Both the position numbers and the translations under genes were made by a program. The notes below the pieces were generated by a model. That model saw only the letters and a list, made by a program, of their open reading frames with translations. It was not told where the DNA came from and did not search any database. This document shows positions 1-64,000 of a stretch of 64,000 nt of DNA, in pieces. The DNA lies in NCBI RefSeq assembly GCF_020515625.1, contig NZ_JAIWPJ010000003.1, forward strand, positions 62,001-126,000. The letters are read 5' to 3'. This stretch comes from Natrinema amylolyticum (lineage in GTDB: Archaea; Halobacteriota; Halobacteria; Halobacteriales; Natrialbaceae). Numbering within the stretch: the stretch's first letter is position 1; each line of letters starts with the position of its first letter.

Positions 1-699
1 GAGTACGTCTCCGACGGCGCGGCCGACCTCGGGATTACGGGCTTCGATCAGGTACAGGAGGCCCGCGTCGACGACGTCTCGGAACTGCTCGACCTCGAGT
101 TCGGGCGCTGTCGGCTCGTCCTGGCCGCCCCCGAAGACGGCGACATCGGCGGCGTCGAGGACCTGGCGGGCAAGACCGTCGCGACCGAATTCCCGAACAT
201 CACGGCGGACTTCTTCACGGAGACAGGCGTCGATCCCGACATCGTCGAGGTCTCGGGCGCGACGGAACTCACGCCCCACGTGGAGATGGCCGACGCCATC
301 GTCGACATCACGAGCACCGGGACGACGCTGAAGATGAACCGGCTGGCCGTCGTCGACGAGGTCCTCGAGAGTTCGGTCCGGCTGTTCGGTCGGGAGGACG
401 TCCTCGACGACCCCAAAGTCGGCGAGGTCAGGACCGCCCTCTCCTCGGTGAAACGCGCCGAGGGCAAGCGCTACCTGATGATGAACGTGCCGCGGGACCG
501 GCTGGAGGCCGTTCGCGACGTCATTCCGGGGCTCGGCGGGCCGACGATCATGGACATCGCCGACGAGGACGAGGCGGAATCGAAGGTGGCCGTCCACGCG
601 GTCGTCAACGAACGGGACGTCTTCGAGACGATCACCGAGGTCAAAAAGGCCGGCGCGAGCGATATCTTAGTGACCGAGATCGAGCGACTCGTCGAGTGA
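1..699 (+). CDS. hisG: ATP phosphoribosyltransferase, C-terminal part (partial)
   Basis: First committed enzyme of histidine synthesis, joining ATP and PRPP. The 5' end lies outside the window; frame 1 is open from base 1 to the TGA at 697-699, giving about 232 residues. Visible are the end of the catalytic domain, with the PRPP-loop-like [10 protein letters not shown], and then a C-terminal regulatory domain of about 75 residues ([19 protein letters not shown] to the end). That domain marks the long, histidine-regulated HisG form that works without HisZ. hisI is far away at 41.4 kb, so the his genes are scattered, as is usual in haloarchaea. Identity is secure; only the length is unknown. 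Confidence 0.93.
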
Positions 700-792
700 G
701 CGGGTCGGACTTCGGGGACTCGCATCGTTCGGGGGTCGGACGACTCGACTCGATCAGGGGTAGACAACTCGAGGCGAAGCGAGCGGGGTCAG

Positions 793-1218
793 TTACTCGA
801 GTCGAGCGCTGATCGGTCGCTCGAGGGAGTCGAACTCGAGGAGGGATTCGAACGCGGCGCAGTTCGCCGCCGGGGCGACGAGGCTTCGCATCTCGTCGTA
901 GCGGACGATATCGTGTTTCTCGAGCAGCGGGAGATGGGTTTCGCACAGCGAGGTGTGGATCCGTTGGCGCAGTCGGTGGATCGTCGTCCCGACGGTCGGA
1001 TCGCGCTCGGCGTCGGCGAGCCGGCCGACCAGCGTTCGCACCGCGATCGGATCGGTGGCGGCGAGCGCGCAGCGAACGACCTCGCGCCGGCGGTCGCTGT
1101 CGAGGACCTGACGGATCGTCTCCCGCGGGAGCGGGCGACGGCCGATCGCGCCGTCGGTACCGAGCTGAAACCGATCCGAGGCGGGCAGCGTTCGATCTGG
1201 GTGGATCGTCATGGGCAC
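793..1218 (-). CDS. DUF7344 domain protein, putative winged-helix regulator
   Basis: A 141-residue soluble protein with the pattern of the haloarchaeal DUF7344 family: a helix with LDSDRRREVVRCAL, a middle region, then SLCETHLPLLEKHDIVRYDE, which resembles a winged-helix wing and is typical of this family. Such proteins are usually predicted DNA-binding regulators, and targets are rarely known. It is flanked by hisG (other strand) and a 370-bp gap with no gene, so context gives no target. Family assignment is from pattern recall; the regulator role is inference. Confidence 0.75.
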   Translation of the reverse strand: MPMTIHPDRTLPASDRFQLGTDGAIGRRPLPRETIRQVLDSDRRREVVRCALAATDPIAVRTLVGRLADAERDPTVGTTIHRLRQRIHTSLCETHLPLLEKHDIVRYDEMRSLVAPAANCAAFESLLEFDSLERPISARLE

Positions 1219-1590
1219 GTGAGAGTCAGGGACGGATATCCGGATAAACGCGAGCGGTCGTTTCGACGAGTCAGTATCGATTCAGGCGAGTCAGGGCCGC
1301 TGGGCAGGAATTGAACGATCGATAACTCGGTGAAAGCGACCGAAGTGCGATCGACTGTCGACGAACCGGGACGCGGGTCGAAAACGGAGGCGACGCTGCG
1401 AGCGGGTAAGAAGCGATTACCGGCGGCTGATCGAAGAGCGACACGACAGCGGGGGATCGGAGAACGGGTTCCGCACTCCTTGCGGACGCGTCGATCGGCC
1501 GACCACCGACGACGCGTCCGGTCGCGGACACGGGCACGCTGGTGGCGTCGGCACCGCTCGAGGCGATCGAACGACCGAGAACGGACGGCG
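1219..1590. other. Intergenic stretch without recognised feature
   Basis: About 370 bp between the 3' end of the TBP gene and the 5' end of the DUF7344 gene. Open frames here have no recognisable family signature. The part next to 1218 should hold the DUF7344 promoter, but no strong TATA box was singled out. Confidence 0.5.
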
Positions 1591-2151
1591 TTACTCGAGC
1601 AGGCCGAGGTCCTCGAGTCGGGAGACGATCTTGTCGACGGCGTGTTCGGCGTCGACAGGCTTCTTCCCGCCGGTGATGACGAGTTTCCCGGAGCCGAAGA
1701 GCAGCGCGACGACTTCCGGTTCGTCGAGTCGATAGACGAGGCCGGGGAACTGCTCGGGCTCGTACTCGATGTTCTCGAGACCGAGACCGATCGCGATCGC
1801 GTTCAGGTTGAGGTTGCGGCCCAGATCGGCCGAGGTGACGATGTTCTGGACGACGATCTCGGGGTCCTCGTTGACCTGAATCTGGAGTTCACGGAGCTTG
1901 TCGAAGACGATTCGCAGACTCTCGTGGACGTCGTCGGTGCTTTTCGCGCCGGTACAGACGATCTTCCCCGAACGGAAGATCAGTGCGGCGGATTTGGGAT
2001 TCTGGGTTCGGTAGACGAGACCGGGGAACTGCTCGGGGTCGTAGTCGGCCCCCTCGAGGTCCATCGCGACGCTCTGGAGGTCGAGTTCTTGCCCGATGCC
2101 GGTCGACGCCACCACGTTTTCGATGTTGATGGTGTCCTTCGGATCCGTCAT
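1591..2151 (-). CDS. tbp: TATA-box binding protein
   Basis: General transcription factor that binds the TATA box and recruits TFB and RNA polymerase. At 186 residues it is standard for archaeal TBP. The two pseudo-symmetric halves are clear: INIENVVAST...YDPEQFPGLVYR...ALIFRSGKIVCTGAKS, then VQNIVTSADLG...YEPEQFPGLVYR...ALLFGSGKLVITGGKK. The conserved Phe and Leu residues that kink DNA are present in both halves. The tail is short and acidic (SRLEDLGLLE). ATG at 2151 has a TATA box about 30 bp upstream, so the start is well supported. Haloarchaea often carry several TBPs; this looks like an ordinary housekeeping copy. Confidence 0.97.
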   Translation of the reverse strand: MTDPKDTINIENVVASTGIGQELDLQSVAMDLEGADYDPEQFPGLVYRTQNPKSAALIFRSGKIVCTGAKSTDDVHESLRIVFDKLRELQIQVNEDPEIVVQNIVTSADLGRNLNLNAIAIGLGLENIEYEPEQFPGLVYRLDEPEVVALLFGSGKLVITGGKKPVDAEHAVDKIVSRLEDLGLLE

Positions 2152-2178
2152 TAGTCGCTTAAAAAGACGTATTTAAGG

Positions 2179-2186
2179 TTTATAAA
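2179..2186 (-). promoter_or_regulatory. TATA box of the TBP gene
   Basis: TTTATAAA centred about 31 bp upstream of the TBP start codon, implying a transcript with a leader of only a few bases, the usual haloarchaeal arrangement. A second TATA-like element (GTTTATAC) lies about 30 bp further upstream. Confidence 0.6.
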
Positions 2187-2329
2187 GGTTAGTACCGCCA
2201 CCTGATATATCCGGTTTATACGCTCCGCTGTCAGATCGCGGATCGCCGATTTCCGGGCGCTCGACGGGTCACAAGTGTGATATTTGGTATCGTGTATGTT
2301 CGGCCGAGTCACGGAAAAGCGGTAGGCTC

Positions 2330-3451
2330 ATGGCCGCGCCGACGCGACAGTCGGGCGTGTATCTGCTCGAGTTCGGCGGCGAGGACGACGCGTTCGCGGC
2401 CCGCGAGGCGGCCAGCGCGGCGGCCGGGATCCGCCGGATCGCGCCCGGGCTCGCCGTCGCAGGAGGGATCATCCCCGAGCGCGTCCGCGGACTCGCCTAC
2501 ACCCACCGCGCGAGCGAACTCCTCGGCCGGGGCGCGGCCGACCTCGCGAGCGCTCGAGCCGTGCTCGAGGCCGCCGCGATCGACCGGTCGGGATCGGTCG
2601 CGGTCCGTGCGACGGACGTTCACGGCTCGAGCGACGTGAGTACCGAGCGCGCGGAACGCGAACTGGGCCAGGTCCTGGTCGATCGCGGGTTCGCCGTCGA
2701 TCTCGAGGATCCCGACCACCTCCTGCGGGTCGCGTTTTCTGAGGGGAGACTCGAGGGCGACGCGGAGGGGAACGGGCTCGAGCGCGTCGCGGGCGACGGA
2801 CGCGACGAACCGACGGGCGAGCGGGTCTCCGTCTGCGCGCTCGGCTGGCTCGCGGCCGAGAGCGTCCGGGATTTCGGAACCCGCGCACCGACGGACAAAC
2901 CGTTCTTCCAGCCGGGCAGCATGGATCCGCTGCTCGCGCGCGCCGTGGCGAACCTCGCGGGCGCTCGGGAGGGCGCGACGGTTCTGGACCCGATGTGTGG
3001 CACGGGCGGCGTGCTCGTCGAGGCGGGGCTGGTCGGCGCGAACGTGATCGGCACCGACGCGCAGGCGAAGATGGCCGCGGGGGCGCGGGAGAATCTGGCG
3101 CACTTCCTCGAGCGCGAGGAGCCCTCGCCGACCGGCGCGAGTCGGGGCTCGTGGCACGTCGGCCGCGGCGACGCGACCCGGCTCCCGCTGGCGGACGATG
3201 CCGTCGACGGCGTCGTCTTCGACGCGCCCTACGGCCGGCAGTCGAAGATCGACACCCATCGGCTCGAGGACCTCGTTTCGGGCGCGCTCGAGGAAGCGAA
3301 TCGGGTCGCGCCGCAGGCGGTCGTGATCGCCGATCGCTCGTGGGCGAGCGAGGCGCGCGCCGCCGGCTGGGACCTCGAGTCAGCGTTCGAACGCCGCGTC
3401 CATCGGTCGCTGACGCGGTACGTGATGGTGCTCGAGCGGCGATCGCCGTAA
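2330..3451 (+). CDS. tRNA (guanine-10-N2)-dimethyltransferase-like protein
   Basis: A 373-residue SAM-dependent methyltransferase of the archaeal Trm-G10 type, which methylates G10 of tRNAs. The N-terminal half (1-170) is a THUMP-like RNA-binding region, with AYTHRASELLGRG near 60 and a VRATDVHG strand. The C-terminal half is a Rossmann methyltransferase with motif I DPMCGTGGVLVEAGL and motif IV DAPYGRQS, the latter a variant of the NPPY/DPPY signature of N2-guanine methylases. ATG at 2330 is preceded by a TATA-like TATTTGG/TATGTT region. Substrate is inferred from family. Confidence 0.9.
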   Translation: MAAPTRQSGVYLLEFGGEDDAFAAREAASAAAGIRRIAPGLAVAGGIIPERVRGLAYTHRASELLGRGAADLASARAVLEAAAIDRSGSVAVRATDVHGSSDVSTERAERELGQVLVDRGFAVDLEDPDHLLRVAFSEGRLEGDAEGNGLERVAGDGRDEPTGERVSVCALGWLAAESVRDFGTRAPTDKPFFQPGSMDPLLARAVANLAGAREGATVLDPMCGTGGVLVEAGLVGANVIGTDAQAKMAAGARENLAHFLEREEPSPTGASRGSWHVGRGDATRLPLADDAVDGVVFDAPYGRQSKIDTHRLEDLVSGALEEANRVAPQAVVIADRSWASEARAAGWDLESAFERRVHRSLTRYVMVLERRSP

Positions 3452-3498
3452 TCAGTTCGTGCTGGAGATCGTAACCGAAGAACTGACCCGACGAGTAC

Positions 3499-3690
3499 GC
3501 TACTATCGTGGCAGCACGGAATTGCCACGCCCTCCCCAACCGATTTCGTCTCACGGGTGCGGCGCACCCGTTCGACTGTTTGCGGAACCTATGGTTCCGC
3601 GCTAACGTTCGTTCACTTCGTTCACTCACTCATCCCTCGCGATATCGCGTCGTGGTTCGTCGACGACGAACCGCGACCCAGCGCGCCAGC
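3499..3690 (+). repeat. Dispersed intergenic repeat, copy A
   Basis: One of four copies in the window. It has a diverged core (GAATTGCCACGCCCTCCCC around 3519-3537), followed by a run of short perfect hairpins: GGGTGCGGCGCACCC, CGGAACCTATGGTTCCG, the CGTTCACTTCGTTCACTCACTC segment with its repeated TTCACT, and a TTCGTCGACGACGAA arm pair. It ends near a GCGCGCCAGC segment also present in the other copies. Together with its flanks it fills the 350-bp gap between the tRNA methyltransferase and thioesterase genes. Open frames here are by-products of the repeat. Confidence 0.75.
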
Positions 3691-3804
3691 ATCGGACTCG
3701 ACAGTTGGCCGCCCACCAAGTCGGTTCGCGGTACGGATTCGGATCGTTCCATCGCTTATTGGGAGGCATTCCGGGACGCGGGTGACGCGACCTTCCGCGG
3801 GTGA

Positions 3805-4242
3805 TCAGTCCTCGATCTCGAGGACGCGATCCCGAAGCCGCCTCCCCTCCTCGGACTCGACCGAGAGGTCGGGGACGGTGACTTTCTCGCCGTTCTCGTC
3901 GATCGCGACGAACGTGAACGTGGACTCGGTGGTCTTCTCTGTCTCGCCGCTGCGTGGCTCCTCGCGCCAGGCCCGCAGGGCGACGTGGACGCTCGTCCGG
4001 CCCGAGTCGTAAACGTAGGCCTCGACGAGGGCCGTGTCGCCGATCTGGATCGGGCGCTCGAAGTCGAGTTCGTTCACGCGAGCGGTGACGCAGGTCTCGC
4101 CGGCGAACCGCATCGCCGACATCGCGCTCACTTCGTCGAGCCACTTCATCAGATTCCCGCCGTGAAGCGTGTTGTTGTTGTTCGCGTGATTCGGCTGGAC
4201 ACGAAAGCGATTCTCGATGTGCGTCTCGAGAAGGGTCGGCAT
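3805..4242 (-). CDS. Acyl-CoA thioesterase, hotdog fold
   Basis: A 145-residue single-domain hotdog protein of the YciA/BFIT acyl-CoA hydrolase type, splitting acyl-CoA into free acid and CoA. Family signs are the N-terminal HANNNNTLHGGNLMKWLDEVS (the Asn/His-Gly-Gly helix start that holds the catalytic residues), MRFAGETCVTARVNELDF, and the later YVYDSGRTSVHV strand. The acidic C-terminus is a haloarchaeal trait. Start ATG at 4242 precedes the conserved region by a short leader. Natural substrate chain length cannot be told from sequence. Confidence 0.88.
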   Translation of the reverse strand: MPTLLETHIENRFRVQPNHANNNNTLHGGNLMKWLDEVSAMSAMRFAGETCVTARVNELDFERPIQIGDTALVEAYVYDSGRTSVHVALRAWREEPRSGETEKTTESTFTFVAIDENGEKVTVPDLSVESEEGRRLRDRVLEIED

Positions 4243-4340
4243 ACCCGCTCTTCGCGCGGCGATGGGATAACGGTCCCTTCCGAACCCATATTGGCCGAAG
4301 AATCACTCGGCTTCTTGACTGTCGTCCCCGAATCGAGCGC

Positions 4341-4856
4341 ATGGTCGATCTCACGCTGGCGTGGTTCGGACTCGGTGCCACCGCCGTCTTACTGTGCTGT
4401 AGCGCCTTCTTCTCGAGCGCGGAAACGGCGATCTTCACCCTGCCGATGGCGTGGATCGACGACCAGGCGGCGACGAACGAACCGCGAGCGAGCGCGCTAA
4501 AGGCGTTGCGGGACGACCCACACCGGCTGCTGGTGACGGTCTTGGTCGGGAACAACGTCGTCAACGTCGCCCTCTCGAGTATCGTGACGGTCGTCTTCGT
4601 CACCTACCTCCCCACTGGCATCGCCGTGACCGCAGCGACGGTGGCCGTCAGCGTCGTCGTCCTCGTGTTCGGCGAGATCGTCCCCAAGTCGTACGGCCTG
4701 GGCAACGCCCAGCGGTGGGCGATGACGGTCGCGCGGCCGGTCTCGCTGGTCGAACGCTCGCTGTCGCCGCTGGTGACCGTCTTCGACATCGTGACGGGAT
4801 GGATCAGCGATCGGCTCGGCGGGACGACCGATATCGAGAAACCGTACGTCGACTGA
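4341..4856 (+). CDS. DUF21 (CNNM) membrane protein without CBS domains
   Basis: A 171-residue membrane protein made only of the DUF21/CNNM transmembrane domain of the CorC/CNNM family (Mg2+/Co2+ transport-related). Visible are TM1 with LLCCSAFFSSAETAIFTL, the signature SSAETA, then LLVTVLVGNNVVNVALSS and VLVFGEIVPKSYG, both family hallmarks. Full-length family members carry CBS and CorC-HlyC domains after the membrane part; here the protein stops soon after the fourth segment. Many haloarchaea have such short versions, so this is probably not a truncation. Ion specificity is unknown. Confidence 0.85.
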   Translation: MVDLTLAWFGLGATAVLLCCSAFFSSAETAIFTLPMAWIDDQAATNEPRASALKALRDDPHRLLVTVLVGNNVVNVALSSIVTVVFVTYLPTGIAVTAATVAVSVVVLVFGEIVPKSYGLGNAQRWAMTVARPVSLVERSLSPLVTVFDIVTGWISDRLGGTTDIEKPYVD

Positions 4857-4897
4857 GTCGACGGCCGGACGGACGCCGTCGTCCACCCCGGATACCG

Positions 4898-5359
4898 TCA
4901 GTCGAGTTCCGTTCGATCGAACCGGTGGGCAGCGACGAGGGCGCTGACGACGAGAAATCCGGTCCCGATAACCGAATCGGGAGGCGAAAAGCCGGTCGCG
5001 ATTACTGAAACGACGAGCGCGCCGATAGCGCAAAGAAATGCAGCGAAAAAGCCCTTCGAGAGCGCCGACGCGATGGCTGGTCCGAGCCCGCGAAGCAGGC
5101 ATTCCGCCACGACGACGCCGCCGATTAGCGACGCAAGGAGTATCGATCTCCCCGTAGGCGACATACCGACGACAGGTGTGATATCGAGCAGAATCCGAAC
5201 TTGCGGAACGAGAACAGACACGGCCCAGAAACGCGTAGTCAGCCCGATCGGCACCGGGCCGTCGCTCGAGGAATCGGGTGAGTTGAGCGACGACTGTGAG
5301 GAAGCCGCTTTCTCTGATTCGAGATCAGCGAGCCGTTCCTCGAGCGAATCGTCCGTCAT
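4898..5359 (-). CDS. Hypothetical membrane protein
   Basis: 153 residues. The first 40 are charged and Ser-rich with a short coiled-coil start (LEERLADLESEKAASS). They are followed by about three hydrophobic segments: FWAVSVLVPQVRILLDITPVVG, ILLASLIGGVVVAECLLRGLG, and FFAAFLCAIGALVVSVIATGF/TGFLVVSALVAA. No known family was recognised. It ends just downstream of the converging DUF21 gene and starts 28 bp after the end of the RFC gene on the same strand, so it may be cotranscribed with it. Confidence 0.65.
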   Translation of the reverse strand: MTDDSLEERLADLESEKAASSQSSLNSPDSSSDGPVPIGLTTRFWAVSVLVPQVRILLDITPVVGMSPTGRSILLASLIGGVVVAECLLRGLGPAIASALSKGFFAAFLCAIGALVVSVIATGFSPPDSVIGTGFLVVSALVAAHRFDRTELD

Positions 5360-5387
5360 CGGTGAGTTTTCGACAGAAGAAGAGTCG

Positions 5388-6392
5388 TCAGGCGTCTCGG
5401 CCGAGCTCCGCCAGCAGGTGCGAGACGTGAACCCGGTCGCTCGTCCCCTCGTGCATTTCGAAATCGATGTCCGCGGCCAGTTCGTGGATCCGGGCGAGCT
5501 GCTCGCCCTGATACCGTTTGCGAGCGATGCGGAGGATCGCCTCGAGCACCTCGTTGCCGTCTAACCCCTCGTCGACGAGCAGGTCGTCAAGGGTCGACCG
5601 CGCGTCGGTGAACTCGCCGGCTTCGGCGTCGTCGAGCATCGACTCGATCTCGTCGTCCAGGCCGACCTCGCCGATGGTCTCGTAGGCCGCGCTCATCGTG
5701 AGTTCGCCCTCGTCCTCGACGGTCGTCTGGGCCGCCAGGATCGCCTGCCGGAGGTTGCCGTTCGCGTAGCCCGCGACGAACTCGAGGCCGTCGTCGTCGT
5801 AGTCGACGCCCTCTCTCTCGACGATGCGCTCGAGGACGGTGACGATCTCCTCGCTGGTGGGCGAGGGCAGGGAGACCGGGAAACACCGCGAGCGGATCGG
5901 CGGGATGAGCTTGGTGGGCTGGCGCGTGGCGACGATGAACTGCGTCGTTCGGTGGTGTTGCTCCATGATCCGGCGCAGGGCCTGCTGGAAGTCCTCGCGG
6001 ACGTCCTCGGCGTTGTCCAGCAGGATCGTGGTGTAGCCGCCCGAGACGGGCGCGTAGCTCGCGGACTCCTTGAGGACGTGATTGATCATGTCCCGCTTCG
6101 ACATCGAGGAGCGCCCGACGAGGAAGTGCTCGAAGCGAGGATCGTTCTTGATCTCGGTCTTGGTCCGGCCGAAGAAGTCGGCGACGTTGATCTCGACGAA
6201 GTCGTTGTCCGGATCGTCGTGTGCCTCGCGGGCCAGTGCGCGCGCTGCGGCCGTCTTCCCGCTCCCGGGCGGCCCCTGCAGGAGGAGGTTGATCGGCTCC
6301 TCGACGGCCCGCTCTAAGTACTCGCGGGCGTCGTCCTGTGGCAACTCGGCCAGCTCCGGGGCGTGGATCTCGGTCCACAGCGGCGCGTCCAT
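5388..6392 (-). CDS. Replication factor C small subunit
   Basis: AAA+ clamp-loader subunit that helps load PCNA on DNA. 334 residues. Walker A is GPPGSGKTAAARALA near residue 40 and the Walker B position reads ILLDNAED, followed by the SRC motif (PIRSRCFPV), which provides the arginine finger. A helical C-terminal collar domain follows. Asn in place of the usual Asp/Glu after LLD suggests the second type of haloarchaeal small subunit (often called RfcB or RfcC), which may hydrolyse ATP weakly. The exact paralogue name is left open. Confidence 0.9.
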   Translation of the reverse strand: MDAPLWTEIHAPELAELPQDDAREYLERAVEEPINLLLQGPPGSGKTAAARALAREAHDDPDNDFVEINVADFFGRTKTEIKNDPRFEHFLVGRSSMSKRDMINHVLKESASYAPVSGGYTTILLDNAEDVREDFQQALRRIMEQHHRTTQFIVATRQPTKLIPPIRSRCFPVSLPSPTSEEIVTVLERIVEREGVDYDDDGLEFVAGYANGNLRQAILAAQTTVEDEGELTMSAAYETIGEVGLDDEIESMLDDAEAGEFTDARSTLDDLLVDEGLDGNEVLEAILRIARKRYQGEQLARIHELAADIDFEMHEGTSDRVHVSHLLAELGRDA

Positions 6393-6431
6393 CGCCAGCG
6401 AGTAGGAGCGGGGCGGGTAAGAATCGGTCGG

Positions 6432-7580
6432 TTACTCGTCGGCCGATTCGGCCCCCGAGTCGTCGGCTTCGGAGCCGTCACCGTCAGAGCCGTCGCCGCT
6501 CTCCGCGTCGGCCGCGCCACCGATCGTGAACGTCGTCCGAACCGGGTCGCCCTCGAACTCGATCGGCGACGCCGAATCGACGTCGCTCGGATCGCCCGCG
6601 TAGAGCGTCGCCGTCAGCTCGTCGCTCTCGGCGATCGACGCGTTCTCCGAGAGGTCGACGGTGACGTTCTCGTGCTCCCCGGGCTCGAGTCGACCGCTCG
6701 TGCCGACCACCGATCCGTTTTGTTCGACGGCGACGAATCCTCGCTCGGGAATCGCGGCCCCGACGGTCACGCGCTCCGCGCTCGCGTTGTCGACCGTCAC
6801 GCTCGGGTCGGTGTGGAACGCGAGATCGATCTCCGCGACCGCGCCGTCACCATCGGTATAGACGCCGATCGTCCGATTCCCCGGCGGTGCGCCGCTCGTG
6901 TCCGTCTCGAAGGTTACGGTCCGCGATTCGCCGCCCTCGAGTTCCAGCACCCGTCGTTCGAAGACCGCCCCGTCGATGCGGACCGTGACGGACTGTTGCG
7001 TCTGGAACTCGGTCGGGTTGCGGATCGTCGCGTTCACCTGAATCGTCTCGTTGGTCGTCGCCGTCGGGGGCGCGTCGATCGATTCGACGGCGAACGAATC
7101 GCCGAGCGCGTTCTCCTCGGTCGTCGTCACCGTCGCGGTGTCGCTGACCGGGAACCCGTCCTCGAGATAGGGGTGGTCCTCCTCGCCGTCGGTCTCGTAG
7201 TAGGCGAACTGGTCATCGCCGGTGTCGCGGTGGACCGTCGCCGTCAGCTGGCCGACGAGTTCGCGGGTCGAGTCGTCCTCGCGCTCGATAGTCACGTTCT
7301 CGTGAGTGCCGGCCTCGAGGCGCTCGGAGACCGCCAGCGGTTCGTCGCCGCCATCGGTGAGCACGACGTAGCCGCCGTCCGAAAGGGAGACCTCCCGAAT
7401 CGTGACGTTAGTCCCCTCGCCCTGCTGGTCCTCGAACGTGATCGAGGCTTCGGGGTCCTCCTCGACGCCGAAAATAGCGGGAGCCTGCCCGACCACGATT
7501 CCGGCGGCGAGCACGATCGCGATCGCGATCAGGATCGCGACGATCCGCTTGAGCGTACCGAACGTCAGTCTCGAACTCAT
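6432..7580 (-). CDS. Membrane-anchored surface protein with DUF7282-like and CARDB-like domains
   Basis: 382 residues. One N-terminal membrane segment (IVAILIAIAIVLAAGIVVG, about 13-31) acts as signal or anchor; the remainder is extracellular and very acidic. Domain order: a DUF7282-like beta domain (about 40-150, with GGYVVLTDGG and LEAGTHENVTIERE), a CARDB-like Ig domain (about 170-270, VNATIRNPTEFQTQQSVTVRIDG), and a second DUF7282-like domain (about 275-355, RGFVAVEQNGSVVG and LEPGEHENVTVDL). It ends in an Asp/Ser/Gly tail. Function unknown; adhesion or envelope role is inference. Confidence 0.72.
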   Translation of the reverse strand: MSSRLTFGTLKRIVAILIAIAIVLAAGIVVGQAPAIFGVEEDPEASITFEDQQGEGTNVTIREVSLSDGGYVVLTDGGDEPLAVSERLEAGTHENVTIEREDDSTRELVGQLTATVHRDTGDDQFAYYETDGEEDHPYLEDGFPVSDTATVTTTEENALGDSFAVESIDAPPTATTNETIQVNATIRNPTEFQTQQSVTVRIDGAVFERRVLELEGGESRTVTFETDTSGAPPGNRTIGVYTDGDGAVAEIDLAFHTDPSVTVDNASAERVTVGAAIPERGFVAVEQNGSVVGTSGRLEPGEHENVTVDLSENASIAESDELTATLYAGDPSDVDSASPIEFEGDPVRTTFTIGGAADAESGDGSDGDGSEADDSGAESADE

Positions 7581-7893
7581 TGGGGGTGTCGTCGTCGTTC
7601 TATTGGAACTCGACCGACGTAAAACGCGCAGTCCGTTCGCACGATGGCGAACTGTTCCGAGACGGTTTACCTGAATAGTCGCCAGTTACGACAGTTCGCG
7701 AACCCTGTTCGTCCGCGGAACGTGACAACTCGGGGTTCGAACCGGATCACTCCCCGACCTGCTCGAGCGGTCGCCAGTGACCGACGTGAGAACCCAGAGC
7801 GCGATTCCCATCCGCTGGGTCCGGTACCGAGATCGGGATACGGGCTCGAGCGATCCGAAGCCGGTTTAGTCGCGGCCCGCCGAGGGGCTACCG
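7581..7893. other. Divergent promoter region without gene
   Basis: About 310 bp between two divergently transcribed genes. A TATA-like GGTTTAGTC at 7862-7870 lies about 28 bp before the RNase Z ATG, consistent with a leaderless transcript. Nothing else was recognised. Confidence 0.5.
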
Positions 7894-8829
7894 ATGCCAC
7901 TTCGCGTGACGTTTCTGGGGACGGCCGGGGCGATTCCGACGACCGAGCGGAATCCGAGCAGCGTCTTCGTCGCCCGCGAGGGCGAGGGGTTGCTGTTCGA
8001 CGCCGGCGAGGGGACCCAGCGCCAGATGATGCGGTTCGGGACGGGGTTTTCCGTCTCACATCTGTTCGTCACGCACCTCCACGGCGACCACGTCCTCGGG
8101 ATTCCGGGCCTGCTTCAGACGATGGCCTTCAACGACCGCACGGAGCCGCTGGCGATCCACACGCCCCACGGTACGCGCCGGCAGCTCAAGTCGCTCGTCA
8201 ACGCGCTCGACAACCGGCCCTCCTTTCCCGTCCGAATCAGCGAGGTCGGCGGCGGCGACGTCGCCTACCGCGCCGAGGAGTACGAGGTCCGCGCGTTCGA
8301 CACCGACCACGATACCCGCTCGGTCGGCTACGCACTCGTCGAAGACGACCGCAAGGGCCGGTTCGACCGCGAACGCGCCGAGGAACTCGGCGTCCCCGTT
8401 GGCCCCCAGTTCTCGCGGCTCCACGAGGGCGAAACCGTCGAACTCGAGGACGGCACCGTCGTCGATCCCGAGCAGGTCGTCGGCGAGCCCCGTCCCGGCC
8501 GGGCGATCGTCTACACCGGCGACACCCGGCCGGCCGAGGCGACGATCGAGGCCGCCGACGAACCCGACCTGCTGATCCACGACGCGACCTTCGCCGACGA
8601 CCGCGCCGAGCGCGCCGCCGACACCGCCCACTCGACGGCTCGCCAGGCAGCCGAAATCGCGAACCGAGCCGGTGCGGATCGGCTCGCGCTGATGCACCTC
8701 TCCTCGCGCTACGCCGGGCAGACGGACGCCCACCTCGAGCAGGCGCGCGAGGTCTTCGCTGGCGACGAGACCGACGTGTTCGTCCCCGACGACGGACAGA
8801 ACCTCGAGATCGAGTATCCGGACGGCTGA
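7894..8829 (+). CDS. rnz: Ribonuclease Z
   Basis: Metallo-beta-lactamase-fold endonuclease that removes 3' trailers from pre-tRNAs. 311 residues, the normal size of the short form. The N-terminus MPLRVTFLGTAGAIPTTERN and the zinc motif THLHGDHVLGIPGL are diagnostic. Later come YTGDTRP, LLIHDATF (metal ligand Asp) and LMHLSSRY (last His). The AHSTARQAAEIA segment after the DATF motif is typical of RNase Z. The start is supported by an upstream TATA-like element at leaderless spacing. It converges with the neighbouring mannanase gene with only 8 bp between stop codons. Confidence 0.95.
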   Translation: MPLRVTFLGTAGAIPTTERNPSSVFVAREGEGLLFDAGEGTQRQMMRFGTGFSVSHLFVTHLHGDHVLGIPGLLQTMAFNDRTEPLAIHTPHGTRRQLKSLVNALDNRPSFPVRISEVGGGDVAYRAEEYEVRAFDTDHDTRSVGYALVEDDRKGRFDRERAEELGVPVGPQFSRLHEGETVELEDGTVVDPEQVVGEPRPGRAIVYTGDTRPAEATIEAADEPDLLIHDATFADDRAERAADTAHSTARQAAEIANRAGADRLALMHLSSRYAGQTDAHLEQAREVFAGDETDVFVPDDGQNLEIEYPDG

Positions 8830-8837
8830 TCGACGAC

Positions 8838-10325
8838 TCAGACCGTCCGGAGCAGTTCGAGGACGTCGGAAAACCCGACTCGACCGTTCTCGTCGAAGTC
8901 GAACCGTTCGGGATTGTTTTGGACACCGTCGGACTCGAGGTTGTCGAAGAACGCGTCGACGTCCTCGTGGGTCGTCTCCCCGTCACCGGTGACGTCGTCG
9001 TAGCGTCCGTCGCCGGTCGCGTCTCTGGCTTCGTACTCGCCGACCGGGATCGTCTCTGGGTCGGAATCGTCCTCATCACCGCTCTTCTCCGCGACGACCG
9101 CCGCGTACTCCTCGATGAGATGGCCGGACTCGCTCGCGTAGAGCTGGAACCCGTCGTGGTCCTCGGTGTCCTCGAGGACGACCTGCCACGGGAGGACGGC
9201 GTTGCAGTCGTACCCGTCGGCGACGTCGTACCACTCCGCGAGGGACTCGTTTTTCGTCTCGAGGTCGTGCTGGGTATCGTCGACGTTGAACTCGCCGAGA
9301 TAGGCGGGCTTGCCGATCTCCTCGTGGGCGTCGACGACGCGGTCTCGGATGTACTCGGCCCCGTCCTCGAGCGGAAGGTCCCAGTGATCGGGATAGAGGT
9401 GGAACGAACAGGCGTCGATCGTATCGATCGAGTGGTGTTCGATGTAGTCCTGGCCGTCCCAATCGTCGTTCGGGTAGTCGTCCTCCCACGTCCCGTAGTA
9501 GTGGCCCTCCGATCCCGTCGAGACGAGGTGATTGCCGTCGATATCCTTGATGTATGCGGACATGTCGGCGAACCAGTCGCCGAGGATCTCGCGGTGTTCG
9601 GGCGGCTCGAGATCGTCCATCTCTTCGGGAACGTCGTCCTGCTCGAGACGTGGTTCGTTGGCCAGTTCCCACAGCGCGATCGTCGGATCCTCGCGCCATT
9701 CGATCCCGCTGATCGAGTTCTCTCGCGTGAGGATCGTTTCGACGTGATTGCGGTACATTCCGCGCGTCTCGTCCATCGTGTAGAACTCGTAGCGTGACTC
9801 GGCACCCGCCCACTCGGCGTACTGGAGCATCCCGCCCTCGTGGTCCCAGTTGTCGACGAGCGTCGCGATGAGCCTGATCCCGCGGTCTCTGGCGGCCTCG
9901 ATCAGGTAATCGAGGTTCTCGAGGGCGTCCTCGTTGTACTCACCGGGTTCGGGCTGGAGTGCGAGGGGACCGTCTTTGGCCTCGCCGTGCGCCCAGAACC
10001 GAACGAGGTCGATTCCCAGGTCCTCGTAGAGATCGAAGACGTCGTCGATGCGCTGCTCGGTCCCCTCGTACTCGTGGGTGATCCAGAAGTTGTTCGCACC
10101 GTTGAAGTAGACCGGGTCGCCGTCGACGACGAACTCGGTACCGTCCGTCTCGACGTATGCGAGGTCGTCGGGGTCGGTCGTCGGTTCCGTCGCGGCCGCC
10201 GCCGTGCTGGCGGCGAAAGGGGAGATCACCGCGCCCGCACCGATCGCTTTCACGAAGCGGCGCCGCGTCGGTCCGTCCCGTCGATCGATTCCGTACTCGT
10301 CCGCCGTGCGTTCGTCCGAAGTCAT
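8838..10325 (-). CDS. GH5 endo-beta-mannanase-like hydrolase with Tat signal and C-terminal dockerin
   Basis: 495 residues. Twin-arginine signal at 20-46 (TRRRFVKAIGAG). The GH5 barrel spans about 55-415 and looks like subfamily 7 (beta-1,4-mannanase): FVVDGDPVYFNGANNFW, acid/base Glu224 in WELANEP, CSFHLYPDHWDL, nucleophile Glu345 in YLGEFN. An acidic linker then leads to a dockerin at about 428-495: boundary VGEYEARD, calcium loop 1 DVTGDGETTHED, helix, calcium loop 2 DFDENGRVGFSD, closing DVLELLRTV. Last gene of the minus-strand cluster, 91 bp after the preceding GH5. Secretion and mannan cleavage are inferred; other beta-glucan activity is possible. Confidence 0.9.
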   Translation of the reverse strand: MTSDERTADEYGIDRRDGPTRRRFVKAIGAGAVISPFAASTAAAATEPTTDPDDLAYVETDGTEFVVDGDPVYFNGANNFWITHEYEGTEQRIDDVFDLYEDLGIDLVRFWAHGEAKDGPLALQPEPGEYNEDALENLDYLIEAARDRGIRLIATLVDNWDHEGGMLQYAEWAGAESRYEFYTMDETRGMYRNHVETILTRENSISGIEWREDPTIALWELANEPRLEQDDVPEEMDDLEPPEHREILGDWFADMSAYIKDIDGNHLVSTGSEGHYYGTWEDDYPNDDWDGQDYIEHHSIDTIDACSFHLYPDHWDLPLEDGAEYIRDRVVDAHEEIGKPAYLGEFNVDDTQHDLETKNESLAEWYDVADGYDCNAVLPWQVVLEDTEDHDGFQLYASESGHLIEEYAAVVAEKSGDEDDSDPETIPVGEYEARDATGDGRYDDVTGDGETTHEDVDAFFDNLESDGVQNNPERFDFDENGRVGFSDVLELLRTV

Positions 10326-10416
10326 GTGTTCAGGTCCTCGTCGATCGTTCAGTGTCGTATGGCTCGCTCACCGGTCGGGTCGTGATCCGTAGATTCGTCG
10401 ACGTCATCGATGAGCC

Positions 10417-11925
10417 TCAGGTCCGCCGGAGCAGTTCGAGGACGTCCGAGAACCCGATTCGACCGTTTCCGTCGAAGTCGAACGCCTCGGGGTTCTCCTG
10501 AACGCCGTCGGATTCGATGTTCTCGAAGAACGCGTCGACGTCCTCGTGGTTCGTCTCTCCGTCTCCATCGACGTCGTCGTACAGCCCGTCGTCGTTCGTG
10601 TCCCGGGCCTCGTAGTCGCCGACCGCGATCGCGTCGCTTTCGTCGGTGCCACCGCCGCCGATCACGTCGTCTTTCGTCTCCTCGAGCCACTCGCGGACGA
10701 ACCAGCCCATCTGTTCGGGATCGTCTTTGAGCTCCCACGGCTGGCCGGCCCCGTCACCGGGCGAGTCGAAGAACGTGGGCGCCCACGTATCGTCGAAACA
10801 CCAGGCGATCCAGCCCATGTTCTCGGAGGACTCCAGCCACTTGCGGACGGGTTCGCCCCACCCGCTCGTCGTGCCGAACTCGACGCTCTCCCGGAACTCC
10901 TCGTCGGGATCCCAACCGAATTCGGTGATGATGACCGGGATCTCCTCGGCGGGCGCACCGTACTCGGGATCGAACGGGCCGACTTCGTACGTGTCGCCCT
11001 CCTCACCCCGCTCGAGCGTGTCGTATGGGAGGCCGTTGTCCGGGTAGATGTGGCCGGAATAGATCAGGTTCTCCCCGTCGAAGGGGTACTCGGCGGCGAA
11101 TTTCGTTCGGGAGGTCCAGTCGGGCGACCCGATGACGATCGGCGTCTCGGGTGCCTCGTCCCGGATCGAGTCGACCCACGGCTGAGCGGTGTCGCGCCAG
11201 AGCAGCCACTCGTCTTCCCTCGTCTGGACGTCCGGACCGTGTTCCCCGTAGGTCGACCACGTGACGGGGAGCGTCGGTTCGTTGAAAAGTTCGAAGAGAA
11301 CGTTTTCGTCGTCGGCGAAGGCCGGCGCGACCGCGCTCCAGAACTCCGTCAGCAGGTCGTCAGTGTCGACGCGCGGATCGAAGCCGAGGCCGTCGAGACT
11401 GTCCGCCCACTCGTCCTCGACCATCCCTTCCCCGTGGGCCATCGCCTCCACGTACGGCCGAATGATGTGGAAGTCGATCATCGCGTAGACGCCCCGATCG
11501 GCGAGCAGATCGACGGCCGGACGCAGGAGGTCGTCGACGACGTATTCCATCCCGCGGTCGTGGACCGCGTCTTCCCCTACCGGCAGCCGAACCGTGTTCG
11601 GGTGCCACTGCTCCCCGTCGGTCGCCTGCTCGAGGATCTCTCGCTGGCCTCTGGGGTGTATCGACTCGAGGTAATCCAGCGACGCCGGTGAGACGCCGCG
11701 GGGTTTCACCCGTTGTCCGTCCTCGGTCACGATCCACTTCCCGTCGGTTCGCAGGCGCGGCGTCGGATCCCCGACCGCCGCTGCCGATCCCGCCAGCCCG
11801 CCGAGTGCGAGGCCGGCCGTTCCGACGCCCGCCGCTTTCACGAACATTCGTCGCGTCGGTCGCCACGACTGCCGGTCCGCTCGGTCGGGTAGCCGCTTCT
11901 CGCCCGCACGATCATCGTGACTCAT
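10417..11925 (-). CDS. GH5 cellulase-like hydrolase with Tat signal and C-terminal dockerin
   Basis: 502 residues. Tat signal at 22-50 (TRRMFVKAAGVG). The GH5 domain covers about 58-420: IVTEDGQRVKPRGVSPASL at the start, acid/base Glu216 in FELFNEP, nucleophile Glu335 in VIITEFGWD, Trp-rich WIAWCFDDTWAPTFF near the end. A GGGGTDES linker precedes the dockerin (about 434-502), with calcium loops DVDGDGETNHED and DFDGNGRIGFSD. Loop 1 differs from its sisters in having Asn before His-Glu. The promoter region just upstream is an AT-rich island. GH5 family is certain by motif; cellulose or beta-glucan as substrate is inferred. Confidence 0.9.
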   Translation of the reverse strand: MSHDDRAGEKRLPDRADRQSWRPTRRMFVKAAGVGTAGLALGGLAGSAAAVGDPTPRLRTDGKWIVTEDGQRVKPRGVSPASLDYLESIHPRGQREILEQATDGEQWHPNTVRLPVGEDAVHDRGMEYVVDDLLRPAVDLLADRGVYAMIDFHIIRPYVEAMAHGEGMVEDEWADSLDGLGFDPRVDTDDLLTEFWSAVAPAFADDENVLFELFNEPTLPVTWSTYGEHGPDVQTREDEWLLWRDTAQPWVDSIRDEAPETPIVIGSPDWTSRTKFAAEYPFDGENLIYSGHIYPDNGLPYDTLERGEEGDTYEVGPFDPEYGAPAEEIPVIITEFGWDPDEEFRESVEFGTTSGWGEPVRKWLESSENMGWIAWCFDDTWAPTFFDSPGDGAGQPWELKDDPEQMGWFVREWLEETKDDVIGGGGTDESDAIAVGDYEARDTNDDGLYDDVDGDGETNHEDVDAFFENIESDGVQENPEAFDFDGNGRIGFSDVLELLRRT

Positions 11926-11929
11926 AGTC

Positions 11930-11985
11930 TACCAAGTAGTATATATTATTTTCATATAAAATTTTCTCTAAATAAAATATTTTGA
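11930..11985 (-). promoter_or_regulatory. AT-rich promoter island before a GH5 gene
   Basis: An unusually AT-rich run (containing AAGTAGTATATATTATTTTC and TAAATAAAATATTTTGAG) directly upstream of the start codon at 11925, in otherwise GC-rich DNA. Several TATA-like elements fit a promoter for minus-strand transcription. Similar islands precede the scaffoldin-like gene and the first GH5 gene of the cluster. Confidence 0.55.
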
Positions 11986-12092
11986 GAACGGTCACTCTGG
12001 AGCGGTCAGTCCGCTGGAACGGTATCCGATCGCAGCCGGATTGACGGTTCGAGAGATCGACTAGCGACCGATTCCGTTCGGCTCGGCTACTG

Positions 12093-13631
12093 CTAGACGC
12101 GCCGGAGCAGTTCGAGGACGTCAGAGAACCCGGTTCGACCGTTTCCGTCGAAGTCGAACGCCTCGGGGTTCTCCTGGACGCCATCGGACTCGAGGTTGTC
12201 GAAGAACGCGTCGACGTCCTCGTGGGTCGTCTCTCCGTCGCCGGTGACGTCCTCGTAGCGTCCGTCACCATCTGTGTCCCGGGCTTCGTAGTCGCCGACC
12301 GCGATCGAATCCGAACCGTCGGTCGTCTCGGGGAGGTCGTCGGTGCGTCGATCGGCCAGATACGTCTGCCACCACTCGCCCTGATACTCCTCGCCGCCGA
12401 GGAGTTCCCACTCCAGGGAATCGTCGTCGGAGTCGAACATGGTCGGCTGCCAGGCCGGGTCGAAACACCAGATCTGCGGGTGAACGGTGTCGTATTCGTC
12501 GAAGAACGCCTCGAACATCGCGCCGTGTTCGGACGTCGTCCCCGTGAGGGGGGTCCCGGCATCGCCCTGGTAACCGAACTCCGTGAGGAACACCGGAACC
12601 TCCTCGGACGGCTCGCCGAAGTAGTCCCCGAGCGGTCGCAGCCCGTCGTGGCCGGCGTACACGTGGCCCGCGTATGCGAGATTTTCTCCCTCGAACTCGT
12701 GGCGCGGCGCCCAGTAGGTGTACTGGCTCCATCGCGGCGAGCCGATGATGACGACGTTGCGCTCGGCGTGATCACGGATGGCGTCGACCCACGGTTGGGC
12801 GGTCTCGCGCCACTGGAGCCAGGTCTGCTCGGCGTCGGCACCGCGAACGTCGTACTCCTCGCCCGGCTCCTGGCCGGCGTAGGGACCGATCGGCTCGTTG
12901 TACACCTCGTAGAGGACGTGGGAGTCGTCGGCGAACTCGGGCGCGACGGTGTTCCAGAACAGCCGGACCTCCTCGTCGAGGTCGGGATCGGTGTACTCGA
13001 GACTCGTGTCGGAGTGTCTATGGTAGTCGACGATACAGTAGACGCCGACCGCCTTACAGTGCTCCACGACCGGTCGGAGGTGATGCTCGACGTAGGCCTC
13101 GAGTTGCGTCCGCGTGAACGTTCCCGGGTCGACTTCGTTCTGCGGTTCATCGCTCACGCTGCCGTCGTCCGGGTCGACGGAAACGATGTCTCCGGTCTGG
13201 ACCGGGATGCGGATAATCCGCGCGTACCAGTTCCTGTCGGGGTCGGTCGCGTGGTCGATCGTCTCCGAGAGCGGCCGCCGCCACGACCGCGCCGTGCGCG
13301 CGGGATCGATCACGTTGACGCCGCGGAGCACGACCTCGTTTCCGGTCGGATCGCGGAGCACGTTCCCGTCGCGCTCGAGCCACGGCGTTTCGATTCCGCG
13401 ATCGGCCGCGCCGTCGGCGGCGCGTGCGGGATCGGCCAGCAGACTGGCCGCGACGCCGGTCGTGCCGACGCCGGCCATCGCGAGAAAGCCCCGTCGGGAG
13501 TGGCGCATGCCACCTGATCTGGGATCGCTCGGCCCGCCACCGTCGATCGCGTTCGGTGGCGATCGATTGGCATGAGTCGTTGGATCGTCCCTGTTCCGTT
13601 CTCGTCGCGTCTCGTGGTCGTTCGTGGTCAT
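12093..13631 (-). CDS. GH5 cellulase-like hydrolase with Tat signal and C-terminal dockerin
   Basis: 512 residues from the ATG at 13631; the Tat motif (HSRRGFLAMAGVG, 44-56) lies unusually far in, so Met42 at 13508 is an alternative start. The GH5 domain covers about 85-430: GNEVVLRGVNVIDP, VDYHRHSD, acid/base Glu246 in VYNEP, GSPRWSQYTYWAP, nucleophile Glu351 in FLTEFGY, IWCFDPAWQPTMF. The dockerin occupies about 444-512, with loops DVTGDGETTHED and DFDGNGRTGFSD. The catalytic domain closely resembles that of the first cluster gene at 18613-20472 (shared GSPRWSQYTYWAP and FGEPSE), pointing to duplication within the cluster. Confidence 0.9.
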   Translation of the reverse strand: MTTNDHETRRERNRDDPTTHANRSPPNAIDGGGPSDPRSGGMRHSRRGFLAMAGVGTTGVAASLLADPARAADGAADRGIETPWLERDGNVLRDPTGNEVVLRGVNVIDPARTARSWRRPLSETIDHATDPDRNWYARIIRIPVQTGDIVSVDPDDGSVSDEPQNEVDPGTFTRTQLEAYVEHHLRPVVEHCKAVGVYCIVDYHRHSDTSLEYTDPDLDEEVRLFWNTVAPEFADDSHVLYEVYNEPIGPYAGQEPGEEYDVRGADAEQTWLQWRETAQPWVDAIRDHAERNVVIIGSPRWSQYTYWAPRHEFEGENLAYAGHVYAGHDGLRPLGDYFGEPSEEVPVFLTEFGYQGDAGTPLTGTTSEHGAMFEAFFDEYDTVHPQIWCFDPAWQPTMFDSDDDSLEWELLGGEEYQGEWWQTYLADRRTDDLPETTDGSDSIAVGDYEARDTDGDGRYEDVTGDGETTHEDVDAFFDNLESDGVQENPEAFDFDGNGRTGFSDVLELLRRV

Positions 13632-13697
13632 GGTCGTGTGCTGTCTCGCTGTCGTCGCGATCGCTGTCTCGGTCGCTCGTCGCTGCTCGGCCGCCGG

Positions 13698-13904
13698 TCA
13701 GACGTCCCGAAGGAGCTCGAGGACGTCCGCGAAGCCGACGCGGCCGTTTTCGTCGAAGTCGAATGCGTCGGGGTTGTCCCGGACGCCGTCGGCCTCGAGG
13801 GTCTCGAAGAAGGCGTCGACGTCCTCGTGGGTCGTCTCCCCGTCGCCGGTGACGTCTTCGTACAGGCCGTCGCCGTCCGCGTCCCGACTCCGCCACCGAC
13901 CCAC
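13698..13904 (-). pseudogene. Orphan dockerin module, remnant of a lost dockerin-bearing gene
   Basis: A 68-codon open frame from a GTG at 13904 that encodes only a dockerin. It begins at VGRWRSRD, which aligns with the VGDYEARD boundary seen in all five intact genes. Calcium loops DVTGDGETTHED and DFDENGRVGFAD and the ending DVLELLRDV follow. An in-frame stop lies two codons upstream (13908-13910) and there is no signal peptide or catalytic domain. The remnant sits 16 bp after the preceding GH5 stop codon. It is best read as the scar of a deletion or of recombination between near-identical dockerin sequences; an unexported decoy peptide is less likely. Confidence 0.75.
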
Positions 13905-13920
13905 CGCTCACCGGTTGCGC

Positions 13921-15975
13921 TCAGATCTTCCGCAGCAGTTCGAGGACGTCCGAGAACCCGATTCGACCGTTCTCGTCGAAGTCGAACTGCTCGGAGTTGT
14001 TCTGGACGCCGTCGGACTCGAGATTCTCGAAAAGCGCGTCGACGTCCTCGTGGCTCGTCTCTCCGTCGCCGGTGACGTCTTCGTACAGGCCGTCGTCGTC
14101 CGTGTCCTGGGCCTCGTAGTCACCGACCGAGATCGTCTCGTTGCCGACGGGACTCGTGTCGAACGGCACCTGATCGTCCCTGTGATCGGCGAGCATCTGC
14201 TTGAGGTAGACGCCGCTGTCCTCGCCGCCGATCAGGTTCCACTCGCATGGCGGCTCCTCGCAGCCGACCGGAATGTCCTCGAACGGCGTGTCGTAGAAGT
14301 TGTCGTTGACGAGGTCGAGTTCGCCCTCCTCGGTCTCCCACGGAACCTCGAACATTTTCGGCAGCCAACGGACGTCAGCACACCAGCCGACCCAGCTGAC
14401 CCGGTCATCCCCCTCGACCTGATCGAGGAACGGTTCACCGTACTCGGGGAGCGTACCCTGACCGGTGGTCGTTCCGCGCAGCCAGTGGGAGACGTCCGCG
14501 TTGTTGATCCAGCCGAACTCGGTGATGGCGACGGGGTGATGATCCATCGCGTTCTGCAGTCCCGCCGCTTCGTAGGCCTCCCAGCCGTAGCACGACTCCT
14601 CGTAGGGGTCGTCATCCACCGGGAGATAGGGGGCCTCGAGTTCCTCTCCGGTCTCGGCCTCGACGGCATCGGGACTCTGGTACTCCGTATCGTTGAACCA
14701 GTTGTTCATCTGGCTGACGTCGTGGCCCGCGTAGTTGTGCCAGGTGACGGCGATGTTGTCGTAACCGGCCTCGTTGAAGTTCCGCCAGTGGAGCGCCTGC
14801 ACCGACTGACACCAGCCGGGAACACCGACCAGCAGCACGCGGTCGGACTGATACTCGCGGATCTTCTCGATGATCGGGCCCATGAAGTCGTCGAGGAACG
14901 TGTCCCAGAGGGGCTTCTGTTTGTACGCTCCACAGCCCTCGACGGGACCCCAGATGCCCGGCGCGGTCGGCTCGTTGTACGGCTCGAAGATCACGTGGGG
15001 TTCGTCGGCGTACCGCTCGGCCACCTCGTCCCAGAACATGAGGACCTCGTCGAGCAGTTCCTGGTTGACCGTCCAGTTCTCGTACGCGTACGGCGTGCCC
15101 TCGAGGTTACCCTCGTTGAGACCCTCGACGTAGTCGTCGCCGGGCGTTTCCTGAATGTACGTCTGATCGACGTATCCCCAGGAACCCGGCGCGTCCTCGC
15201 CGAACATCTCGTGGCTGTTGTACGCCCAGTAGTTCGTGTAGTCGCTGTCGTACGGCAGGTGGTTCTCGGCGTAGGAGGGTTCCTCGATGCCCGGCGGCTG
15301 CTCGTGCCAGTGGCGGTGATAGTCGATGATGCAGTAGACGCCGCGCTCCTTGCAGCGCTCGACGATCGGTTCATAGTAGTTGTCGAGGTAGTCCTCGAGT
15401 TCCGCCTGCGTGAACGCCTGCGGCTGGGCCGGCCGTTGCTTCCGTCGATCGCTGTCGACCGCCTGCGGTGACTCGAGTTCGCCGTACTCGTACTCGGGGC
15501 CGGTGTGGCCCATGGGGTGGTGTGACCCGTCGTCCCTCGTGCCGATGTCTTGTGGTTGGGCGGGAACACGGATGACCCGCGGATGCCAGCCCGCCTCGTT
15601 GTTCGTCACCAGATCGAGGAGCTGTTCCGGCGTCTTCCCGCGAAGGTTCCGCGTCCGGTGGAGTCGCTTCGGATCGGGAATGCTGAGTCCCCGCATCTTG
15701 AACGTCTCGCCGTCCTCGTTGACGATCCGGTTGTCGTCGCTGACAGTCAGGTTCTGGAACTCGTCGATCCCGCCGGCCGCGGCGGTACCGGCGAAGCCGG
15801 CGCTCAGTCCGAGGCCGGCGACGCCCGCGGCGGCGGTCGTTCGCATCACGTTGCGCCGCGTGACCGAGATCGGCGACGTGCCGTCGGTCTCCGCCTGCGC
15901 GAGGACGCTCCGTCGCGTGTCCTCGTTCGTCGCTGTCGATTCGTCCGTCTGCTGTGTGGTGTCAGTCGGTTGCAT
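13921..15975 (-). CDS. Large GH5 hydrolase with Tat signal and C-terminal dockerin
   Basis: 684 residues, the largest of the five. Tat-type signal at about 38-68 (VTRRNVMRTTAAAG) after a hydrophilic 37-residue leader. The GH5 domain covers about 75-600: GETFKMRGLSIPDP, IIDYHRHWH, acid/base Glu335 in EPYNEPTAP, nucleophile Glu486 in AITEFGWI, VGWCADVRWLPKMF. Insertions at about 225-300 and 430-475 make it longer than its sisters. The dockerin (about 616-684) has loops DVTGDGETSHED and DFDENGRIGFSD and boundary VGDYEAQD. It lies directly downstream of the cohesin protein gene, 213 bp away. Substrate specificity cannot be read from sequence. Confidence 0.9.
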   Translation of the reverse strand: MQPTDTTQQTDESTATNEDTRRSVLAQAETDGTSPISVTRRNVMRTTAAAGVAGLGLSAGFAGTAAAGGIDEFQNLTVSDDNRIVNEDGETFKMRGLSIPDPKRLHRTRNLRGKTPEQLLDLVTNNEAGWHPRVIRVPAQPQDIGTRDDGSHHPMGHTGPEYEYGELESPQAVDSDRRKQRPAQPQAFTQAELEDYLDNYYEPIVERCKERGVYCIIDYHRHWHEQPPGIEEPSYAENHLPYDSDYTNYWAYNSHEMFGEDAPGSWGYVDQTYIQETPGDDYVEGLNEGNLEGTPYAYENWTVNQELLDEVLMFWDEVAERYADEPHVIFEPYNEPTAPGIWGPVEGCGAYKQKPLWDTFLDDFMGPIIEKIREYQSDRVLLVGVPGWCQSVQALHWRNFNEAGYDNIAVTWHNYAGHDVSQMNNWFNDTEYQSPDAVEAETGEELEAPYLPVDDDPYEESCYGWEAYEAAGLQNAMDHHPVAITEFGWINNADVSHWLRGTTTGQGTLPEYGEPFLDQVEGDDRVSWVGWCADVRWLPKMFEVPWETEEGELDLVNDNFYDTPFEDIPVGCEEPPCEWNLIGGEDSGVYLKQMLADHRDDQVPFDTSPVGNETISVGDYEAQDTDDDGLYEDVTGDGETSHEDVDALFENLESDGVQNNSEQFDFDENGRIGFSDVLELLRKI

Positions 15976-16188
15976 TGGTATTTCCTTACTGGATTCGCGT
16001 GTCTGCGCGTGCTTCGTCCGCCGTCTCTGCGAGCCGCTATATTTCGACTCCAGTTCTGCGTTAAAATTGGTTTAATCCGAGTCGTGTGAGTCGAGTCGGT
16101 CGTTCCCGGTATCGGGATCGGGATCGGATCGAGGCCGTCAGGTTCGAGCGGCGACCCGCGACGAGAGTCCCGACACCGGAACGCGCGA

Positions 16189-18444
16189 TCAGGCGACCGT
16201 GATCTCGACCTCGTGAGTGGTCTCGCGTCCCCGCTGGTCCGTCGCAGTGAGCGTCACCGTGTAGCTCCCACTGGAATCGTAGGAGTGGCCGGCGTACCAG
16301 CCGCTGGCAGTCGTTCCGTCACCGAGATCCCACTGAAGTTCTGTAGTCCAGATATCGTCGGGGGTTTCGTCCGTCACCCGGAAGTCGATGCGCTCGCCGG
16401 CGTCGACGTCCGTGGCGCTCGGATCGATCGTCGCCAGATGGTCTACCTCGAGCGGGATCTCGCCGTCGACCGGCTCCCACGCGTAGAGCTCCTCGTAGCG
16501 GGGCTCTTTGTCCTTGTTCGTCCACTGTGCGACCCAATCGTCACCGTTCCAGTGGACGCGGTCGCCCTCCTGATAGAGCGTGTCAGCGTCCCACTCGGGA
16601 TAGTCGCTGTCACTTCCGTCGCCGTCGCCATCGTCCGCGTCCGCGGTCGTGGCAGTCACCGTCGCGGCGTCGGTCTCCGTGCCGTCTTCACCGACGGCGC
16701 TGACACCGATCTCGTAAGAAGTTCCGGCCTCGAGGTCAGTGACGGTGATACTGGTCGAACTCAGGGTCGTCTCTCGCTCGCCGTCGACCCAGACGTCGTA
16801 CTCGACGGCGTTCGGATCGGAACTCCACGCGACCTCGACCGACGTCTCGTTTTCCGCGACGACCTCGAGTCCCTCGGGCGTGCTCGGCGGCGTATTGGCT
16901 TCCGCGGTCGTGGCAGTCACCGTCGCGGCGTCGGTCTCCGTGTCGTTCTCGCCGAGGGCACTGACACCGATCTCGTAGGTGGTACCGGACTCGAGGTCGG
17001 TGACGGTAGCGCTGCTCGCAGTCGTGGTGGTTTCCCGCTCGCCATCGACCCAGACGGTGTACTCGACGGCGTTCGGGTCGGTATTCCACGCCAGTTCGAC
17101 CGACGTCTCGGTCTCGGCGACGACCTCGAGATTCTCGGGGACGCTCGGCGGTTCGCCGTCCGGCTCGCCGTCGCCGACGGTGAGCATCGCCTCTTCGACC
17201 GTCGGTTCGATAGCAACGTTGTCGACATTGTCCTCGAGTCGGACGATGTCGACGTCGACGACGGTTTCGCCGTCTGCCACGCCGGCGAGTTCGATCCGAC
17301 CGAACTCGATATCAGTGGTCCCGGCGTCGACGGGATCGAGCGCCTTGAGTTTCGCATAGTCGTCTTCGACCTCGACGGTCTTGAACATCTCCTGGGCGTC
17401 GACGAACAGGTCGCCGAGTTCGGCGTCAGTGAAGGTCGCGACGTCGGGATCGATACCGACCTCGAGAGTGAATCCGACCACACCATCCGGCGCTTCGCTC
17501 AGGCCGAGATCGACGGCCGTCGTCTCGTCCGGATCGATCACCGCGTCGTCGAGGTTGACCGTGAGCGTGGGCGTCTCCGGCTCCGCACCGGTGACCGTCG
17601 TCGCCTGAACCGTCGCCGTCTCGGACGCCGTGTCGTCCTCGCCGAGAGCGGTGACACCGATCTCGTAGGTGGTGTCTGCTTCGAGTCCAGTGATGGTCGC
17701 GCTGCTCGAGGTCGTGGTAGTTTCCCGCTCGCCGTCGACTGAGACGGCGTATTCGACGGCGTTCGACACGGGACTCCACGCGACCTCGACCGACGTCTCG
17801 TTCTCGGCGACGACCTCGAGATCCGACGGCAGTGTGGGTGCGACTGGCTCGTCGATACCGTCACCGACCGTCAGCGTCGATACGTCGTAGTTGGCGTCGT
17901 AGATATTGTCTCCGTTGGGGATGGTCAGCATGATATCCACGAGTTCGATCTCGGTGGTGCCCTCACCCTGAGCCTCGAGGTGGTAGGTCGCCACCTCGTA
18001 CTCGGTCTCGCCGATTCCGTCCGGCGCGTACGGCTGGACGCGGAGTTGCGAGACGGAGCCGCCCGCCTCTTCGATATCCTCGTTGACGCTCTCCTCTAAA
18101 TCGAGGGGACTCTCCGGGAAGTAGTCGCCACCGTCCACCTGGGTGATCTGGGCGACATCGGGATCGAGCGCGATTTCGACGGCAGAGCCGATCGAACTAG
18201 CGGGGGAGTTTTCGAGCCGGACCGTCGCAGTCGTCGTCTCGCCGGATTGGATCTGCTCATCGGCGACGTCGACCGTCACCGTCGGGACGTCTGCCTGGGC
18301 CGCCACCGTCGATGTCCCGAGTGCGAGTGCACCCGCACTGGCACCGGCGGCCCGCATGAAGGTGCGGCGTGATGTAGACGTGTCCGTCGAGCGATCGGTT
18401 TCGGCGAACTGTTCCTCGTCGTGCGTGTCGATGGTATCGTTCAT
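16189..18444 (-). CDS. Scaffoldin-like protein: two cohesin-like domains, FnIII, CBM5/12-like and PKD domains
   Basis: 751 residues, non-catalytic. Order: Tat signal (TSRRTFMRAAGASAG, 24-38; cleavage near 50); cohesin-like 1 at 53-194 (VTVDVADEQIQSGETTTATV, EIALDPDVAQITQV); FnIII 203-284; cohesin-like 2 at 291-425 (GVVGFTLEVGIDPDVATFTD); FnIII 433-513 and 519-601; Asp-rich linker; aromatic CBM5/12-like module at 615-658 (YPEWDADTLYQEGDRVHW, WTNKDKEP, YAWEPV); PKD 664-751 (WDLGDGTTASG, GSYTVTLTATD). There is no C-terminal anchor, so the protein would be released or held on polysaccharide by the CBM. Flanked by dockerin-bearing GH5 genes, it fits a scaffoldin that binds two enzymes. Cohesin calls are by eye. 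Confidence 0.85.
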   Translation of the reverse strand: MNDTIDTHDEEQFAETDRSTDTSTSRRTFMRAAGASAGALALGTSTVAAQADVPTVTVDVADEQIQSGETTTATVRLENSPASSIGSAVEIALDPDVAQITQVDGGDYFPESPLDLEESVNEDIEEAGGSVSQLRVQPYAPDGIGETEYEVATYHLEAQGEGTTEIELVDIMLTIPNGDNIYDANYDVSTLTVGDGIDEPVAPTLPSDLEVVAENETSVEVAWSPVSNAVEYAVSVDGERETTTTSSSATITGLEADTTYEIGVTALGEDDTASETATVQATTVTGAEPETPTLTVNLDDAVIDPDETTAVDLGLSEAPDGVVGFTLEVGIDPDVATFTDAELGDLFVDAQEMFKTVEVEDDYAKLKALDPVDAGTTDIEFGRIELAGVADGETVVDVDIVRLEDNVDNVAIEPTVEEAMLTVGDGEPDGEPPSVPENLEVVAETETSVELAWNTDPNAVEYTVWVDGERETTTTASSATVTDLESGTTYEIGVSALGENDTETDAATVTATTAEANTPPSTPEGLEVVAENETSVEVAWSSDPNAVEYDVWVDGERETTLSSTSITVTDLEAGTSYEIGVSAVGEDGTETDAATVTATTADADDGDGDGSDSDYPEWDADTLYQEGDRVHWNGDDWVAQWTNKDKEPRYEELYAWEPVDGEIPLEVDHLATIDPSATDVDAGERIDFRVTDETPDDIWTTELQWDLGDGTTASGWYAGHSYDSSGSYTVTLTATDQRGRETTHEVEITVA

Positions 18445-18545
18445 TGATGTCTCTCCGTATCAGTTACTGTCGTCACCTGTACTACCTGCTCGCGCCTCGA
18501 GACCGATCCGAGACGGCCGTTCGTGGGAGTCGGCCCGAGAGAGTT

Positions 18546-18597
18546 TTTGTGTTTTTTAATAATAAAATTTTTCATAGTATACTACTTAATAATTCCT
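18546..18597 (-). promoter_or_regulatory. AT-rich promoter island before the scaffoldin-like gene
   Basis: A long T- and A-rich run (GTTTTTTAATAATAAAATTT) ending in the perfect 10-bp palindrome TAGTATACTA at 18575-18584. It lies about 100-150 bp upstream of the start codon, so a leader of roughly 80-100 bases is implied if this is the promoter. No other TATA box is nearer. Confidence 0.5.
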
Positions 18598-18612
18598 GCT
18601 CAGAGTTGCCGG

Positions 18613-20472
18613 TTAGGTCCGACGAAGCAATTCGAGAACGTCCGAGAAGCCGATTTGGCCGTTCTCGTCGAAGTCGAAGGCGTCGGGATTGTCCTGAACG
18701 CCGTCGGACTCGAGGTTCTCGAAGAAGGCGTCGACGTCTTCGTGTGTCGTCTCTCCGTCTCCGTCGACGTCGTCGTACAGCCCGTCGTCGTTCGTATCCC
18801 GCGCCTCGTGGTCGCCGACCGAGATCGTCTCGTCGCCGTCGATCGGACCGGGACCGACGTGTTTGTCGTTCTTCCCGTTGTCGGCGTCCGGATACGGGTC
18901 CTCGCCGGGCGCGATGGTGTCGCGGTCGCCGGCCAGTTCCTGATTCAGTTCGTGCCACCAGACGCCAGGCGTCTCGTCGTTCAGGTAGTTCATCCAGTCG
19001 TCGGCACCCTTCGCGCCGTCGTTCGCGCCCGGCGTCCCGTGTTCGAACATATTCGGCTCGTAGGTGTGGTCGAACGACCACGCCAGCGGGTGGACGTCGT
19101 AGTTCTCGATGAACTCCTCGTACTCCTGGATGTAGGGCTCACAGTCGCCACCGTGTTCGCCGCTACAGTCCATCCAGGGCGTATCGACGTGGTTGCCGCC
19201 GCCTTCGATCCACCCGAACTCGCTGAAGAAGACCGGGACGTGTTCGGACGGTTCGCCGAAGTACTTCGACAGCGGCCGTAGGTTGTCCTGCGTGTAGACG
19301 TGGGCGGTGTAACACATGTTCTCGGCGTCGAACTCGTTGTACGGCGCCCAGTAGGTGTACTGGCTCCACCGCGGACTCCCGATCGTGATCAACTGACCGT
19401 CCGCGTTGTTCTCGACCGTATCGACCCACGGCTGGGCGCGATCGACCCACAGGTCGTACCAGGCTTTCATGTCCTCGTGGGCGACGTCGTAATCGTCCGC
19501 CTCCCCACTGCCGGGCGCTACCGCCGGGTCAGAGAGTTCGCCTGCCTGTCGCTGCGGGCCGCCCCAGTCGCCGCCGTACGGGCCGGTCGGCTCGTTGTAG
19601 ACGTCGAAGATCACGTGGTCGTCGCCGGCGTACCGACTGGCGATGACCTCCCAGAACATGTGTAACTCCTCGTCGAGCGCGTTCGTAATCTCCGGCGGCT
19701 CGAGGTAGATGTCGTCTTCCTCGAGGTCGAACGCCTCGAGGATGTTCTGTTCGTGGATCAGGTCCCAGATCTCGTCGACCTGGTCCTCGCCGTGCCAGAG
19801 CACGCCCCGCTCGCCACAGACTTCGGGATGTCGCCAGTCCTCACCGCCATCGGACGAACACTGCCAGACGGTCGGGTCGACGCCGTGATTCTTGTGGTCC
19901 TCCTGATGGAAGACCGGGTAGTGACGATGGTAGTCGATCATCACGTAGGCGCCGCGCTGGGCTCCGAGTTCGACGAGATCGTCGAGGAAGGCCTCACAGT
20001 ACCATCTGAGGTCGTCCCTATCGAACTGGCCCGGCAGGGCCGGGCCCCAGTCGTCGTCGTGGGGCATCTGTCCCGGTTGCGGATTGCGCGTCGCTGCGGC
20101 GATGAACGCGGGCATTACCGGCACCCGGACGATGTTGGTATGCCACCCCTGGCTCTCGTCGGTGGCCAGCCTGAACGTCTCGGGAGCGGTCTGGCCCCGC
20201 CAGTTACGGCTCTGTTCACCCGGGTCGGCGATGTTCACACCCCGAAGGATGACCTCGTTTCCGTCCGGGTCGACGATCTGGTTTTCGTCCCGGGCTAACG
20301 GCGGGAGAGTGGCTTCCTGTGCTGCTACAGAGCTCGTGACGCTACCGAGACCGCCGAGTGCGAGCACGCTCGTCCCCGTGGCCTGTAGTATCGTTCGGCG
20401 TGACCTCGAGAGATCCCGACTGGTGCGATTCGACTGTGCCTCTGAATCGTGTAAATCCGTATTCTCTGACAT
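18613..20472 (-). CDS. GH5 cellulase-like hydrolase with Tat signal and C-terminal dockerin (first gene of cluster)
   Basis: 619 residues from the ATG at 20472. An upstream extension to 20634 is possible but would place 54 odd residues before the Tat signal. Tat motif SRSRRTILQATG at 22-33. The GH5 domain covers about 58-510: GNEVILRGVNIADP, MIDYHRHYP, acid/base Glu294 in DVYNEPTGPYGG, GSPRWSQYTYWAP, nucleophile Glu418 in FFSEFGWI, LAWSFDHTYEPNMF. It carries Cys pairs absent from its shorter sister at 12093-13631. A linker leads to the dockerin (about 551-619) with loops DVDGDGETTHED and DFDENGQIGFSD. It is followed by the scaffoldin-like gene 168 bp downstream. Confidence 0.9.
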   Translation of the reverse strand: MSENTDLHDSEAQSNRTSRDLSRSRRTILQATGTSVLALGGLGSVTSSVAAQEATLPPLARDENQIVDPDGNEVILRGVNIADPGEQSRNWRGQTAPETFRLATDESQGWHTNIVRVPVMPAFIAAATRNPQPGQMPHDDDWGPALPGQFDRDDLRWYCEAFLDDLVELGAQRGAYVMIDYHRHYPVFHQEDHKNHGVDPTVWQCSSDGGEDWRHPEVCGERGVLWHGEDQVDEIWDLIHEQNILEAFDLEEDDIYLEPPEITNALDEELHMFWEVIASRYAGDDHVIFDVYNEPTGPYGGDWGGPQRQAGELSDPAVAPGSGEADDYDVAHEDMKAWYDLWVDRAQPWVDTVENNADGQLITIGSPRWSQYTYWAPYNEFDAENMCYTAHVYTQDNLRPLSKYFGEPSEHVPVFFSEFGWIEGGGNHVDTPWMDCSGEHGGDCEPYIQEYEEFIENYDVHPLAWSFDHTYEPNMFEHGTPGANDGAKGADDWMNYLNDETPGVWWHELNQELAGDRDTIAPGEDPYPDADNGKNDKHVGPGPIDGDETISVGDHEARDTNDDGLYDDVDGDGETTHEDVDAFFENLESDGVQDNPDAFDFDENGQIGFSDVLELLRRT

Positions 20473-21103
20473 GGTGTGATTCTCGTCCCCATCGAACGAG
20501 TCCGTGATCCGTCCGTTGGGAACGCCGAGGGTTTCGACCCCTCTCGATCTATGATCGATCCATACAGTTATAAAATTTGTGTGTTTTATGTTGAATATTA
20601 TGTTTAAGCAGTACAAAAATAAATATGTTGACAATCAATAGATTACATACGTTAGTAGCAAAATCAGCCCGTCCTATTTCCTATATTTGGTTGACACTAC
20701 ATAAAATCGATATACGGACCTGTCGTCCACTTTCACTGAATAACGACACAGATTCGATAGGCGGCAAAAATATACTATATATTATATTTATATTATTATA
20801 TAATATTTGTCTCAGAAATGGGTGTGTGATGATTCTTAATTTACATCTTTGCGGAGTGAGTGTCGCGACCGAGACGAGTTCCGAGAAAGCGGAAAACACC
20901 TGGTTTTCCGGGCGGTTCGATGCCAAACGAGAGTCCCCATCCACGGTATCGAGACCGCGGGAATCGACGTCTTCATCTACATTTACGTCCACTTTCAGTA
21001 GTTGACGGCCGGGGCTGGCCGCTCGATTCGGGTGACAGTCACGACGCAACGCCAACTGAGTGGCCGCGCCGGATTTATAGCTACCTCGTTCCTATGGCCC
21101 CCT
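20473..21103. other. AT-rich intergenic region between the cellulase cluster and the DUF460 gene
   Basis: About 630 bp with no convincing gene. A stretch from about 20560 to 20860 is extremely AT-rich, peaking at 20766-20812 (AATATACTATATATTATA and similar). TATA-like TTATAAAATT near 20570 could drive the first GH5 gene with a leader of about 70-80 bases. The base composition breaks sharply with both neighbours and may mark the edge of an acquired block. Confidence 0.6.
21074..21079 (+). promoter_or_regulatory. TATA box of the DUF460 gene
   Basis: TTTATA about 28 bp before the GTG at 21104; this spacing fits a leaderless transcript and supports that GTG as the real start. Confidence 0.6.
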
Positions 21104-23080
21104 GTGAGTACGCGAACGAGTGCGCTCGATGCAGTCGTCTTCGGTGTCGACATCCAGAGCGGTGACGTGCGCGGTGATGCGCCGTCGTACGCACTAGCGG
21201 TCTACGACGGCGACGATGTCACCCGGGACGTCGTCACCCACCGGAAACTCAGGCGACTGATCGACGACGAGGAGCCGGCGATCGTCGCGACTGACAACAT
21301 GTACGAGTTGGCCGCCGACAAGGACCAGCTCATCCACTTCCTCGGATCGCTGCCCGCCGGAACAACGCTCGTCCAAGTGACAGGTGCCGAACAGCCCGAG
21401 CCCCTCTCCCGCGTCGCGAACCGCCACAACGTCCCCTACGGGAAGGATCCGATGCAGGAGGCCGAGGCCGCCGCCCGACTGGCCGCCCACAACGTCGGCC
21501 ACGAGGTATCGGCCTTCACCGACACGACCGAGGTCAAGGTCGCGCGCGGCCGCTCGACCGGCAGCGGCGGGTGGAGCGAAGACCGCTACACTCGCCGTAT
21601 CCACGGCTCCGTCAGGAAACGAGCCCGCGAGGTCGAGTCCGAACTCGAGGCGGCCAACCTCGAGTACGAGCGGGAGGTTCGGGAGGCCTACGGCGGCTTC
21701 GCGAACGCGATCTTCACCGTCCAGGCTCGACCCAGTGACATCCCGGTCTCCCGCAATCGATCGGGCGACGTCCGCGTCGAGATCGAGCGCGAGCGCCGCG
21801 ACGGTATCGAGTTCGAGCCGCTCGTCAAGCGCCGCGATCACGTGCTCGTCGGCATCGACCCCGGGACGACGACCGCCGTCGCCATCGTCGGCCTCGAGGG
21901 CGAGGTGTTAGACGTCTGGAGTTCGCGAACCAGCGACACCGCCGACGTGATCGAGTGGATCGTCGAGCGCGGCCGACCGATCGTCGTCGCGGCCGACGTG
22001 ACGCCGATGCCCGAAACGGTCGAGAAGTTCCGCCGGAGCTTCGACGCCGCGGGCTGGACGCCCGAGAGCGACCTCCCGGTCGACGAGAAGCAACACCGCA
22101 CGCGCGATCATCCGTACGACGACGATCACCAGCGCGACGCGATGGCCGCCGCGCTGTACGCCCTCGACGCCCACGCGGACCAGTTCGAGCGAATCGCCGA
22201 CAAACTCCCGCCGGGAATCGACCGCGGCGAAGTCACCGCCCGCGTCGTCGCCGACGAGGAGAGCGTCGAGGCCGTCCTGACGGAGCTGAACGACGACGAG
22301 AGCGGCGACGACGAGGAGTCGACCGAACACGAACCCCGCGAACTGAGCGAGGAAGAAAAACGGATCAAGGACCTCGAGCGACAGGTCGAACGGCTCCAGT
22401 CGCACGTCGAACGGCTCGAGGGCCGCGTCGAGGACCGCGACGATCGAATCGACGAACTCGAGACCGAACTCGGCGTCGCCCGCCGCGAAGAGCGCAAGGA
22501 GGTCCGCCGGGATCGGGAAGTCAGCAGACTCGAGCGGAAGGCCAACCGACTCGAGCGCGAGCGCGACGAGGCCCGCGAGGAGGTCGAGACGCTTGAGAAG
22601 AAGGTCGACCGCATGAAGGCCCTCTGGAAGCTCGATCACTCGAACTTCAGCGACGTCTCCGCGGAGAAGGAGGGACTGGTCCCGGTCAAGGTCGTCGAGA
22701 AGTTCACGAAGGGCGCGATCCGCGAGGCCGACGAGCAGTACGGTATCGCGAGCGGCGACGTAGTCTACATTCGAGACGCCAGCGGCGCGGGCCGATCCAC
22801 GGCCGAACTGCTCGCGGAGTTCGACCCTCGCGTCATCCTCAAGGACGGCGGCCTCTCCCAGATCGCCGACGAAATACTCTTCGAGAGCGAGATTCCGGTC
22901 GGGCCCGCCGACGACGTCGCCATGCAGGAGGTCGACGAACTCGCCGTCGCCCGCGAGGACGACGTCGAAGCCGCGATCGACGACTGGCACGAACGTGCCG
23001 AAGATCGAAAGCGGGATCGCAAAGCCGCGATGGTCGACCAACTCATCAGCGAACACCGCGCGGGCGACAACGAAGTGTGA
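21104..23080 (+). CDS. DUF460 protein: RNase H-like domain plus long coiled coil
   Basis: 658 residues from the GTG at 21104 (leaderless spacing to a TATA box; an upstream TTG would add 34 unlikely residues). The N-terminal part, about 10-240, starts with VVFGVDIQSGD. An RNase H/RuvC-like segment follows, with VGIDPGTTTAVAIVGLEG near 250 and PYDDDHQRDAMAAALYAL near 345, the DUF460 pattern. Residues about 420-510 form a charged coiled coil (KDLERQVERLQSHVERLE), and a conserved globular tail follows. Found across archaea; no proven function was recalled. The fold hints at nucleic-acid binding or cleavage. Confidence 0.85.
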   Translation: MSTRTSALDAVVFGVDIQSGDVRGDAPSYALAVYDGDDVTRDVVTHRKLRRLIDDEEPAIVATDNMYELAADKDQLIHFLGSLPAGTTLVQVTGAEQPEPLSRVANRHNVPYGKDPMQEAEAAARLAAHNVGHEVSAFTDTTEVKVARGRSTGSGGWSEDRYTRRIHGSVRKRAREVESELEAANLEYEREVREAYGGFANAIFTVQARPSDIPVSRNRSGDVRVEIERERRDGIEFEPLVKRRDHVLVGIDPGTTTAVAIVGLEGEVLDVWSSRTSDTADVIEWIVERGRPIVVAADVTPMPETVEKFRRSFDAAGWTPESDLPVDEKQHRTRDHPYDDDHQRDAMAAALYALDAHADQFERIADKLPPGIDRGEVTARVVADEESVEAVLTELNDDESGDDEESTEHEPRELSEEEKRIKDLERQVERLQSHVERLEGRVEDRDDRIDELETELGVARREERKEVRRDREVSRLERKANRLERERDEAREEVETLEKKVDRMKALWKLDHSNFSDVSAEKEGLVPVKVVEKFTKGAIREADEQYGIASGDVVYIRDASGAGRSTAELLAEFDPRVILKDGGLSQIADEILFESEIPVGPADDVAMQEVDELAVAREDDVEAAIDDWHERAEDRKRDRKAAMVDQLISEHRAGDNEV

Positions 23081-23089
23081 CTCGAGCGC

Positions 23090-23350
23090 TTACGTTTCGG
23101 GACCGGACTCCATCGGCGACAGTACTTTGGGCACCTCCTCGAGATCGACTTCCTCGCTCAGATCCTCGGTATCGTCGACCGGGCCGTTGACGAACAGCGC
23201 GTGGCCGATAAAGGCGATCGAGACGATTCCGAGCGCGACGACCGCGACCGGGAACGGGACCGGGGTCGCGTAGCCGACGACGGCGCCGGTCCCGAGACTC
23301 GCCGCGATACAGACCAACACGAGGTCGTAGTAGTGGAGCGAATAGGTCAT
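23090..23350 (-). CDS. Small hypothetical membrane protein
   Basis: 86 residues from the ATG at 23350, which begins MTYSLHYYDLVL. Two hydrophobic segments (LVLVCIAASLGTGAVVGYA and FPVAVVALGIVSIAFIGHALF) are followed by an acidic cytoplasmic tail (DDTEDLSEEVDLEEVPK). Similar small proteins occur widely in haloarchaea but the function is unknown. It converges with the DUF460 gene, with 9 bp between the stop codons. Confidence 0.7.
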   Translation of the reverse strand: MTYSLHYYDLVLVCIAASLGTGAVVGYATPVPFPVAVVALGIVSIAFIGHALFVNGPVDDTEDLSEEVDLEEVPKVLSPMESGPET

Positions 23351-23416
23351 AGGAGTACGGACGGGATCGAAGCGCAAAACGCTTGAGGCTCAGTACACCG
23401 GGTTCTCCGGCGGAGA

Positions 23417-23596
23417 TCAGAACATTCCGAAATTCTGTAGCATTCCCGAAATCAGCGATTTGACGACCAGTCCGAGGCCGGCGACGATAAGGGCCATTCC
23501 CAGAGCGATCAGGAGGTTCTGGGACGCGATGAGGCCGATACCGGCGAGCAGGATCACGATACCCGCGATACCGAGTGCGCCGAGATTTCGCAACAT
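23417..23596 (-). CDS. Small membrane protein, possibly DUF7470
   Basis: 59 residues from the ATG at 23596 (MLRNLGALGIAGI...). Almost entirely two transmembrane helices, GIAGIVILLAGIGLIA and LLIALGMALIVAGLGLVV, with a short end VKSLISGMLQNFGMF. The layout resembles a conserved haloarchaeal small-membrane-protein family (possibly DUF7470; from memory). Function unknown. Confidence 0.65.
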   Translation of the reverse strand: MLRNLGALGIAGIVILLAGIGLIASQNLLIALGMALIVAGLGLVVKSLISGMLQNFGMF

Positions 23597-23727
23597 ACGC
23601 AGGGTTGCAGAGCCGAGTGAAATAAACGGCGTGGTTCCCCGTTCGCGACGCGACGGCCGGCAGCGTCCGGCGATCCGCCCAGACAAAACGATAAAGGGTT
23701 AAACCGATCGAACGCGAATCCGCGGCC

Positions 23728-24018
23728 ATGAGCGACGACGGAGATGGCGGTCGGAAGAACCTCCGGATGCCCGAGGATGACGAGGTCTTCGCGACCGTCA
23801 CGAACATGCTCGGGGCGAATCGGGTCAAAGTACGCTGTGCCGACGGGACGGAGCGCACCGCGCGCATCCCCGGCAAAATGCAAAAGCGCATCTGGATCCG
23901 CGAAGACGACGTCGTGCTCGTCGAACCCTGGGACTGGCAGGACGAGAAGGCCGATATCACCTGGCGCTACGAGAAGAGCGAGGCCGATCAGCTGCGGGAA
24001 GAAGGCCACATCCAATAG
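23728..24018 (+). CDS. eif1A: Translation initiation factor aIF-1A
   Basis: Archaeal homologue of eIF1A, an OB-fold protein that binds the ribosomal A-site during start-codon selection. 96 residues. The OB fold is clear: [60 protein letters not shown], all strongly conserved. A short acidic N-terminus and a helical C-terminal tail ending in EEGHIQ complete it. A TTAAAC element about 26 bp before the ATG fits a leaderless promoter. Confidence 0.97.
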
Positions 24019-24037
24019 AACCGAACTTTTACTCTGC

Positions 24038-24060
24038 GTGCGGTCGCTTCGCGACCGCAC
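24038..24060 (+). terminator. Hairpin downstream of the aIF-1A gene
   Basis: Perfect 10-bp inverted repeat GTGCGGTCGC/GCGACCGCAC with loop TTC, 20 bp after the aIF-1A stop codon and just after a CTTTTACT run. It could help transcription termination or RNA 3'-end stability; archaeal termination usually depends on T runs, so this is tentative. Confidence 0.4.
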
Positions 24061-24321
24061 TCGGTAAAACTTCGATGAAAAGCACTCCTCCTTCCCCTAC
24101 GGGTCAGTCGTCGGCCCGCGAGCGCCTGTGGCACTCGCGGAGAACGGCGTCGTTCGGGTTCTTCGAACCACTCACTCGCCGACGATACGAGGGGGATAGC
24201 TCCACTGTCCGATACTATTCACCATCGCCGACATCGATACTCTCGAGGGCGAGATCGGTCGCTTCGACTGACTGTCGTCCGACACAGAAGACTTATTCTA
24301 TCGTTGTGCATCGACCCGCGC
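24061..24321. other. Intergenic stretch before the subtilase gene
   Basis: Together with the preceding hairpin region this makes about 300 bp without a gene. A TATA-like ACTTATTCTAT at about 24290-24300 lies some 25 bp before the subtilase ATG. Nothing else recognised. Confidence 0.45.
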
Positions 24322-25665
24322 ATGAAACTCAGCCGGCGGCGAGTACTCGGCGGTATCGGTGCCGGCGCTGCGGCCGGGCTGCTCGGCGTTCCCGCGGCCG
24401 CCGCGGAGTCCGAAACCGACACCGAGCGGGTGTTCGTCCACCCCGAGACGGGCTTGCTCGACGGGCTCGGCGATCTCTTCGCTCTCATCGATGCCGTCGG
24501 TGGCACGACGGTCCTCGAGTTCGACAACTTCGAGTTCGTGGTCGCGGAGGTCCCGTCAACCGGGCTGGCGGAACTGCGGCGCGACCGCCGCGTGGCGTCC
24601 GTCGAGGACGACGACGAGACGGGGATTCCAGGAGACTGGTCGCCGTCCCTGTCGGACATCTTCGATCCCCCCGGCGGCTCGGACTGTTCTACCCATCCCG
24701 ATCAGCGACCGTCGTGGGGGGTGGAACGCATCGGTGCCCACGACGTCGACTCGTCCGGGTCGGGCGTCGACGTCGGGATTCTGGACACGGGAATCCAGTC
24801 GGATCACTGCAGTCTGTCGGTCGCCGGCGGTCGGAACTTCACCGCCGACGGGACGGCCGGCGACTACGAGGACCGCCACGGCCACGGGACGCACGTCGCC
24901 GGGATCGCCGGCGCGTCGGACAACGACCGCGGCGTCGTCGGCGTCACTCCCGAGGCGAATCTGTACGCCGTGAAGGTGCTCGGCGACGACGGCTCCGGCC
25001 GGTACAGCGAACTGATCGCCGGGATCGACTGGTGCATGTCTAACGACGTGGAGATCATCTCGATGAGCCTCGGCGGCGAGGCCGAGAGTTCCACGCTCGG
25101 CAGGGCGATCGAGGCCGCGCACTCGGCGGGGCACCTCCTGCTCTGTGCGGCCGGGAACGAGGGGAACGACGGAAGTGACTCGTGTGCCGCGGAGACGATG
25201 ACCTATCCCGCGACCCACGAGGACGTCGTCGCGGTCACCGCGATGGACGAGGGCGACCGACTGGCGTCCTACAGCAGCGTCGGGTCGGCCGTCGACCTGC
25301 TGGCCCCGGGGACGAACGTCACCTCGAGCACCGTCGACAACGAGTACGCCGAGGCGAGCGGCACGAGTATGGCGTGTCCGTTCGTCACCGGCGTCGCGGC
25401 GCTCGTCTGGGAGACTCGCGAAGAGGATGGTCCGGGACCGAGCGATCCGGTCCGGAAGATCCTCGGCGAGACGGCGGAGACGGTGCTCGGAACCTGTGCG
25501 GAAGGAGACGGACTCGTAAACGCCCGAGCGGCCCTCGGCGATGATCGCGCGACGGAGGGTGCGGACTGGAGCAGCGGTCCCGTCAGCGGAATTCGGTCGC
25601 TCCTCGAGCGGTTCGTGGATCTGATCGCGGGCTTCTTCGAGTGGCTCCTGGGGCTGTTCGAGTGA
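24322..25665 (+). CDS. Tat-exported subtilisin-like serine protease (S8)
   Basis: 447 residues from ATG 24322, which begins MKLSRRRVLGG, a Tat signal ending near residue 28. An inhibitor-like propeptide (about 34-97) precedes the S8 domain. Catalytic Asp155 (GILDTG), His188 (HGHGTHVAG), oxyanion Asn279 (AAGNEG) and Ser349 (GTSMACP) are all present. Mature Cys residues at about 122, 163, 238, 275, 288, 352 and 392 are many for a haloarchaeal enzyme. After the catalytic domain, residues 420-447 form a hydrophobic helix (LLERFVDLIAGFFEWLLGLF) instead of the PPC-type tail of halolysins; it may attach the enzyme to the membrane. Confidence 0.92.
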   Translation: MKLSRRRVLGGIGAGAAAGLLGVPAAAAESETDTERVFVHPETGLLDGLGDLFALIDAVGGTTVLEFDNFEFVVAEVPSTGLAELRRDRRVASVEDDDETGIPGDWSPSLSDIFDPPGGSDCSTHPDQRPSWGVERIGAHDVDSSGSGVDVGILDTGIQSDHCSLSVAGGRNFTADGTAGDYEDRHGHGTHVAGIAGASDNDRGVVGVTPEANLYAVKVLGDDGSGRYSELIAGIDWCMSNDVEIISMSLGGEAESSTLGRAIEAAHSAGHLLLCAAGNEGNDGSDSCAAETMTYPATHEDVVAVTAMDEGDRLASYSSVGSAVDLLAPGTNVTSSTVDNEYAEASGTSMACPFVTGVAALVWETREEDGPGPSDPVRKILGETAETVLGTCAEGDGLVNARAALGDDRATEGADWSSGPVSGIRSLLERFVDLIAGFFEWLLGLFE

Positions 25666-25867
25666 TCGGCGGTAGCGATCGCTCGAGCGAGCCCGTCTCG
25701 CTTCGATCGGCGGTTCGGTCGCTCAACTTCCCCTCGGCGGTCTCGAAAACATCGAGAATCGGTTCGATCGGTCGGAGCCGCGGGAGTCGCAGAGTACGGC
25801 GGGACGTTCGATGACCGGCATTCTCCCACTGCGCCCGGTTGCTCGCCACGAGTAGTTACTCTCCCGT

Positions 25868-27214
25868 CTATTCGTTCGAGTGCCCGCCGGTCGCGTCCTC
25901 GTCGTCGAACACGCGGTCGGACAGGCGCTCGACGTTTCGGTCGGTGATCCGGGTCGCGATCGCCTCCCGCTCTTCGTTCAGCCGGTCGAGACCGCGGACC
26001 ATCTCCCTCCGCGTCTCGAGGGGGACCTCGTTCAACAGCCGCTCGGCGACGAGCATCACGCCGTCGCCGCGCTCTCCCGCGAGGACGGACACCATCAGGT
26101 CGGCGGCCCGCGCTCGCACGATCGGATGCTCGTCGGACAGCGCGGCGACGTACGCGTCGTAGAACGCCTCGATCGCGGGCGCCAGCGCCTCGAGGGAGTC
26201 GGGGCCTTCGTCGCCGTTCTCGGCGGTGACGACGAGTTCGCCGAGGACGCGGCTGGCGCCGTGGAGTGCCCCCACCCGTATCTCCGGCAACTCGGCGTCG
26301 AGACGTCCCACGAGGACACTCACGTGGTCCGGCTTCGGGGGTCTGTCGGCGCTCAGTAGCCACGGTTCCCAGAGCGTACGCGCGACCAGCCGCTGTGTCG
26401 CCGCATCGACCGCCGGAAGCGTGCGGACGAACCGTCCGAACGTATCGGTCCCGTCGAGCGAGGGGACATCGTCCGGAGTATGACTCGACACGGTTTTGCC
26501 AGGAGGTGTGGTCCCCCACGAGCGATTCGTCGGCCGTGTCGCAACGGTGCCGATCCATCGGACGGCCCGCGCCCGCAGGTCCGGATCGTCGCTCTCGAGC
26601 CACTCGATGACTCGCCGATCGATCTCCGAATCCTCGACCGCGTCGGGTAATTTCGTCGCGAACAGGTGGTAGCACTCGTCGACGTCCAGCAACGTCGCGG
26701 CCTCCTCGAGCGAGAGGTCGTCGCGCCCGTCTCGCAGGACGGCGAACAGCATCGCTTCTCGCTCCGACTGCGGGTCCTCCGGTGGGAGTTCGTGACAGCC
26801 AGGAAGCTGTGGATCCGCAGGGAACAGTCGGTAGCTCCCGTTGTTGAGGGCCGGGACGAGGCCGTAGTTGGCGGCCAGGTAGTCCGCGATTGCCCAGAAA
26901 CTGCGCGCGAGCGTTCTGAAGACGTCGACGGCAACGTACTCGCCGTCGAACCGGCGGTACAGCCGCGCCTCGCCGCTGTAACTGTGGTCTTCCGTCGACG
27001 TTTTCGCCACCTGCGGCGCCTCGATCTCTTCCGGCGGGGCGTTGTCGTCCCACGCCCCGCTATAGGTGCTCCCGCCGGGTCGCCAGTAGACGTTGTCCAG
27101 ACAGTCGTTGACGTAGCCGTCGTCGTCGATCCGGTCGATGACGGCTTCGATCTCGGCCGCGATCTCGTCGGCCGGTCTGGAGCCCGTCTCGAAGGTGTAC
27201 TTGGACCCTTTCAT
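25868..27214 (-). CDS. Hypothetical alpha-solenoid (HEAT-like) protein
   Basis: 448 residues, soluble, acidic. The N-terminal 120 residues contain a conserved-looking aromatic segment (NVYWRPGGSTYSGAWDDNAPP, RRFDGEYVAVDVFRTLAR). From about 200 onwards, helical repeats resemble HEAT units: IEWLESDDPDLRARAVRWIGT, LPEIRVGALHGASRVLGELV, DEHPIVRARAADLMVSVLAGE. Such solenoids usually bind proteins. No known family was recognised and neighbours (subtilase, aminotransferase) point in different directions. No function is proposed. Confidence 0.6.
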   Translation of the reverse strand: MKGSKYTFETGSRPADEIAAEIEAVIDRIDDDGYVNDCLDNVYWRPGGSTYSGAWDDNAPPEEIEAPQVAKTSTEDHSYSGEARLYRRFDGEYVAVDVFRTLARSFWAIADYLAANYGLVPALNNGSYRLFPADPQLPGCHELPPEDPQSEREAMLFAVLRDGRDDLSLEEAATLLDVDECYHLFATKLPDAVEDSEIDRRVIEWLESDDPDLRARAVRWIGTVATRPTNRSWGTTPPGKTVSSHTPDDVPSLDGTDTFGRFVRTLPAVDAATQRLVARTLWEPWLLSADRPPKPDHVSVLVGRLDAELPEIRVGALHGASRVLGELVVTAENGDEGPDSLEALAPAIEAFYDAYVAALSDEHPIVRARAADLMVSVLAGERGDGVMLVAERLLNEVPLETRREMVRGLDRLNEEREAIATRITDRNVERLSDRVFDDEDATGGHSNE

Positions 27215-27331
27215 AATGCTTTACTGCCAACGTTCCCGTCCGAAAACAAATAACTACTTCCGCAGCGTCGACGCGCTTTGGCCGATCGTGTTTCGAGTAC
27301 ACCGTCGTCGCTATCGTTCGACGTCGGGGTT

Positions 27332-28444
27332 CTACAGTCCGGCGACGTCCTCGATAGCGTCGGTCAGCTCCTTGATGGACTCGAGGTCGTGTTCGCCCAT
27401 GTGGCCGATGCGGAACGTCTCCTCACCCAGCGTGGAGCCGTAGCCGTTCGAGAAGACCATGTCGGTCCGTTCGGAGACCTCCTCGATCGTCGCCGCGACG
27501 TCGATCCCCTGCGTGTTCTCGATACAGCTCACGGTCTGGGATTCGTACCCCTCTTCGGGGAACATGTCGAAGTGCTCGCGGGCCCACTCGCGGGTGTACT
27601 CGGCCATCTCGCGGTGGCGCTCGTCCCGGGCGTCGTGGCCCTCCTCGAGCATGTACTTCATCTGTTTGCGGTAGGCCAGCATGATCGGGATCGCCGGCGT
27701 GGAGTGGGTCTGGCCCTTCCGCTCGTAGTAGTCGATCGTGCGCTGGAAACCGCCGTACCACGACGCCGAGTCCTTCTCGAGTTCGCGCTCGTAGGCGTCG
27801 TCGCTGACGACGCAGATCGCAAGTCCCGGCGGCATCGCGAACGCCTTCTGGCTCGAGGCGAAGATGACGTCGATGTTATGCTCGTCGATGTCGACGTAGT
27901 CCCCGCCCAGCGAGGAGACGGCGTCGACGACGAAGTAGGTGTCCGGATACTCGGCGACGACGTCACCGATCTCCTCGATCGGGTTTCGCACGCCCGTCGA
28001 GGACTCGTTCATGACGGTCGCGACGACGTCGTAGTGTTTGTCGCTCTCCTCGAGCGTCTCGCGGATGTCCGCCGGTTTGATCGCCTCTCCCCACTCGTAC
28101 TCGAGCCGGTCGACGTCCTTGCCCAACCGCTCGGCAACGTTGGCGTGGCGCTCGCTGAAGCTGCCACAGGTCGGGACGAGGATGTTCTCGTCGACGAGGT
28201 TGAGCGTCGAAGCCTCCCAGAACTCCGTGCCCGAACCGGTCAGGATGACGACCTCGTTGTCGGTGCCGAGGAACTCCTTCGTGTCCTCGACGATGGTCGT
28301 GTAAAGGTCCGTCATTCGGTCCATGCGGTGACCGAACATCGGTTCGGCCATCGCCTCGATGACGTCCTCGCGTACCTCGGTCGGACCCGGAATATACAGC
28401 GTCTTGTCGGGATAATCGTCCTTGTATTCGCGTTTCTTGGTCAC
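27332..28444 (-). CDS. PLP-dependent aminotransferase, serine-pyruvate/alanine-glyoxylate type
   Basis: Fold-type I aminotransferase, 370 residues from the GTG at 28444 (MTKKREYKDDYPDKTLYIPGP), a start like that of relatives; another GTG at 28468 would add eight residues. Class V signs: YIPGPTEVREDV, FGHRMDRM, ILTGSGTEFWEAS, VVDAVSSLGGDYVD with the PLP Asp, and the Schiff-base Lys in FASSQKAFAMPPG. It may transfer amino groups between Ser/Ala/Asp and oxo-acids. With serA and serB also in the window, a role in serine metabolism is possible, but the gene is not linked to them. Confidence 0.88.
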   Translation of the reverse strand: MTKKREYKDDYPDKTLYIPGPTEVREDVIEAMAEPMFGHRMDRMTDLYTTIVEDTKEFLGTDNEVVILTGSGTEFWEASTLNLVDENILVPTCGSFSERHANVAERLGKDVDRLEYEWGEAIKPADIRETLEESDKHYDVVATVMNESSTGVRNPIEEIGDVVAEYPDTYFVVDAVSSLGGDYVDIDEHNIDVIFASSQKAFAMPPGLAICVVSDDAYERELEKDSASWYGGFQRTIDYYERKGQTHSTPAIPIMLAYRKQMKYMLEEGHDARDERHREMAEYTREWAREHFDMFPEEGYESQTVSCIENTQGIDVAATIEEVSERTDMVFSNGYGSTLGEETFRIGHMGEHDLESIKELTDAIEDVAGL

Positions 28445-28599
28445 GGAAACCACCTGAGTAAGGGCCACTGGGTAGCGAAACGGTATGGTACTTTTGATGC
28501 CCCACTGAGAGCTGGGGGTGATCGGCGATCGAAGCCGCGCCGAACGCAGCGACTCGCCGACCTCTCACGGGCGAACTCGTGAGTGACCGAAGCGGTGCG

Positions 28600-29280
28600 T
28601 CACTCGCTCGAGTCGGTGCCGCCGCTCCGAATTTCGATAGCACCGCTCATCCCGGCCGTATAGTGCGGGCGACAGACGTATTCGGCCATTTCGCTCGAGG
28701 CGTCGAACTCGAGGACCTGCTCGTCGCCGGGATCGTCGGTAATCGGCGTCTCGAGGTCGTCGACGACGGTCTCCTCGTCGTCATAGATCGCGATGTCGTG
28801 GACCGCGCCCTCGGCGTCGGTCCAGCGGATCGCGTACCGTGCGCCCTCGGTGAGCGCGATCGTCGGGTTCGCCACGTTTTCGATCGCCGACGGACTCGTA
28901 CCGACCCACGTGATGGCGTCGGATCGAAACCGGATCTCCGTTCCCGGTTCGATCTCGAACGCGCGATCGGTCTCGACCGGATCGGGCTCCTCGTCAGCGT
29001 CGTCGTCCGGGTCCTCGGTACCGGTGTCCGCATCCGCTTCGGCGTCGTCATCGTCTGCTGATGCGTCGCCGTCCGACGCGGAATCGCCGTCATCCGCCGA
29101 GTCGCTGTTAGCCTGCGGGCCCTCGTCACCGCTCCCGTCGCCGGTCGACGAGTCGAGATCACCGTCAGCCGAGTTCTCGTCCAGACAGCCGGCGAATAGC
29201 ACACTCGAGACCGTTATCCCGCCGACCCGTAGCAGTTCGCGACGGGAGCCATCGGTTCCATCACGAACATTTTCTGACAT
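28600..29280 (-). CDS. Halocyanin-like cupredoxin lipoprotein
   Basis: 226 residues from the ATG at 29280. Signal peptide with lipobox-like LFAGC (about 29-33), then a 70-residue Asp/Ser/Ala spacer, then a cupredoxin domain of about 100 residues. Type-1 copper ligands are visible: His in GAVHDIAIYD, then Cys, His and Met in YVCRPHYTAGM. Halocyanins are membrane-tethered blue copper electron carriers. A second, smaller paralogue lies 225 bp upstream on the same strand. The redox partner is unknown. Confidence 0.85.
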   Translation of the reverse strand: MSENVRDGTDGSRRELLRVGGITVSSVLFAGCLDENSADGDLDSSTGDGSGDEGPQANSDSADDGDSASDGDASADDDDAEADADTGTEDPDDDADEEPDPVETDRAFEIEPGTEIRFRSDAITWVGTSPSAIENVANPTIALTEGARYAIRWTDAEGAVHDIAIYDDEETVVDDLETPITDDPGDEQVLEFDASSEMAEYVCRPHYTAGMSGAIEIRSGGTDSSE

Positions 29281-29505
29281 GTGTGAGGTTAAATGAGTTT
29301 GATGGATCGTACCGGTCACGATACCGCGTACTGATACCATCGAACGACGTATCGCGAAACGAGTGACACGGTCGGGACGGACATAGCAGAACCGCAATGA
29401 GAAAACAGAGATCGACCGCTCGTCGCCGACAGCCGCGCTGTCACACTGTGCCTGCGAGAGGGCACTCGAGGGTGGTCACTGTCGCGAAACGGGGCCAGAG
29501 AGCCG

Positions 29506-29997
29506 TTATTCGACCGTAATGTCGCCGACCATCTGCGAGGAGTGGGGCTGGCAGACGTACTGAGCCATCTCACTGCTCGCCGTGAAGGTCAGCGTCTGGT
29601 CCGACGGCTCCTCCTCGGACGTCTGCTCGGTCGAGTGGTCGCCGACGACGCTACCGCTGTCGTCGCGGATCTCGATGTTGTGTGGCTGGCCGTTGCCCTC
29701 GGTCCAGCCGATCGTGTACTCTTCGCCTTCCGAGAGGATGAGCGTCGGGTTCGACGAGCCCGCGATCGCGTCCGGACTGACGCCTTCCCATTCGGAGGTC
29801 TGACCGCTGAACATGATCTCGTCGCCGGCTTCGGCCTCGTACTCGCTCGCGCCGCCGCCGTTTCCGTTCCCGTTCCCGTTGCCGTTACCGTTTCCGTTCC
29901 CATCGTCGCTGCTACAACCGGCGACGAGCGCCGTCGACGCTGCCGCACCAGTGATCTTCAACGCTGTCCGCCGTGAAACCGGGTTATCTCGTGCCAT
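29506..29997 (-). CDS. Halocyanin-like cupredoxin lipoprotein
   Basis: 163 residues from the ATG at 29997. Tat-like SRRTALKITG, lipobox VAGC with Cys28, then a simple Gly-Asn repeat spacer (about 33-48) followed by the cupredoxin domain. Copper ligands: His in GQPHNIEI, then Cys, His and Met in YVCQPHSSQM. The domain shares SPDAIAGSSNPTL with SPSAIENVANPTI of the downstream neighbour, showing a tandem duplication with diverged spacers. Role as a surface electron carrier follows from family knowledge. Confidence 0.88.
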   Translation of the reverse strand: MARDNPVSRRTALKITGAAASTALVAGCSSDDGNGNGNGNGNGNGNGGGASEYEAEAGDEIMFSGQTSEWEGVSPDAIAGSSNPTLILSEGEEYTIGWTEGNGQPHNIEIRDDSGSVVGDHSTEQTSEEEPSDQTLTFTASSEMAQYVCQPHSSQMVGDITVE

Positions 29998-30109
29998 CAA
30001 CGGCGTTTAGGTTCGGCCACATAAAAATTGATACCTTCTCCCCATACGACGTTATGAGAGTACATACCACAATATAGAACTATCAGATCAGTTGTTTCGA
30101 TCCCGACGC

Positions 30110-31342
30110 TCAGGCGTTCTCGCGGTCGCCCGATCGAAACCGGTCGGTCGGCTCGAGCGAGAGTCGCAGGAACACGGGCACCGTGACGACGGCGATCGCG
30201 ATCTCGAGGCCGCCGACGACGAGGAAGGCCAGGTCGTAGCCGTAGGTGCCGGCGACGGTGCCGCCGATGAGAAAGCCGCCGAGGAAGCCGAGGCTCCCGG
30301 CGACGTTGAACCCGGCCATGGCGACGCCGCGCTCGCTCTCGGCCGCGAGGTCAGTGACCAGCGCCATCGTCGCGGGGGCGACGAGCGCACCGAGGACGCC
30401 GACGCCGGCCATCGCGATCGCGGCGGTCGGAACCGACGGCGAGGCTCCGACGAGGAGGATCCCGCCGCCGTAACACACCGAGCCGACGACGATCGGGACC
30501 GTCCGACCGATCCGGTCCGAGAGGGCACCCATGGGATACTGCAGCAGAGCGAACGGTGCGAAAAAGCACGCCAGCAGGAGGCCGGTCGCCCCGGCGTCGA
30601 GGCCGAACGTCTCCTGAAAGTAGAGGGTCCCAACGAGCGCGAAGAAGCCCGCCGTGAGCCGATCGACGAAGCCGAACGCGTACGGGATCGACAGCGTCGG
30701 CCGTCGGCGAATCCCGTCCACGAGCGCTCGAGCGCTCCGGTTTCCGTCGGGGGTCCGGTCCTCGACCAGCGAGACGAGGCCGCCGACACAGACCAGCAGG
30801 CCGGCGGCGACGACCAGCGGTGCGATCGGATCGAGCGCCGTGAGCTGGCCGCCGACGGGGGCACCGAGGGCGGCCCCGAGACCGATGGCGATCCCCGCCG
30901 CGCCCATGTTCCGACCGTGACCGCCCTCCAAGTCCATCAGCATGGTCATCGTCAGGGAGAACGCGCCGATAGTCATCGCCCCCTGCAGGACCCGCAAGAG
31001 GAGCACCCCCTCGAAGGGGATCGAGCCGATCGTCGGGACGGCGGCGAGGGCGGCATAGCCGGCCGCGCCGGCGAGCGCGCCGACGACGATAAAGGGCGTC
31101 CGCCGACCGGTCGCGTCGCTCGCGACGCCCCAGACGCCAACGAACGCGACGTAGGCGGCGAACTCGGCGACCAGAAACCACATGCTCGCGTCGAGCGGGG
31201 TCGCCGCGAACGCCGACGTCGTCGCGTCGGCACCCAGCGTCTCGACGAGCGTCGCGACGCCCGGATAGAGCAGCACTTGCGAGAACAACACCGCGAAGAC
31301 CAGGGCGGCGAGGACGACCCGATCGCGGTCACTCGAGTGCAC
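30110..31342 (-). CDS. Major facilitator superfamily transporter
   Basis: 410 residues with about 12 hydrophobic segments. The MFS motif between TM2 and TM3 is GVASDATGRRTPFIV, and its second-half copy is GALSDRIGRTVPIVV; the central loop between halves is about 20-30 residues (EDRTPDGNRSARALVDGIRRRP). GAALGAPVGGQL in TM5 resembles the antiporter motif C of drug exporters. The start is a GTG at 31342. Substrate cannot be told; multidrug efflux is plausible. Confidence 0.88.
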   Translation of the reverse strand: MHSSDRDRVVLAALVFAVLFSQVLLYPGVATLVETLGADATTSAFAATPLDASMWFLVAEFAAYVAFVGVWGVASDATGRRTPFIVVGALAGAAGYAALAAVPTIGSIPFEGVLLLRVLQGAMTIGAFSLTMTMLMDLEGGHGRNMGAAGIAIGLGAALGAPVGGQLTALDPIAPLVVAAGLLVCVGGLVSLVEDRTPDGNRSARALVDGIRRRPTLSIPYAFGFVDRLTAGFFALVGTLYFQETFGLDAGATGLLLACFFAPFALLQYPMGALSDRIGRTVPIVVGSVCYGGGILLVGASPSVPTAAIAMAGVGVLGALVAPATMALVTDLAAESERGVAMAGFNVAGSLGFLGGFLIGGTVAGTYGYDLAFLVVGGLEIAIAVVTVPVFLRLSLEPTDRFRSGDRENA

Positions 31343-31469
31343 GGCCGACCCTTGGCGCTACGAGCCTATCAAGTCGTTCGTCTCGGACCGAACCGATCCG
31401 CTCATTGTCACGCAGATTGACACGGTCGGAACCGATACGTTTTCGGTCGCCGTCGACATCTCACACTCG

Positions 31470-32126
31470 ATGACAGTCACGCGTCGGCAACTGCTCGCCG
31501 GTGGAGCGGCCGCCGGAACGGGAATCGTCGCCGGCTGTACCGATTTCGTTCGGGACTCGCTTTCGTCGACGCCGGGAACCGTTTCGAGGGCGGCCCTCGA
31601 GGAGACCGGCTACGGCGAACACACCGTCGAGGAGGTCGTCGTCGAGCGGACCGTCGGCCGGTTCGGGATCGAGCGCTCGATCGAGGCCCGGAACTGGTAC
31701 GCCGAGTATGATCGAGCGATCGCGCTCGACGCGGTCGGTCTAACGCGCGTTCAGGCGGCAGTCGTCGCCGTTCTCACCACACCGCAGGTCTCGTTCCTCG
31801 GAAAGACGTTCAATCCCGTCGGCGAGTACTCGACGGACGACCTCGTCGAACTGATTCAGAACCGGTACGACCGACTCGAGGACGTCCGAACCGTCGACGA
31901 GGAATCGATTTCGATCCTGGGTACCGAAACGACGCTCGCCCGGTACGAGGCGAGTGCGCGGCTGATTTCGGCCGAAACCACGCTCGACGTCTATCTGGAA
32001 CTCAGCGATCCCATCGAACACGGCGACGATTTCGTGATTTGCGTCGCGGTCTATCCGCAACTGCGGGGTCTCGAGACCGAGTCCGAGCCCGTCCGGACGA
32101 TGCTCGGGGCGCTCGAGCACGAGTGA
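31470..32126 (+). CDS. Lipoprotein of the haloarchaeal DUF6517-like family
   Basis: 218 residues. N-terminus TRRQLLAGGAAAGTGIVAGC combines a twin-arginine motif with a lipobox (Cys23), so export by Tat and lipid anchoring are expected. The rest is one alpha/beta domain with NWYAEYDRAIALDAVG and a later VYPQLRGLETE segment, the pattern I associate with DUF6517; the name is from memory. Function unknown. Confidence 0.7.
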   Translation: MTVTRRQLLAGGAAAGTGIVAGCTDFVRDSLSSTPGTVSRAALEETGYGEHTVEEVVVERTVGRFGIERSIEARNWYAEYDRAIALDAVGLTRVQAAVVAVLTTPQVSFLGKTFNPVGEYSTDDLVELIQNRYDRLEDVRTVDEESISILGTETTLARYEASARLISAETTLDVYLELSDPIEHGDDFVICVAVYPQLRGLETESEPVRTMLGALEHE

Positions 32127-32179
32127 GTGGGCGGACGGAACACGGACGGTTTGGCCTGAGATTCGTTCAGTTCGTGATT

Positions 32180-32518
32180 CTACGGTCGAATGTAGGCGTA
32201 GCCCTCGCTCTGCAGGCGGGTGAGTTCGCCGCCGCCGGAGGGGACGGTCTCGACGCCGTCGACGAGATCGGACTCCGCGAGGTCCTTCAGGTCGAGCGTG
32301 TTTCCGCAGGCTTTGACCGCGATACCCGTCTCGAGCAGCGATTCGACCATATCGCTGCCGTCGCCGCCGGCCGTCAGCGGCTCGATGCCCTCGGCCTGGG
32401 CGACGATGGCGATGTCGTCGATCTCGACAGAGTCGTCCTTCGTGAGGTTCTCGGCGATGGTGAGCGCGGTCTCTCGCTGTGCCGGGTCGTCGGCGATGAG
32501 GTGGAAGACTGTCTGCAC
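32180..32518 (-). CDS. DsrE family protein
   Basis: 112 residues from the GTG at 32518 (MQTVFHLIADDPAQRETAL); the normal length of DsrE proteins favours this start over one at 32620. The fold pattern is clear: first strand plus LTIAENLTKDD, IAIVAQAEGIEPL, a VKACGNTLDLKDL segment carrying the one conserved Cys, and GGELTRLQSEGYAYIRP. DsrE-like proteins act in sulfur relay or bind persulfides. The divergent neighbours are metY and metX, which use sulfide to make homocysteine, so a link to sulfur handling is reasonable but unproven. Confidence 0.82.
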   Translation of the reverse strand: MQTVFHLIADDPAQRETALTIAENLTKDDSVEIDDIAIVAQAEGIEPLTAGGDGSDMVESLLETGIAVKACGNTLDLKDLAESDLVDGVETVPSGGGELTRLQSEGYAYIRP

Positions 32519-32653
32519 GTGTCGACCGGACAGGCTCTCGGGAGATAGCGGTTGAGCCTGCAAGCGAAGCGCTCCGGTGGAGCCGACGATTCGAGTCGTC
32601 GACCCGTTCATGCGAGACAATCTCTAGTCTGCGGTTTTTGCCGTTACTGCGGT

Positions 32654-32661
32654 GCATATGA
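32654..32661 (+). promoter_or_regulatory. TATA-like element of metY
   Basis: GCATATGA about 30 bp before the metY start, fitting a leaderless promoter whose start site falls at or just before the ATG. Confidence 0.45.
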
Positions 32662-32669
32662 ACGTGGAG

Positions 32670-32683
32670 TAGTATGCATACTA
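32670..32683. promoter_or_regulatory. 14-bp perfect palindrome, candidate operator of metY-metX
   Basis: TAGTATGCATACTA is a perfect palindrome between the TATA-like element and the metY ATG, ending three bases before the start codon. A repressor bound here would block RNA polymerase. Which regulator binds is not known from the sequence. Confidence 0.5.
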
Positions 32684-32686
32684 AAC

Positions 32687-34024
32687 ATGAGCGACGACGC
32701 CAGCGACGACGCCGACGCCGAGAGCGAGCACGGACTCGGCACGCGAAGCGTCCATGCGGGCCAGTCTCCGGATCCGGAGACCGGCGCGATGGCACCGCCG
32801 ATCTATCAGACGACCTCCTACGTCTTCGATGACGCCGACACGGCCGCCGACCGCTACGCCCTCGAGGACGACGGCTACATCTACTCTCGGATCGCTAACC
32901 CGACCGTCACCACGCTCGAGGACCGCCTCGCCGACCTCGAGGGCGGCGCGGGCGCGGTCGCGACGGGCAGCGGTATGGCTGCACTGGACTCCGCAGTGCT
33001 GATCCTCGCCGAAGCGGGCGACAACGTGGTCTGTTCGACCGACACCTACGGCGGGACGACGGCCTACTTCTCGAAGACGGCGACCCGCAGGGACATCGAG
33101 CCGAAGTTCGTCCCCACCCTCGAGTACGACGAATACGAGGACGCCATCGACGAGGACACCGCCTTCGTCCACGTCGAGACGATCGGCAACCCCTCGCTGG
33201 TCACGCCCGACTTCGAGCGGGTCGCCGAGATCGCCCACGAGAACGGCGTCCCGCTGGTCGTGGACAACACCTTCGCGACGCCGGCGCTCTGTCGCCCGCT
33301 CGAGCACGGAGCCGACGTCGTCTGGGAATCGACGACCAAGTGGCTCCACGGCTCCGGGACGACCGTCGGCGGGGTACTGGTCGACGGCGGCACCTTCCCC
33401 TGGGGTGAGCACGGCTACGACGAGATCGCGGGCCCGAACCACGCCTACCACGACGTCGACTTCTCGCGGGACTTCCCCGAGGCACCGTTCGCCGCCGCGG
33501 CCAGATACCGCTCGCTGCGCAGTCTGGGCAACCAGCAGTCGCCGTTCGACGCCTGGCAGACGCTACAGGGGCTCGAGTCGATGCCCCTCCGCGTCGAAAA
33601 GCACTGCGAGAACGCCGCGATCGTCGCGGAGTACCTCGACGACCACGAGGACGTCGCCTGGGTCACGCATCCGGGGCTCGCCGACCATCCCACCCACGAC
33701 AACGCGACGCGGTATCTCGAGGACTACGGCGGGATGGTCGCGTTCGGGCTCGAAGAGGGCTTCGAGGCCGGCAAGGCCTTCTGCGAGAACGTCGAGATCG
33801 CCCAGTTCCTCGCGAACATCGGCGACGCGAAGACGCTCGTCATTCATCCGGCGAGCACCACGCACGGCCAGCTCTCACCTGAGGAACGCGAGGAGGCGGG
33901 CGTCACGGCCGATCTGATCCGGATGTCGGTCGGGATCGAGGATCCCGAGGACATTCTGGCGGACCTCGAGCAAGCGATCGCGGCGGCGACGCGAGCCTGT
34001 CGCGGGGACGGTGAGACACCGTGA
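32687..34024 (+). CDS. metY: O-acetylhomoserine aminocarboxypropyltransferase / cystathionine gamma-synthase family enzyme
   Basis: PLP enzyme that makes homocysteine from O-acetylhomoserine and sulfide. 445 residues from the ATG at 32687; upstream residues in frame look non-coding. Signs of the Cys/Met metabolism family: [47 protein letters not shown], the PLP Lys in [12 protein letters not shown], and [16 protein letters not shown]. Its stop codon overlaps the metX GTG (ATGA-type, GTGA), so both are cotranslated. MetX supplies the acetylated substrate, which supports the sulfhydrylase call over cystathionine synthase. Confidence 0.93.
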
Positions 34025-35226
34025 CGACGAAGAACACGGCAGAGCTTGGTGAGTTCCGGTTCGAGTCCGGCGAGTCGATCCCGAGTCTCGAGGTCGCCTA
34101 CGAAACTTACGGCGAGTTCACGGGCGACAACGCGGTACTGGTCTGTCACGCGCTGACCGGCAGCGCCCACGTCGCCCGTCGCCCGGACGCCGGCGGCGAG
34201 ACGGCGGGCCAGGCTCGCGCCTGGTGGGGCGACGTCGTCGGTCCCGGGAAGGCCATCGACACGACGGAGTACTACGTCATCTGTGCGAACGCGCCGGGCT
34301 CGTGTTACGGGACGACCGGCCCCGCGAGCGAGAACCCCGAGACGGGCGAGCCCTACGGCACCGACTTCCCCCCGGTCACGGTCGGCGACTGGACCCGCGC
34401 CCAGCGGAACCTGCTGGACGAACTCGGCGTCGGCCGGCTCCACGCCGTCGTCGGCGGCAGCGTCGGCGGGATGAACGTCCTCGACTGGCTGCGACGCTTC
34501 CCCGACGACGTCGAGCGGGCGGGCGCGGTCGCCACCGCCGCCCGGCTCGACGCGCAGTGTCTCGCGCTCGATACTGTCGCCAAACGAGCGATTACGGGCG
34601 ATCCGAACTGGAACGGCGGCCACTACTACGGCGGCCCGGAGCCCGAGGAGGGGCTGGCTCGAGCGCGCCAGATCGGTCACATCATGTACCTCTCGAAGGC
34701 CTCGATGGGCCGGAAGTTCGGCCGCCGGTCGGCGGGCCGGGAGGCGGTCCGCGAGGAGCCGCCGGACCCCGCCGCGGCCTTCTTCCCCTATCGGGAGGTC
34801 GAGTCTTATCTGGACTATCAGGCCGACAAGTTCACCGACCGGTTCGACGCCAACAGCTATCTCTACATGACCCGCGCGATGGACGACTTCGACCTCTCAG
34901 CGGGCTACGAGTCCGACGCCGACGCGCTCGCGGCCTTCGAGGGCGAACTCCTCCTCCTCTCGTTTACGGGCGACTGGCACTTCACCGTCGAACAGGCCGA
35001 GTCCCTGGCCGAGGCCTGTCGCGAGGCCGAGGTCGACGTCGCCCACCACGTCGTCGAGTCCGACCACGGCCACGACGCCTTCCTCGTCGAACCCGAAAAG
35101 GTCGGCCCGCCGCTGTCGGAACTGCTCGAGGAGGGACTCGCTGGGCGAGCGATCACGGATACGGCTCCGGAACCCGACGAGTCCGGAGAGTTCGCCCCGG
35201 TCCACACGAGTCTCTTTTCTGAGTAA
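34021..35226 (+). CDS. metX: Homoserine O-acetyltransferase
   Basis: Alpha/beta-hydrolase enzyme that activates homoserine with acetyl-CoA for MetY. 401 residues from the GTG at 34021, which overlaps the metY stop by four bases. Family features: [19 protein letters not shown], the nucleophile elbow [42 protein letters not shown] with the acid residue, and the catalytic His in [12 protein letters not shown]. The order metY-metX in one operon gives a two-step sulfide assimilation route. Acetyl versus succinyl donor is inferred from family. Confidence 0.94.
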
Positions 35227-35364
35227 TCCGTTCGGATTAGATATTTTCTATAGTAATCCAGGTCTCGGAGAGAGCGGTCTGAACGCGTGTTCCATGGATA
35301 TTATTTCTAATCCGCAAGAAACAGTGTCGAAAGTTATAATATCGTTCTGTCTGATGTATCGGTG

Positions 35365-36180
35365 ATGTCAGACGGGAAGCAAGTGGATTACGAGGAGGAA
35401 TCGACGGAGCAACAACAGAATCAGCCGGCGCAGCGGCAGGTTCCGCAGAATGAGGGAAGCGATCTACCAATAAAAGAGGGGGCGGTGTTCGGGGCCATCG
35501 CCGTGGTCGCGACGTACCTCGCACATCTGCTCGTGACGCTCGTGGCGTCCGCACAGACGACCCCCGAGGTCACGGTCGAGGGGACGGGTGACGATGCGAC
35601 GGTGGTCGCGACGGACCTAGTGAGTTCGTGGGTAGGAGCGGGCTGGAGCTACATCGCCTCGTTCGGCGTCGGATTCGAGGCAGCGGGAGAACCCGCGACG
35701 ATCTCTGACGCGCCGAACAACGTCGCGGCGATCGCCAATACGCCGTTTTTCCTGCTTGACACGGTTCTCTTCCTGGCGACGATCGGTGCCGTGGTCGCTG
35801 CCGGATACGCCGTTGCGAGGTACACCGACGCCGACGACGCCGTCGACGCAGTCAAGGCCGGGGTGACGGTCGTCCCGCCGTATCTCGTGTTCGCGGCCGT
35901 CGCTGCGTTCCTGATGACCCATACGTACTCCGAGGACGTGCTCGTGCAAACGCTCGTCGGAGACTCGACCAGTCTTGGTAACGTTGCGACGCTGGAGTAT
36001 GAACAGTTCTTCAGCGACGAAGGCAACGTCATCAGCGATGTCGAGTTCGGACCGGCGACGACTGACGCCATCCTCTTCGGCGGACTCGCCGTTCCCGCCG
36101 TCCTCGCGGCCGCCGGCGGGTTGCTCACGCAGTGGCGTGACGCGGTCGAGAGCGCAGTCACCGCGGTCAACGAGCGGTAA
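35365..36180 (+). CDS. Hypothetical membrane protein, paralogue of the one at 37762
   Basis: 271 residues from the ATG at 35365. A hydrophilic, Gln/Glu-rich N-terminus (QVDYEEESTEQQQNQPAQ) is followed by about four membrane segments: AVFGAIAVVATYLAHLLVTLVA, an amphipathic AGWSYIASFGVGFEAAGEP, LLDTVLFLATIGAVVAAGYAVA, VVPPYLVFAAVAAFLM, and a final AILFGGLAVPAVLAAAGGLL. The segment plan and the GWSYIASFG...AAGEP block match the protein at 37762-38448, so they belong to one haloarchaeal family (perhaps DUF7978; from memory). Function unknown. Confidence 0.72.
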   Translation: MSDGKQVDYEEESTEQQQNQPAQRQVPQNEGSDLPIKEGAVFGAIAVVATYLAHLLVTLVASAQTTPEVTVEGTGDDATVVATDLVSSWVGAGWSYIASFGVGFEAAGEPATISDAPNNVAAIANTPFFLLDTVLFLATIGAVVAAGYAVARYTDADDAVDAVKAGVTVVPPYLVFAAVAAFLMTHTYSEDVLVQTLVGDSTSLGNVATLEYEQFFSDEGNVISDVEFGPATTDAILFGGLAVPAVLAAAGGLLTQWRDAVESAVTAVNER

Positions 36181-36375
36181 CTACCGGTAGAATCGATTCG
36201 AAGGCGTTTTTCACGGGGTGCAGTGCGGAAGCTGATACCCTTTCGGATGACGAATGCGTCGGCTTCGTACCGAAAGCCACAGCACCGCCTCTCGAAGAGT
36301 GGATCAGAATTCGGGGAGGGGGTGAAAGGAAAAGCGAGTCAGAGGCGGATCGATTCTGAGGGGACAGGAAAGCGA

Positions 36376-36765
36376 TTAGCGACCGTCACTCTGACCGTGG
36401 GCACGACCCGGGTCAGCCGAGACGTACTGATCGGCGAGCGAGCCGTCGGAGCGGCGGCGCGCGAGCCAGTATTGGACGTCAGAGACGAACAGCGCGAGGT
36501 TTTCGCGGGCGAACAGGTTCATCGAAACGCCCTGCGGTGAGCGGAACAGGGCGATCATCGACCACATCGAGCCGGCGGCGAACGCGCCCGCGGCGGAGAA
36601 GGTCATCCCCAGCGTGAAGAAGGTCATACTGTAGACGAACCCGATCCCCATCGAGGGCAGACTCGTGCCGAGGGGAACCCGCGCGTTCGCGTCGCGCAGC
36701 GTCGGCGCGAGAAAGACGATCGAGAGGCCGCTTCCGAGCATGAATACGAGGTCTTGCCACATCAT
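36376..36765 (-). CDS. Hypothetical small membrane protein
   Basis: About 129 residues from the ATG at 36765 (another ATG follows directly at 36762). Three hydrophobic segments: DLVFMLGSGLSIVFLAP, GIGFVYSMTFFTLGMTFSAAG, AFAAGSMWSMIALF. The middle part (TLRDANARVPLGTSLPSM) and the tail are cytoplasm-like. Looks like a conserved haloarchaeal family of unknown function. Monocistronic as far as can be seen. Confidence 0.68.
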   Translation of the reverse strand: MMWQDLVFMLGSGLSIVFLAPTLRDANARVPLGTSLPSMGIGFVYSMTFFTLGMTFSAAGAFAAGSMWSMIALFRSPQGVSMNLFARENLALFVSDVQYWLARRRSDGSLADQYVSADPGRAHGQSDGR

Positions 36766-36963
36766 CAAGAGCACTTACTCGAGTATGAGTTAAAACTCTC
36801 TCGGTCCGGAAATGGGAAGTTAGAGCGGATATTCACTGCTCGACGACCGTTCGATCGGACCGGCGATCAGCGACGAGAAGAGACGATCAACTGTGGCTCG
36901 GGCTCGGGATGCAGGAGCACAACTACTGGTTACGAACGATAAGTCGGTCGTAACGCCGACGAA

Positions 36964-37608
36964 TTAGCGGTCGGCGAGCACGCCGTCCTCGACGAGCGTC
37001 TCGCGGGCCTCGGCCATCGAGGAGACGACCACGTCACAGTGGGGTTCGACCGCCGGTTTGGGCTCGAAGCCGATCGCCAGACCGGCGACCTCGAGCATCG
37101 GCAGGTCGTTGGCCCCGTCGCCGACCGCCACGGTGTCCGCGAGGTCGACGCCGACGTCGGCGGCGAGGTCCTCGAGGGCGTCGTCCTTGGTGCCCTCGAT
37201 CAGGGGACCCTCGACCGCGCCCGTGAGTTCGCTCGCCTTCATCGGGAGCCGGTTCGAGACGATATGGTCGACGGAGACGCCCTCCCGTTCCAGAGCGGCC
37301 GCGACGCCGCGTTCGAACCCGCCCGTGAGGATGGCGGTCGTGACGCCGGCCGCGTTCAGTTCCTCGATGAGGTCGGCAGCGCCCTCGCGGAGGACGACCT
37401 CGTCGAAGGCGGCGTCGGCCTCGGCTTCGGGCAGGCCCTCGAGGAGGGCCGCGCGCTTGCGGAGGCTCTCGGCGTAGCCGATCTCGTCGTTCATCGCGCG
37501 TTCGGTGATGTCGGCCATGTCCTCGGCGACGCTGCGGCGGTCGCCGAGCAGTACGGTCATTTCGGAATCGGAAAGCGTCCCGTCGAAGTCGAAAGCGACG
37601 ACTGTCAT
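36964..37608 (-). CDS. serB: Phosphoserine phosphatase (HAD family)
   Basis: Last step of serine synthesis. 214 residues from the ATG at 37608, which starts MTVVAFDFDGTLSDSE; upstream in-frame codons look non-coding. HAD motifs: I FDFDGTLSDSE, II TAILTGGFERG, III Lys in GTKDDALEDL, IV VGDGANDLPML, with the E/R-rich cap typical of SerB. serA lies 1.6 kb away on the other strand, so the serine pathway genes are close but not in one operon. Confidence 0.92.
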   Translation of the reverse strand: MTVVAFDFDGTLSDSEMTVLLGDRRSVAEDMADITERAMNDEIGYAESLRKRAALLEGLPEAEADAAFDEVVLREGAADLIEELNAAGVTTAILTGGFERGVAAALEREGVSVDHIVSNRLPMKASELTGAVEGPLIEGTKDDALEDLAADVGVDLADTVAVGDGANDLPMLEVAGLAIGFEPKPAVEPHCDVVVSSMAEARETLVEDGVLADR

Positions 37609-37761
37609 TGTGCCCCGATTGTCGGTCCCCGGATAAACCAGTTCAGGTTTCGGTTCCGTGACGGCTCGCCGTCGAGACCGCGGACGGTCGCTCGATTCGG
37701 TGCTGGTTCCACGCGTCGAACGACCGAAACGTATTCCCCATCGTCGTTCGTTGCCGGCCAC

Positions 37762-38448
37762 ATGTCATCTAATCAGCAGTACGAGACGGGGCCCTCGCTC
37801 GAGGACGAGCGAGAGTTCGACGAGAGCGAGGACGGCGGGGACGGCGGGAACGGCAGGAACGGCGACGATCCGACCGACGTTCCGCGGCGCAGGCGGCGAA
37901 AACTGACCGTCTCGCCGTGGAAAGCCGGGCTCGTGTCTGGCGCGAGCGCCCTCGCGGTCGTCTACGCGGTGGCCTACCACCTCGTGAGCGTACTGATCGC
38001 AACGTCGGGAACGGGAGCGGAGGACGAGCCGAGCCGGTGGATCCTCGCGGGGTTCGTGACACTGGGGAGCCACGGTGCACCGATCGAACAGAGCGGCGAA
38101 CCGATCGGCTTCGCATTTAGAATGGATCAAGGCTTCATCAGCCACGTTACCGCGCTCGTTCCGGTCGTCGTGTTGCTGGTCGCCGGCTATCTGCTCGTTC
38201 GCTCCGTTCGCCTCGAGACGCGTGCGGACGCCGGCCTCGCGCTCGGCTCGTTCGGACTGAGCTACCTCGCGGTCGCGATCGCCCTCTCGCTGCTCGCCAC
38301 GTGGACGCCCGAGGGGACCGATCCGGAGCCGATCGCCGTCCCGACCGACGCGTCCCTGCTCCTGACGATTGGCGGGACCGTCGTTTTCTTCGTCGCGATC
38401 GGAGCCGCCGTCGCCGCCGTCCCGCGACTGCTGGCCGATGACCGCTAA
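37762..38448 (+). CDS. Hypothetical membrane protein, paralogue of the one at 35365
   Basis: 228 residues from the ATG at 37762. The N-terminus is disordered and charged (SNQQYETGPSLEDEREFDES, then Gly/Asp/Asn runs and RRRRRK). Membrane segments follow: AGLVSGASALAVVYAVAYHLV, VTALVPVVVLLVAGYLLV, LGSFGLSYLAVAIALSLLA, LLLTIGGTVVFFVAIGAAVA. WILAGFVTLGSHGAPIEQSGEP matches the corresponding block of the first paralogue. It is divergent from serB. Function unknown. Confidence 0.72.
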   Translation: MSSNQQYETGPSLEDEREFDESEDGGDGGNGRNGDDPTDVPRRRRRKLTVSPWKAGLVSGASALAVVYAVAYHLVSVLIATSGTGAEDEPSRWILAGFVTLGSHGAPIEQSGEPIGFAFRMDQGFISHVTALVPVVVLLVAGYLLVRSVRLETRADAGLALGSFGLSYLAVAIALSLLATWTPEGTDPEPIAVPTDASLLLTIGGTVVFFVAIGAAVAAVPRLLADDR

Positions 38449-38496
38449 GGCCGGCGGTCAGCTGAGATGGCCGCTCGAGAACCCGTGCTGAAACGA

Positions 38497-38952
38497 CTAT
38501 GCACTTTCGTCGACCGGGGTCTTGACGATCGTCACCGGCCGGGAGGCGAGCCGGGCGACGCGGTCGGTGACGCTCCCGAGGAGCTGCCGGTACTCGCCGG
38601 GCCGTTCCGTGGATCCCATGACGAGCAGGTCGACGTCCGCCTCGTCGGCGTAGGCGAGGATCTCCTCGTGCGGTCGACCGCGCCTGACGACCGTCGTCGG
38701 CTCGAGTCCCGCCTCATGGGCCGCCTCAGCGGCCGTTCCGAGGGCGTCTTCACCGATCTGCTCAAGGGCGGCCTCGAGTCCCTCGAACTCGTGGACGTAC
38801 TCGTCGCCGCTGTAGGAGTCGTAGACGTCGCTGTCGACGACGTACAGCAGGTGCAGTTCCGCGCCGGTGTGTTCCGCGACGGCGATGGCGTGTTGGGTTG
38901 CGAGTTCCGTTCCCGCTTCGGCGTCGGTCGGCAGCAGGATTCGGTCGTACAT
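38497..38952 (-). CDS. Universal stress protein (UspA family)
   Basis: 151 residues, a single UspA domain. Begins MYDRILLPTDAEAGTELA; the ATP-binding loop is present as VMGSTERPGEYRQLLGSVTDRV, matching the G-2X-G-9X-G(S/T) pattern loosely. Ends with PVTIVKTPVDESA. Probably a nucleotide-binding stress response protein. A second UspA gene sits at 43003. Confidence 0.9.
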   Translation of the reverse strand: MYDRILLPTDAEAGTELATQHAIAVAEHTGAELHLLYVVDSDVYDSYSGDEYVHEFEGLEAALEQIGEDALGTAAEAAHEAGLEPTTVVRRGRPHEEILAYADEADVDLLVMGSTERPGEYRQLLGSVTDRVARLASRPVTIVKTPVDESA

Positions 38953-39260
38953 ACCTGAGAAGAGGGGATATCGACTGATAATCCTAGCAAGAGATTCCCG
39001 CTCACTGGGAGGACGATCCGTGACGCTCGATCGACAGCGACAGGATCACCCGCTGGCACACGGCTCCGAACTGCCCGGCGATCGCAGTCGGCTCGAGCAC
39101 GGATCGACTTCTCGTGTCAGCAGCACGAGACGGGCGACGCCGGTACGGAACGGCACGGAGCCGTCAGTCCGGGAAAACGGACTCGCCGTCGACCGCGGTA
39201 TTTTTTGCCACCTCCGACCACAACGGAAGGGTTTACCTGTTCCGCACGGTTGTCTCGCGC
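38953..39260. other. Intergenic stretch without recognised gene
   Basis: About 308 bp between the UspA gene and serA. A weak TATA-like TTTTTTGCC near 39209 lies about 50 bp before the serA ATG. Open frames here overlap antisense to nothing known and carry no family signature. Confidence 0.45.
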
Positions 39261-40847
39261 ATGAAGGTTCTCGTCACGGATCCGATCGCGGACGCGGGTC
39301 TGGACGTACTCAGAGATGCCGGCCACGAAGTCGAGACGGGCTACGAACTCGAGGGCGACGACCTCCTCGAGGCGGTCTCCGACGCGAACGGTATGATCGT
39401 TCGCTCGGGGACCGAGGTAACGGACGACGTGCTCGAGGCCGCCGAGGATCTCGTCATCGTCGGCCGAGCCGGGATCGGTGTCGATAACATCGACATCGAC
39501 GCCGCGAAAGACCACGGTGTCATCGTCGCCAACGCCCCCGAAGGGAACGTTCGCGCAGCCGCCGAACACACCGTCGCGATGACGTTCGCGACCGCGCGAT
39601 CGATCCCGCAGGCCCACATCCGCCTGAAGAACGGCGAGTGGGCCAAAAGCGACTACCTCGGGACCGAACTCAACGGCAAGACGCTGGGCGTCGTCGGCCT
39701 CGGCCGCGTCGGCCAGGAGGTCGCCAAGAAGCTCGACTCGCTGGGCATGGACATCGTCGCCTACGACCCCTACATCAGCGAGGAGCGCGCCGAGCGCATC
39801 GGTGCCGAACTCGTCGAGTTCGAGCCGTGTCTCGAGGCCGCCGACTTCGTGACCGTCCACACGCCGCTGACCCCCGAAACGGAGGGGCTGATCAGCGAGG
39901 ACGAACTGGACCTGCTGGACGACGGCTACCTGGTCAACTGCGCCCGCGGCGGCGTCGTCGACGAGGACGCACTCGCCGCCAAGGTCGAAGACGGCACCCT
40001 CGCCGGCGCGGCGATCGACGTCTTCGCCGAGGAGCCCCTGCCGGCTGACTCGCCGCTGCTCGAGCACGACGAGATCATCGTCACGCCCCACCTCGGTGCC
40101 TCGACGGAGGCCGCCCAGGAGAACGTCGCGACCTCGACCGCCAAACAAGTCAACGCCGCGCTGGTCGGGGAACCCGTCGCGAACGCCCTCAACGCCCCCT
40201 CGATCGACGAGAGCGCGTTCCCCCGCGTCGAGCCCTACATCGAGCTCGCCGAAACGGCCGGCAAGGTCGCCGCGCAACTGCTCGAGGGCCGCATCGAGAA
40301 CGTCGAGGTCAGCTACGAGGGCGACATCGCCGACGAGGATGTCGAGTTCGTCACCGCGAGCGCGCTCAAGGGCGTCTTCCAGCCCCTCGAGTGGCAGGTC
40401 AACGCGGTCAACGCGCCCCAGATCGCCGAGGATCGCGGCGTCGACGTCACTGAGTCCAAGACCCGACAGGCCGAGGACTTCCAGAGCCTGGTCTCCGTGA
40501 CCGTCAGCAACGCCGACGACGAAGTCTCGGTCGACGGGACGCTGTTCGCGGGCGACGACCCGCGCATCGTCCGCATCGACGGCTACCGCGTCGACGCCAT
40601 CCCCCACGGTCGAATGGTCGTCGCACGCAACACGGACGAACCCGGCGTCATCGGCCATATCGGCTCGGTGATGGGCGGGTACGACGTCAACATCGCCGGC
40701 ATGTTCAACGCCCGCGAGACCATCGGCGGCGAGGCCCTGACCGTCTACAACGTCGACAGCGAGGTCCCCGACGCGGCCAAGGAGGAACTCGAGTCCGACG
40801 AACGGATCATCGGGATCAACGACATCACGCTGAACGGCCACAACTGA
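39261..40847 (+). CDS. serA: D-3-phosphoglycerate dehydrogenase
   Basis: First step of serine synthesis from 3-phosphoglycerate. 528 residues from the ATG at 39261 (MKVLVTDPIADAGLDVL). The long form: substrate domain, NAD Rossmann motif VVGLGRVGQEVAKKL near 145, catalytic Arg in NCARGGVVDE, Glu in DVFAEEPL, His in VTPHLGASTEAAQ. Then comes an ASB-type intervening domain (about 315-450) and a C-terminal ACT domain (ARNTDEPGVIGHIGSVMG, VNIAGMFNARE), which suggests feedback control by serine. Confidence 0.95.
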   Translation: MKVLVTDPIADAGLDVLRDAGHEVETGYELEGDDLLEAVSDANGMIVRSGTEVTDDVLEAAEDLVIVGRAGIGVDNIDIDAAKDHGVIVANAPEGNVRAAAEHTVAMTFATARSIPQAHIRLKNGEWAKSDYLGTELNGKTLGVVGLGRVGQEVAKKLDSLGMDIVAYDPYISEERAERIGAELVEFEPCLEAADFVTVHTPLTPETEGLISEDELDLLDDGYLVNCARGGVVDEDALAAKVEDGTLAGAAIDVFAEEPLPADSPLLEHDEIIVTPHLGASTEAAQENVATSTAKQVNAALVGEPVANALNAPSIDESAFPRVEPYIELAETAGKVAAQLLEGRIENVEVSYEGDIADEDVEFVTASALKGVFQPLEWQVNAVNAPQIAEDRGVDVTESKTRQAEDFQSLVSVTVSNADDEVSVDGTLFAGDDPRIVRIDGYRVDAIPHGRMVVARNTDEPGVIGHIGSVMGGYDVNIAGMFNARETIGGEALTVYNVDSEVPDAAKEELESDERIIGINDITLNGHN

Positions 40848-41007
40848 GCGCTCGAGACCACCGATACTTCGGTCACTGATTTTCGATTCGGTTCGGATCG
40901 AGAGAGACTTCGAATTCGATGCCCGCTCGAGCGGACCGAACTCCCTCCCGATCGGACAGTCAGCCCGTTCGTGAGCGCGCTTTATCTCCGTGGGGAGCCT
41001 CCCTCTC

Positions 41008-41015
41008 GGAGGAGG
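41008..41015 (+). promoter_or_regulatory. Strong Shine-Dalgarno site before a small membrane protein gene
   Basis: GGAGGAGG lies 8 bases before the ATG at 41024; a TTTATC TATA-like element at about 40981 implies a leadered transcript. Most other genes in the window look leaderless, so this site is the exception and fixes the start. Confidence 0.6.
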
Positions 41016-41023
41016 CGAACGAC

Positions 41024-41269
41024 ATGACAATTCCGGAACGCGGTACAGTACAGCAGCCGACCGACAGCGCCCGCGAGGACGCCGCGGACACGAAGTGGGG
41101 GATTCGCGAGGGGATCGGTCTCTCGCTCGTCTCGATCTTCGGGTTGCTGTTGCTGGTAGTCGGACTGCTGTTGGCCCCGGGACTCGCCGCGGCGGCGTCG
41201 ACGGTCGGCCTGCTGGCGTTCGCGGTCGCGCTGGTCGTCGTCGGTCGCTGGAGCTGGAACGGACGATAA
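41024..41269 (+). CDS. Small hypothetical membrane protein
   Basis: 81 residues from the ATG at 41024. Hydrophilic first 33 residues (IPERGTVQQPTDSAREDAAD), then two adjacent membrane helices, IGLSLVSIFGLLLLVVGLLLA and VGLLAFAVALVVVGRW. No family recognised. The hisI gene starts about 105 bp downstream on the same strand, so cotranscription is possible. Confidence 0.65.
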   Translation: MTIPERGTVQQPTDSAREDAADTKWGIREGIGLSLVSIFGLLLLVVGLLLAPGLAAAASTVGLLAFAVALVVVGRWSWNGR

Positions 41270-41374
41270 CGGCGGTCTCGCTCACTTTTTCGACAGTCCG
41301 GTCCGCGAGTGTCGATGTTCTCTCGCGGTTCGCGCGGCAAAAGACCTATCGCTCGGACGAACGATACCGCGAGT

Positions 41375-41743
41375 ATGGACGACGACGTTGCGGTCGACTT
41401 CGGGGAGGACGGCCTCGTCCCCGCCGTGGCACAGGACGCCGACACCGGCGAGGTACTGATGCTCGCGTACGTCTCGCCGGAGGCCTTAGAGCGGACCCGC
41501 GAGACCGGCCGCGCGCACTACTACTCTCGGAGCCGGGAGGAACTCTGGGAGAAGGGGGCGACGAGCGGTCACGTCCAGGACGTCGAGGAGGTCCGGGTAG
41601 ACTGCGACGCCGACACCCTCCTCTATCTGGTCGACCAGGAGGGCGGCGCGTGCCACACCGGTCACCGCTCGTGTTTCCACCGGACGATCGAGGGCGAGAA
41701 CGTCGGCGAGCGAGTGTTCGACCCCGACGCCGTCTACGAGTGA
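41375..41743 (+). CDS. hisI: Phosphoribosyl-AMP cyclohydrolase
   Basis: Third step of histidine synthesis, opening the adenine ring of phosphoribosyl-AMP. 122 residues from the ATG at 41375 ([20 protein letters not shown]). All family motifs are visible: [33 protein letters not shown], the metal-binding [11 protein letters not shown], and the zinc Cys residues in [14 protein letters not shown]. There is no fused HisE domain, as usual in archaea. One base separates it from the next gene. Confidence 0.95.
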
Positions 41744-41744
41744 A

Positions 41745-42926
41745 ATGAGCGAACGCGTCCGCCCCTCCGACGCCCGCTCGAACGACGGTGCCAGCAGCGA
41801 CGACGGCGAACCGACCCCGCTCGAGGCGCTCGAGGCCGCCCGGAAGCGCCTCGAGACGGTCGAGACGCGGATCGAAGACCACGGCGAGGAGACCGTCGAA
41901 GAGACCGCGGCGGCCTACCGGACGGCGTCGAAACTGCTCGAGGACTACGTCGACCGCGCGACCGGGACTGGCAAGGAGAACTTCCAGGCCTACATCGAAC
42001 TCGAGGGCAAATTCGACGGACTGGTTTCGGGCCTCTCGGACGGGCTCCCCGAGTACGATGCCTTCGAGGACGCCCTCGAGGCGATCGACAAGCGTCGGCT
42101 CAGCGAGTCCGACTTCGAACGGGCCCGCGAGGCCCTCGAGCCGGCCGCCGAGTACGCCGACCTGCTCGAGGAACGCGAGGCCGCCCGCGAGGAGCTCGCC
42201 GAGGCCCGCACGGCCGCAACGACGCGCCTGCGGGCCATCGACGACGAGACCGACGAGCACGAGCGGCTGCTCGAGCTGGCGAACGCGGATCTCGACGCCC
42301 CGGTCGAGCGACTCCGGGAGCCGATCGAGACGTACAACGACGCGATCCGCGAGGCCGTTCGGGAGTACCGGCTCGAGGCCAGCGCGCGCGAGGTGTTCGA
42401 CCTGCTCGAGCGGAGCCAGTGGTATCCGTTCGTGAGCTACGAGCGACCGCCGGACGATCTGGCGGCGTACGTCCGCGAGAACCCGGCCGGCGAGTACACC
42501 ATTCCCGAGTTGCTCGAGTATGCCGACTACTCCCGGTCGAAGCTTTCCCACTACGTCGACAGCGCGGACGAACTCAAGCGCAACGTCGCCACCCAGCAGA
42601 CGTATCTCGAGGGGATCGACGCCGAGCCGCTGACGATCGACTGGCCGCCGGAGCCGGCCGGCGCACTGCGCCGCCGGGCGCGAGAGTATCGCCCGTTCGT
42701 CGCCCGGATCGCCGACGAAGACGCGGTCGCGGCCCTGCGCGAGGTCCGCCTGCTCGCGACCGATCCCGACTACGACCGCCTGCAGACCGCCGCGCAGGCG
42801 GTCGCCCAACTCAGCCCCGCCGAACGCGAGCGCCTGACCGACGGCCGCGTCGCGGACGAACTCGAGGCCCTGCGGACCGAACGGGAGCGACTCGAGGACG
42901 CGCTCGAGAGCGATGACCCGGTCTGA
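41745..42926 (+). CDS. Coiled-coil protein downstream of hisI (DUF7118-like)
   Basis: 393 residues, highly acidic and mostly helical, rich in Glu-Ala-Arg heptads (EALEAARKRLETVETRIEDH; LEEREAAREELAEARTAATT). A less helical middle block (SQWYPFVSYERPPDDLAAYVRENPAGEYTI) and a C-terminal charged helix follow. No catalytic motif. It starts one base after the hisI stop, so the two are surely cotranscribed, but a link to histidine synthesis is not implied. I associate it with haloarchaeal DUF7118 proteins from memory only. Confidence 0.72.
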   Translation: MSERVRPSDARSNDGASSDDGEPTPLEALEAARKRLETVETRIEDHGEETVEETAAAYRTASKLLEDYVDRATGTGKENFQAYIELEGKFDGLVSGLSDGLPEYDAFEDALEAIDKRRLSESDFERAREALEPAAEYADLLEEREAAREELAEARTAATTRLRAIDDETDEHERLLELANADLDAPVERLREPIETYNDAIREAVREYRLEASAREVFDLLERSQWYPFVSYERPPDDLAAYVRENPAGEYTIPELLEYADYSRSKLSHYVDSADELKRNVATQQTYLEGIDAEPLTIDWPPEPAGALRRRAREYRPFVARIADEDAVAALREVRLLATDPDYDRLQTAAQAVAQLSPAERERLTDGRVADELEALRTERERLEDALESDDPV

Positions 42927-42970
42927 GCGGCGTGACTCCGCGGCGGAGCCCGCACTCGAGACCGGCCCCG

Positions 42971-42980
42971 CATTTTAGCC
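42971..42980 (+). promoter_or_regulatory. TATA-like element of the second UspA gene
   Basis: CATTTTAGCC, centred about 28 bp before the ATG at 43003, fits a leaderless promoter. Confidence 0.45.
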
Positions 42981-43002
42981 GCCGCCGCTCGAAGGCTCGT
43001 CC

Positions 43003-43398
43003 ATGACCAGACATATTCTCGTCCCGATGGACGACTCCGCGCCGGCGCGAGCGGCCCTCGAGCACGCTCTCGAGTGGGTGCCCGCCGATCGAGTGACGGT
43101 CGTCTTCGCGATCGACGACCTCGAGGCGGACTACGGCAGCGTCGTCTCGGGGGACGACGAACCGGAGTTCTTCGCCGACGTCCGAGAAACTGCCGCCGAA
43201 CACGGTCGATCGGTCGAAACAACGGTCGTCGAGGGCAGCGGCGCGGCGGACGCGATCCTCGAGTACGCGACCGAGGAGAACGTCGACGCGATCGTCATGG
43301 GGAGCGAAGGGAAGGCCGGCGTCTCGCGGATGTTGCTCGGCAGCGTCGCGGAGGCGGTCACCCGGCGCGCGGAGATTCCCGTGACGATCGTTCCGTGA
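43003..43398 (+). CDS. Universal stress protein (UspA family)
   Basis: 131 residues, one UspA domain. Begins TRHILVPMDDSAPARAAL; the nucleotide loop MGSEGKAGVSRMLLGSVAEAV is a good match to the ATP-binding pattern; ends PVTIVP. Shorter and more typical than the other UspA at 38497. Monocistronic, with a dispersed repeat directly downstream. Confidence 0.92.
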   Translation: MTRHILVPMDDSAPARAALEHALEWVPADRVTVVFAIDDLEADYGSVVSGDDEPEFFADVRETAAEHGRSVETTVVEGSGAADAILEYATEENVDAIVMGSEGKAGVSRMLLGSVAEAVTRRAEIPVTIVP

Positions 43399-43467
43399 CA
43401 GAGTGTGACCGTTCGATAGAGACGTGAATTGGGCAGTGGGTTCTGATGGAAATGAGCGAGAAAAGTG

Positions 43468-43612
43468 TCCTGCTACCGTGGCAACGGGGAATCGCCACGC
43501 CCTCCCCAGCCGATTCGCTCTCTCTATCCGGTCGATCGCTCATCCCTCGCACGACATCGGCGGCCGCCCTCACTGGCGTTCGGCCGGCCACCAGCGCGCG
43601 CCACCGCGGGCC
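43468..43612 (+). repeat. Dispersed intergenic repeat, copy B
   Basis: Contains the exact core GAATCGCCACGCCCTCCCC followed by AGCCGATTCGCT, a CTCATCCCTCGC block, and a GGCCGGCCACCAGCGCGCGC end. This copy is shorter than copies A and D because it lacks the inner hairpin run. It fills most of the gap between the UspA and phosphohexomutase genes. Confidence 0.78.
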
Positions 43613-43675
43613 GGATGATCGATTTGGAGAGATACGTCGACCTGCGGTCGATCGAGCGGGTCGCAGAAAACTGCC

Positions 43676-45052
43676 TCAGACGTCGGCCTTCGCGGCGGCG
43701 AGCGCGTCGTACATGTCGCCGGCGAGTTCCGCGGCGCGGTCGCCGTCACGGGCCTCGGCGTAGATTCGGACGAGCGGCTCGGTCCCGGAGGGGCGAGCGA
43801 GCACCCACGCGTCGCCGTAATCCAGCCGGTAGCCGTCGCGGGTGTTGAGTTCGGCGGCGGCGGCCTGGGCCTGATTGGCCGCCGCGTCGAGCATCGCGTC
43901 GCGCTCGGCTGTCGACTCGTACTCGACGTTGTGGCGCACGTTGACGTAGCCGTCGTAGGGCGCGACGATCTCGCTGACCGGCCGTTCGGCGACCAACTCG
44001 AGGAATCGCGCGGCCGTGAAGGCCCCGTCTCGGGAGAGGCGGTAGTCGGGGAAGAAGATCCCGCCGTTGCCCTCGCCCGCGACGGGCACCCGCTCGCCGT
44101 TGGCCTCGAGCTCTTGGATCCGGGTGATGATGTTCGTCGAGCCGATCGGGGTCAACTCGAGTTCGGCCCCGACTTCGGTGACGACGTCGACGAGCCGCTG
44201 GGAGACGTTGACCGCCGAGACGGTGGTGTCGCCGGGCTCGAGTTCGGCGGCCGCGAGCGCGGCGAGAGTGGCGTCGCCCTCGACGTATTTGCCGTTCTCG
44301 TCGAAGAAGATGGCGCGGTCGGCATCGCCGTCGTGAGCGATGCCGACGTCGGCGTCGGTGGCGCGGACGAGCCGGCCGAGATCGGCGAGGTTGTCGGGGA
44401 CTGGCTCGGGGTCCCGACCCGGAAAGTGGCCGTCTGGCTGGGCGTTGACCGTGACAACTCGACAGCCGAGTTTCCGGAAGAACTCGGGACTGGTGAGCGA
44501 TCCCGCACCGTGGCCCGGATCGAGCGCGACGGTGAGGTCGGCGTCGGCGATCTGCTCCCGATCGGCGGCCGCGAGCAGTTCGTCGACGTATGCCCGTGCT
44601 ACGCCCTCGACGTCGCGAACGCGGCCCGTCTCGTCCCAAGGGGCGACGGCGAACGATTCGGTGAGCAGCGTCTCCTCGATGGACTCGAGGCTCGAGGTCG
44701 AGAGTTCCACGCCGTCGTCCCCGACGAGTTTGACGCCGTTGTACGGCGGCGGGTTGTGCGAGGCCGTGATGACCATGACCGGTACCCCTTCGCGTTCGGC
44801 GTAGGCCTGTGCCCCCGGCGTGGGGAGGACACCGAGGCGGTCGACGTCGGTTCCGGTACTCGCCAACCCGCTGGCGGCCGCGTCGGCCAGCATCCGACCG
44901 GTGTGGCGCGTGTCGCGGGCGATGGCAACTCGGTCCCCACCGCGACCGTCGCCCCAGGTCGTCCCCGCCGCTTTCGCGACGCGCAGGACGAACGCGGGCG
45001 TCAACTCCTCGTTGGCGACGCCCCGCGTCCCGCTCGATCCGAAGACTTGCAT
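43676..45052 (-). CDS. Phosphoglucomutase/phosphomannomutase family protein (GlmM-like)
   Basis: 458 residues from the ATG at 45052 (MQVFGSSGTRG). Alpha-D-phosphohexomutase with all four signature loops: VFGSSGTRGV, phosphoserine loop VITASHNPPPYNGVKL, metal loop IAHDGDADRAIFF, sugar loop near NGGIFFP, and phosphate-binding LARPSGTEPLVRIYAEA at the C-terminus. It may interconvert glucosamine-, glucose- or mannose-phosphates for surface glycans; the VPVAGEGNGG segment is like archaeal GlmM enzymes, but substrate choice is not certain. Confidence 0.92.
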   Translation of the reverse strand: MQVFGSSGTRGVANEELTPAFVLRVAKAAGTTWGDGRGGDRVAIARDTRHTGRMLADAAASGLASTGTDVDRLGVLPTPGAQAYAEREGVPVMVITASHNPPPYNGVKLVGDDGVELSTSSLESIEETLLTESFAVAPWDETGRVRDVEGVARAYVDELLAAADREQIADADLTVALDPGHGAGSLTSPEFFRKLGCRVVTVNAQPDGHFPGRDPEPVPDNLADLGRLVRATDADVGIAHDGDADRAIFFDENGKYVEGDATLAALAAAELEPGDTTVSAVNVSQRLVDVVTEVGAELELTPIGSTNIITRIQELEANGERVPVAGEGNGGIFFPDYRLSRDGAFTAARFLELVAERPVSEIVAPYDGYVNVRHNVEYESTAERDAMLDAAANQAQAAAAELNTRDGYRLDYGDAWVLARPSGTEPLVRIYAEARDGDRAAELAGDMYDALAAAKADV

Positions 45053-45156
45053 CACGTGCTAGTCCGACCGGACTCCTCAAAGGGATTCCGCAACCCGGCC
45101 AGCGGGACGGACGCCCGTGACGGAACGTTTTCGGCCCGTCCCCGCCACGGTTCCGT

Positions 45157-46044
45157 ATGGACTCGATCGAGGAAAAGCGCGTCTACGGCGACCGCGAGGG
45201 TGCGATCACGGCGTACGTCGCGAGCGAGATCGGCGTCGTCCGCGTCAGCGTCGCCGGCGACACCGTCGGCGAATTCGGACTCTGCGAGCGCTGTACCGCC
45301 CGAGACGTCGCAGCGACCCGCGACGCCGTCGCCGTCGCGACCGACGAAGACGTTCGCGTGCTCGCGCTCGAGGAGGGAGCCGAACCCGAGACCGGAAACG
45401 GCGCCACCGACGCGGCCGCCACCGACGAGACGTTCGTCGGAACGGGATTCGGCCCGGCGGTCGCCGTCGGCTACGACGACGACGGCGATCTGATCGCGGC
45501 TGATTCGAACGGCCGCGTCGCGTGTCGGGCGGCCGGAGCCGACGAGTGGACCACGCTCGAGGACGAGACCGTCGCCGCGGTGCGGGCGATCGACGGCGAC
45601 CTCGTCGGCACCGACAGCGGTGTCTACCGCGTCCACGAGGGCGGACTCGATCACGCGGGACTGACGGACATCCGGGACGTCTCGGCCGCCGGCGTCCCGC
45701 TGGCCGCCACCGTCGACGGGCTCTACAAGCTCGGCAACGGCTGGATGGAAATCCGCGAGGGGCAGTTCGACGTCGTCGCGGCGGACCCCCGTTCGGAGCC
45801 CGGACGGCTCGTCCGCGCCCACGCGGTCGCCGGCGACACGGTCTACGAGTACGCGTCCGACGACGACGAGTGGCGGGAGCGAGCGAGTGACCGTTCGAGG
45901 GGCCGGATCGTGGGCGTTGGCTACGGCGACGCGGTCTATGCCGTCACGGAGTCGGGGACGTTCCTCTCGGCGAGCGAGGGGGAGTGGCGGACGCGAACGC
46001 TGGGGATCACCGGCGTCACGGGCCTCGCCGTTCCGCCGCAGTAG
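45157..46044 (+). CDS. Beta-propeller protein of the HVO_0234 family
   Basis: 295 residues made of repeated short strands with no signal peptide. Repeated units are visible in EGAITAYVASEIGVVRVSVAG, TDEDVRVLALEEG, VAVGYDDDGDLIAADSNGRVA and RIVGVGYGDAVYAVTESGTFL, as expected for a cytoplasmic beta-propeller. The opening MDSIEEKRVYGDREG fits the HVO_0234 family. Function unknown; it is divergent from the phosphohexomutase gene. Confidence 0.8.
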   Translation: MDSIEEKRVYGDREGAITAYVASEIGVVRVSVAGDTVGEFGLCERCTARDVAATRDAVAVATDEDVRVLALEEGAEPETGNGATDAAATDETFVGTGFGPAVAVGYDDDGDLIAADSNGRVACRAAGADEWTTLEDETVAAVRAIDGDLVGTDSGVYRVHEGGLDHAGLTDIRDVSAAGVPLAATVDGLYKLGNGWMEIREGQFDVVAADPRSEPGRLVRAHAVAGDTVYEYASDDDEWRERASDRSRGRIVGVGYGDAVYAVTESGTFLSASEGEWRTRTLGITGVTGLAVPPQ

Positions 46045-46099
46045 TCGGAACGCTAATCCCGAGTGCGAGACCGAGATCGCGGCCGGTGTCTGACGGACG

Positions 46100-46107
46100 T
46101 TTATTTA
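46100..46107 (+). promoter_or_regulatory. TATA box of a lipoprotein gene
   Basis: TTTATTTA, 28 bp before the ATG at 46132; clear leaderless spacing that supports this start over an upstream one. Confidence 0.6.
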
Positions 46108-46131
46108 GCCAGGATTATTCTCTTTCAGTAC

Positions 46132-46662
46132 ATGAACGAGCTACCGCGGCGACGACTACTGGCCGCGACCGGCACCGCGCTCACCGGTGCGGTCGCCGGC
46201 TGTATGGGCAGTGACGACGAAAACGGGGACGGCGGAAACGGGAACGGGAATGGGGACGGGGACGAGAGCGCGGATCCGGAAACCGGGAGCGAAACCACCG
46301 AGGCGGCCAGCGGAACGCTGCTCGGAGAGATCTCTCTCGAGAACTTAGACGACGGGACACACACGATCGACGTCATCGTCGAGTTCGGCGACGGCCCCGA
46401 ACACTGGTCGACCCACGAGCTCGCCGAGGACAGCGGCGCGAAACTCGAGCGAAACTGGCCGACCGAATCGGGATCGTTCAGCGTCATGTTCCGACTCGAC
46501 GGCGGAAAGCCGACGCAGGTGACGCCGGCGCGGTGGAACGACCCGGATTGTGTCAATGTCTTCGCGATGGTCGATCGCAACGGCGAGCTGACGGTCCTGA
46601 GCGATACCGACGGCGGTCCCTGCGGCGACGGCGATACGGCCTTAGACGACGCCGAAGAGTGA
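46132..46662 (+). CDS. Hypothetical Tat lipoprotein
   Basis: 176 residues from the ATG at 46132. Tat-like signal RRRLLAATGTALTGAVAGC with lipobox Cys24 is followed by a Gly/Asn/Asp spacer of about 40 residues. A beta-rich domain then carries ISLENLDDGTHTIDVIVEFG, FSVMFRLDGGKPTQVTP and VNVFAMVDRNGELTVL, an Ig-like layout. Two Cys near the C-terminus (DCVN, GPCGDG) may pair. No family recognised; surface-exposed. Confidence 0.72.
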   Translation: MNELPRRRLLAATGTALTGAVAGCMGSDDENGDGGNGNGNGDGDESADPETGSETTEAASGTLLGEISLENLDDGTHTIDVIVEFGDGPEHWSTHELAEDSGAKLERNWPTESGSFSVMFRLDGGKPTQVTPARWNDPDCVNVFAMVDRNGELTVLSDTDGGPCGDGDTALDDAEE

Positions 46663-46855
46663 ACGAGCGGGTCGGTGAGGACCGACGCGATCACAAACGG
46701 ACTCGCCTCGAGTCGCGCCGAGCGGTCGTTTAAGTACTTCTGGTCACAAGGTGAAGCTACGAGGAGCTTTTCGCGGGATACGGAACCGATCGACGAGCCG
46801 TCGCTCTCGGTCGGAGAACGAAAACTGGTTTAGCCCCCGGCCTGTCCCACCGACT

Positions 46856-47713
46856 ATGATCGTCAGCGGATCCGCGTCGCAGGCTCTCGCTGCGGCGCTC
46901 GCACGCGACCTCAAAGAACCGCTCGCCGCCGTCGAGTACGACCGCTTTCCCGACGGTGAACTGCTCGCCGCCGTCCCCGGCGTGGCCGAGGCCGAGCCGG
47001 ACCGGGCGGTGATCGTCGCCTCGACCGTCTCGAGCGACGCCCATCTCGAGGTGCTCCAGCTGCAGGACGCCGTCCGCGAGGCCGGCGTCGAGGAGGTCGT
47101 CACCGTCCTGCCCTACATGGGCTACGGCCGGCAGGACGCGGCCTTCGAGCCGGGCCACCCCGTCTCCGCCCGAGCAGTCGCCCGCTCGATTTCGACCGGG
47201 ACGGACCGCGTCCTGACCGTCAACCCCCACGAGGAGGCGGTCTGTGAATTTTTCGAGCCGACGGCGACCGCCGTCGACGCGGCCGGGCGACTGGCCGATC
47301 CCCTGCCCGACGACCTCGCGGAGCCGGTCTTCCTCTCTCCCGACGCGGGAGCGATCGACCTCGCCGAGACGGCTCGAGCGGCCTACGGCGCGGGCGAGAC
47401 CGACTACTTCGAGAAGACCCGCCACTCCGGCACCGAGGTCGAGATTTCGCCAAGCGGCGTCGAGGTCGCCGGCCGCGACGTCGTCGTCGTCGACGACATC
47501 ATCGCGACGGGATCGACGATGAGCGAGGCCGTCGCCGTCCTCGAGGACCGGAACGTCGGTCGAGTCTTCGTCACCTGCGTCCATCCGCTGCTCGCTCGCG
47601 ACGCCGTCACGAAGCTCTCGCGGGCCGGCGTCGAGGCGATCTACGGCACTGACACCATCGAGCGAGGCGTCGCCACCGTCTCCGTCGCACCGACGCTCGC
47701 GGCACACCTGTAA
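46856..47713 (+). CDS. prs: Ribose-phosphate pyrophosphokinase
   Basis: Makes PRPP from ribose 5-phosphate and ATP, feeding purine, pyrimidine and histidine synthesis. 285 residues from the ATG at 46856 (MIVSGSASQALAAALA), the short archaeal form. Motifs: VEYDRFPDGELLAAVPG, VVTVLPYMGYGRQD (ATP loop), LSPDAGAIDLAE, and the PRPP-binding VVVVDDIIATGSTMSEAV. The C-terminus YGTDTIERGVATVSVAP is typical. In-frame upstream sequence is not conserved-looking. Confidence 0.95.
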   Translation: MIVSGSASQALAAALARDLKEPLAAVEYDRFPDGELLAAVPGVAEAEPDRAVIVASTVSSDAHLEVLQLQDAVREAGVEEVVTVLPYMGYGRQDAAFEPGHPVSARAVARSISTGTDRVLTVNPHEEAVCEFFEPTATAVDAAGRLADPLPDDLAEPVFLSPDAGAIDLAETARAAYGAGETDYFEKTRHSGTEVEISPSGVEVAGRDVVVVDDIIATGSTMSEAVAVLEDRNVGRVFVTCVHPLLARDAVTKLSRAGVEAIYGTDTIERGVATVSVAPTLAAHL

Positions 47714-47816
47714 CTAAACGGTTAAGTAGTCCCCAGACACTGGTCTAGTTGTTAGCGCGTGGCACGAGGGGGCCTCGGCCACACGAGCCGTCGCGGAGAA
47801 CGCCTAGATCTGTCAG

Positions 47817-48356
47817 ATGCACGGAATCGTCCACAAGACCCTCAAGGAATACATCGTCGATCGGACCGACGACGATACCTGGGACACGATCGTCGAGCAG
47901 TCCGGCCTCGAGCCGAAGCTCTATCTCCCCGTTTCTCACTACGATGACGGAGAAATCGACGCCATCCTCGAGACGCTCTCGACGATGGCCACGCAGGATC
48001 GGCAGGCGATCGAGCGCGACTTCGGTACGACGCTCGCACCGGAACTGCTCTCGACGTTCAGCGCCCACGTCAAACGCGACTGGGACCTGCCCGAACTACT
48101 CGCCGAACTCGAGGACGTCTACGACAACATCGAAACGGCCACGGAGAACACCTCGATTCCCGAACTCTCCTGTACGCGCGAATCAGATCACGCGATCGTC
48201 ACGTACGACACCCACCGCGAGCAGCGCTACTGCGGACTCGCCCACGGGATCCTCGAGGGAGTGGTCGCCGCCTACGACGCCGACGCGACCGTCGCGAAGA
48301 CGGCCTGCGTCGACGACGGAGACGAAGCCTGTCGGTTCCGCGTCGACTTCGAATAA
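47817..48356 (+). CDS. H-NOX (heme NO-binding)-like protein with Tyr at the proximal His position
   Basis: 179 residues, an HNOB/H-NOX domain alone. N-terminus MHGIVHKTLKEYIVDRTDDDTW and YLPVSHYDDGE fit the family. The heme-phosphate motif is kept as Tyr130-Asp-Thr132-His-Arg134 (canonical Y-x-S-x-R). In the alignment by eye, LLAELEDVYDNIETAT corresponds to the canonical segment whose LH pair holds the proximal heme ligand; here it reads VY, so Tyr102 replaces His. Heme may be bound by tyrosinate or not at all. An upstream region of about 100 bp shows no tRNA or other RNA gene. Confidence 0.82.
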   Translation: MHGIVHKTLKEYIVDRTDDDTWDTIVEQSGLEPKLYLPVSHYDDGEIDAILETLSTMATQDRQAIERDFGTTLAPELLSTFSAHVKRDWDLPELLAELEDVYDNIETATENTSIPELSCTRESDHAIVTYDTHREQRYCGLAHGILEGVVAAYDADATVAKTACVDDGDEACRFRVDFE

Positions 48357-48435
48357 CGACGGCGAAGAAAGCGAGAGACGACCGCACGGTCGAACCGTGT
48401 GTCGGCCGATCGGCGGATCGCCGACGCGTCTCGAC

Positions 48436-49116
48436 TCAACGCGAAACCGTTCCGGCCATGATGTAATACTCGTGGTGCGGTTCCCGTCCCCACAGTACCG
48501 GATCGAGTAGCGGTTCGTATTCGATGTCTCGGAGGCCGTGCCGTGTGAGGACCGAGCGTAATTCGTCGGGCGGTCGACCGTCGTACATCGGCAAGTTATC
48601 GTGGATCTCCTCGTACTCGTCCCACGGTTCGTCGTGATCCCAGTAGCCCTCGATCACGAGGATCCGTCCGCCCGGTTCGACGACTCGCTGCCACTCCTCG
48701 ATCGCTCGCTCCGGGTTCGGGAGCGTCCAGATCAGGTGTCGGGCCGTGACCAGTTCGACGGCGTCGTCGGGAACCGCGAGGGCTTCCGCGTCCCCGCGGT
48801 AGAACTCGATCGATCGGTTCGCCCGCTCGGCTTTCGCTCGAGCGCGCTCGAGCATCCGCGGCGCGACGTCGACGCCCGTGACGTCGTGGCCCAGCCCCGC
48901 CAACAGCAGCGATATGACCCCCGTCCCGCAGCCGATATCGAGCACCTGGCGCGGGTCGTCACCGGTCCACTCGCGGAGAACCGACGACCACCGATCGCGC
49001 TGGTCGTCGGTGTGGATCCCGTGATGGCTCGCGTCGTCGAACGTCGGTGCGCGGTCGTTCCAGTGCCGTCGGACGAGGTCCTTGACGGCATCGTCGTTCC
49101 GATCCGGGTGCGTCAT
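48436..49116 (-). CDS. Class I SAM-dependent methyltransferase
   Basis: 226 residues from the ATG at 49116 (MTHPDRNDDAVKDLVRRHWN). Methyltransferase-11/UbiE-like: motif I VLDIGCGTGVISLLLAG, acidic end of strand 2 VTGVDVAPRMLERAR, FYRGDAEALAVPDD, and VVEPGGRILVIEGYWDHDEPW. The last third is aromatic and His-rich (HHEYYIMAG). Substrate unknown; small molecules are typical for this group. Confidence 0.88.
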   Translation of the reverse strand: MTHPDRNDDAVKDLVRRHWNDRAPTFDDASHHGIHTDDQRDRWSSVLREWTGDDPRQVLDIGCGTGVISLLLAGLGHDVTGVDVAPRMLERARAKAERANRSIEFYRGDAEALAVPDDAVELVTARHLIWTLPNPERAIEEWQRVVEPGGRILVIEGYWDHDEPWDEYEEIHDNLPMYDGRPPDELRSVLTRHGLRDIEYEPLLDPVLWGREPHHEYYIMAGTVSR

Positions 49117-49219
49117 GCGGGAATCTCGCTCACGTGTCCTCCGTTTCCACAGAGTTGCCAAAAACGTGGGGAATCGAACCGGTCGCAACTCTATCCAACG
49201 GCCACCCCGGACCGGGTTC

Positions 49220-49289
49220 GACGGAGAAGAGACGGACCGAACTCAGTAGCTGCGGACGGAGAAGAGACGGACCGAACTCAGTAGCTGCG
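49220..49289. repeat. Perfect 35-bp tandem duplication
   Basis: Two adjacent identical 35-bp units (49220-49254 and 49255-49289), beginning GACGGAGAAGAGACGG and ending GTAGCTGCG. The right-hand unit contains the stop and last codons of the peptidase gene on the minus strand, so the duplication copied the gene's end. Looks recent, as both units are identical. Confidence 0.85.
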
Positions 49290-51383
49290 ACGACGGGCCA
49301 CCAGTGATCCGAGAAGCGCCATCACGAGAGCCACCGCTGCCGCCGAGATCCCGAATCCGGACATTTCCTCGACCGTCGCGGCCGGACCGCCGCCACCGCC
49401 GACATCGACCATCGTCGTCCGATCGCCGACGGCGATTTCGTATCGTCCGGCCTCGTCGAACCAGAGCGTGGCGTCGGCCGTCGTCGTCTCGTCGGGTCGG
49501 AGCGCTACCGGTCGTTCGGCGACGACACCGTCGACCGTCCGGAACGCGAGGACGGCCGCGGCCGGTCGGTCGCCGGCGGCCTCGACCGTCGCGGTCGCGT
49601 TCACCGACTCGCCGGGCCCGATGCCGTCGGGCGAGACCCGCAGGTCCGTCACGGTCACGCTCGGTGACGAACGGACGACCGCGGTCAGCCGTTCCGAGCC
49701 GACGCGAACGTCGTACTCGCCGGGCTGTGACGGCGTCCACGAGAGGGCGTTGTTCGCGTCCTCCCCGGGCGCGAGCGTCCCCCGGCGGTGATCGACGACT
49801 CGGCCGTCGACCTGCAGGGTCGCGTCGTAGGTCCCCTCGCGCTCACCGACGTTCGCGACCGTACTCGGAATCGTCACCGACTCGTCGACCGGCACCGCGA
49901 TCACGTCGCGGTTCTCGTCGGTACCGTCGGTCTCCGACGCCGTCCAACGCGGCCACTCCCGATCCGCGACTTCGATCGGCTCGGACCCCAGTCCGTACTC
50001 GAAGGCCGCGACCGACTGCTCGAAGGCGGCCTCGTGCTCGCTCCGACTCCACATCTCGGGCGACGCTGCCGTCTGCGTATACCGCTCCGCGACCGCACGG
50101 ACCGCCGGTCCGCCTTCCTCCTCGAGCGCGTTCAGGAACTCCGCCTCGGTCACGGGCTCCTCCCGGGCGTTCAGCGTCCGGAACACGTCCTCGAGCGTCC
50201 GGTCGCCGTCCGTCGCGAGCCGGAGTCGGCGGTCGATCTCGCCGTAGACCAGCGCCCCCTTCGCGTAGTGGGTCTCCGGATCGTCCCAGGTCGACCGGTC
50301 GACGAGGGTGCCGTCGGCGTACGGCTCGTGCTCGCCGCGCTCGAGGAGCGACCGGAAGTCGGCGAAGTCAGTCGCACCGCTCTCGAGGGCGAGCAGGCCG
50401 GCGTAGTAGTCGGCCTGGCCCTCGGAGACCCACTCCATCGCGGGGTCGGTGTCGGTCTCGCCGGCGAAATCCTGCCGGACGTGGACGTACTCGTGCAGCC
50501 AGACCGGGTTCCGCTCGTCGAGCGCGGCGTCGTCGACGACCCACGCGTCCGACTCGCCGTACTGGATCCCGCGCTTCGACCCCCAGTCGATCTCGTTTGG
50601 CACCGCGACCACGAACACCTCGCCGCTCCGCGCGCCGACAGCGAGATCGTCGCGAGCGTCCGCGAGGGCGGCCAGTACCGCGTCCGGGGACTCCTCGAGG
50701 GTCGCGGCGTCGGGGACGACCAGCCTGACCGTCCCGCCGTCGACGGCTCGCTCGTGCTCCGTCACGCCGCCGAAGACGGCGATATCGTCGCCCGCCGCGC
50801 CCGGCCCGTCGACGCGGACCGTCTCCTCGATGCCGACGGGCGCGCTCCGCCGGTAGAACAGCGAGACGTCGGGGACCGGCACGACGCCCCAGTCACCGGT
50901 ATCGACGAACGTGTACCCGTCTCCCGAGCCGTCGGTCCCCCGCCGTTGGTCCCCCCGCCGATCGGCCGGCATCGCGTACCGAATCGTCGCCTCGTCGGCG
51001 TCCTCGGTCCACTGGAACGTCCGCTCGCCCGTCCGCTCGAACCCCGAAATTCCCTCGACGGTCGCGCCCCGCTCGAGTTCGACCTCGAGTTCCGTCACGG
51101 AGTCGGGGATTCGGAACGTCATCGTCACCCCGAAGGCGTCGGGGTCGTCCGGTCGGTGCCGGAGGACGGTCGTCCGGTGGAGCACGTCGGAATCGCTGGT
51201 CGTCGCCGTCGATCCGGCGCTCGTCCCCACCGAGGCGAACGACTCGCCGGCACCGGGACTGACGCCGGAACCGGCCACTGTCGGCGGATCGGCCGTTCGT
51301 GCCGGTTCGACGGCACCGACGCCGGCCGGCAGGCTTCCGACGAGCAAAACGACGAGCGCGAAGACGACGACCCGAGATCTCAC
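49278..51383 (-). CDS. Membrane-anchored gluzincin-like metallopeptidase with Ig-like domains
   Basis: 701 residues. Sec-type signal at 1-24 (VVVFALVVLLVGSLPAGVGA); N-terminal beta domain to about 200; peptidase domain about 200-480 with zinc motif His297-Glu-Tyr-Val-His301 (WLHEYVHVRQ) and third ligand Glu321 in WVSEGQADYYAG, the gluzincin (MA clan) spacing. A CARDB-like Ig pair (about 510-670) and a C-terminal helix ISAAAVALVMALLGSLVA ending RRRSY, which anchors it with the active site outside. Substrates unknown. Confidence 0.82.
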   Translation of the reverse strand: MRSRVVVFALVVLLVGSLPAGVGAVEPARTADPPTVAGSGVSPGAGESFASVGTSAGSTATTSDSDVLHRTTVLRHRPDDPDAFGVTMTFRIPDSVTELEVELERGATVEGISGFERTGERTFQWTEDADEATIRYAMPADRRGDQRRGTDGSGDGYTFVDTGDWGVVPVPDVSLFYRRSAPVGIEETVRVDGPGAAGDDIAVFGGVTEHERAVDGGTVRLVVPDAATLEESPDAVLAALADARDDLAVGARSGEVFVVAVPNEIDWGSKRGIQYGESDAWVVDDAALDERNPVWLHEYVHVRQDFAGETDTDPAMEWVSEGQADYYAGLLALESGATDFADFRSLLERGEHEPYADGTLVDRSTWDDPETHYAKGALVYGEIDRRLRLATDGDRTLEDVFRTLNAREEPVTEAEFLNALEEEGGPAVRAVAERYTQTAASPEMWSRSEHEAAFEQSVAAFEYGLGSEPIEVADREWPRWTASETDGTDENRDVIAVPVDESVTIPSTVANVGEREGTYDATLQVDGRVVDHRRGTLAPGEDANNALSWTPSQPGEYDVRVGSERLTAVVRSSPSVTVTDLRVSPDGIGPGESVNATATVEAAGDRPAAAVLAFRTVDGVVAERPVALRPDETTTADATLWFDEAGRYEIAVGDRTTMVDVGGGGGPAATVEEMSGFGISAAAVALVMALLGSLVARRRSY

Positions 51384-51642
51384 TACTCGTTGCTGGTGAG
51401 TCAGCGGTCAAGACATTTGCGACACCGACACTGTCATCGTCAGCTGACTGACGTTCGGCGTAACTATTCGCGAATCACGGGCGACTCGAGCGGAACACCG
51501 ATATCGGGAACGGCAGCCCCTATCGGGTCAGGACCGCCCTCGCGGGAGGTCGTCGAACGATCCTCAGTGCTATCCTCGATCAGGTCGAACAGTGCATATG
51601 TGTGACAGACCGCTCCAGACCGGCCAACCGGCCAACCGACGG

Positions 51643-51783
51643 CTGTGGCGCGCGCTGGCGGCCGGCCGAGCGGTAGCGAGGGTGGCCGCTAATGCTGCGC
51701 GAGGGATGAGTGAGCGAACGAAGTGAGTGAACGAATCGGCTGGGGAGGGCGTGGCGATTCCCTGTTGCCACGGTAGCAGGGCA
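51643..51783 (-). repeat. Dispersed intergenic repeat, copy C (inverted)
   Basis: Reads on the minus strand: GCAACAGGGAATCGCCACGC, CCTCCCCAGCCGATTCG, the TTCACTCACTTCGTTCGCTC block, CATCCCTCGCGC, and GCCGCCAGCGCGCGCCAC at the end. The whole gap 51384-51946 (about 560 bp) otherwise holds no recognised gene; the short open frames inside the repeat are not credible proteins. Confidence 0.78.
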
Positions 51784-51946
51784 TATCTTCTCACTGACAT
51801 CCACCGGAAATCACTGCTCCATTCCCCCAGTCGCGTCTCGGAGGATCATCGAACGGCAGGTGAAATCGGGCCACAGAAACAGGTTGGCGATACCACACTT
51901 GCTCTGCGAAACGTTCGAATAAATCGAGGGCCGGACTCGAGAGCCG

Positions 51947-54900
51947 TTAGTCCGACGCTTCCGCGGCCGCCAGCGGCTCGATCGCGATCTCGATCGTCAC
52001 GCCCTCGACCTCCCACTCCTTGCGGTGGCCGTCCTCGACCGGGCGGCGCTCGTCGGCGCGAACCTCCTCGCTGATCAGGTCCTCGTAGTCCGCGACGAGG
52101 TCAGCGATGCGGTCGTCGTCGATCGCGAACTCGAGCGCGATCCGCTCTTCGACGTCGAGCTCGAGATCCTTGCGCATCTCCTGGACGCGGCGGATGACCT
52201 CGCGAGCGTAGCCCTCGCTCTCGATGTCGTCGGTCAGCGAGGCGTCGACGTAGGCCACGCCGCGGTCGTCGCCGTCGGTGCTAAACGCGGTGCCGGCGAC
52301 GCTGTCGGGCGTCTGCGTCACGAAGGAGACCATCTCGTCGGTGATCTCCTCGCCGTCCTCGAGGGCGTCCGAGACGGCCTCCTCGATCGCCTCGAGGCTC
52401 GGCTCGTCGATGCGAGCCTCGTTGAGCGCGTTCATGACCTGTCCGGCGCGGTCGCCGAAGGCCGGCCCGAGTTCGCTCATGTCGGCCTCGGCGCTGTACT
52501 GGAGTTCGCCCCAGCGCTCGTCGGGCGAGACGAGTTCGATCTCGCGGGCGTTGAGCCGGTCCTCGAGCAGTTCGGTGTGGCGCGAAACGGCGTCGACGAC
52601 CCGCTGATCGTCGGCGGCGACGACGACGCGCGGAACGGGCCAGCGGAGCTTGCGGCCGGCCTGCTGGCGGGCGTTCGCGCCGGCCTCCTCGATCGCGCGG
52701 AGGAGGGCGACGTCGACCTCGAGCTGTTCGTCCTCCCAGAACTCGTCGACGGCGGGCCAGTCCTCCATGTGGACGGTGTCGAACCCGTCGTCACCGGTGA
52801 GCGTGCCGTAAATCTCCTCGCTGATGAACGGCGCGTAGGGCGCGAGCAGGGCGACGCTCTCTCGGAGGACCCGATAGATCGTCGCGTAGGCGGCCGTCTT
52901 CGAGCCGCTGTCCTCCTCGGCCCACATGCGCTCGCGGACCGCCTGCACGTAGAACCGCGAGACGTCCTCCACGATGAACTCGATGAGCGCGTCGATCGCC
53001 TTGTCCTGCCGGAAGTCCTCGAAGTGCTCGGTCATCTCGGCCTTCGTGGACTGCAGTCGGGCGAGGATCCACTCGTCGATGAGTTCGAGGTCGTCGTCCA
53101 CGTCCTCGAGCGTCGTCTCCTGTGGATCGAACTCGTCCAATCGCATGTACGGCAGCGGGAACCGGAAGACGTTCCACAGCGTCCGGAGGTGGTTCTCCAT
53201 CGTCTGCATTCCGTCCCAGTCGAAGCGCATGTCCTCGCCCTGCGGGTTGTTCGAGAGGAGGAACATGCGCATGACGTCCCGGCCGTGGCGGTCGATCGCC
53301 TCGTGGGGGTCGATCAGGATGTCCTTGGACTTGCTCATCGCGCGGCCGTCGGGCATGAGCGCGTGGCCGTGCATCAGGACCTCCTGATACGGGCTCTCGC
53401 CGAGCGCGGCGGTGCCCATCCCGAGCTGGGACCAGAACCAGCCCCGCGTCTGGTCGTGGGCCTCGAGGATGAAGTCGGCGGGCCAGAGCTCGTCGAACCG
53501 GCTGTCGTCCGCAGGGTAGTCGAGGGTGCCCCACGACGCGACCGAGGAGTCGAGCCAGACGTCGAAGACATCGGGGACGCGCGTATAGGTGGTCCCGTCT
53601 TCGGTGATTGTTAAGTCGTCTACTGTATCTTTGTGGAGGTCGACCGCGTCGGGATCGACGTCCTGATCGACGCGCTCGGCGAGTTCCTCACGGTCGCTGA
53701 CGACGATCCGATCCTGATCGTCGTCCCGGTCGTCCGCGGTCCAGATCGGGAGCGGGATGCCCCAGTAGCGCTGGCGGGAGACGTTCCAGTCGGGCGCCTC
53801 CTCGACGAAGTCCCGGAAGCGGTTGTCGCGGGCCCACTCGGGGTGCCACTGGCTGTCCTCGATGTTCTCGAGGAGTTCGTCCTTGACGTCGGTGATCGTG
53901 ATGAACCACTGGTCGGTGACGATCTGGAGGATACCGGTATCACAGCGCCAACAGTGGCCGTAACTGTGATTGACGGTACCGGACGCGAGGAGCGCGCCGT
54001 TCTCGTCCAAATCGGCCATGATTTCGTCGTCAGCGTCCTTGACGAACTGACCCTCGTACTTGCCGGCCTCCTCGGTGTAAACGCCGTCGCCGCCGACGGG
54101 ACAGAAGATCGGGAAGCCGAGTTCGCGGCCGCGCTCGAAGTCCACCTCACCGTGGCCGGGCGCGGAGTGGACGAGCCCGGTGCCGTCGCCGTCGGTATCG
54201 ACGTAGTCGGCGGCGTAGACCTCGAACGCCCCCTCGGCGTCGACGTGGTCGGGCACCTCCTCAGCGAGCGGGTGCTCGTAGGACCAGCCGAGCAGGTCCT
54301 CGCCGGACAGTTCCTCGACGACCTCGTAGTCGTCGTAGCGGCCTTCCCGGAGGACCTCCTCGTGTTTCGCGTCGGCGACGTACAGTAGTTCCTCCTCGCC
54401 GTCCTTCTCGGCCCGAACGCCGACGTAGTCGCCCTCTTCGTCGACGGCGACGAAGGTGTTCGCCGGGACCGTCCACGGCGTGGTCGTCCAGATGACGAGT
54501 TTGCCCTCGCTGCTCACGGGTCCTTCGTCCCCGTTCGCTCCGTCCGAGGCCTCCTCGCCGTCGGTCTCGCGCTCCTCGAGGTCGAATTTGACGTAAATGG
54601 AGGGGTCCTCGACGTCCTCGTACTCGACCTCGTTGTTCGCGATCGCGGTCTCACAGCGCGGACACTGCGAAATGGAGCGGTGGCCCTTCTCGACTAAGCC
54701 GCGGTCGGCGGCCTTCGAGAAGCCCCACCAGGCGGCCTCCATGTACTCCGGTTCGACCGTCCGGTAGGGGTCGTCCCAGTCCATCCAGACGCCGAAGTCC
54801 TGAAAGTCCTGCTGGAGCCCCTCGAGTTGCTCGTTGGCGTAGTCCTTACACTCCTGAATGAAGTTCTCCTCGCCGAACTCCTCGATGTCCTGCTTGTTCT

Positions 54901-55213
54901 CGAAGCCCAGTCGCTCCTCGACGCGGGTCTCGATGGGGAGCCCGTGCATGTCGTAGCCCGGCCGGTCGGTGACGTCGTACCCCTGCATCCGCAGGAAGCG
55001 GAGGTAGACGTCCTTCAGCGACTTGTTCCAGGTGGTTCCCATGTGCGCCGATCCCGACGTGTACGGCGGGCCGTCGACGAAGAAATAGGACTCGCCGTCC
55101 GATCGGTGCTCGACCGTCTGCTCGTAGGCGTCGACGTCGTCCCAGTACTCGAAGACCCGCTGCTCGAGTTCGTGTGGGTCGTACTGGTCGTCGACCTCGC
55201 CGAACCTGCTCAT
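51947..55213 (-). CDS. ileS: Isoleucyl-tRNA synthetase
   Basis: Class I aminoacyl-tRNA synthetase charging tRNA-Ile. 1088 residues from the ATG at 55213 (MSRFGEVDDQYDPHELEQ), the expected length for archaeal IleRS; in-frame upstream codons are rejected. Signature 1 is SGSAHMGTTWNKSLKDVYLR (HIGH variant HMGT); signature 2 is MSKSKDILID. The editing (CP1) domain runs about 190-410 with VIWTTTPWTVPANTF and APGHGEVDFE; the zinc-type Cys residues lie in HCWRCDT. A long anticodon-binding and C-terminal part completes it. Confidence 0.97.
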   Translation of the reverse strand: MSRFGEVDDQYDPHELEQRVFEYWDDVDAYEQTVEHRSDGESYFFVDGPPYTSGSAHMGTTWNKSLKDVYLRFLRMQGYDVTDRPGYDMHGLPIETRVEERLGFENKQDIEEFGEENFIQECKDYANEQLEGLQQDFQDFGVWMDWDDPYRTVEPEYMEAAWWGFSKAADRGLVEKGHRSISQCPRCETAIANNEVEYEDVEDPSIYVKFDLEERETDGEEASDGANGDEGPVSSEGKLVIWTTTPWTVPANTFVAVDEEGDYVGVRAEKDGEEELLYVADAKHEEVLREGRYDDYEVVEELSGEDLLGWSYEHPLAEEVPDHVDAEGAFEVYAADYVDTDGDGTGLVHSAPGHGEVDFERGRELGFPIFCPVGGDGVYTEEAGKYEGQFVKDADDEIMADLDENGALLASGTVNHSYGHCWRCDTGILQIVTDQWFITITDVKDELLENIEDSQWHPEWARDNRFRDFVEEAPDWNVSRQRYWGIPLPIWTADDRDDDQDRIVVSDREELAERVDQDVDPDAVDLHKDTVDDLTITEDGTTYTRVPDVFDVWLDSSVASWGTLDYPADDSRFDELWPADFILEAHDQTRGWFWSQLGMGTAALGESPYQEVLMHGHALMPDGRAMSKSKDILIDPHEAIDRHGRDVMRMFLLSNNPQGEDMRFDWDGMQTMENHLRTLWNVFRFPLPYMRLDEFDPQETTLEDVDDDLELIDEWILARLQSTKAEMTEHFEDFRQDKAIDALIEFIVEDVSRFYVQAVRERMWAEEDSGSKTAAYATIYRVLRESVALLAPYAPFISEEIYGTLTGDDGFDTVHMEDWPAVDEFWEDEQLEVDVALLRAIEEAGANARQQAGRKLRWPVPRVVVAADDQRVVDAVSRHTELLEDRLNAREIELVSPDERWGELQYSAEADMSELGPAFGDRAGQVMNALNEARIDEPSLEAIEEAVSDALEDGEEITDEMVSFVTQTPDSVAGTAFSTDGDDRGVAYVDASLTDDIESEGYAREVIRRVQEMRKDLELDVEERIALEFAIDDDRIADLVADYEDLISEEVRADERRPVEDGHRKEWEVEGVTIEIAIEPLAAAEASD

Positions 55214-55308
55214 ACCCGACCTAATCGCCTCCGACAGTAAAGAGGAATCGATATTGCAGGTGGCCCGCGCGGCCACCGACTCGAGAAACGGGAATCGACC
55301 GCGGCCAC

Positions 55309-55539
55309 TCAGACGTACTGCGAGAGGACCTTCTGGTAGCCGATTCCGTACGCGCCGGCGTAGAGCATGACGCCGCCGAGGACGGCCAGCCACGCCGCGA
55401 TCATCGCCTCTCCGGAGCCGAGGTGCTGGAGACTCGCCTGTTCGACGAGCACGCCGCCGACCGTCAACGCGCCGGCAACGACGGTATAGAGGACCAGTTG
55501 GAGTGATTCCGCGAGTAGTTCCGGACCGATCGATGTCAT
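55309..55539 (-). CDS. Small hypothetical membrane protein
   Basis: 76 residues from the ATG at 55539 (MTSIGPELLAESLQLVLYT). Two hydrophobic stretches, LQLVLYTVVAGALTVGGVLV and AMIAAWLAVLGGVMLYAGAYGI, ending QKVLSQYV. It is 96 bp upstream of ileS on the same strand, so it could be cotranscribed. No function recognised. Confidence 0.65.
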   Translation of the reverse strand: MTSIGPELLAESLQLVLYTVVAGALTVGGVLVEQASLQHLGSGEAMIAAWLAVLGGVMLYAGAYGIGYQKVLSQYV

Positions 55540-55656
55540 TAGCCCGTTCGTACCCGCCCGGTCAAGGTAAACCTGTCCCCTCGAGTGCGACTCGATGCCA
55601 CGGGTGCGACCGTGCCGAACCGACTGGCATAACCCGTCGCGGACGTATCCTCGAAC

Positions 55657-56391
55657 GTGCCAGCGTCCGACTCCGACACCGACGCCGACCCCGATTCGGC
55701 GGGCACCGACGATCCCGCCTATCCGAGCACCCGCAACGTCCTCGAGCCCGAGTGCGCCCGCTGCCCGGCCCTCGCCGACTCCCGCGAGTGTATCTCGTGG
55801 GGGACCGGCGACCTCGACGCGGACATCGTGGTCGTCGGCGAAGCGCCCGGTCGCGGCAACCCTGACGCCGACCCCTGGCGGGGCGGCAACTGGACCGGCA
55901 AGGCCTACACCTCGCGCCACTCCGGCCGGCGCATCCGCCGGATGGTCGACGATATCGGCTACGGTGACGACGCCTACTACACGAATGCGGTGAAGTGTTT
56001 TCCTGCGAGCGTGGAGCCACGCTCCTCGGAGTCGGCGAGCGGTGAAACCGCGAGCCAGGATCCGTCAAGCAATCGCGAACCCACTCCCGAGGAGCGCGCG
56101 AACTGCCGGACCCACCTGCTGACCGAACTCGAGACGATCGATCCGACGGTCGTCCTCGCGACGGGCAAGCACGCGACGAAGACCGTCCTGGCCGCGGAGG
56201 ACCGAGAGCTCGACGGGTTCGTCGACAGCGTGCTCGAACCGGTGCGGTGTGAACGGCTCGACGTGTGGCTCGTGCCGATTCTGCATCCGTCGTATCAGGA
56301 CGTCTGGATCGGCCGGCTGGGCTACGAGCCCGAGGAGTACCTCACGGCGATCGGCGAGACGCTCGACGAACTGTGCGTCGGCGACTCATAG
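55657..56391 (+). CDS. Uracil-DNA glycosylase family protein
   Basis: 244 residues from a GTG at 55657. Family 4/5-like UDG: Cys pair CARCPALADSRECISWG near 34-50 (iron-sulfur site), motif 1 VVGEAPGRGNPD, YYTNAVKCFP, and motif 2 ILHPSYQDVWIG. It removes uracil from DNA in base-excision repair. A hydrophilic insertion (about 117-145, rich in Ser/Glu) and an acidic N-terminal tail are halophilic additions. Not the classic family-1 Ung. Confidence 0.88.
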   Translation: MPASDSDTDADPDSAGTDDPAYPSTRNVLEPECARCPALADSRECISWGTGDLDADIVVVGEAPGRGNPDADPWRGGNWTGKAYTSRHSGRRIRRMVDDIGYGDDAYYTNAVKCFPASVEPRSSESASGETASQDPSSNREPTPEERANCRTHLLTELETIDPTVVLATGKHATKTVLAAEDRELDGFVDSVLEPVRCERLDVWLVPILHPSYQDVWIGRLGYEPEEYLTAIGETLDELCVGDS

Positions 56392-56482
56392 GGACTCGAC
56401 CGGACGGATCAAGGGACCCTCGAGTCGGACGGACTTTCGCCCGCAGATACCGTACTTTACGTCTCGAGCGCAAACGTTCGGT

Positions 56483-56959
56483 ATGCCGACGTATCAGCGG
56501 ACGTCAGTGATCGATGCCGACCTCGAGACGGTCTGGGACTTTTACGACGGCGTCGAGGAACTGGAAGTCCTGACGCCCGACTGGATGGGACTACAGGTGC
56601 CTCGCGTGGTCGGCCCCGACGGCCGACTGGATCCGGACGGCTACGAGGTCGGAACCGAGATCCACCTCCGATCGCCGCTGCTCGAGCTGCTTCCGGCCGG
56701 CGAGTGGGTCGTCCGGATCACCGAACACGAGCCGGGCGAGGAGCGGGCGTCCTTCGTTGACGAACAGGTCGGTGGTCGAGGGCCCTTCGAGCGGTGGCGA
56801 CACACGCACCGGTTCGCGGCGCTGGACGGGAAGACCGTACTCCACGACCGGGTGAGCTATCGGCTGCCGGGCGTCGGCGACCTTCCGCTGGCGACGCCGT
56901 CGCTCGCGGCCACACTGTGGTATCGCCACCGTCGAACCCGGACGCTGCTGGCCGAGTGA
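56483..56959 (+). CDS. SRPBCC (START-like) domain protein
   Basis: 158 residues from the ATG at 56483 (MPTYQRTSVIDADLETVWDF). Typical ligand-pocket fold of the SRPBCC superfamily: first strand, VWDFYDGVEELEVLTPDWMG, VVRITEHEPGEERASFVDEQ, RWRHTHRFAALDGKTVLHDRVSY, final helix SLAATLWYRHRRTRTLL. Known members bind lipids or aid coenzyme or polyketide chemistry; ligand here unknown. Confidence 0.82.
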   Translation: MPTYQRTSVIDADLETVWDFYDGVEELEVLTPDWMGLQVPRVVGPDGRLDPDGYEVGTEIHLRSPLLELLPAGEWVVRITEHEPGEERASFVDEQVGGRGPFERWRHTHRFAALDGKTVLHDRVSYRLPGVGDLPLATPSLAATLWYRHRRTRTLLAE

Positions 56960-57031
56960 GCCCGGTGTCGCGCGGCCGCCGGGGCGATCGGTCGGGTAAC
57001 CTTCATACGACGAGCCGACGCATACTCGCGT

Positions 57032-57451
57032 ATGAGTACGATCTTCAGCCAGATCGTCGAGGGGGAGATCCCCGCGCGAATCGTGTACGAAGACGAGACG
57101 ACGGTCGCGTTCCTCGACGCCAATCCGCTGGCTCCGGGCCACACATTAGTCATCCCGAAAGACGAGTACGAGCGGCTGAACGACGTTCCCGAGGACGTCG
57201 CCGCGGACCTCTACGACACGATCCACCGCATGGTCCCCGCCGTCGAGGAGAGCGTCGACGCCGACGCGACCACCGTCGCGTTCAACAACGGCGAAGCGGC
57301 GGGCCAGGAGGTCCCCCACGTCCACTGCCACATCGTCCCGCGCTTCGAGGGCGACGGCGGCGGCCCCATCCACGCCGTCGCGGGCGATCGGCCCGACCTC
57401 GCGGACGACGAACTCGACGACATCGCCGCCGACATCGAGTCTCGAGTCTGA
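57032..57451 (+). CDS. HIT family nucleotide hydrolase
   Basis: 139 residues. Histidine-triad protein: MSTIFSQIVEGEIPARIVYE start, FLDANPLAPGHTLVIPK, and the triad VPHVHCHIVPRF near 105-116 with three His in HxHxHx order. Members cleave AMP- or GMP-linked substrates. Strong match to the prokaryotic HinT/HIT subgroup, with normal length. Confidence 0.94.
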   Translation: MSTIFSQIVEGEIPARIVYEDETTVAFLDANPLAPGHTLVIPKDEYERLNDVPEDVAADLYDTIHRMVPAVEESVDADATTVAFNNGEAAGQEVPHVHCHIVPRFEGDGGGPIHAVAGDRPDLADDELDDIAADIESRV

Positions 57452-57580
57452 CTCCACCACCGAAGCGGCGCGCTCCTCGCCGTCCCTCGAGCGGTCCGAA
57501 CGCGGCCCCTCGAGCGACCCGCCAGTGGCGAACATATTCGCACTGTCATCCTTGCGTCGTCGCCGCCAGTACGCGGACGA

Positions 57581-57886
57581 ATGAGCGATCGCGAAGAGAC
57601 CCTGCGGGATCTCGCGGACCGGCTCCGCGAGTACGACGCCGTCGCCGACGCGTTCGTCGCGAAGAGTTTCACCGACCACCACCTGATGGTCGACTTGGAG
57701 CGGCGGGAGTCGGTGCCGACGGAGATCCGCGACCTGCTCGCGGCCCACGACCTCCGCGGGTCGAACGCGGAGTACGACACCGAGACGGACGACCCCTCGT
57801 TCGCGGGCGATCTCGGCGACGGGACCCGCCACCAGTTCGTCGATACGCAGACCCGCGGCGACCACCAGTCCTACGTCGTGGACTGA
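57581..57886 (+). CDS. Small acidic hypothetical protein
   Basis: 101 residues, strongly acidic. Contains ETLRDLADRLREYDAVADAF, SFTDHHLMVDLERRESVPTE and a C-terminal TRHQFVDTQTRGDHQSYVVD. No signal or membrane segment. It resembles small haloarchaeal proteins of unknown function; no family was recognised. The next small gene follows 89 bp downstream on the same strand. Confidence 0.65.
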   Translation: MSDREETLRDLADRLREYDAVADAFVAKSFTDHHLMVDLERRESVPTEIRDLLAAHDLRGSNAEYDTETDDPSFAGDLGDGTRHQFVDTQTRGDHQSYVVD

Positions 57887-57975
57887 CAGTGCGATCGGGC
57901 CTGTCGCGAAGGACGCTCCGACGCGTCGCGTCGCGCTGCCGTGACGTTTTTGTCGTCCGCGCGCGAGCCCCGCGT

Positions 57976-58203
57976 ATGACCTTCGCCAGCATCGTCGCCC
58001 GGCTTCGCGACTACCCCGTCGCCGCGGTCCTCGAGCTCGGCAGCGTCCTCGTCTGCTGTCTGCTGTTCGCCGGCACCTTCGTCCTCCTCTCGAGCGGCGC
58101 GCCGACCGGCAGGGGCGACCCGTGGTTGGCGCTGATCGGCGTTGGCGTCGCCTTCGTGCTCTTCTGGACGGCGCTCGTCCCGCTGTACGAGCGGACGCTG
58201 TAG
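57976..58203 (+). CDS. Small hypothetical membrane protein
   Basis: 75 residues from the ATG at 57976. Two membrane helices, AAVLELGSVLVCCLLFAGTFVL and ALIGVGVAFVLFWTALVPLY, separated by a short Gly-rich loop. No family recognised. Ends about 160 bp before repeat copy D. Confidence 0.65.
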   Translation: MTFASIVARLRDYPVAAVLELGSVLVCCLLFAGTFVLLSSGAPTGRGDPWLALIGVGVAFVLFWTALVPLYERTL

Positions 58204-58361
58204 GGGTCTCGAAAGGAGGGGTGCGACGTCGACTTCGGGCTCCGGAGGGCGTCCTGCGCTCGAGTCCGCTGGTCTGGGACACGGGATTAGGAATGGAACG
58301 ATCTGATTTATAATGTGATCTTATTTGTGGTAAGAGTATAATAGCAAAGAACGACCTTCGT

Positions 58362-58612
58362 CTGCTGGCAACAGGGAATCGCCACGCCCTCCCCAGCTGA
58401 TTTCTACTCACGGGCACTTCGTGCCCGTTCGTATGGTTCGCGGAACCGTCGGTTCCGCGCTAACGCTCACTCACTTCGTTCGCTCACTCATCCACCGGAA
58501 GACGCTTCGCGTCTTCCACGCCTTCGTTCACTCCGTTCACGAAGACCTCGCACGGCTTTGCCGGCCGCCCTCGTAGTCACTCGGACGGCCGCCAGCGCGC
58601 GCCACCGCATGC
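58362..58612 (+). repeat. Dispersed intergenic repeat, copy D (longest)
   Basis: Has the exact core GAATCGCCACGCCCTCCCC, then several hairpins: CGGGCACTTCGTGCCCG, GGTTCGCGGAACCG/TCGGTTCCGCGC, GAAGACGCTTCGCGTCTTC and a CGTTCACTCCGTTCACG pair. It ends in GGCCGCCAGCGCGCGCCACCGC. The gap 58204-58667 (about 460 bp) has no gene apart from this. The AT-rich run just before it (around 58305-58345, TTTATAATG and TTATTTGTGG) is unexplained. Confidence 0.8.
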
Positions 58613-58667
58613 CGACCGATTGATTCGGAGTAGTAGAAGCATCTTCACTACCAGTGTCGGAGGCCTG

Positions 58668-59690
58668 TCAGAACACCGTTCCGAGCAACAGATCGCCGTA
58701 CACCAGCGCGATCAGGAGTCCGGCGAAGATCGGCACGAGAAACGGCGTGCCCGGCGAGATCCAGACCGTCTCTTCGGTCGCGAGCACCTCGAGCCCGTCG
58801 CGAAGCGCCTCGGGCGTCGTGCCGTAGGCCGAGCCGTCGATGTCGTCCAGGAACGCCTCAGCGCCCCAGGGATCGTCGTTCGCCGCGGCGGTTTCGGAAC
58901 CCCACTCGAGTCCCGCGTCGGTGTCCGACTCGAGCGCGCCGCCGTCCCCGCGAACGGTCGCGTCCGCGGTCACCGCGCCGTCGGTCGGCGGGTTCGGCGC
59001 GGCGGGCAGCGTCGCCGGATCCCGATACCGGTCGGGTCGCTCGCGTAACTCGGTCAGCGAGAGCCCCCGCCAGCGGAGGTACATCCGTAGCGCGTCGAGG
59101 TCGAGTCCGCCCCGCGAGAGGCCCGCCGGCGTCTCGAGCAGGCGACCGTGGGTCTCCGGAATCCGATCCCAAGAAACGGGCCAGCCGACGAACATGACCG
59201 GCGCGATCCGGCCCGCGGCGGCGTTTCGAACGGCGAGGACGAGCGGGAGCACGACGCCCACGAGGACGGCGTTCGTCAGGATCGTAAACGAGAACGCGCC
59301 GATCGTCGTCGGCGACTCGAGCGGGAGCGTCCACGAGCCGAGCGCGTACTCGGGAAACGTCGGGAAGAGCACGGCGAGGACGAGCAGCGCTTTCGCGTCG
59401 GCCCCGCCGAAGCCGCCGAACCACCAGAAGAGGTAGGCGATGGGGACGACCAGTCCCAGACTGATCGCCGTCGGAATCAGGAACTCGTAGGTCCAGGCGG
59501 TTCCGCCGGCGCTCCGGGCGAGCCAGCCGTCCCAGATCAGCAGCGCGGTCCCCAGCAGGGCGAGGGGGATCCAGACGGTGCTCGAGACCCGCCTGGTCTC
59601 GATGTCGCGGTAGGCGGTCCAGGCGAAGACGGGGACGGCGACGAGTCGGAGGAGGTCCGGACCCGTCGCGACGGCACCAGCGAGCGTCAC
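58668..59690 (-). CDS. Archaeal type IV prepilin peptidase (A24)
   Basis: 340 residues, multi-pass membrane aspartic protease that trims class III signal peptides of pilins or archaellins. The two catalytic Asp sites are visible: Asp29 in AWTAYRDIETRRVSSTVW and Asp98 in FGGFGGADAKALLVLAV. About six to eight TM segments with a large acidic loop (about 170-300, SDTDAGLEWGSETAAANDD) not seen in bacterial PilD. Ends IALVYGDLLLGTVF. It may be PibD-like; substrates are not encoded nearby. Confidence 0.9.
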   Translation of the reverse strand: MTLAGAVATGPDLLRLVAVPVFAWTAYRDIETRRVSSTVWIPLALLGTALLIWDGWLARSAGGTAWTYEFLIPTAISLGLVVPIAYLFWWFGGFGGADAKALLVLAVLFPTFPEYALGSWTLPLESPTTIGAFSFTILTNAVLVGVVLPLVLAVRNAAAGRIAPVMFVGWPVSWDRIPETHGRLLETPAGLSRGGLDLDALRMYLRWRGLSLTELRERPDRYRDPATLPAAPNPPTDGAVTADATVRGDGGALESDTDAGLEWGSETAAANDDPWGAEAFLDDIDGSAYGTTPEALRDGLEVLATEETVWISPGTPFLVPIFAGLLIALVYGDLLLGTVF

Positions 59691-59916
59691 GACCGTTCCT
59701 CCGAAGCCCGGTCTCCTTACGTTTTCGGCCTCCCGGTGGAGCGACGGTCGTGAGCCGACCGCCCGCTCGGACTCGAGGAGGGTAGCGTTCGTCCGTCGGA
59801 ATAGAAGTGTCTCACGGAGATCCCGTCGGAAAGTGACCGCAGAAGGGACGACGCACGCTATCGATCGAATCCCGTCGGGGAATCTCCCGTTCCGCGGAAA
59901 ATCGTCAGAACAAACG

Positions 59917-59922
59917 GTATAT
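59917..59922 (+). promoter_or_regulatory. TATA-like element of the HPP gene
   Basis: GTATAT about 24 bp before the ATG at 59943, fitting a leaderless transcript. Confidence 0.45.
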
Positions 59923-59942
59923 CCGTCGGTACTGATAAAGCG

Positions 59943-60461
59943 ATGGCCATGAGAGAGGGCGCGGCGTTTTCGACCCTGTACGTCGGCGTTCTGCTCGCGG
60001 TTCCGGGACTGCTGGCCTGGGTGACCGGACAGGCGTTTATTTTCCCGAGTCTGGGACCGACCGCCTTCCTGTTAGCGACGGTTCGAGAGGGGGAGGTGAC
60101 CGCACCGCGACGAGTGATCGGTGGCCACGCCATCGGCGTCGCGGCGGGGCTGGTGGCCTATCACGCCATCGCACCCGATATCGGCGTGAGCGTGACCACG
60201 ACCGCGCCGGTACTCGCGACCGCACAGCTCCGATTCGTCGCCAGCGGCGTGGTCGCCGTCGTCCTCACGTCGGGCGGGATGCTCGCGACCGAAACGGTCC
60301 ACCCGCCCGCCTGCGCGACGACGCTGATCGTCTCCCTCGGACTCCTCTCGTCGCTCGTAGACGGCGCGCTCATCGTGTTCGCCGTCGTCGTCCTCATCGC
60401 CGCGCACAAACTCGTCCTGTACGGCCCGTCGTTCGATGACTACGTTCCGCGCGGACAGTGA
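59943..60461 (+). CDS. HPP family membrane protein
   Basis: 172 residues (alternative start at 59949). Four to five TM helices with the family marks: FPSLGPTAFLLA, PRRVIGGHAIGVAAG, and the defining HPP in TVHPPACATTLIVSLG. HPP proteins in cyanobacteria transport nitrite; in archaea the role is unclear. Convergent with the arsC-like gene, with about 50 bp between. Confidence 0.88.
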   Translation: MAMREGAAFSTLYVGVLLAVPGLLAWVTGQAFIFPSLGPTAFLLATVREGEVTAPRRVIGGHAIGVAAGLVAYHAIAPDIGVSVTTTAPVLATAQLRFVASGVVAVVLTSGGMLATETVHPPACATTLIVSLGLLSSLVDGALIVFAVVVLIAAHKLVLYGPSFDDYVPRGQ

Positions 60462-60514
60462 CCGGATCGGGTCGCGTCGAAATTGGGGCGTGCCGACCGA
60501 GTCACGGTGACGCG

Positions 60515-60961
60515 CTAAGGCGCATCGCTGAACTCGTCGAATAGCGCGACGACTCGGTCCTCGATCTCGTCGCGGATCTCGCGGACCGCCTCGAGATCGC
60601 GACCGTCCGGATCCTCGAGCGCCCAATCGCGAATCTCGACGTCGTCCCCCGCGTCGCCGACGTCGAGCGTCGAACAGCCCATCGTCGCGACGGTGTCGCA
60701 CGAGCGGAGTTCGTCGAGCGAGATCTCTCGCGGCGTGCGGTCGGAGAGATCGACGCCGACTTCGTTCATTACCTCGAGCACTTCCTCGTGGACTGCGTCG
60801 GCCGGATCCGTGCCACCGGTCAGGATTTCGACGCGGTCCGCGAGGCCGCGGCGGTCGCGCTCGCGTTCGGCGAAGGCGGTGGACATCTGGGAACGCCCGG
60901 CGTTCTGAACGCACACGAAGGCGATACGAATCGGGTCGTCGGAATCGGTGGTGTGAGACAT
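60515..60961 (-). CDS. arsC: Arsenate reductase-like low-molecular-weight phosphatase
   Basis: 148 residues. LMW tyrosine phosphatase/arsenate reductase fold with the P-loop CVQNAGRSQ (Cys-x5-Arg) near 17-25, DRTPREISLDELRSCD and the second redox Cys area TMGCSTL, followed by IRDWALEDPDGRD. Last gene of arsR-acr3-arsC: arsenate is reduced to arsenite, which Acr3 exports. A tyrosine phosphatase activity remains possible, but context strongly favours arsenate. Confidence 0.9.
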   Translation of the reverse strand: MSHTTDSDDPIRIAFVCVQNAGRSQMSTAFAERERDRRGLADRVEILTGGTDPADAVHEEVLEVMNEVGVDLSDRTPREISLDELRSCDTVATMGCSTLDVGDAGDDVEIRDWALEDPDGRDLEAVREIRDEIEDRVVALFDEFSDAP

Positions 60962-60982
60962 GGGTCTGTGGTTCCGTGATGG

Positions 60983-62143
60983 TCAGTCGTCAGTCGGCGG
61001 TTCGGTCGAAGTCGCGTCGAGGCTGCCCGTCCGGAAGCCGTCCCAGTCGAATCTCCGCTGGAAGTAGAGCGCGACGTGGACCAGCGCGAGCAGGACGGGC
61101 ACCTCGATGAGCGGGCCGACGACGGTCGCGAAGGCGACGCTCGAGCCGACGCCGAACACCGCGACGGCGACGGCGATGGCCAGTTCGAAGTTGTTCGAGG
61201 CCGCGGTGAAGCCGATCGCGGTCGTCGTCGAGTAGTCGGCACCGATGCCCCGCCCCATGCCGAAGCTCACGAGGAACATGACGACGAAGTAGATCGTCAG
61301 CGGGACGGCGATCAGGAGGACGTCGCCCGGCGCGGCGATGATGTTCTCACCCTGCGTGGCGAACATCACGACGATCGTAAACAGCAGGGCGACCAGCGTC
61401 AGGGGATCGATTTTCGGGACGAACTCCTCGTCGTACCACTCCTCGCCATTGGTTCGGGTGCCGACGTAGCGGGTGAGAATCCCGCCCGCGAAGGGGATAC
61501 CGAGAAAGACCGCGATGGCGAAGAACACCTGCTCGGGCGAGACGTTGAACGTCGTAATTTCGCCAGCGAGCGTTTCCATCCCCAGGAGCGGCGGGAGGAC
61601 GAGCCCGAAGAACCAGACGTACACGCCGTAGGTGACGATCTGAAAGAGGCTGTTGAACGCAACCAACCCGGTCACGTACTCGGTCGAACCCTCCGCGAGT
61701 TCGTTCCAGACGAGCACCATCGCGATACACCGGGCCATCCCGATGAAGACGAGTCCGAGGAAGTACTCGGGACGGGCCGGCAGGCCGGGCACGAGCCCGC
61801 TGAAGAAGAACACCGCCAGCCCGAACATCAGCGTCGGTCCGATGAGCCAGTTCTGGACGAGGCTCAGCCCGAGCACCCGCCAGTTGCGAAAGACGGTCGG
61901 CAGCCGCGAGTAGTCCGCCTTCGCCAGCGGCGGGTACATCATCGCCACGAGTCCGATCTCCACGAAGTGGAGGTCGCGAATCGGGTCCGTCACCGACGGC
62001 GCGACGTAACCGAGCCCGACGCCGGCCGCCATCGCCGCGAAGATCCACACGGTGAGATACTTGTCCAGGAAGTCCATCGACCGCGGATCGCCACAGCCCT
62101 CACAGCCGCAGTTCGGCCCGTGGTCGCGGGTGGCGTTACTCAT
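60983..62143 (-). CDS. Acr3-type arsenite efflux permease
   Basis: 386 residues, ten TM helices of the BASS/Acr3 family. The conserved Cys sits in GMARCIAMVLVWNELAEG, followed by VTGLVAFNSLFQIVTYG; SFGMGRGIGADYSTTTAIGFTAASNNFELAIAV is another family stretch. Odd feature: an N-terminal extension with Cys12, Cys14 and Cys17 (PNCGCEGCGDPRS) before TM1, which could bind metalloid. It overlaps the arsR stop by eight bases, so both are cotranslated. Confidence 0.94.
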   Translation of the reverse strand: MSNATRDHGPNCGCEGCGDPRSMDFLDKYLTVWIFAAMAAGVGLGYVAPSVTDPIRDLHFVEIGLVAMMYPPLAKADYSRLPTVFRNWRVLGLSLVQNWLIGPTLMFGLAVFFFSGLVPGLPARPEYFLGLVFIGMARCIAMVLVWNELAEGSTEYVTGLVAFNSLFQIVTYGVYVWFFGLVLPPLLGMETLAGEITTFNVSPEQVFFAIAVFLGIPFAGGILTRYVGTRTNGEEWYDEEFVPKIDPLTLVALLFTIVVMFATQGENIIAAPGDVLLIAVPLTIYFVVMFLVSFGMGRGIGADYSTTTAIGFTAASNNFELAIAVAVAVFGVGSSVAFATVVGPLIEVPVLLALVHVALYFQRRFDWDGFRTGSLDATSTEPPTDD

Positions 62144-62546
62144 CGATCTCGTCCCCCGCGACGCTTCCCTCGAGGACGGTCACGAGGGCCACCGCCCGAT
62201 TGGTCGCTCGATACTTCTTCCAGCGGCCGTCCTTCCGGCCGTCGACCAGGCCCGCATCGACGAGCCGCGAGAGCGCGTGACTGAGTCCGCTCTCCGTGAC
62301 GTCGACGACCGCGTGGAGCTCGCAAACGCAGAGTTCCTCCCGAGCCGCGACGAGAGTCCGAACCAACCGATACCGCGTCTCGTTTCCCAGCGCCGAGAGC
62401 ACGTCGAGTTCAGCCGACATCCGTTCCGCGCCGAGTGCCGCCTCGAGCGTCTCGAGCTCCCCGAGGCGCTGCTCGACGTCGTCGTCTCGACAGTCATCGA
62501 GTTCGTCCTCGAGATACCGTTGTAATCGATCCGTCGCTCGTGCCAT
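62136..62546 (-). CDS. arsR: ArsR family transcriptional repressor
   Basis: 136 residues. Winged-helix ArsR protein with metalloid-sensing ELCVCEL motif (Cys73, Cys75) and recognition helix VTESGLSHALSRLVDAGLV; the first 40 residues form an extra charged helix (QRYLEDELDDCRDDDVEQ). It should repress the operon and release DNA when arsenite or antimonite binds. An 8-base overlap couples it to acr3. Confidence 0.92.
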   Translation of the reverse strand: MARATDRLQRYLEDELDDCRDDDVEQRLGELETLEAALGAERMSAELDVLSALGNETRYRLVRTLVAAREELCVCELHAVVDVTESGLSHALSRLVDAGLVDGRKDGRWKKYRATNRAVALVTVLEGSVAGDEIDE

Positions 62547-62564
62547 CGCCAGTGAGTTGAGAGA

Positions 62565-62579
62565 CTATTCAATTAATAG
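62565..62579. promoter_or_regulatory. Candidate ArsR operator (CTATT-N5-AATAG)
   Basis: Inverted repeat CTATTCAATTAATAG centred about 26 bp before the arsR ATG and directly downstream of the TATA-like CTATATAG at 62593-62600. It lies where the transcription start should be, the right place for a repressor site. Confidence 0.5.
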
Positions 62580-62592
62580 TTCCGATCAGATT

Positions 62593-62600
62593 CTATATAG
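62593..62600 (-). promoter_or_regulatory. TATA box of the ars operon
   Basis: CTATATAG about 50 bp before the arsR start codon; the leader would be about 20-25 bases and contain the candidate operator. Confidence 0.5.
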
Positions 62601-62935
62601 CCCACAATAGAGCGTTAAAGGTGCCAGAGAGGAGAAATAGAAGTTCCCCACGAATCGTACTTGTCTACTCTCTCAAATAATGGGATCGGATGAGCGAGGG
62701 AGACGTCACGTTCGGTGAGCGGTACAGGGACTGACGTGACTACGCGAATCGATCACTACTCGTCGTCGAGCGGGCGCTCCGAACCAGTCCGGAACGTTCG
62801 GCGAGATTCATTCGAGAGTCGTTCGAACGCGGCGACCAGCGGCTGCTCAAGCGACGCGACTCGGCGGAAGGAGTGAAAATGCGACCCCGGAAACGGGGGG
62901 TTCGATAACTGCGCGTCGAAGCACCGTCTGCTGGT
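62601..62935. other. Intergenic stretch without recognised gene
   Basis: About 335 bp upstream of the ars promoter, reaching to the end of the ferredoxin gene. Some CATT/CGAACG-rich short repeats are present but no gene, RNA or long inverted repeat was seen. Confidence 0.45.
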
Positions 62936-63325
62936 TTAAATGACGCGGTTCTGCAGGTAGTCGAGGTGCTTGGCGTTGTAGACGATCTTGACCTCGTCGG
63001 TCTCGGCCGATCCGATACAGGTCAGGCGGACGTTCTTCTCTTCGACCTCCTCGTCGGAGAGGATCTGCTGCATGTCCATATCGATCTCGCCCTCGAAGAC
63101 GATCGCGGCACAGTTCGCACAGGCACCGGCGCGGCACGAGAAGGGCCAGTCGTAGCCCTGGGCCTCGGCGGCCTCGAGGATGTACTCGCCCTCGGCGACG
63201 TCGAGCGTGCCGTAGTCCTCATCGTCGAGGCCGGCGTCGGCGGCCTGCTCGAAGAGGTCGTCATCGTCCATGTCCCAGCCCTGGTCGTCCAGTACTTCGT
63301 AGTTGAGGTATTCTACCGTGGGCAT
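62936..63325 (-). CDS. Halophilic [2Fe-2S] ferredoxin
   Basis: 129 residues from the ATG at 63325 ([18 protein letters not shown]). Plant-type ferredoxin with cluster ligands in [19 protein letters not shown] and the fourth Cys in RLTCIG. The acidic helix-rich N-terminal insertion (about 18-40, [20 protein letters not shown]) is characteristic of haloarchaeal ferredoxins. It likely serves 2-oxoacid:ferredoxin oxidoreductases. Monocistronic. Confidence 0.95.
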
Positions 63326-63570
63326 CACTCAGCGATTCGAGTCCCGCACTGGTATAGCTTGCTGTTCAGTCCTAAATTGTCTTTGAGTCAGAATTGACCA
63401 ATTCGGAGGAAAGAATACCCCTGTTCGTTACAAGATCGGTTCTCGAACGGAAGAGAAAAAAGAAATGTCCGAACGTATTCGCAGGACGGGTTCGTTTGTT
63501 GCCGGATCCGAAACCGGGTACGGCCGCCGTTGATGTACCGCTGATCCGAGAGATCGATTCCGACGGACCG

Positions 63571-64000
63571 CTACAGCGGCACGACGAGAAAGAACCCGTA
63601 CGCCAGCCCGGCCGAGGCGGAGGGGCCGATGATCCAGAACGCGACGAAGCGCGCGACCGCGTCCGGTCTGACCAGATCGTCCGCCCCGAGGACGTCCTCG
63701 ACCTCCTCCTCGCCGATCTTGGGAACCCGTTCGGGCGTCTCCTGCGTAAGGACGTTCGTCGAGAGCTCGAGCGTGTCCTCACCGCGCGCGAGACCGGCGA
63801 TGCTGGCGGTACGGCTGGCTCGGCCCCAGCCGAGCCCAACGATCGTCATCACGGTCGCCATCACCAGACTGATCGGGATACCGATCGCCGAGAGGAACGT
63901 CGTGATCGAGGCGGCGGTGATGGCAACGATCAGCGCGGCCAACAGCGGGAGTTCGGTGAGGTCGTTGCCGACGGCCTCCATCGTCCGGCGAGCGATCGTA
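63571..64000 (-). CDS. Inorganic phosphate transporter, PiT family (C-terminal part)
   Basis: The visible part is 142 codons; the frame runs off the window at 64000, so the N-terminus is missing. Features of the PiT C-terminal repeat: TMEAVGNDLTELPLLAAL, FLSAIGIPISLVMATVMTIVGLGWGRASR, followed by an acidic loop (EDTLELSTNVLTQETPERVP) and a final TM FWIIGPSASAGLAYGFFLVV. It imports phosphate with a cation. Identity is secure from the GIP...TIVGLGWGRA block. Confidence 0.88.
   Translation of the reverse strand, partial: TIARRTMEAVGNDLTELPLLAALIVAITAASITTFLSAIGIPISLVMATVMTIVGLGWGRASRTASIAGLARGEDTLELSTNVLTQETPERVPKIGEEEVEDVLGADDLVRPDAVARFVAFWIIGPSASAGLAYGFFLVVPL

Follow-up and report, generated by a model that had tools for sequence, protein, structure and literature searches.

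Five dockerin-bearing GH5 enzymes and a two-cohesin scaffoldin in a haloarchaeal gene cluster: a probable minimal secreted enzyme complex

The DNA that we analyzed (the window) is a 64,000-nucleotide stretch of the Natrinema amylolyticum genome. Between an RNase Z-like ORF (positions 7894-8829) and a large ORF (21002-23080), it contains a cluster of six intact ORFs, all on the minus strand, as are all features of the cluster described below. Five of these encode GH5 enzymes, which we call a to e, and the sixth encodes a protein that we call the scaffoldin. An earlier interpretation of this DNA (the sequence-only reading) had described six genes on one strand, all with Tat signals, and both the coordinates in the ORF list of the window and the presence of an RR Tat motif in 6 of 6 proteins bear this out. 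The proteins of the cluster are strongly acidic, with a D+E content of 20 to 26%. The genes for enzyme e and the scaffoldin share one reading frame.

Enzyme a (8838-10325; PF00150 E value, 1.9e-9) is of the endo-β-mannanase type, with GH5 mannanases as its best matches in a PDB sequence search (E = 3e-57) and with E224 (in NEP) and E345 (in GEF) as its catalytic residues. Enzymes b (10417-11925; PF00150 E, 1e-27; PDB cellulases, 1e-13; E216/E335), c (12093-13631; PF00150 E, 3.4e-24; PDB cellulases, 7e-15; E246/E351), and e (18613-20472; PF00150 E, 5.6e-18; PDB cellulases, ~2e-8; E294/E418) are endoglucanase-like. Enzyme d (13921-15975; PF00150 E, 1.1e-18; PDB endoglucanases, ~1e-8; E335/E486) has long insertions. 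The PDB matches of enzymes b to e are endoglucanases, some of them weak matches. The Pfam score for PF00150 (GH5) is above the cut-off in all five enzymes, and all five have the acid/base Glu in N-E-P and the nucleophile Glu in [TSG]-E-F, so the GH5 part of the HMM check proposed in the sequence-only reading bears out its claim of five GH5 enzymes, and both catalytic Glu residues are intact in each, as it had stated.

Every enzyme ends in a dockerin of ~62 residues that contains two calcium-loop motifs (enzyme a, 8841-9062; b, 10420-10641; c, 12096-12317; d, 13924-14145; e, 18616-18837). In Pfam, the C-terminal ~55 residues of each of the five enzymes match PF00404 with E values of 0.0003 to 0.04 (3.4e-4 for enzyme b), and these scores straddle the curated cut-off, which three of the five dockerins passed in a genome scan. 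Our own dockerin profile, which was made in part from these copies, detects all five at E values of 1e-37 to 1e-39 (4.7e-39 for enzyme a). Among 20 aligned dockerins, 18 match PF00404 at an E value of ≤0.01, and the calcium loops have invariant residues. Based on the profile match and the two calcium-loop motifs, we assign these domains to the type I dockerins (PF00404); the sequence-only reading had proposed a two-loop dockerin for each enzyme. The six best Foldseek matches of the enzyme e dockerin model (pLDDT 93.9) are dockerins, although they are weak (best E = 0.46). The best PDB sequence matches of the dockerin profile, however, are EF-hand proteins. This is compatible with another reading, in which the dockerin is a calcium-stabilized tag for substrate binding or stability, the scaffoldin acts on its own in carbohydrate binding or adhesion, and the two do not interact. 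The view that such a dockerin is likely substrate-binding has been put forward in PMC13260240, which cites PMC10963439. We consider this reading unlikely, for reasons given below.

The scaffoldin (16189-18444) consists of a Tat signal, cohesin 1, an Fn3 domain, cohesin 2, two further Fn3 domains, a CBM5/12-like module, and a PKD domain, an architecture based on Pfam matches and on an alignment of the scaffoldins of six genomes. It has no catalytic domain, no dockerin, and no obvious membrane anchor. Pfam detects three Fn3 domains (fn3, E = 7e-23) and PKD_4 (E = 1e-14). The CBM5/12-like module (16477-16596), which probably binds polysaccharide, scores below the cut-off for CBM_5_12 (PF02839; E = 0.0013, 19.2 bits versus a cut-off of 26.2), and we therefore do not assign it to that family; its homolog in genome G320 scores 24.0 bits. 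The earlier description of a noncatalytic protein with binding modules is thus accurate.

Cohesin 1 (17848-18300) and cohesin 2 (17158-17586) are 28% identical and find each other by phmmer (E of ~1e-8), and such regions of ~140 residues occur two or three times in homologous scaffoldins. An AlphaFold model of cohesin 1 built from a 13-sequence alignment (pLDDT 86.2, pTM 0.82) was searched with Foldseek, and the best 50 PDB matches are all cohesins or cohesin-containing constructs, with E values of 2e-8 to 1e-6 and query TM scores of 0.57 to 0.67. They include cohesins of C. thermocellum, R. flavefaciens, and Archaeoglobus fulgidus (2xdh, E = 2e-7). Based on this model, we conclude that cohesin 1 has the cohesin fold, a conclusion that concerns fold and not binding, and that cohesin 2 is a cohesin by homology to it. 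Sequence searches reach less far. The cohesin regions have no match in Pfam or NCBIfam, PF00963 does not match the scaffoldin in Pfam even at an E value of ≤1, and a single-sequence PDB search with the scaffoldin returned only Fn3, PKD, and similar matches. A profile search of the PDB did place cohesins at the top, with E values (0.07 to 0.28) that are not significant alone. The claim of two cohesin-like domains therefore stands for cohesin 1 by structure and for cohesin 2 by their mutual match, but not as membership in PF00963. The sequence-only reading was to be given up if the cohesins had neither structural nor HMM support; the structural support is present, and a curated HMM match is absent because the Pfam model does not reach these sequences. 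A true cohesin fold in the partner argues against the dockerin being a mere tag.

Synteny of the cluster extends across Natrinema and Halopiger. Dockerin-GH5 genes surround the scaffoldin gene in N. ejinorense, N. salsiterrestre, and H. goleimassiliensis, as well as in other genomes of the family. In these three species and in genomes G122, G179, G211, and G324, enzyme e directly precedes the scaffoldin, and more genes that carry dockerins come after it. The homologs are rearranged in the cellulose specialist Natronobiforma cellulositropha, in which the enzyme e homolog precedes a GH5 protein with at least five cohesins that is truncated by the contig end; a single-cohesin protein is located just before it. 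The enzyme e homologs of Halosimplex, Actinarchaeum, and related genomes are different, in that their match ends near residue 516, short of the dockerin, and the neighborhoods examined contain neither a cohesin nor a dockerin. That GH5 homologs with no cohesin in these neighborhoods also have no dockerin argues against an independent tag. Chance resemblance of the scaffoldin regions to cohesins was rejected on the basis of structure and synteny together.

An orphan dockerin (13701-13913; dockerin profile E = 6.5e-34) begins immediately past the enzyme d stop codon; it has no catalytic domain and contains one TGA. A degraded dockerin fragment is found at the equivalent place in N. ejinorense (L034:6328-6600). 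Together with the presence of only two cohesins in the scaffoldin, this remnant could suggest that the locus is a decaying or nonfunctional relic of a once larger system. But the six ORFs are intact, the catalytic residues are conserved, several species have retained the cluster, and the catalytic domains of enzymes d and e are 86 to 97% identical among the Natrinema genomes compared, which makes decay very improbable. A vestigial system was rejected as the main reading on the grounds that the six ORFs are intact and conserved.

Dockerins and cohesins also occur together across genomes. Among 391 Halobacteria genomes, 120 have both a dockerin and a cohesin of this scaffoldin type, 3 have only the cohesin, 46 have only the dockerin, and 222 have neither (Fisher P = 2e-57, a value that ignores shared ancestry). 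In 125 genomes of the family, a dockerin is present in 58, a cohesin in 57, and both in 53. This co-occurrence argues against a tag that has no partner. Counting against a complex are the ratio of two cohesins to five dockerins and the lack of a surface anchor at this locus, the 46 of the 391 genomes that have a dockerin but no detected cohesin of this type, and, as described above, the lack of a Pfam cohesin match, the weak Foldseek matches and the EF-hand sequence matches of the dockerin, and the sub-cut-off score of the CBM5/12-like module.

The dockerins of unrelated enzymes within one genome have been homogenized. Among paralogous enzymes of the same genome, the dockerins are 68 to 90% identical versus 31 to 41% for the catalytic domains, while for orthologs across genomes the order is reversed (catalytic domains, 60 to 87%; dockerins, 45 to 79%). 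For 15 of 21 dockerins, the nearest relative is carried by another enzyme from that genome; in the same comparison, the nearest relative of the catalytic domain is always in another genome. High dockerin identity within a genome is expected if the dockerins share cohesin partners, and it argues further against the tag reading. Over eight genomes, cohesins diverge fastest (mean identity, 53%), followed by dockerins (64%) and catalytic domains (82%). Cohesin identity correlates with dockerin identity (Spearman coefficient, 0.57) better than with catalytic-domain identity (0.34), a comparison that is supportive only, because genome pairs are not independent.

Many genomes contain small sets, typically one dockerin and two cohesins. 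The small set of the window genome comprises a PhoX-type phosphatase (PF05787) that has both a cohesin and a dockerin and an adjoining single-cohesin, PGF-CTERM-like protein. Other sets are much larger: there are 70 dockerins and 15 cohesins in G003, a 2.7-Mb Halobacteria genome, and 47, 32, 29, 20, and 16 dockerins in N. cellulositropha, G296, G295, G320, and G265, respectively. The dockerin proteins sampled are mostly GH5, but GH9, GH10, GH81, polysaccharide lyases, and CBMs are also represented. Scaffoldins of relatives have 3, 5, 8, or 10 cohesins in one chain, and some are GH5 headed (G296, 2104 codons and 10 cohesins; G295, 1801 codons and 8 cohesins). In G296 and G295, a single-cohesin protein of 262 to 278 aa, whose PGF-CTERM match is below the cut-off, comes after the scaffoldin, and farther along there is a protein that combines one cohesin with one dockerin. 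The PGF-CTERM-like single-cohesin proteins of relatives are candidate anchors and the cohesin-plus-dockerin proteins are candidate adaptors.

Such candidate anchors raise the possibility that cohesins and dockerins do pair, but chiefly to tether single enzymes to the cell surface by means of membrane-anchored one-cohesin proteins rather than to build multienzyme complexes. Several relatives have a single-cohesin protein of 242 to 278 aa adjoining the scaffoldin, some with a weak PGF-CTERM match, and in the window genome the PhoX-type phosphatase with its cohesin and dockerin adjoins a single-cohesin, PGF-CTERM-like protein. However, the cluster in the window has no such anchor, and its scaffoldin has two cohesins, as against the larger numbers per chain in relatives. 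Since several cohesins in one chain imply multienzyme loading, we regard surface holding as the main role as quite unlikely.

We conclude that the locus probably encodes a minimal cohesin-dockerin enzyme complex that is secreted and would work as a small cellulosome does, with adaptation to high salt; we put the probability of this at roughly 0.83. The sequence-only reading had proposed such a polysaccharide-degrading complex, and the cohesin fold, the dockerin motif, gene order, co-occurrence, and the homogenized dockerins all support it. The scaffoldin and the five enzymes (four endoglucanase-like and one mannanase type) would be exported via the Tat pathway, and the C-terminal calcium-binding dockerin of each enzyme would dock on one of the two scaffoldin cohesins. 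Each scaffoldin could thus present up to two enzymes drawn from five, and with two cohesins and five dockerins the products would therefore be mixed small complexes. The CBM5/12-like, PKD, and Fn3 modules may hold the assembly on cellulose or on mannan-containing fiber. Function at high salt is suggested by the haloarchaeal host and by the very acidic proteins. Because it has two cohesins and no anchor, the locus is best described as a minimal scaffoldin system and not as a large conventional cellulosome.

The cellulosomes described so far come from anaerobic bacteria and fungi. Since larger versions of the window system, with up to ~70 dockerins, are found in other haloarchaea, including a known cellulose user, cellulosome-type machines probably exist well outside these groups. 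It is likely, with less confidence than for the locus itself, that haloarchaea have separately elaborated a cellulosome lineage, with Tat-exported complexes that work at high salt and that extend from minimal forms with two cohesins, as in the window, to GH5-headed scaffoldins with 8 to 10 cohesins, adaptors, archaeosortase-type anchors, and up to ~70 dockerin proteins. This lineage would have been overlooked because standard cohesin models miss its cohesins. If cultivated haloarchaea, one of them proven to grow on cellulose, have such complexes, ideas about where enzyme complexing evolved would change, and the haloarchaeal attack on insoluble cellulose would become easier to explain. Their cohesin-dockerin pairs would also be candidates for salt-stable parts of designer complexes.

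Published papers have noticed some haloarchaeal dockerins and taken them as substrate-binding; we found no report of the cohesins in the literature searched. Full-text searches of openly accessible journal papers for haloarchaea with cohesin and dockerin returned no relevant paper. A survey that applied standard profiles to >305,000 genomes in order to find cellulosomes reported bacteria only (PMC11557425). The main text of a study of haloarchaeal cellulose use, in which N. cellulositropha is one of the cellulotrophic strains, mentions no dockerins or cohesins (PMC10267330). Archaea with dockerins or cohesins are stated to have no multicohesin scaffoldins (Peer 2009, as cited in PMC9012536), with ANME archaea as an exception.

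The A. fulgidus arrangement, in which a cohesin-plus-dockerin protein stands beside a cohesin protein, resembles the PhoX pair of the window genome, and that organism is not known to have a multicohesin scaffoldin or a glycoside hydrolase cluster. Its cohesin, like those described here, is archaeal (2xdh) but, unlike the window system, is termed non-cellulosomal in the PDB title. ANME archaea likewise have scaffoldin-like proteins, with up to five cohesins, and dockerin proteins; unlike in the window, the common dockerin carriers are transport substrate-binding and S-layer proteins and not cellulases (PMC9012536).

To call a cellulosome from a genome, PMC11557425 asks for one or more dockerin-glycoside hydrolase fusions and for a protein that has two cohesins or more, and the window contains five dockerin-GH5 proteins and the scaffoldin (cohesin 1 by predicted fold, cohesin 2 by homology). 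The scaffoldin does not have the >2 cohesins that the same source gives for the primary scaffoldin of a conventional cellulosome. Like the simple cellulosomes of Clostridium and Ruminiclostridium (CipA type; PMC11557425), the system has a noncatalytic multicohesin scaffoldin with a binding module, clustered with dockerin-bearing glycoside hydrolases. It differs from them in its haloarchaeal host, Tat export, two cohesins, CBM5/12-like, PKD, and Fn3 modules where those systems have CBM3 and X2, cohesins that have diverged beyond the reach of PF00963, and, in some relatives, a large GH5-headed scaffoldin.

Another close parallel is the published polysaccharide-hydrolase island of the haloarchaeon Natronoglomus mannanivorans (PMC10963439), which is of the GH5/GH10 kind and encodes type I dockerin proteins. 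The paper took the dockerins as putative CBM-type domains and did not recognize cohesins, a scaffoldin, or an anchor, and its text mentions neither cohesin nor cellulosome. Our results bear on annotations that are spreading in papers, in which the dockerin is substrate-binding, a probable scaffoldin is "GH5/CBM6," and a probable anchor is "S-layer glycoprotein." The order of the island (GH5, a 1,755-aa "GH5/CBM6" protein, a 258-aa "S-layer glycoprotein," and GH5_7) resembles the enzyme, scaffoldin, single-cohesin protein, and enzyme of G295 and G296.

Within the window cluster, a dockerin copy that lacks a catalytic domain lies at 13701-13913 (- strand), separated by stop codons from enzyme d, and in N. 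ejinorense a degraded dockerin occupies the equivalent position (L034:6328-6600). This orphan points either to a sixth enzyme that has been lost or to duplication of a dockerin.

Elsewhere in the window genome, at about 331 to 335 kb of contig C2, a PhoX-type phosphatase carries both a cohesin and a dockerin (L006:7153-9945) and is adjoined by a single-cohesin, PGF-CTERM-like protein (L006:6401-7189). Similar small sets, in which one dockerin is accompanied by two cohesins, occur in many Natrialbaceae genomes. The only cohesin of the window genome that is recognized by Pfam (PF00963, E = 4e-7) is in a further protein, which has a signal-like N terminus and a PGF-like C-terminal tail (L001:1327-2139).

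Dockerin-rich genomes are also found in other haloarchaeal families. Genome G003, which is probably Halococcoides cellulosivorans, has 70 dockerins and 15 cohesins despite a size of only 2.7 Mb. G265, likewise from a family other than that of the window genome, has 16 dockerins and a five-cohesin protein of 1040 codons (C1:2396347-2398536).

Some relatives have scaffoldins headed by a GH5 domain. The N. cellulositropha protein at a contig end (L039:3-3563), in which a GH5 catalytic domain is fused to at least five cohesins, is a catalytic scaffoldin. GH5-headed scaffoldins with 10 (L068:5156-11467) and 8 (L070:1976-7378) cohesins are each followed by a single-cohesin candidate anchor. This gene order is similar to that of the published Natronoglomus island, in which the corresponding genes are labeled GH5/CBM6 and S-layer glycoprotein (PMC10963439).

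Follow-up and report, generated by a model that had tools for sequence, protein, structure and literature searches.

A two-cohesin protein among dockerin-bearing GH5 enzymes of Natrinema is a probable scaffoldin of a minimal cellulosome-like system

Cellulosomes have been described from bacteria, mostly anaerobes. In the bacterial simple cellulosomes (PMC11557425), a secreted non-catalytic scaffoldin that combines a CBM with several cohesins goes together with dockerin-bearing GH enzymes, and such simple primary scaffoldins have neither an anchor nor a dockerin. According to PMC9012536, which refers to Peer et al. 2009, the archaea that possess cohesins or dockerins had no multi-cohesin scaffoldins, and in 2010 GASdb found no cellulosome components in archaea. 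The 2023 comparative study of haloarchaeal cellulose use (PMC10267330) brings up cellulosomes solely as a mechanism of bacteria; the words 'cohesin' and 'dockerin' do not occur in its main text. For the mannan/cellulose cluster of Natronoglomus mannanivorans, PMC10963439 names a 'GH5/CBM6 endoglucanase' of 1755 aa and an 'S-layer glycoprotein' of 258 aa, with cohesins unmentioned. Our literature search, whose coverage included few subscription journals, returned no paper on a haloarchaeal scaffoldin; those that it gave on how haloarchaea use cellulose and mannan make no mention of cohesins.

We analyzed a window of 64,000 nucleotides from Natrinema amylolyticum in which a single 12-kb cluster holds two sockets and five plugs, that is, one protein with two predicted cohesins and five GH5 enzymes with dockerins (Table 1). 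We consider it quite probable that the product of the central gene serves as primary scaffoldin in a minimal cellulosome-like system. The protein would leave the cell through the Tat pathway in the folded state. Its two cohesins would take the C-terminal Ca2+-loop dockerins of the adjacent enzymes (one mannanase and four endoglucanase-like proteins), the CBM5/12-PKD tail would keep the enzyme pair on an insoluble beta-polysaccharide and the FnIII domains would act as spacers. Since the scaffoldin has no anchor, the complex most likely leaves the cell and stays on the substrate, as in the bacterial 'simple' cellulosomes, while some enzymes may instead dock on single-cohesin proteins at the cell surface.

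Table 1. Features of the scaffoldin cluster (positions in the window; residues refer to the scaffoldin)
Feature	Position	Strand	Remarks
E1, GH5 mannanase-like (GH5_7 type)	8838..10325	-	dockerin 8841-9050; PDB mannanase 8gf3, E 3e-57
E2, GH5 endoglucanase-like	10417..11925	-	dockerin 10423-10629, 26.4 bits, above cut-off
E3, GH5 endoglucanase-like	12093..13631	-	dockerin 12096-12305, above cut-off
Orphan dockerin, 69-aa frame only	13701..13907	-	remnant of a deleted sixth enzyme
E4, GH5 endoglucanase-like	13921..15975	-	dockerin 13924-14133, above cut-off
Scaffoldin gene	16189..18444	-	751 aa; Tat - Coh1 - Fn3 - Coh2 - Fn3 - Fn3 - CBM5/12 - PKD
PKD domain, protein C-terminus	16195..16431	-	residues ~672-750; Pfam PKD_4 1e-14
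CBM5/12-like module	16471..16602	-	residues 615-658; Pfam E 0.0013, 19.2 bits, under 26.2 cut-off
FnIII 3	16645..16884	-	residues ~521-600; Pfam fn3 and alignment with the other FnIII copies
FnIII 2	16897..17148	-	residues ~433-516; Pfam fn3 and alignment with the other FnIII copies
Cohesin 2	17167..17577	-	residues 290-426; predicted fold; profile match at genome C3:79164-79580
FnIII 1	17590..17844	-	residues ~201-285; Pfam fn3 and alignment with the other FnIII copies
Cohesin 1	17857..18291	-	residues 52-196; predicted fold; class distinct from cohesin 2
Tat signal region, N-terminal	18295..18444	-	residues 1-50; no lipobox Cys; Pfam TAT_signal E 0.015
E5, GH5 endoglucanase-like	18613..20634	-	dockerin 18619-18825

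An earlier note on this DNA, made from the letters alone, had proposed a scaffoldin of the order cohesin-FnIII-cohesin-FnIII-FnIII-CBM-PKD with a CBM5/12-like module and with neither anchor nor dockerin, and the reading frame bears out each of these points. The three FnIII domains are recognized by Pfam in the whole protein (E 7e-23), and the NCBIfam Tat model TIGR01409 scores 16.8 bits against a cut-off of 16.7. The binding module by itself stays below the Pfam cut-off; we nevertheless accept residues 615-658 as CBM5/12-like and as a putative carbohydrate binder because homologous CBM5/12-PKD pairs, in haloarchaeal GH18 chitinases and in the scaffoldin of one relative, reach 31-43 bits. There is no Cys in the entire sequence and therefore no lipobox, nor is there a C-terminal transmembrane segment or hydrophobic C-terminus, and the dockerin profile detects no dockerin. 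The protein is secreted and non-catalytic and has two cohesins, the minimum for a primary scaffoldin; the dockerin with which the scaffoldin of an anchored (complex) cellulosome attaches to an anchoring scaffoldin is absent. As in the bacterial simple cellulosomes, a secreted non-catalytic protein with more than one cohesin and a putative CBM accompanies dockerin-bearing GH enzymes, and it carries no known cell-wall module. The Natrinema protein differs in being archaeal, in having only two cohesins, which belong to two classes, in its FnIII spacers, in a CBM5/12-PKD pair instead of CBM3, in Tat export and in its strong acidity (D+E 23%, K+R 3%). In anatomy the system is cellulosome-like, with dockerin binding predicted, and we regard it as an archaeal variant of the bacterial scaffoldin system.

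The five enzymes that had been counted as partners of the scaffoldin are indeed all dockerin-bearing GH5 proteins. Their types were assigned from PDB matches, which for E2-E5 against GH5 endoglucanases are weak to moderate, and all five have the acid/base (NEP) and nucleophile (GEF/TEF/SEF) Glu motifs of GH5. Each of the five adjacent enzymes ends in a dockerin; PF00404 scores above its cut-off for three of them, and in the alignment all five show the two Ca2+-type loops of a type I dockerin. A profile made from this alignment matches the CelS dockerin (2mte, 1daq) with E 0.001, some eukaryotic EF-hand proteins ranking higher. In the 4.7-Mb genome the profile detects seven dockerins, namely those of E1-E5, the orphan and a PhoX phosphatase at C2:332152. 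At the site of the orphan, the relative G072 keeps a 757-aa dockerin enzyme (L030:13717-15990), of which 2.1 kb is gone from the window at ~13874-13878. The orphan is what this deletion left of the enzyme.

Where the complex is held is the point on which a second reading is built. The enzymes could mainly dock on membrane-tailed single-cohesin proteins at the cell surface, the two-cohesin protein being a secondary, substrate-bound branch. In three relatives (G066, G068, G069) the scaffoldin has as its neighbour a protein of ~240 aa whose only cohesin is of the second type and which bears a PGFG-hydrophobic-Arg tail, and a single-cohesin protein also lies next to the large scaffoldins of the loci L076, L078 and L079. 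The nearest counterpart in Natrinema amylolyticum itself, encoded at C2:331601, is a single-cohesin protein whose C-terminal tail is hydrophobic (hydropathy 2.31). Against this reading, the GH5 cluster of the window's lineage contains no anchored cohesin gene, the C2 cohesin shares no more than 37% identity with the cohesins of the cluster and adjoins a PhoX phosphatase that bears its own dockerin, and the PGF-CTERM model stays below cut-off on the single-cohesin proteins of the clusters. With their weak PGF-CTERM-like tails the ~240-aa proteins are candidate anchors by sequence, but that the cell surface is the main site seems to us unlikely, if worth keeping in mind. The earlier note had stated that the usual way of tethering was closed to the scaffoldin, which overstates the case, as the anchorless state is normal for the simple primary scaffoldins of bacteria (PMC11557425). 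It had also left room for an anchoring partner encoded elsewhere. For the enzymes such a partner finds weak support in the C2 cohesin and in the tailed cohesins of relatives, so that enzymes might dock there; the scaffoldin cannot dock on the C2 cohesin because it has no dockerin.

In the reading that we prefer, that of a released scaffoldin, the two modules are cohesins. The whole-protein Pfam scan of the scaffoldin reports no cohesin. In a search of the whole genome PF00963 misses both modules and matches another protein, at C2:344617; therefore the silence of Pfam is not evidence against cohesins. With PF00963, a criterion of sequence and not of structure, cohesin 2 alone reaches 16.6 bits, below the cut-off of 24.1, and 14 of 25 relatives match the same model (best E 5e-6); the cohesins stay under the Pfam cut-off. 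A sequence profile against PDB finds the cohesin 5lxv at E 0.05, outranked by an unrelated oxidoreductase at 0.03, and is weak when taken alone. We built AlphaFold models of the cohesins from the window sequences and sequences of named relatives. The cohesin 2 model (residues 289-427, pLDDT 92) gives a Foldseek E of 2e-9 against PDB, nearly all top matches being cohesins, and superposes on 1g1k with VIA Z 15.8 (rmsd 2.3, 131 residues) and on the archaeal A. fulgidus cohesin 2xdh with VIA Z 14.9. For the cohesin 1 model (residues 51-197, pLDDT 83), where the top matches are again nearly all cohesins, the Foldseek E is 4e-9 and the VIA Z is 13.9 with 2vo8 (rmsd 2.4, 123 residues) and 13.6 with 2xdh. 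Thus, the models give both modules the jelly-roll fold of a cohesin, as had been proposed for residues 53-194 and 291-425. A plain Ig or FnIII reading of these two regions is ruled out by the fold searches. A cohesin fold by itself does not prove dockerin binding. The Archaeoglobus fulgidus cohesin 2xdh, of the same fold, is described as non-cellulosomal.

The scaffoldin is found in 10 of the 125 genomes of the family, the relatives being 52-91% identical, and dockerin enzymes flank it in nine of the ten, that is, in eight of nine relatives. Chance does not account for an architecture that is shared by nine further genomes and that has dockerin enzymes alongside in eight of these. The exception, G055 (L034), has a scaffoldin orthologue without flanking dockerin enzymes and only two dockerins elsewhere. 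Across the family, 13 genomes with a multi-cohesin scaffoldin have 2-47 dockerins (median 9), whereas 45 dockerin-bearing genomes without one have 1-2; these counts from other genomes are raw profile matches, and the difference (Mann-Whitney p 1e-10) is uncorrected for shared ancestry. All 54 family genomes with cohesins also have dockerins, but we prefer the relation to dockerin number because a PhoX protein with both modules largely drives the co-occurrence. No scaffoldin relative was found on the viral contigs searched, and a plasmid search gave only partial matches to the FnIII, CBM and PKD parts.

These data also bear on a third reading, in which the protein is a CBM helper or an adhesin for the substrate, and its cohesin-fold domains either have a structural role as beta-sandwiches or take a ligand other than a dockerin. 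The scores below the Pfam cut-off, the weak Big_12 matches of 14 of the 25 cohesins, the adhesin CLIPPER domain among the fold matches of cohesin 2 (Z 12.5) and the solitary scaffoldin of G055 would fit; however, cohesins fill the top fold ranks, and the scaffoldin recurs next to many dockerin enzymes and tracks their number, which makes this reading very improbable. That the system is decaying and the complex vestigial, the lineage having lost one enzyme, as the orphan dockerin suggests, and perhaps an anchor, of which the cluster holds none, we regard as more improbable still, since the scaffoldin and all five remaining enzymes are undamaged, the enzymes having complete dockerins and the catalytic Glu motifs, and the nearest relatives (91% and 75%) are likewise without an anchor gene, yet their clusters are complete.

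If the protein is a scaffoldin, its two sockets may not be equivalent. Cohesins 1 and 2 are 28% identical. In the tree the first-position cohesins of all ten genomes form one clade (support 100/99) apart from all other cohesins of the set, and the second-type cohesins have been duplicated within genomes. These scaffoldins carry two or three cohesins. The separate clades indicate that two socket classes have been kept. The dockerins inside each genome resemble one class, and cohesin 1 may bind a different partner. The idea of mixed enzyme pairs, put forward in the earlier note, therefore remains plausible, but with two deeply separate and conserved cohesin clades the pairing may be non-random.

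Larger versions occur in other haloarchaea. Cohesin profile matches are present in 128 of 392 genomes of the order, many of them PhoX phosphatases with an internal cohesin next to a single-cohesin protein. The locus L079 (G007) encodes a 1768-aa scaffoldin (L079:1075-7434) with a GH5 domain followed by eight cohesins, beside a 258-aa single-cohesin protein, and its protein sizes match Table 1 of the Natronoglomus mannanivorans study (PMC10963439; 258, 759, 589, 741 and 577 aa). That mannan/cellulose cluster resembles the one of Natrinema in its dockerin-bearing enzymes, which there are of GH5, GH5_7 and GH10, but differs in that the scaffoldin is this single GH5 and 8-cohesin protein beside a single-cohesin protein. 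In L078 a GH5 domain precedes at least five cohesins, and G008 has one 2104-aa frame with 10 cohesins. Scaffoldins bearing a dockerin are found in L076 (five cohesins), L077 (three cohesins) and L084. The genome G127 (L082-L085), which we read as Halococcoides cellulosivorans HArcel1, a confirmed cellulose-degrader, matches the dockerin profile ~70 times and the cohesin profile 14 times; its proteins include multi-cohesin ones with dockerins and a two-cohesin protein with PGF-CTERM above cut-off.

On balance, we think it rather likely that haloarchaea have true cellulosomes which have been overlooked, from the two-cohesin form of Natrinema through the 8-10-cohesin forms of the Natronoglomus group to the adaptor-containing and PGF-CTERM-anchored form of Halococcoides cellulosivorans with its ~70 dockerins. 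They would be assembled near salt saturation in aerobes, and the cohesin class that has been conserved as a clade of its own would provide a second docking code. The conserved Natrinema scaffoldin and its larger counterparts, which occur in haloarchaea growing on cellulose or mannan, would then add a second domain of life, and aerobic brines close to saturation, to the range of cellulosome-like assembly. They also suggest a way in which haloarchaea break down insoluble polysaccharide, a matter called 'almost unknown' in the comparative study of 2023 (PMC10267330).

Some further proteins were noted along the way. The scaffoldins at L076:5392-12093 and L077:6140-7774, with five and three cohesins, end in a dockerin and are possible adaptor scaffoldins, and a GH5-FnIII-cohesin-dockerin enzyme is also found among these two loci. 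In the Natrinema amylolyticum genome, the protein at C2:344617 (L009:5443-6258) is secreted, with a Pfam-level cohesin and a hydrophobic C-terminal tail, and is missed by the cohesin profile of the window. The PhoX-type phosphatase on C2 (L008:9398-12945) has an internal cohesin-like domain in addition to its C-terminal dockerin. The pairing of a PhoX gene with a single-cohesin gene recurs across Halobacteriales and is possibly a non-cellulosomal cohesin-dockerin pair.
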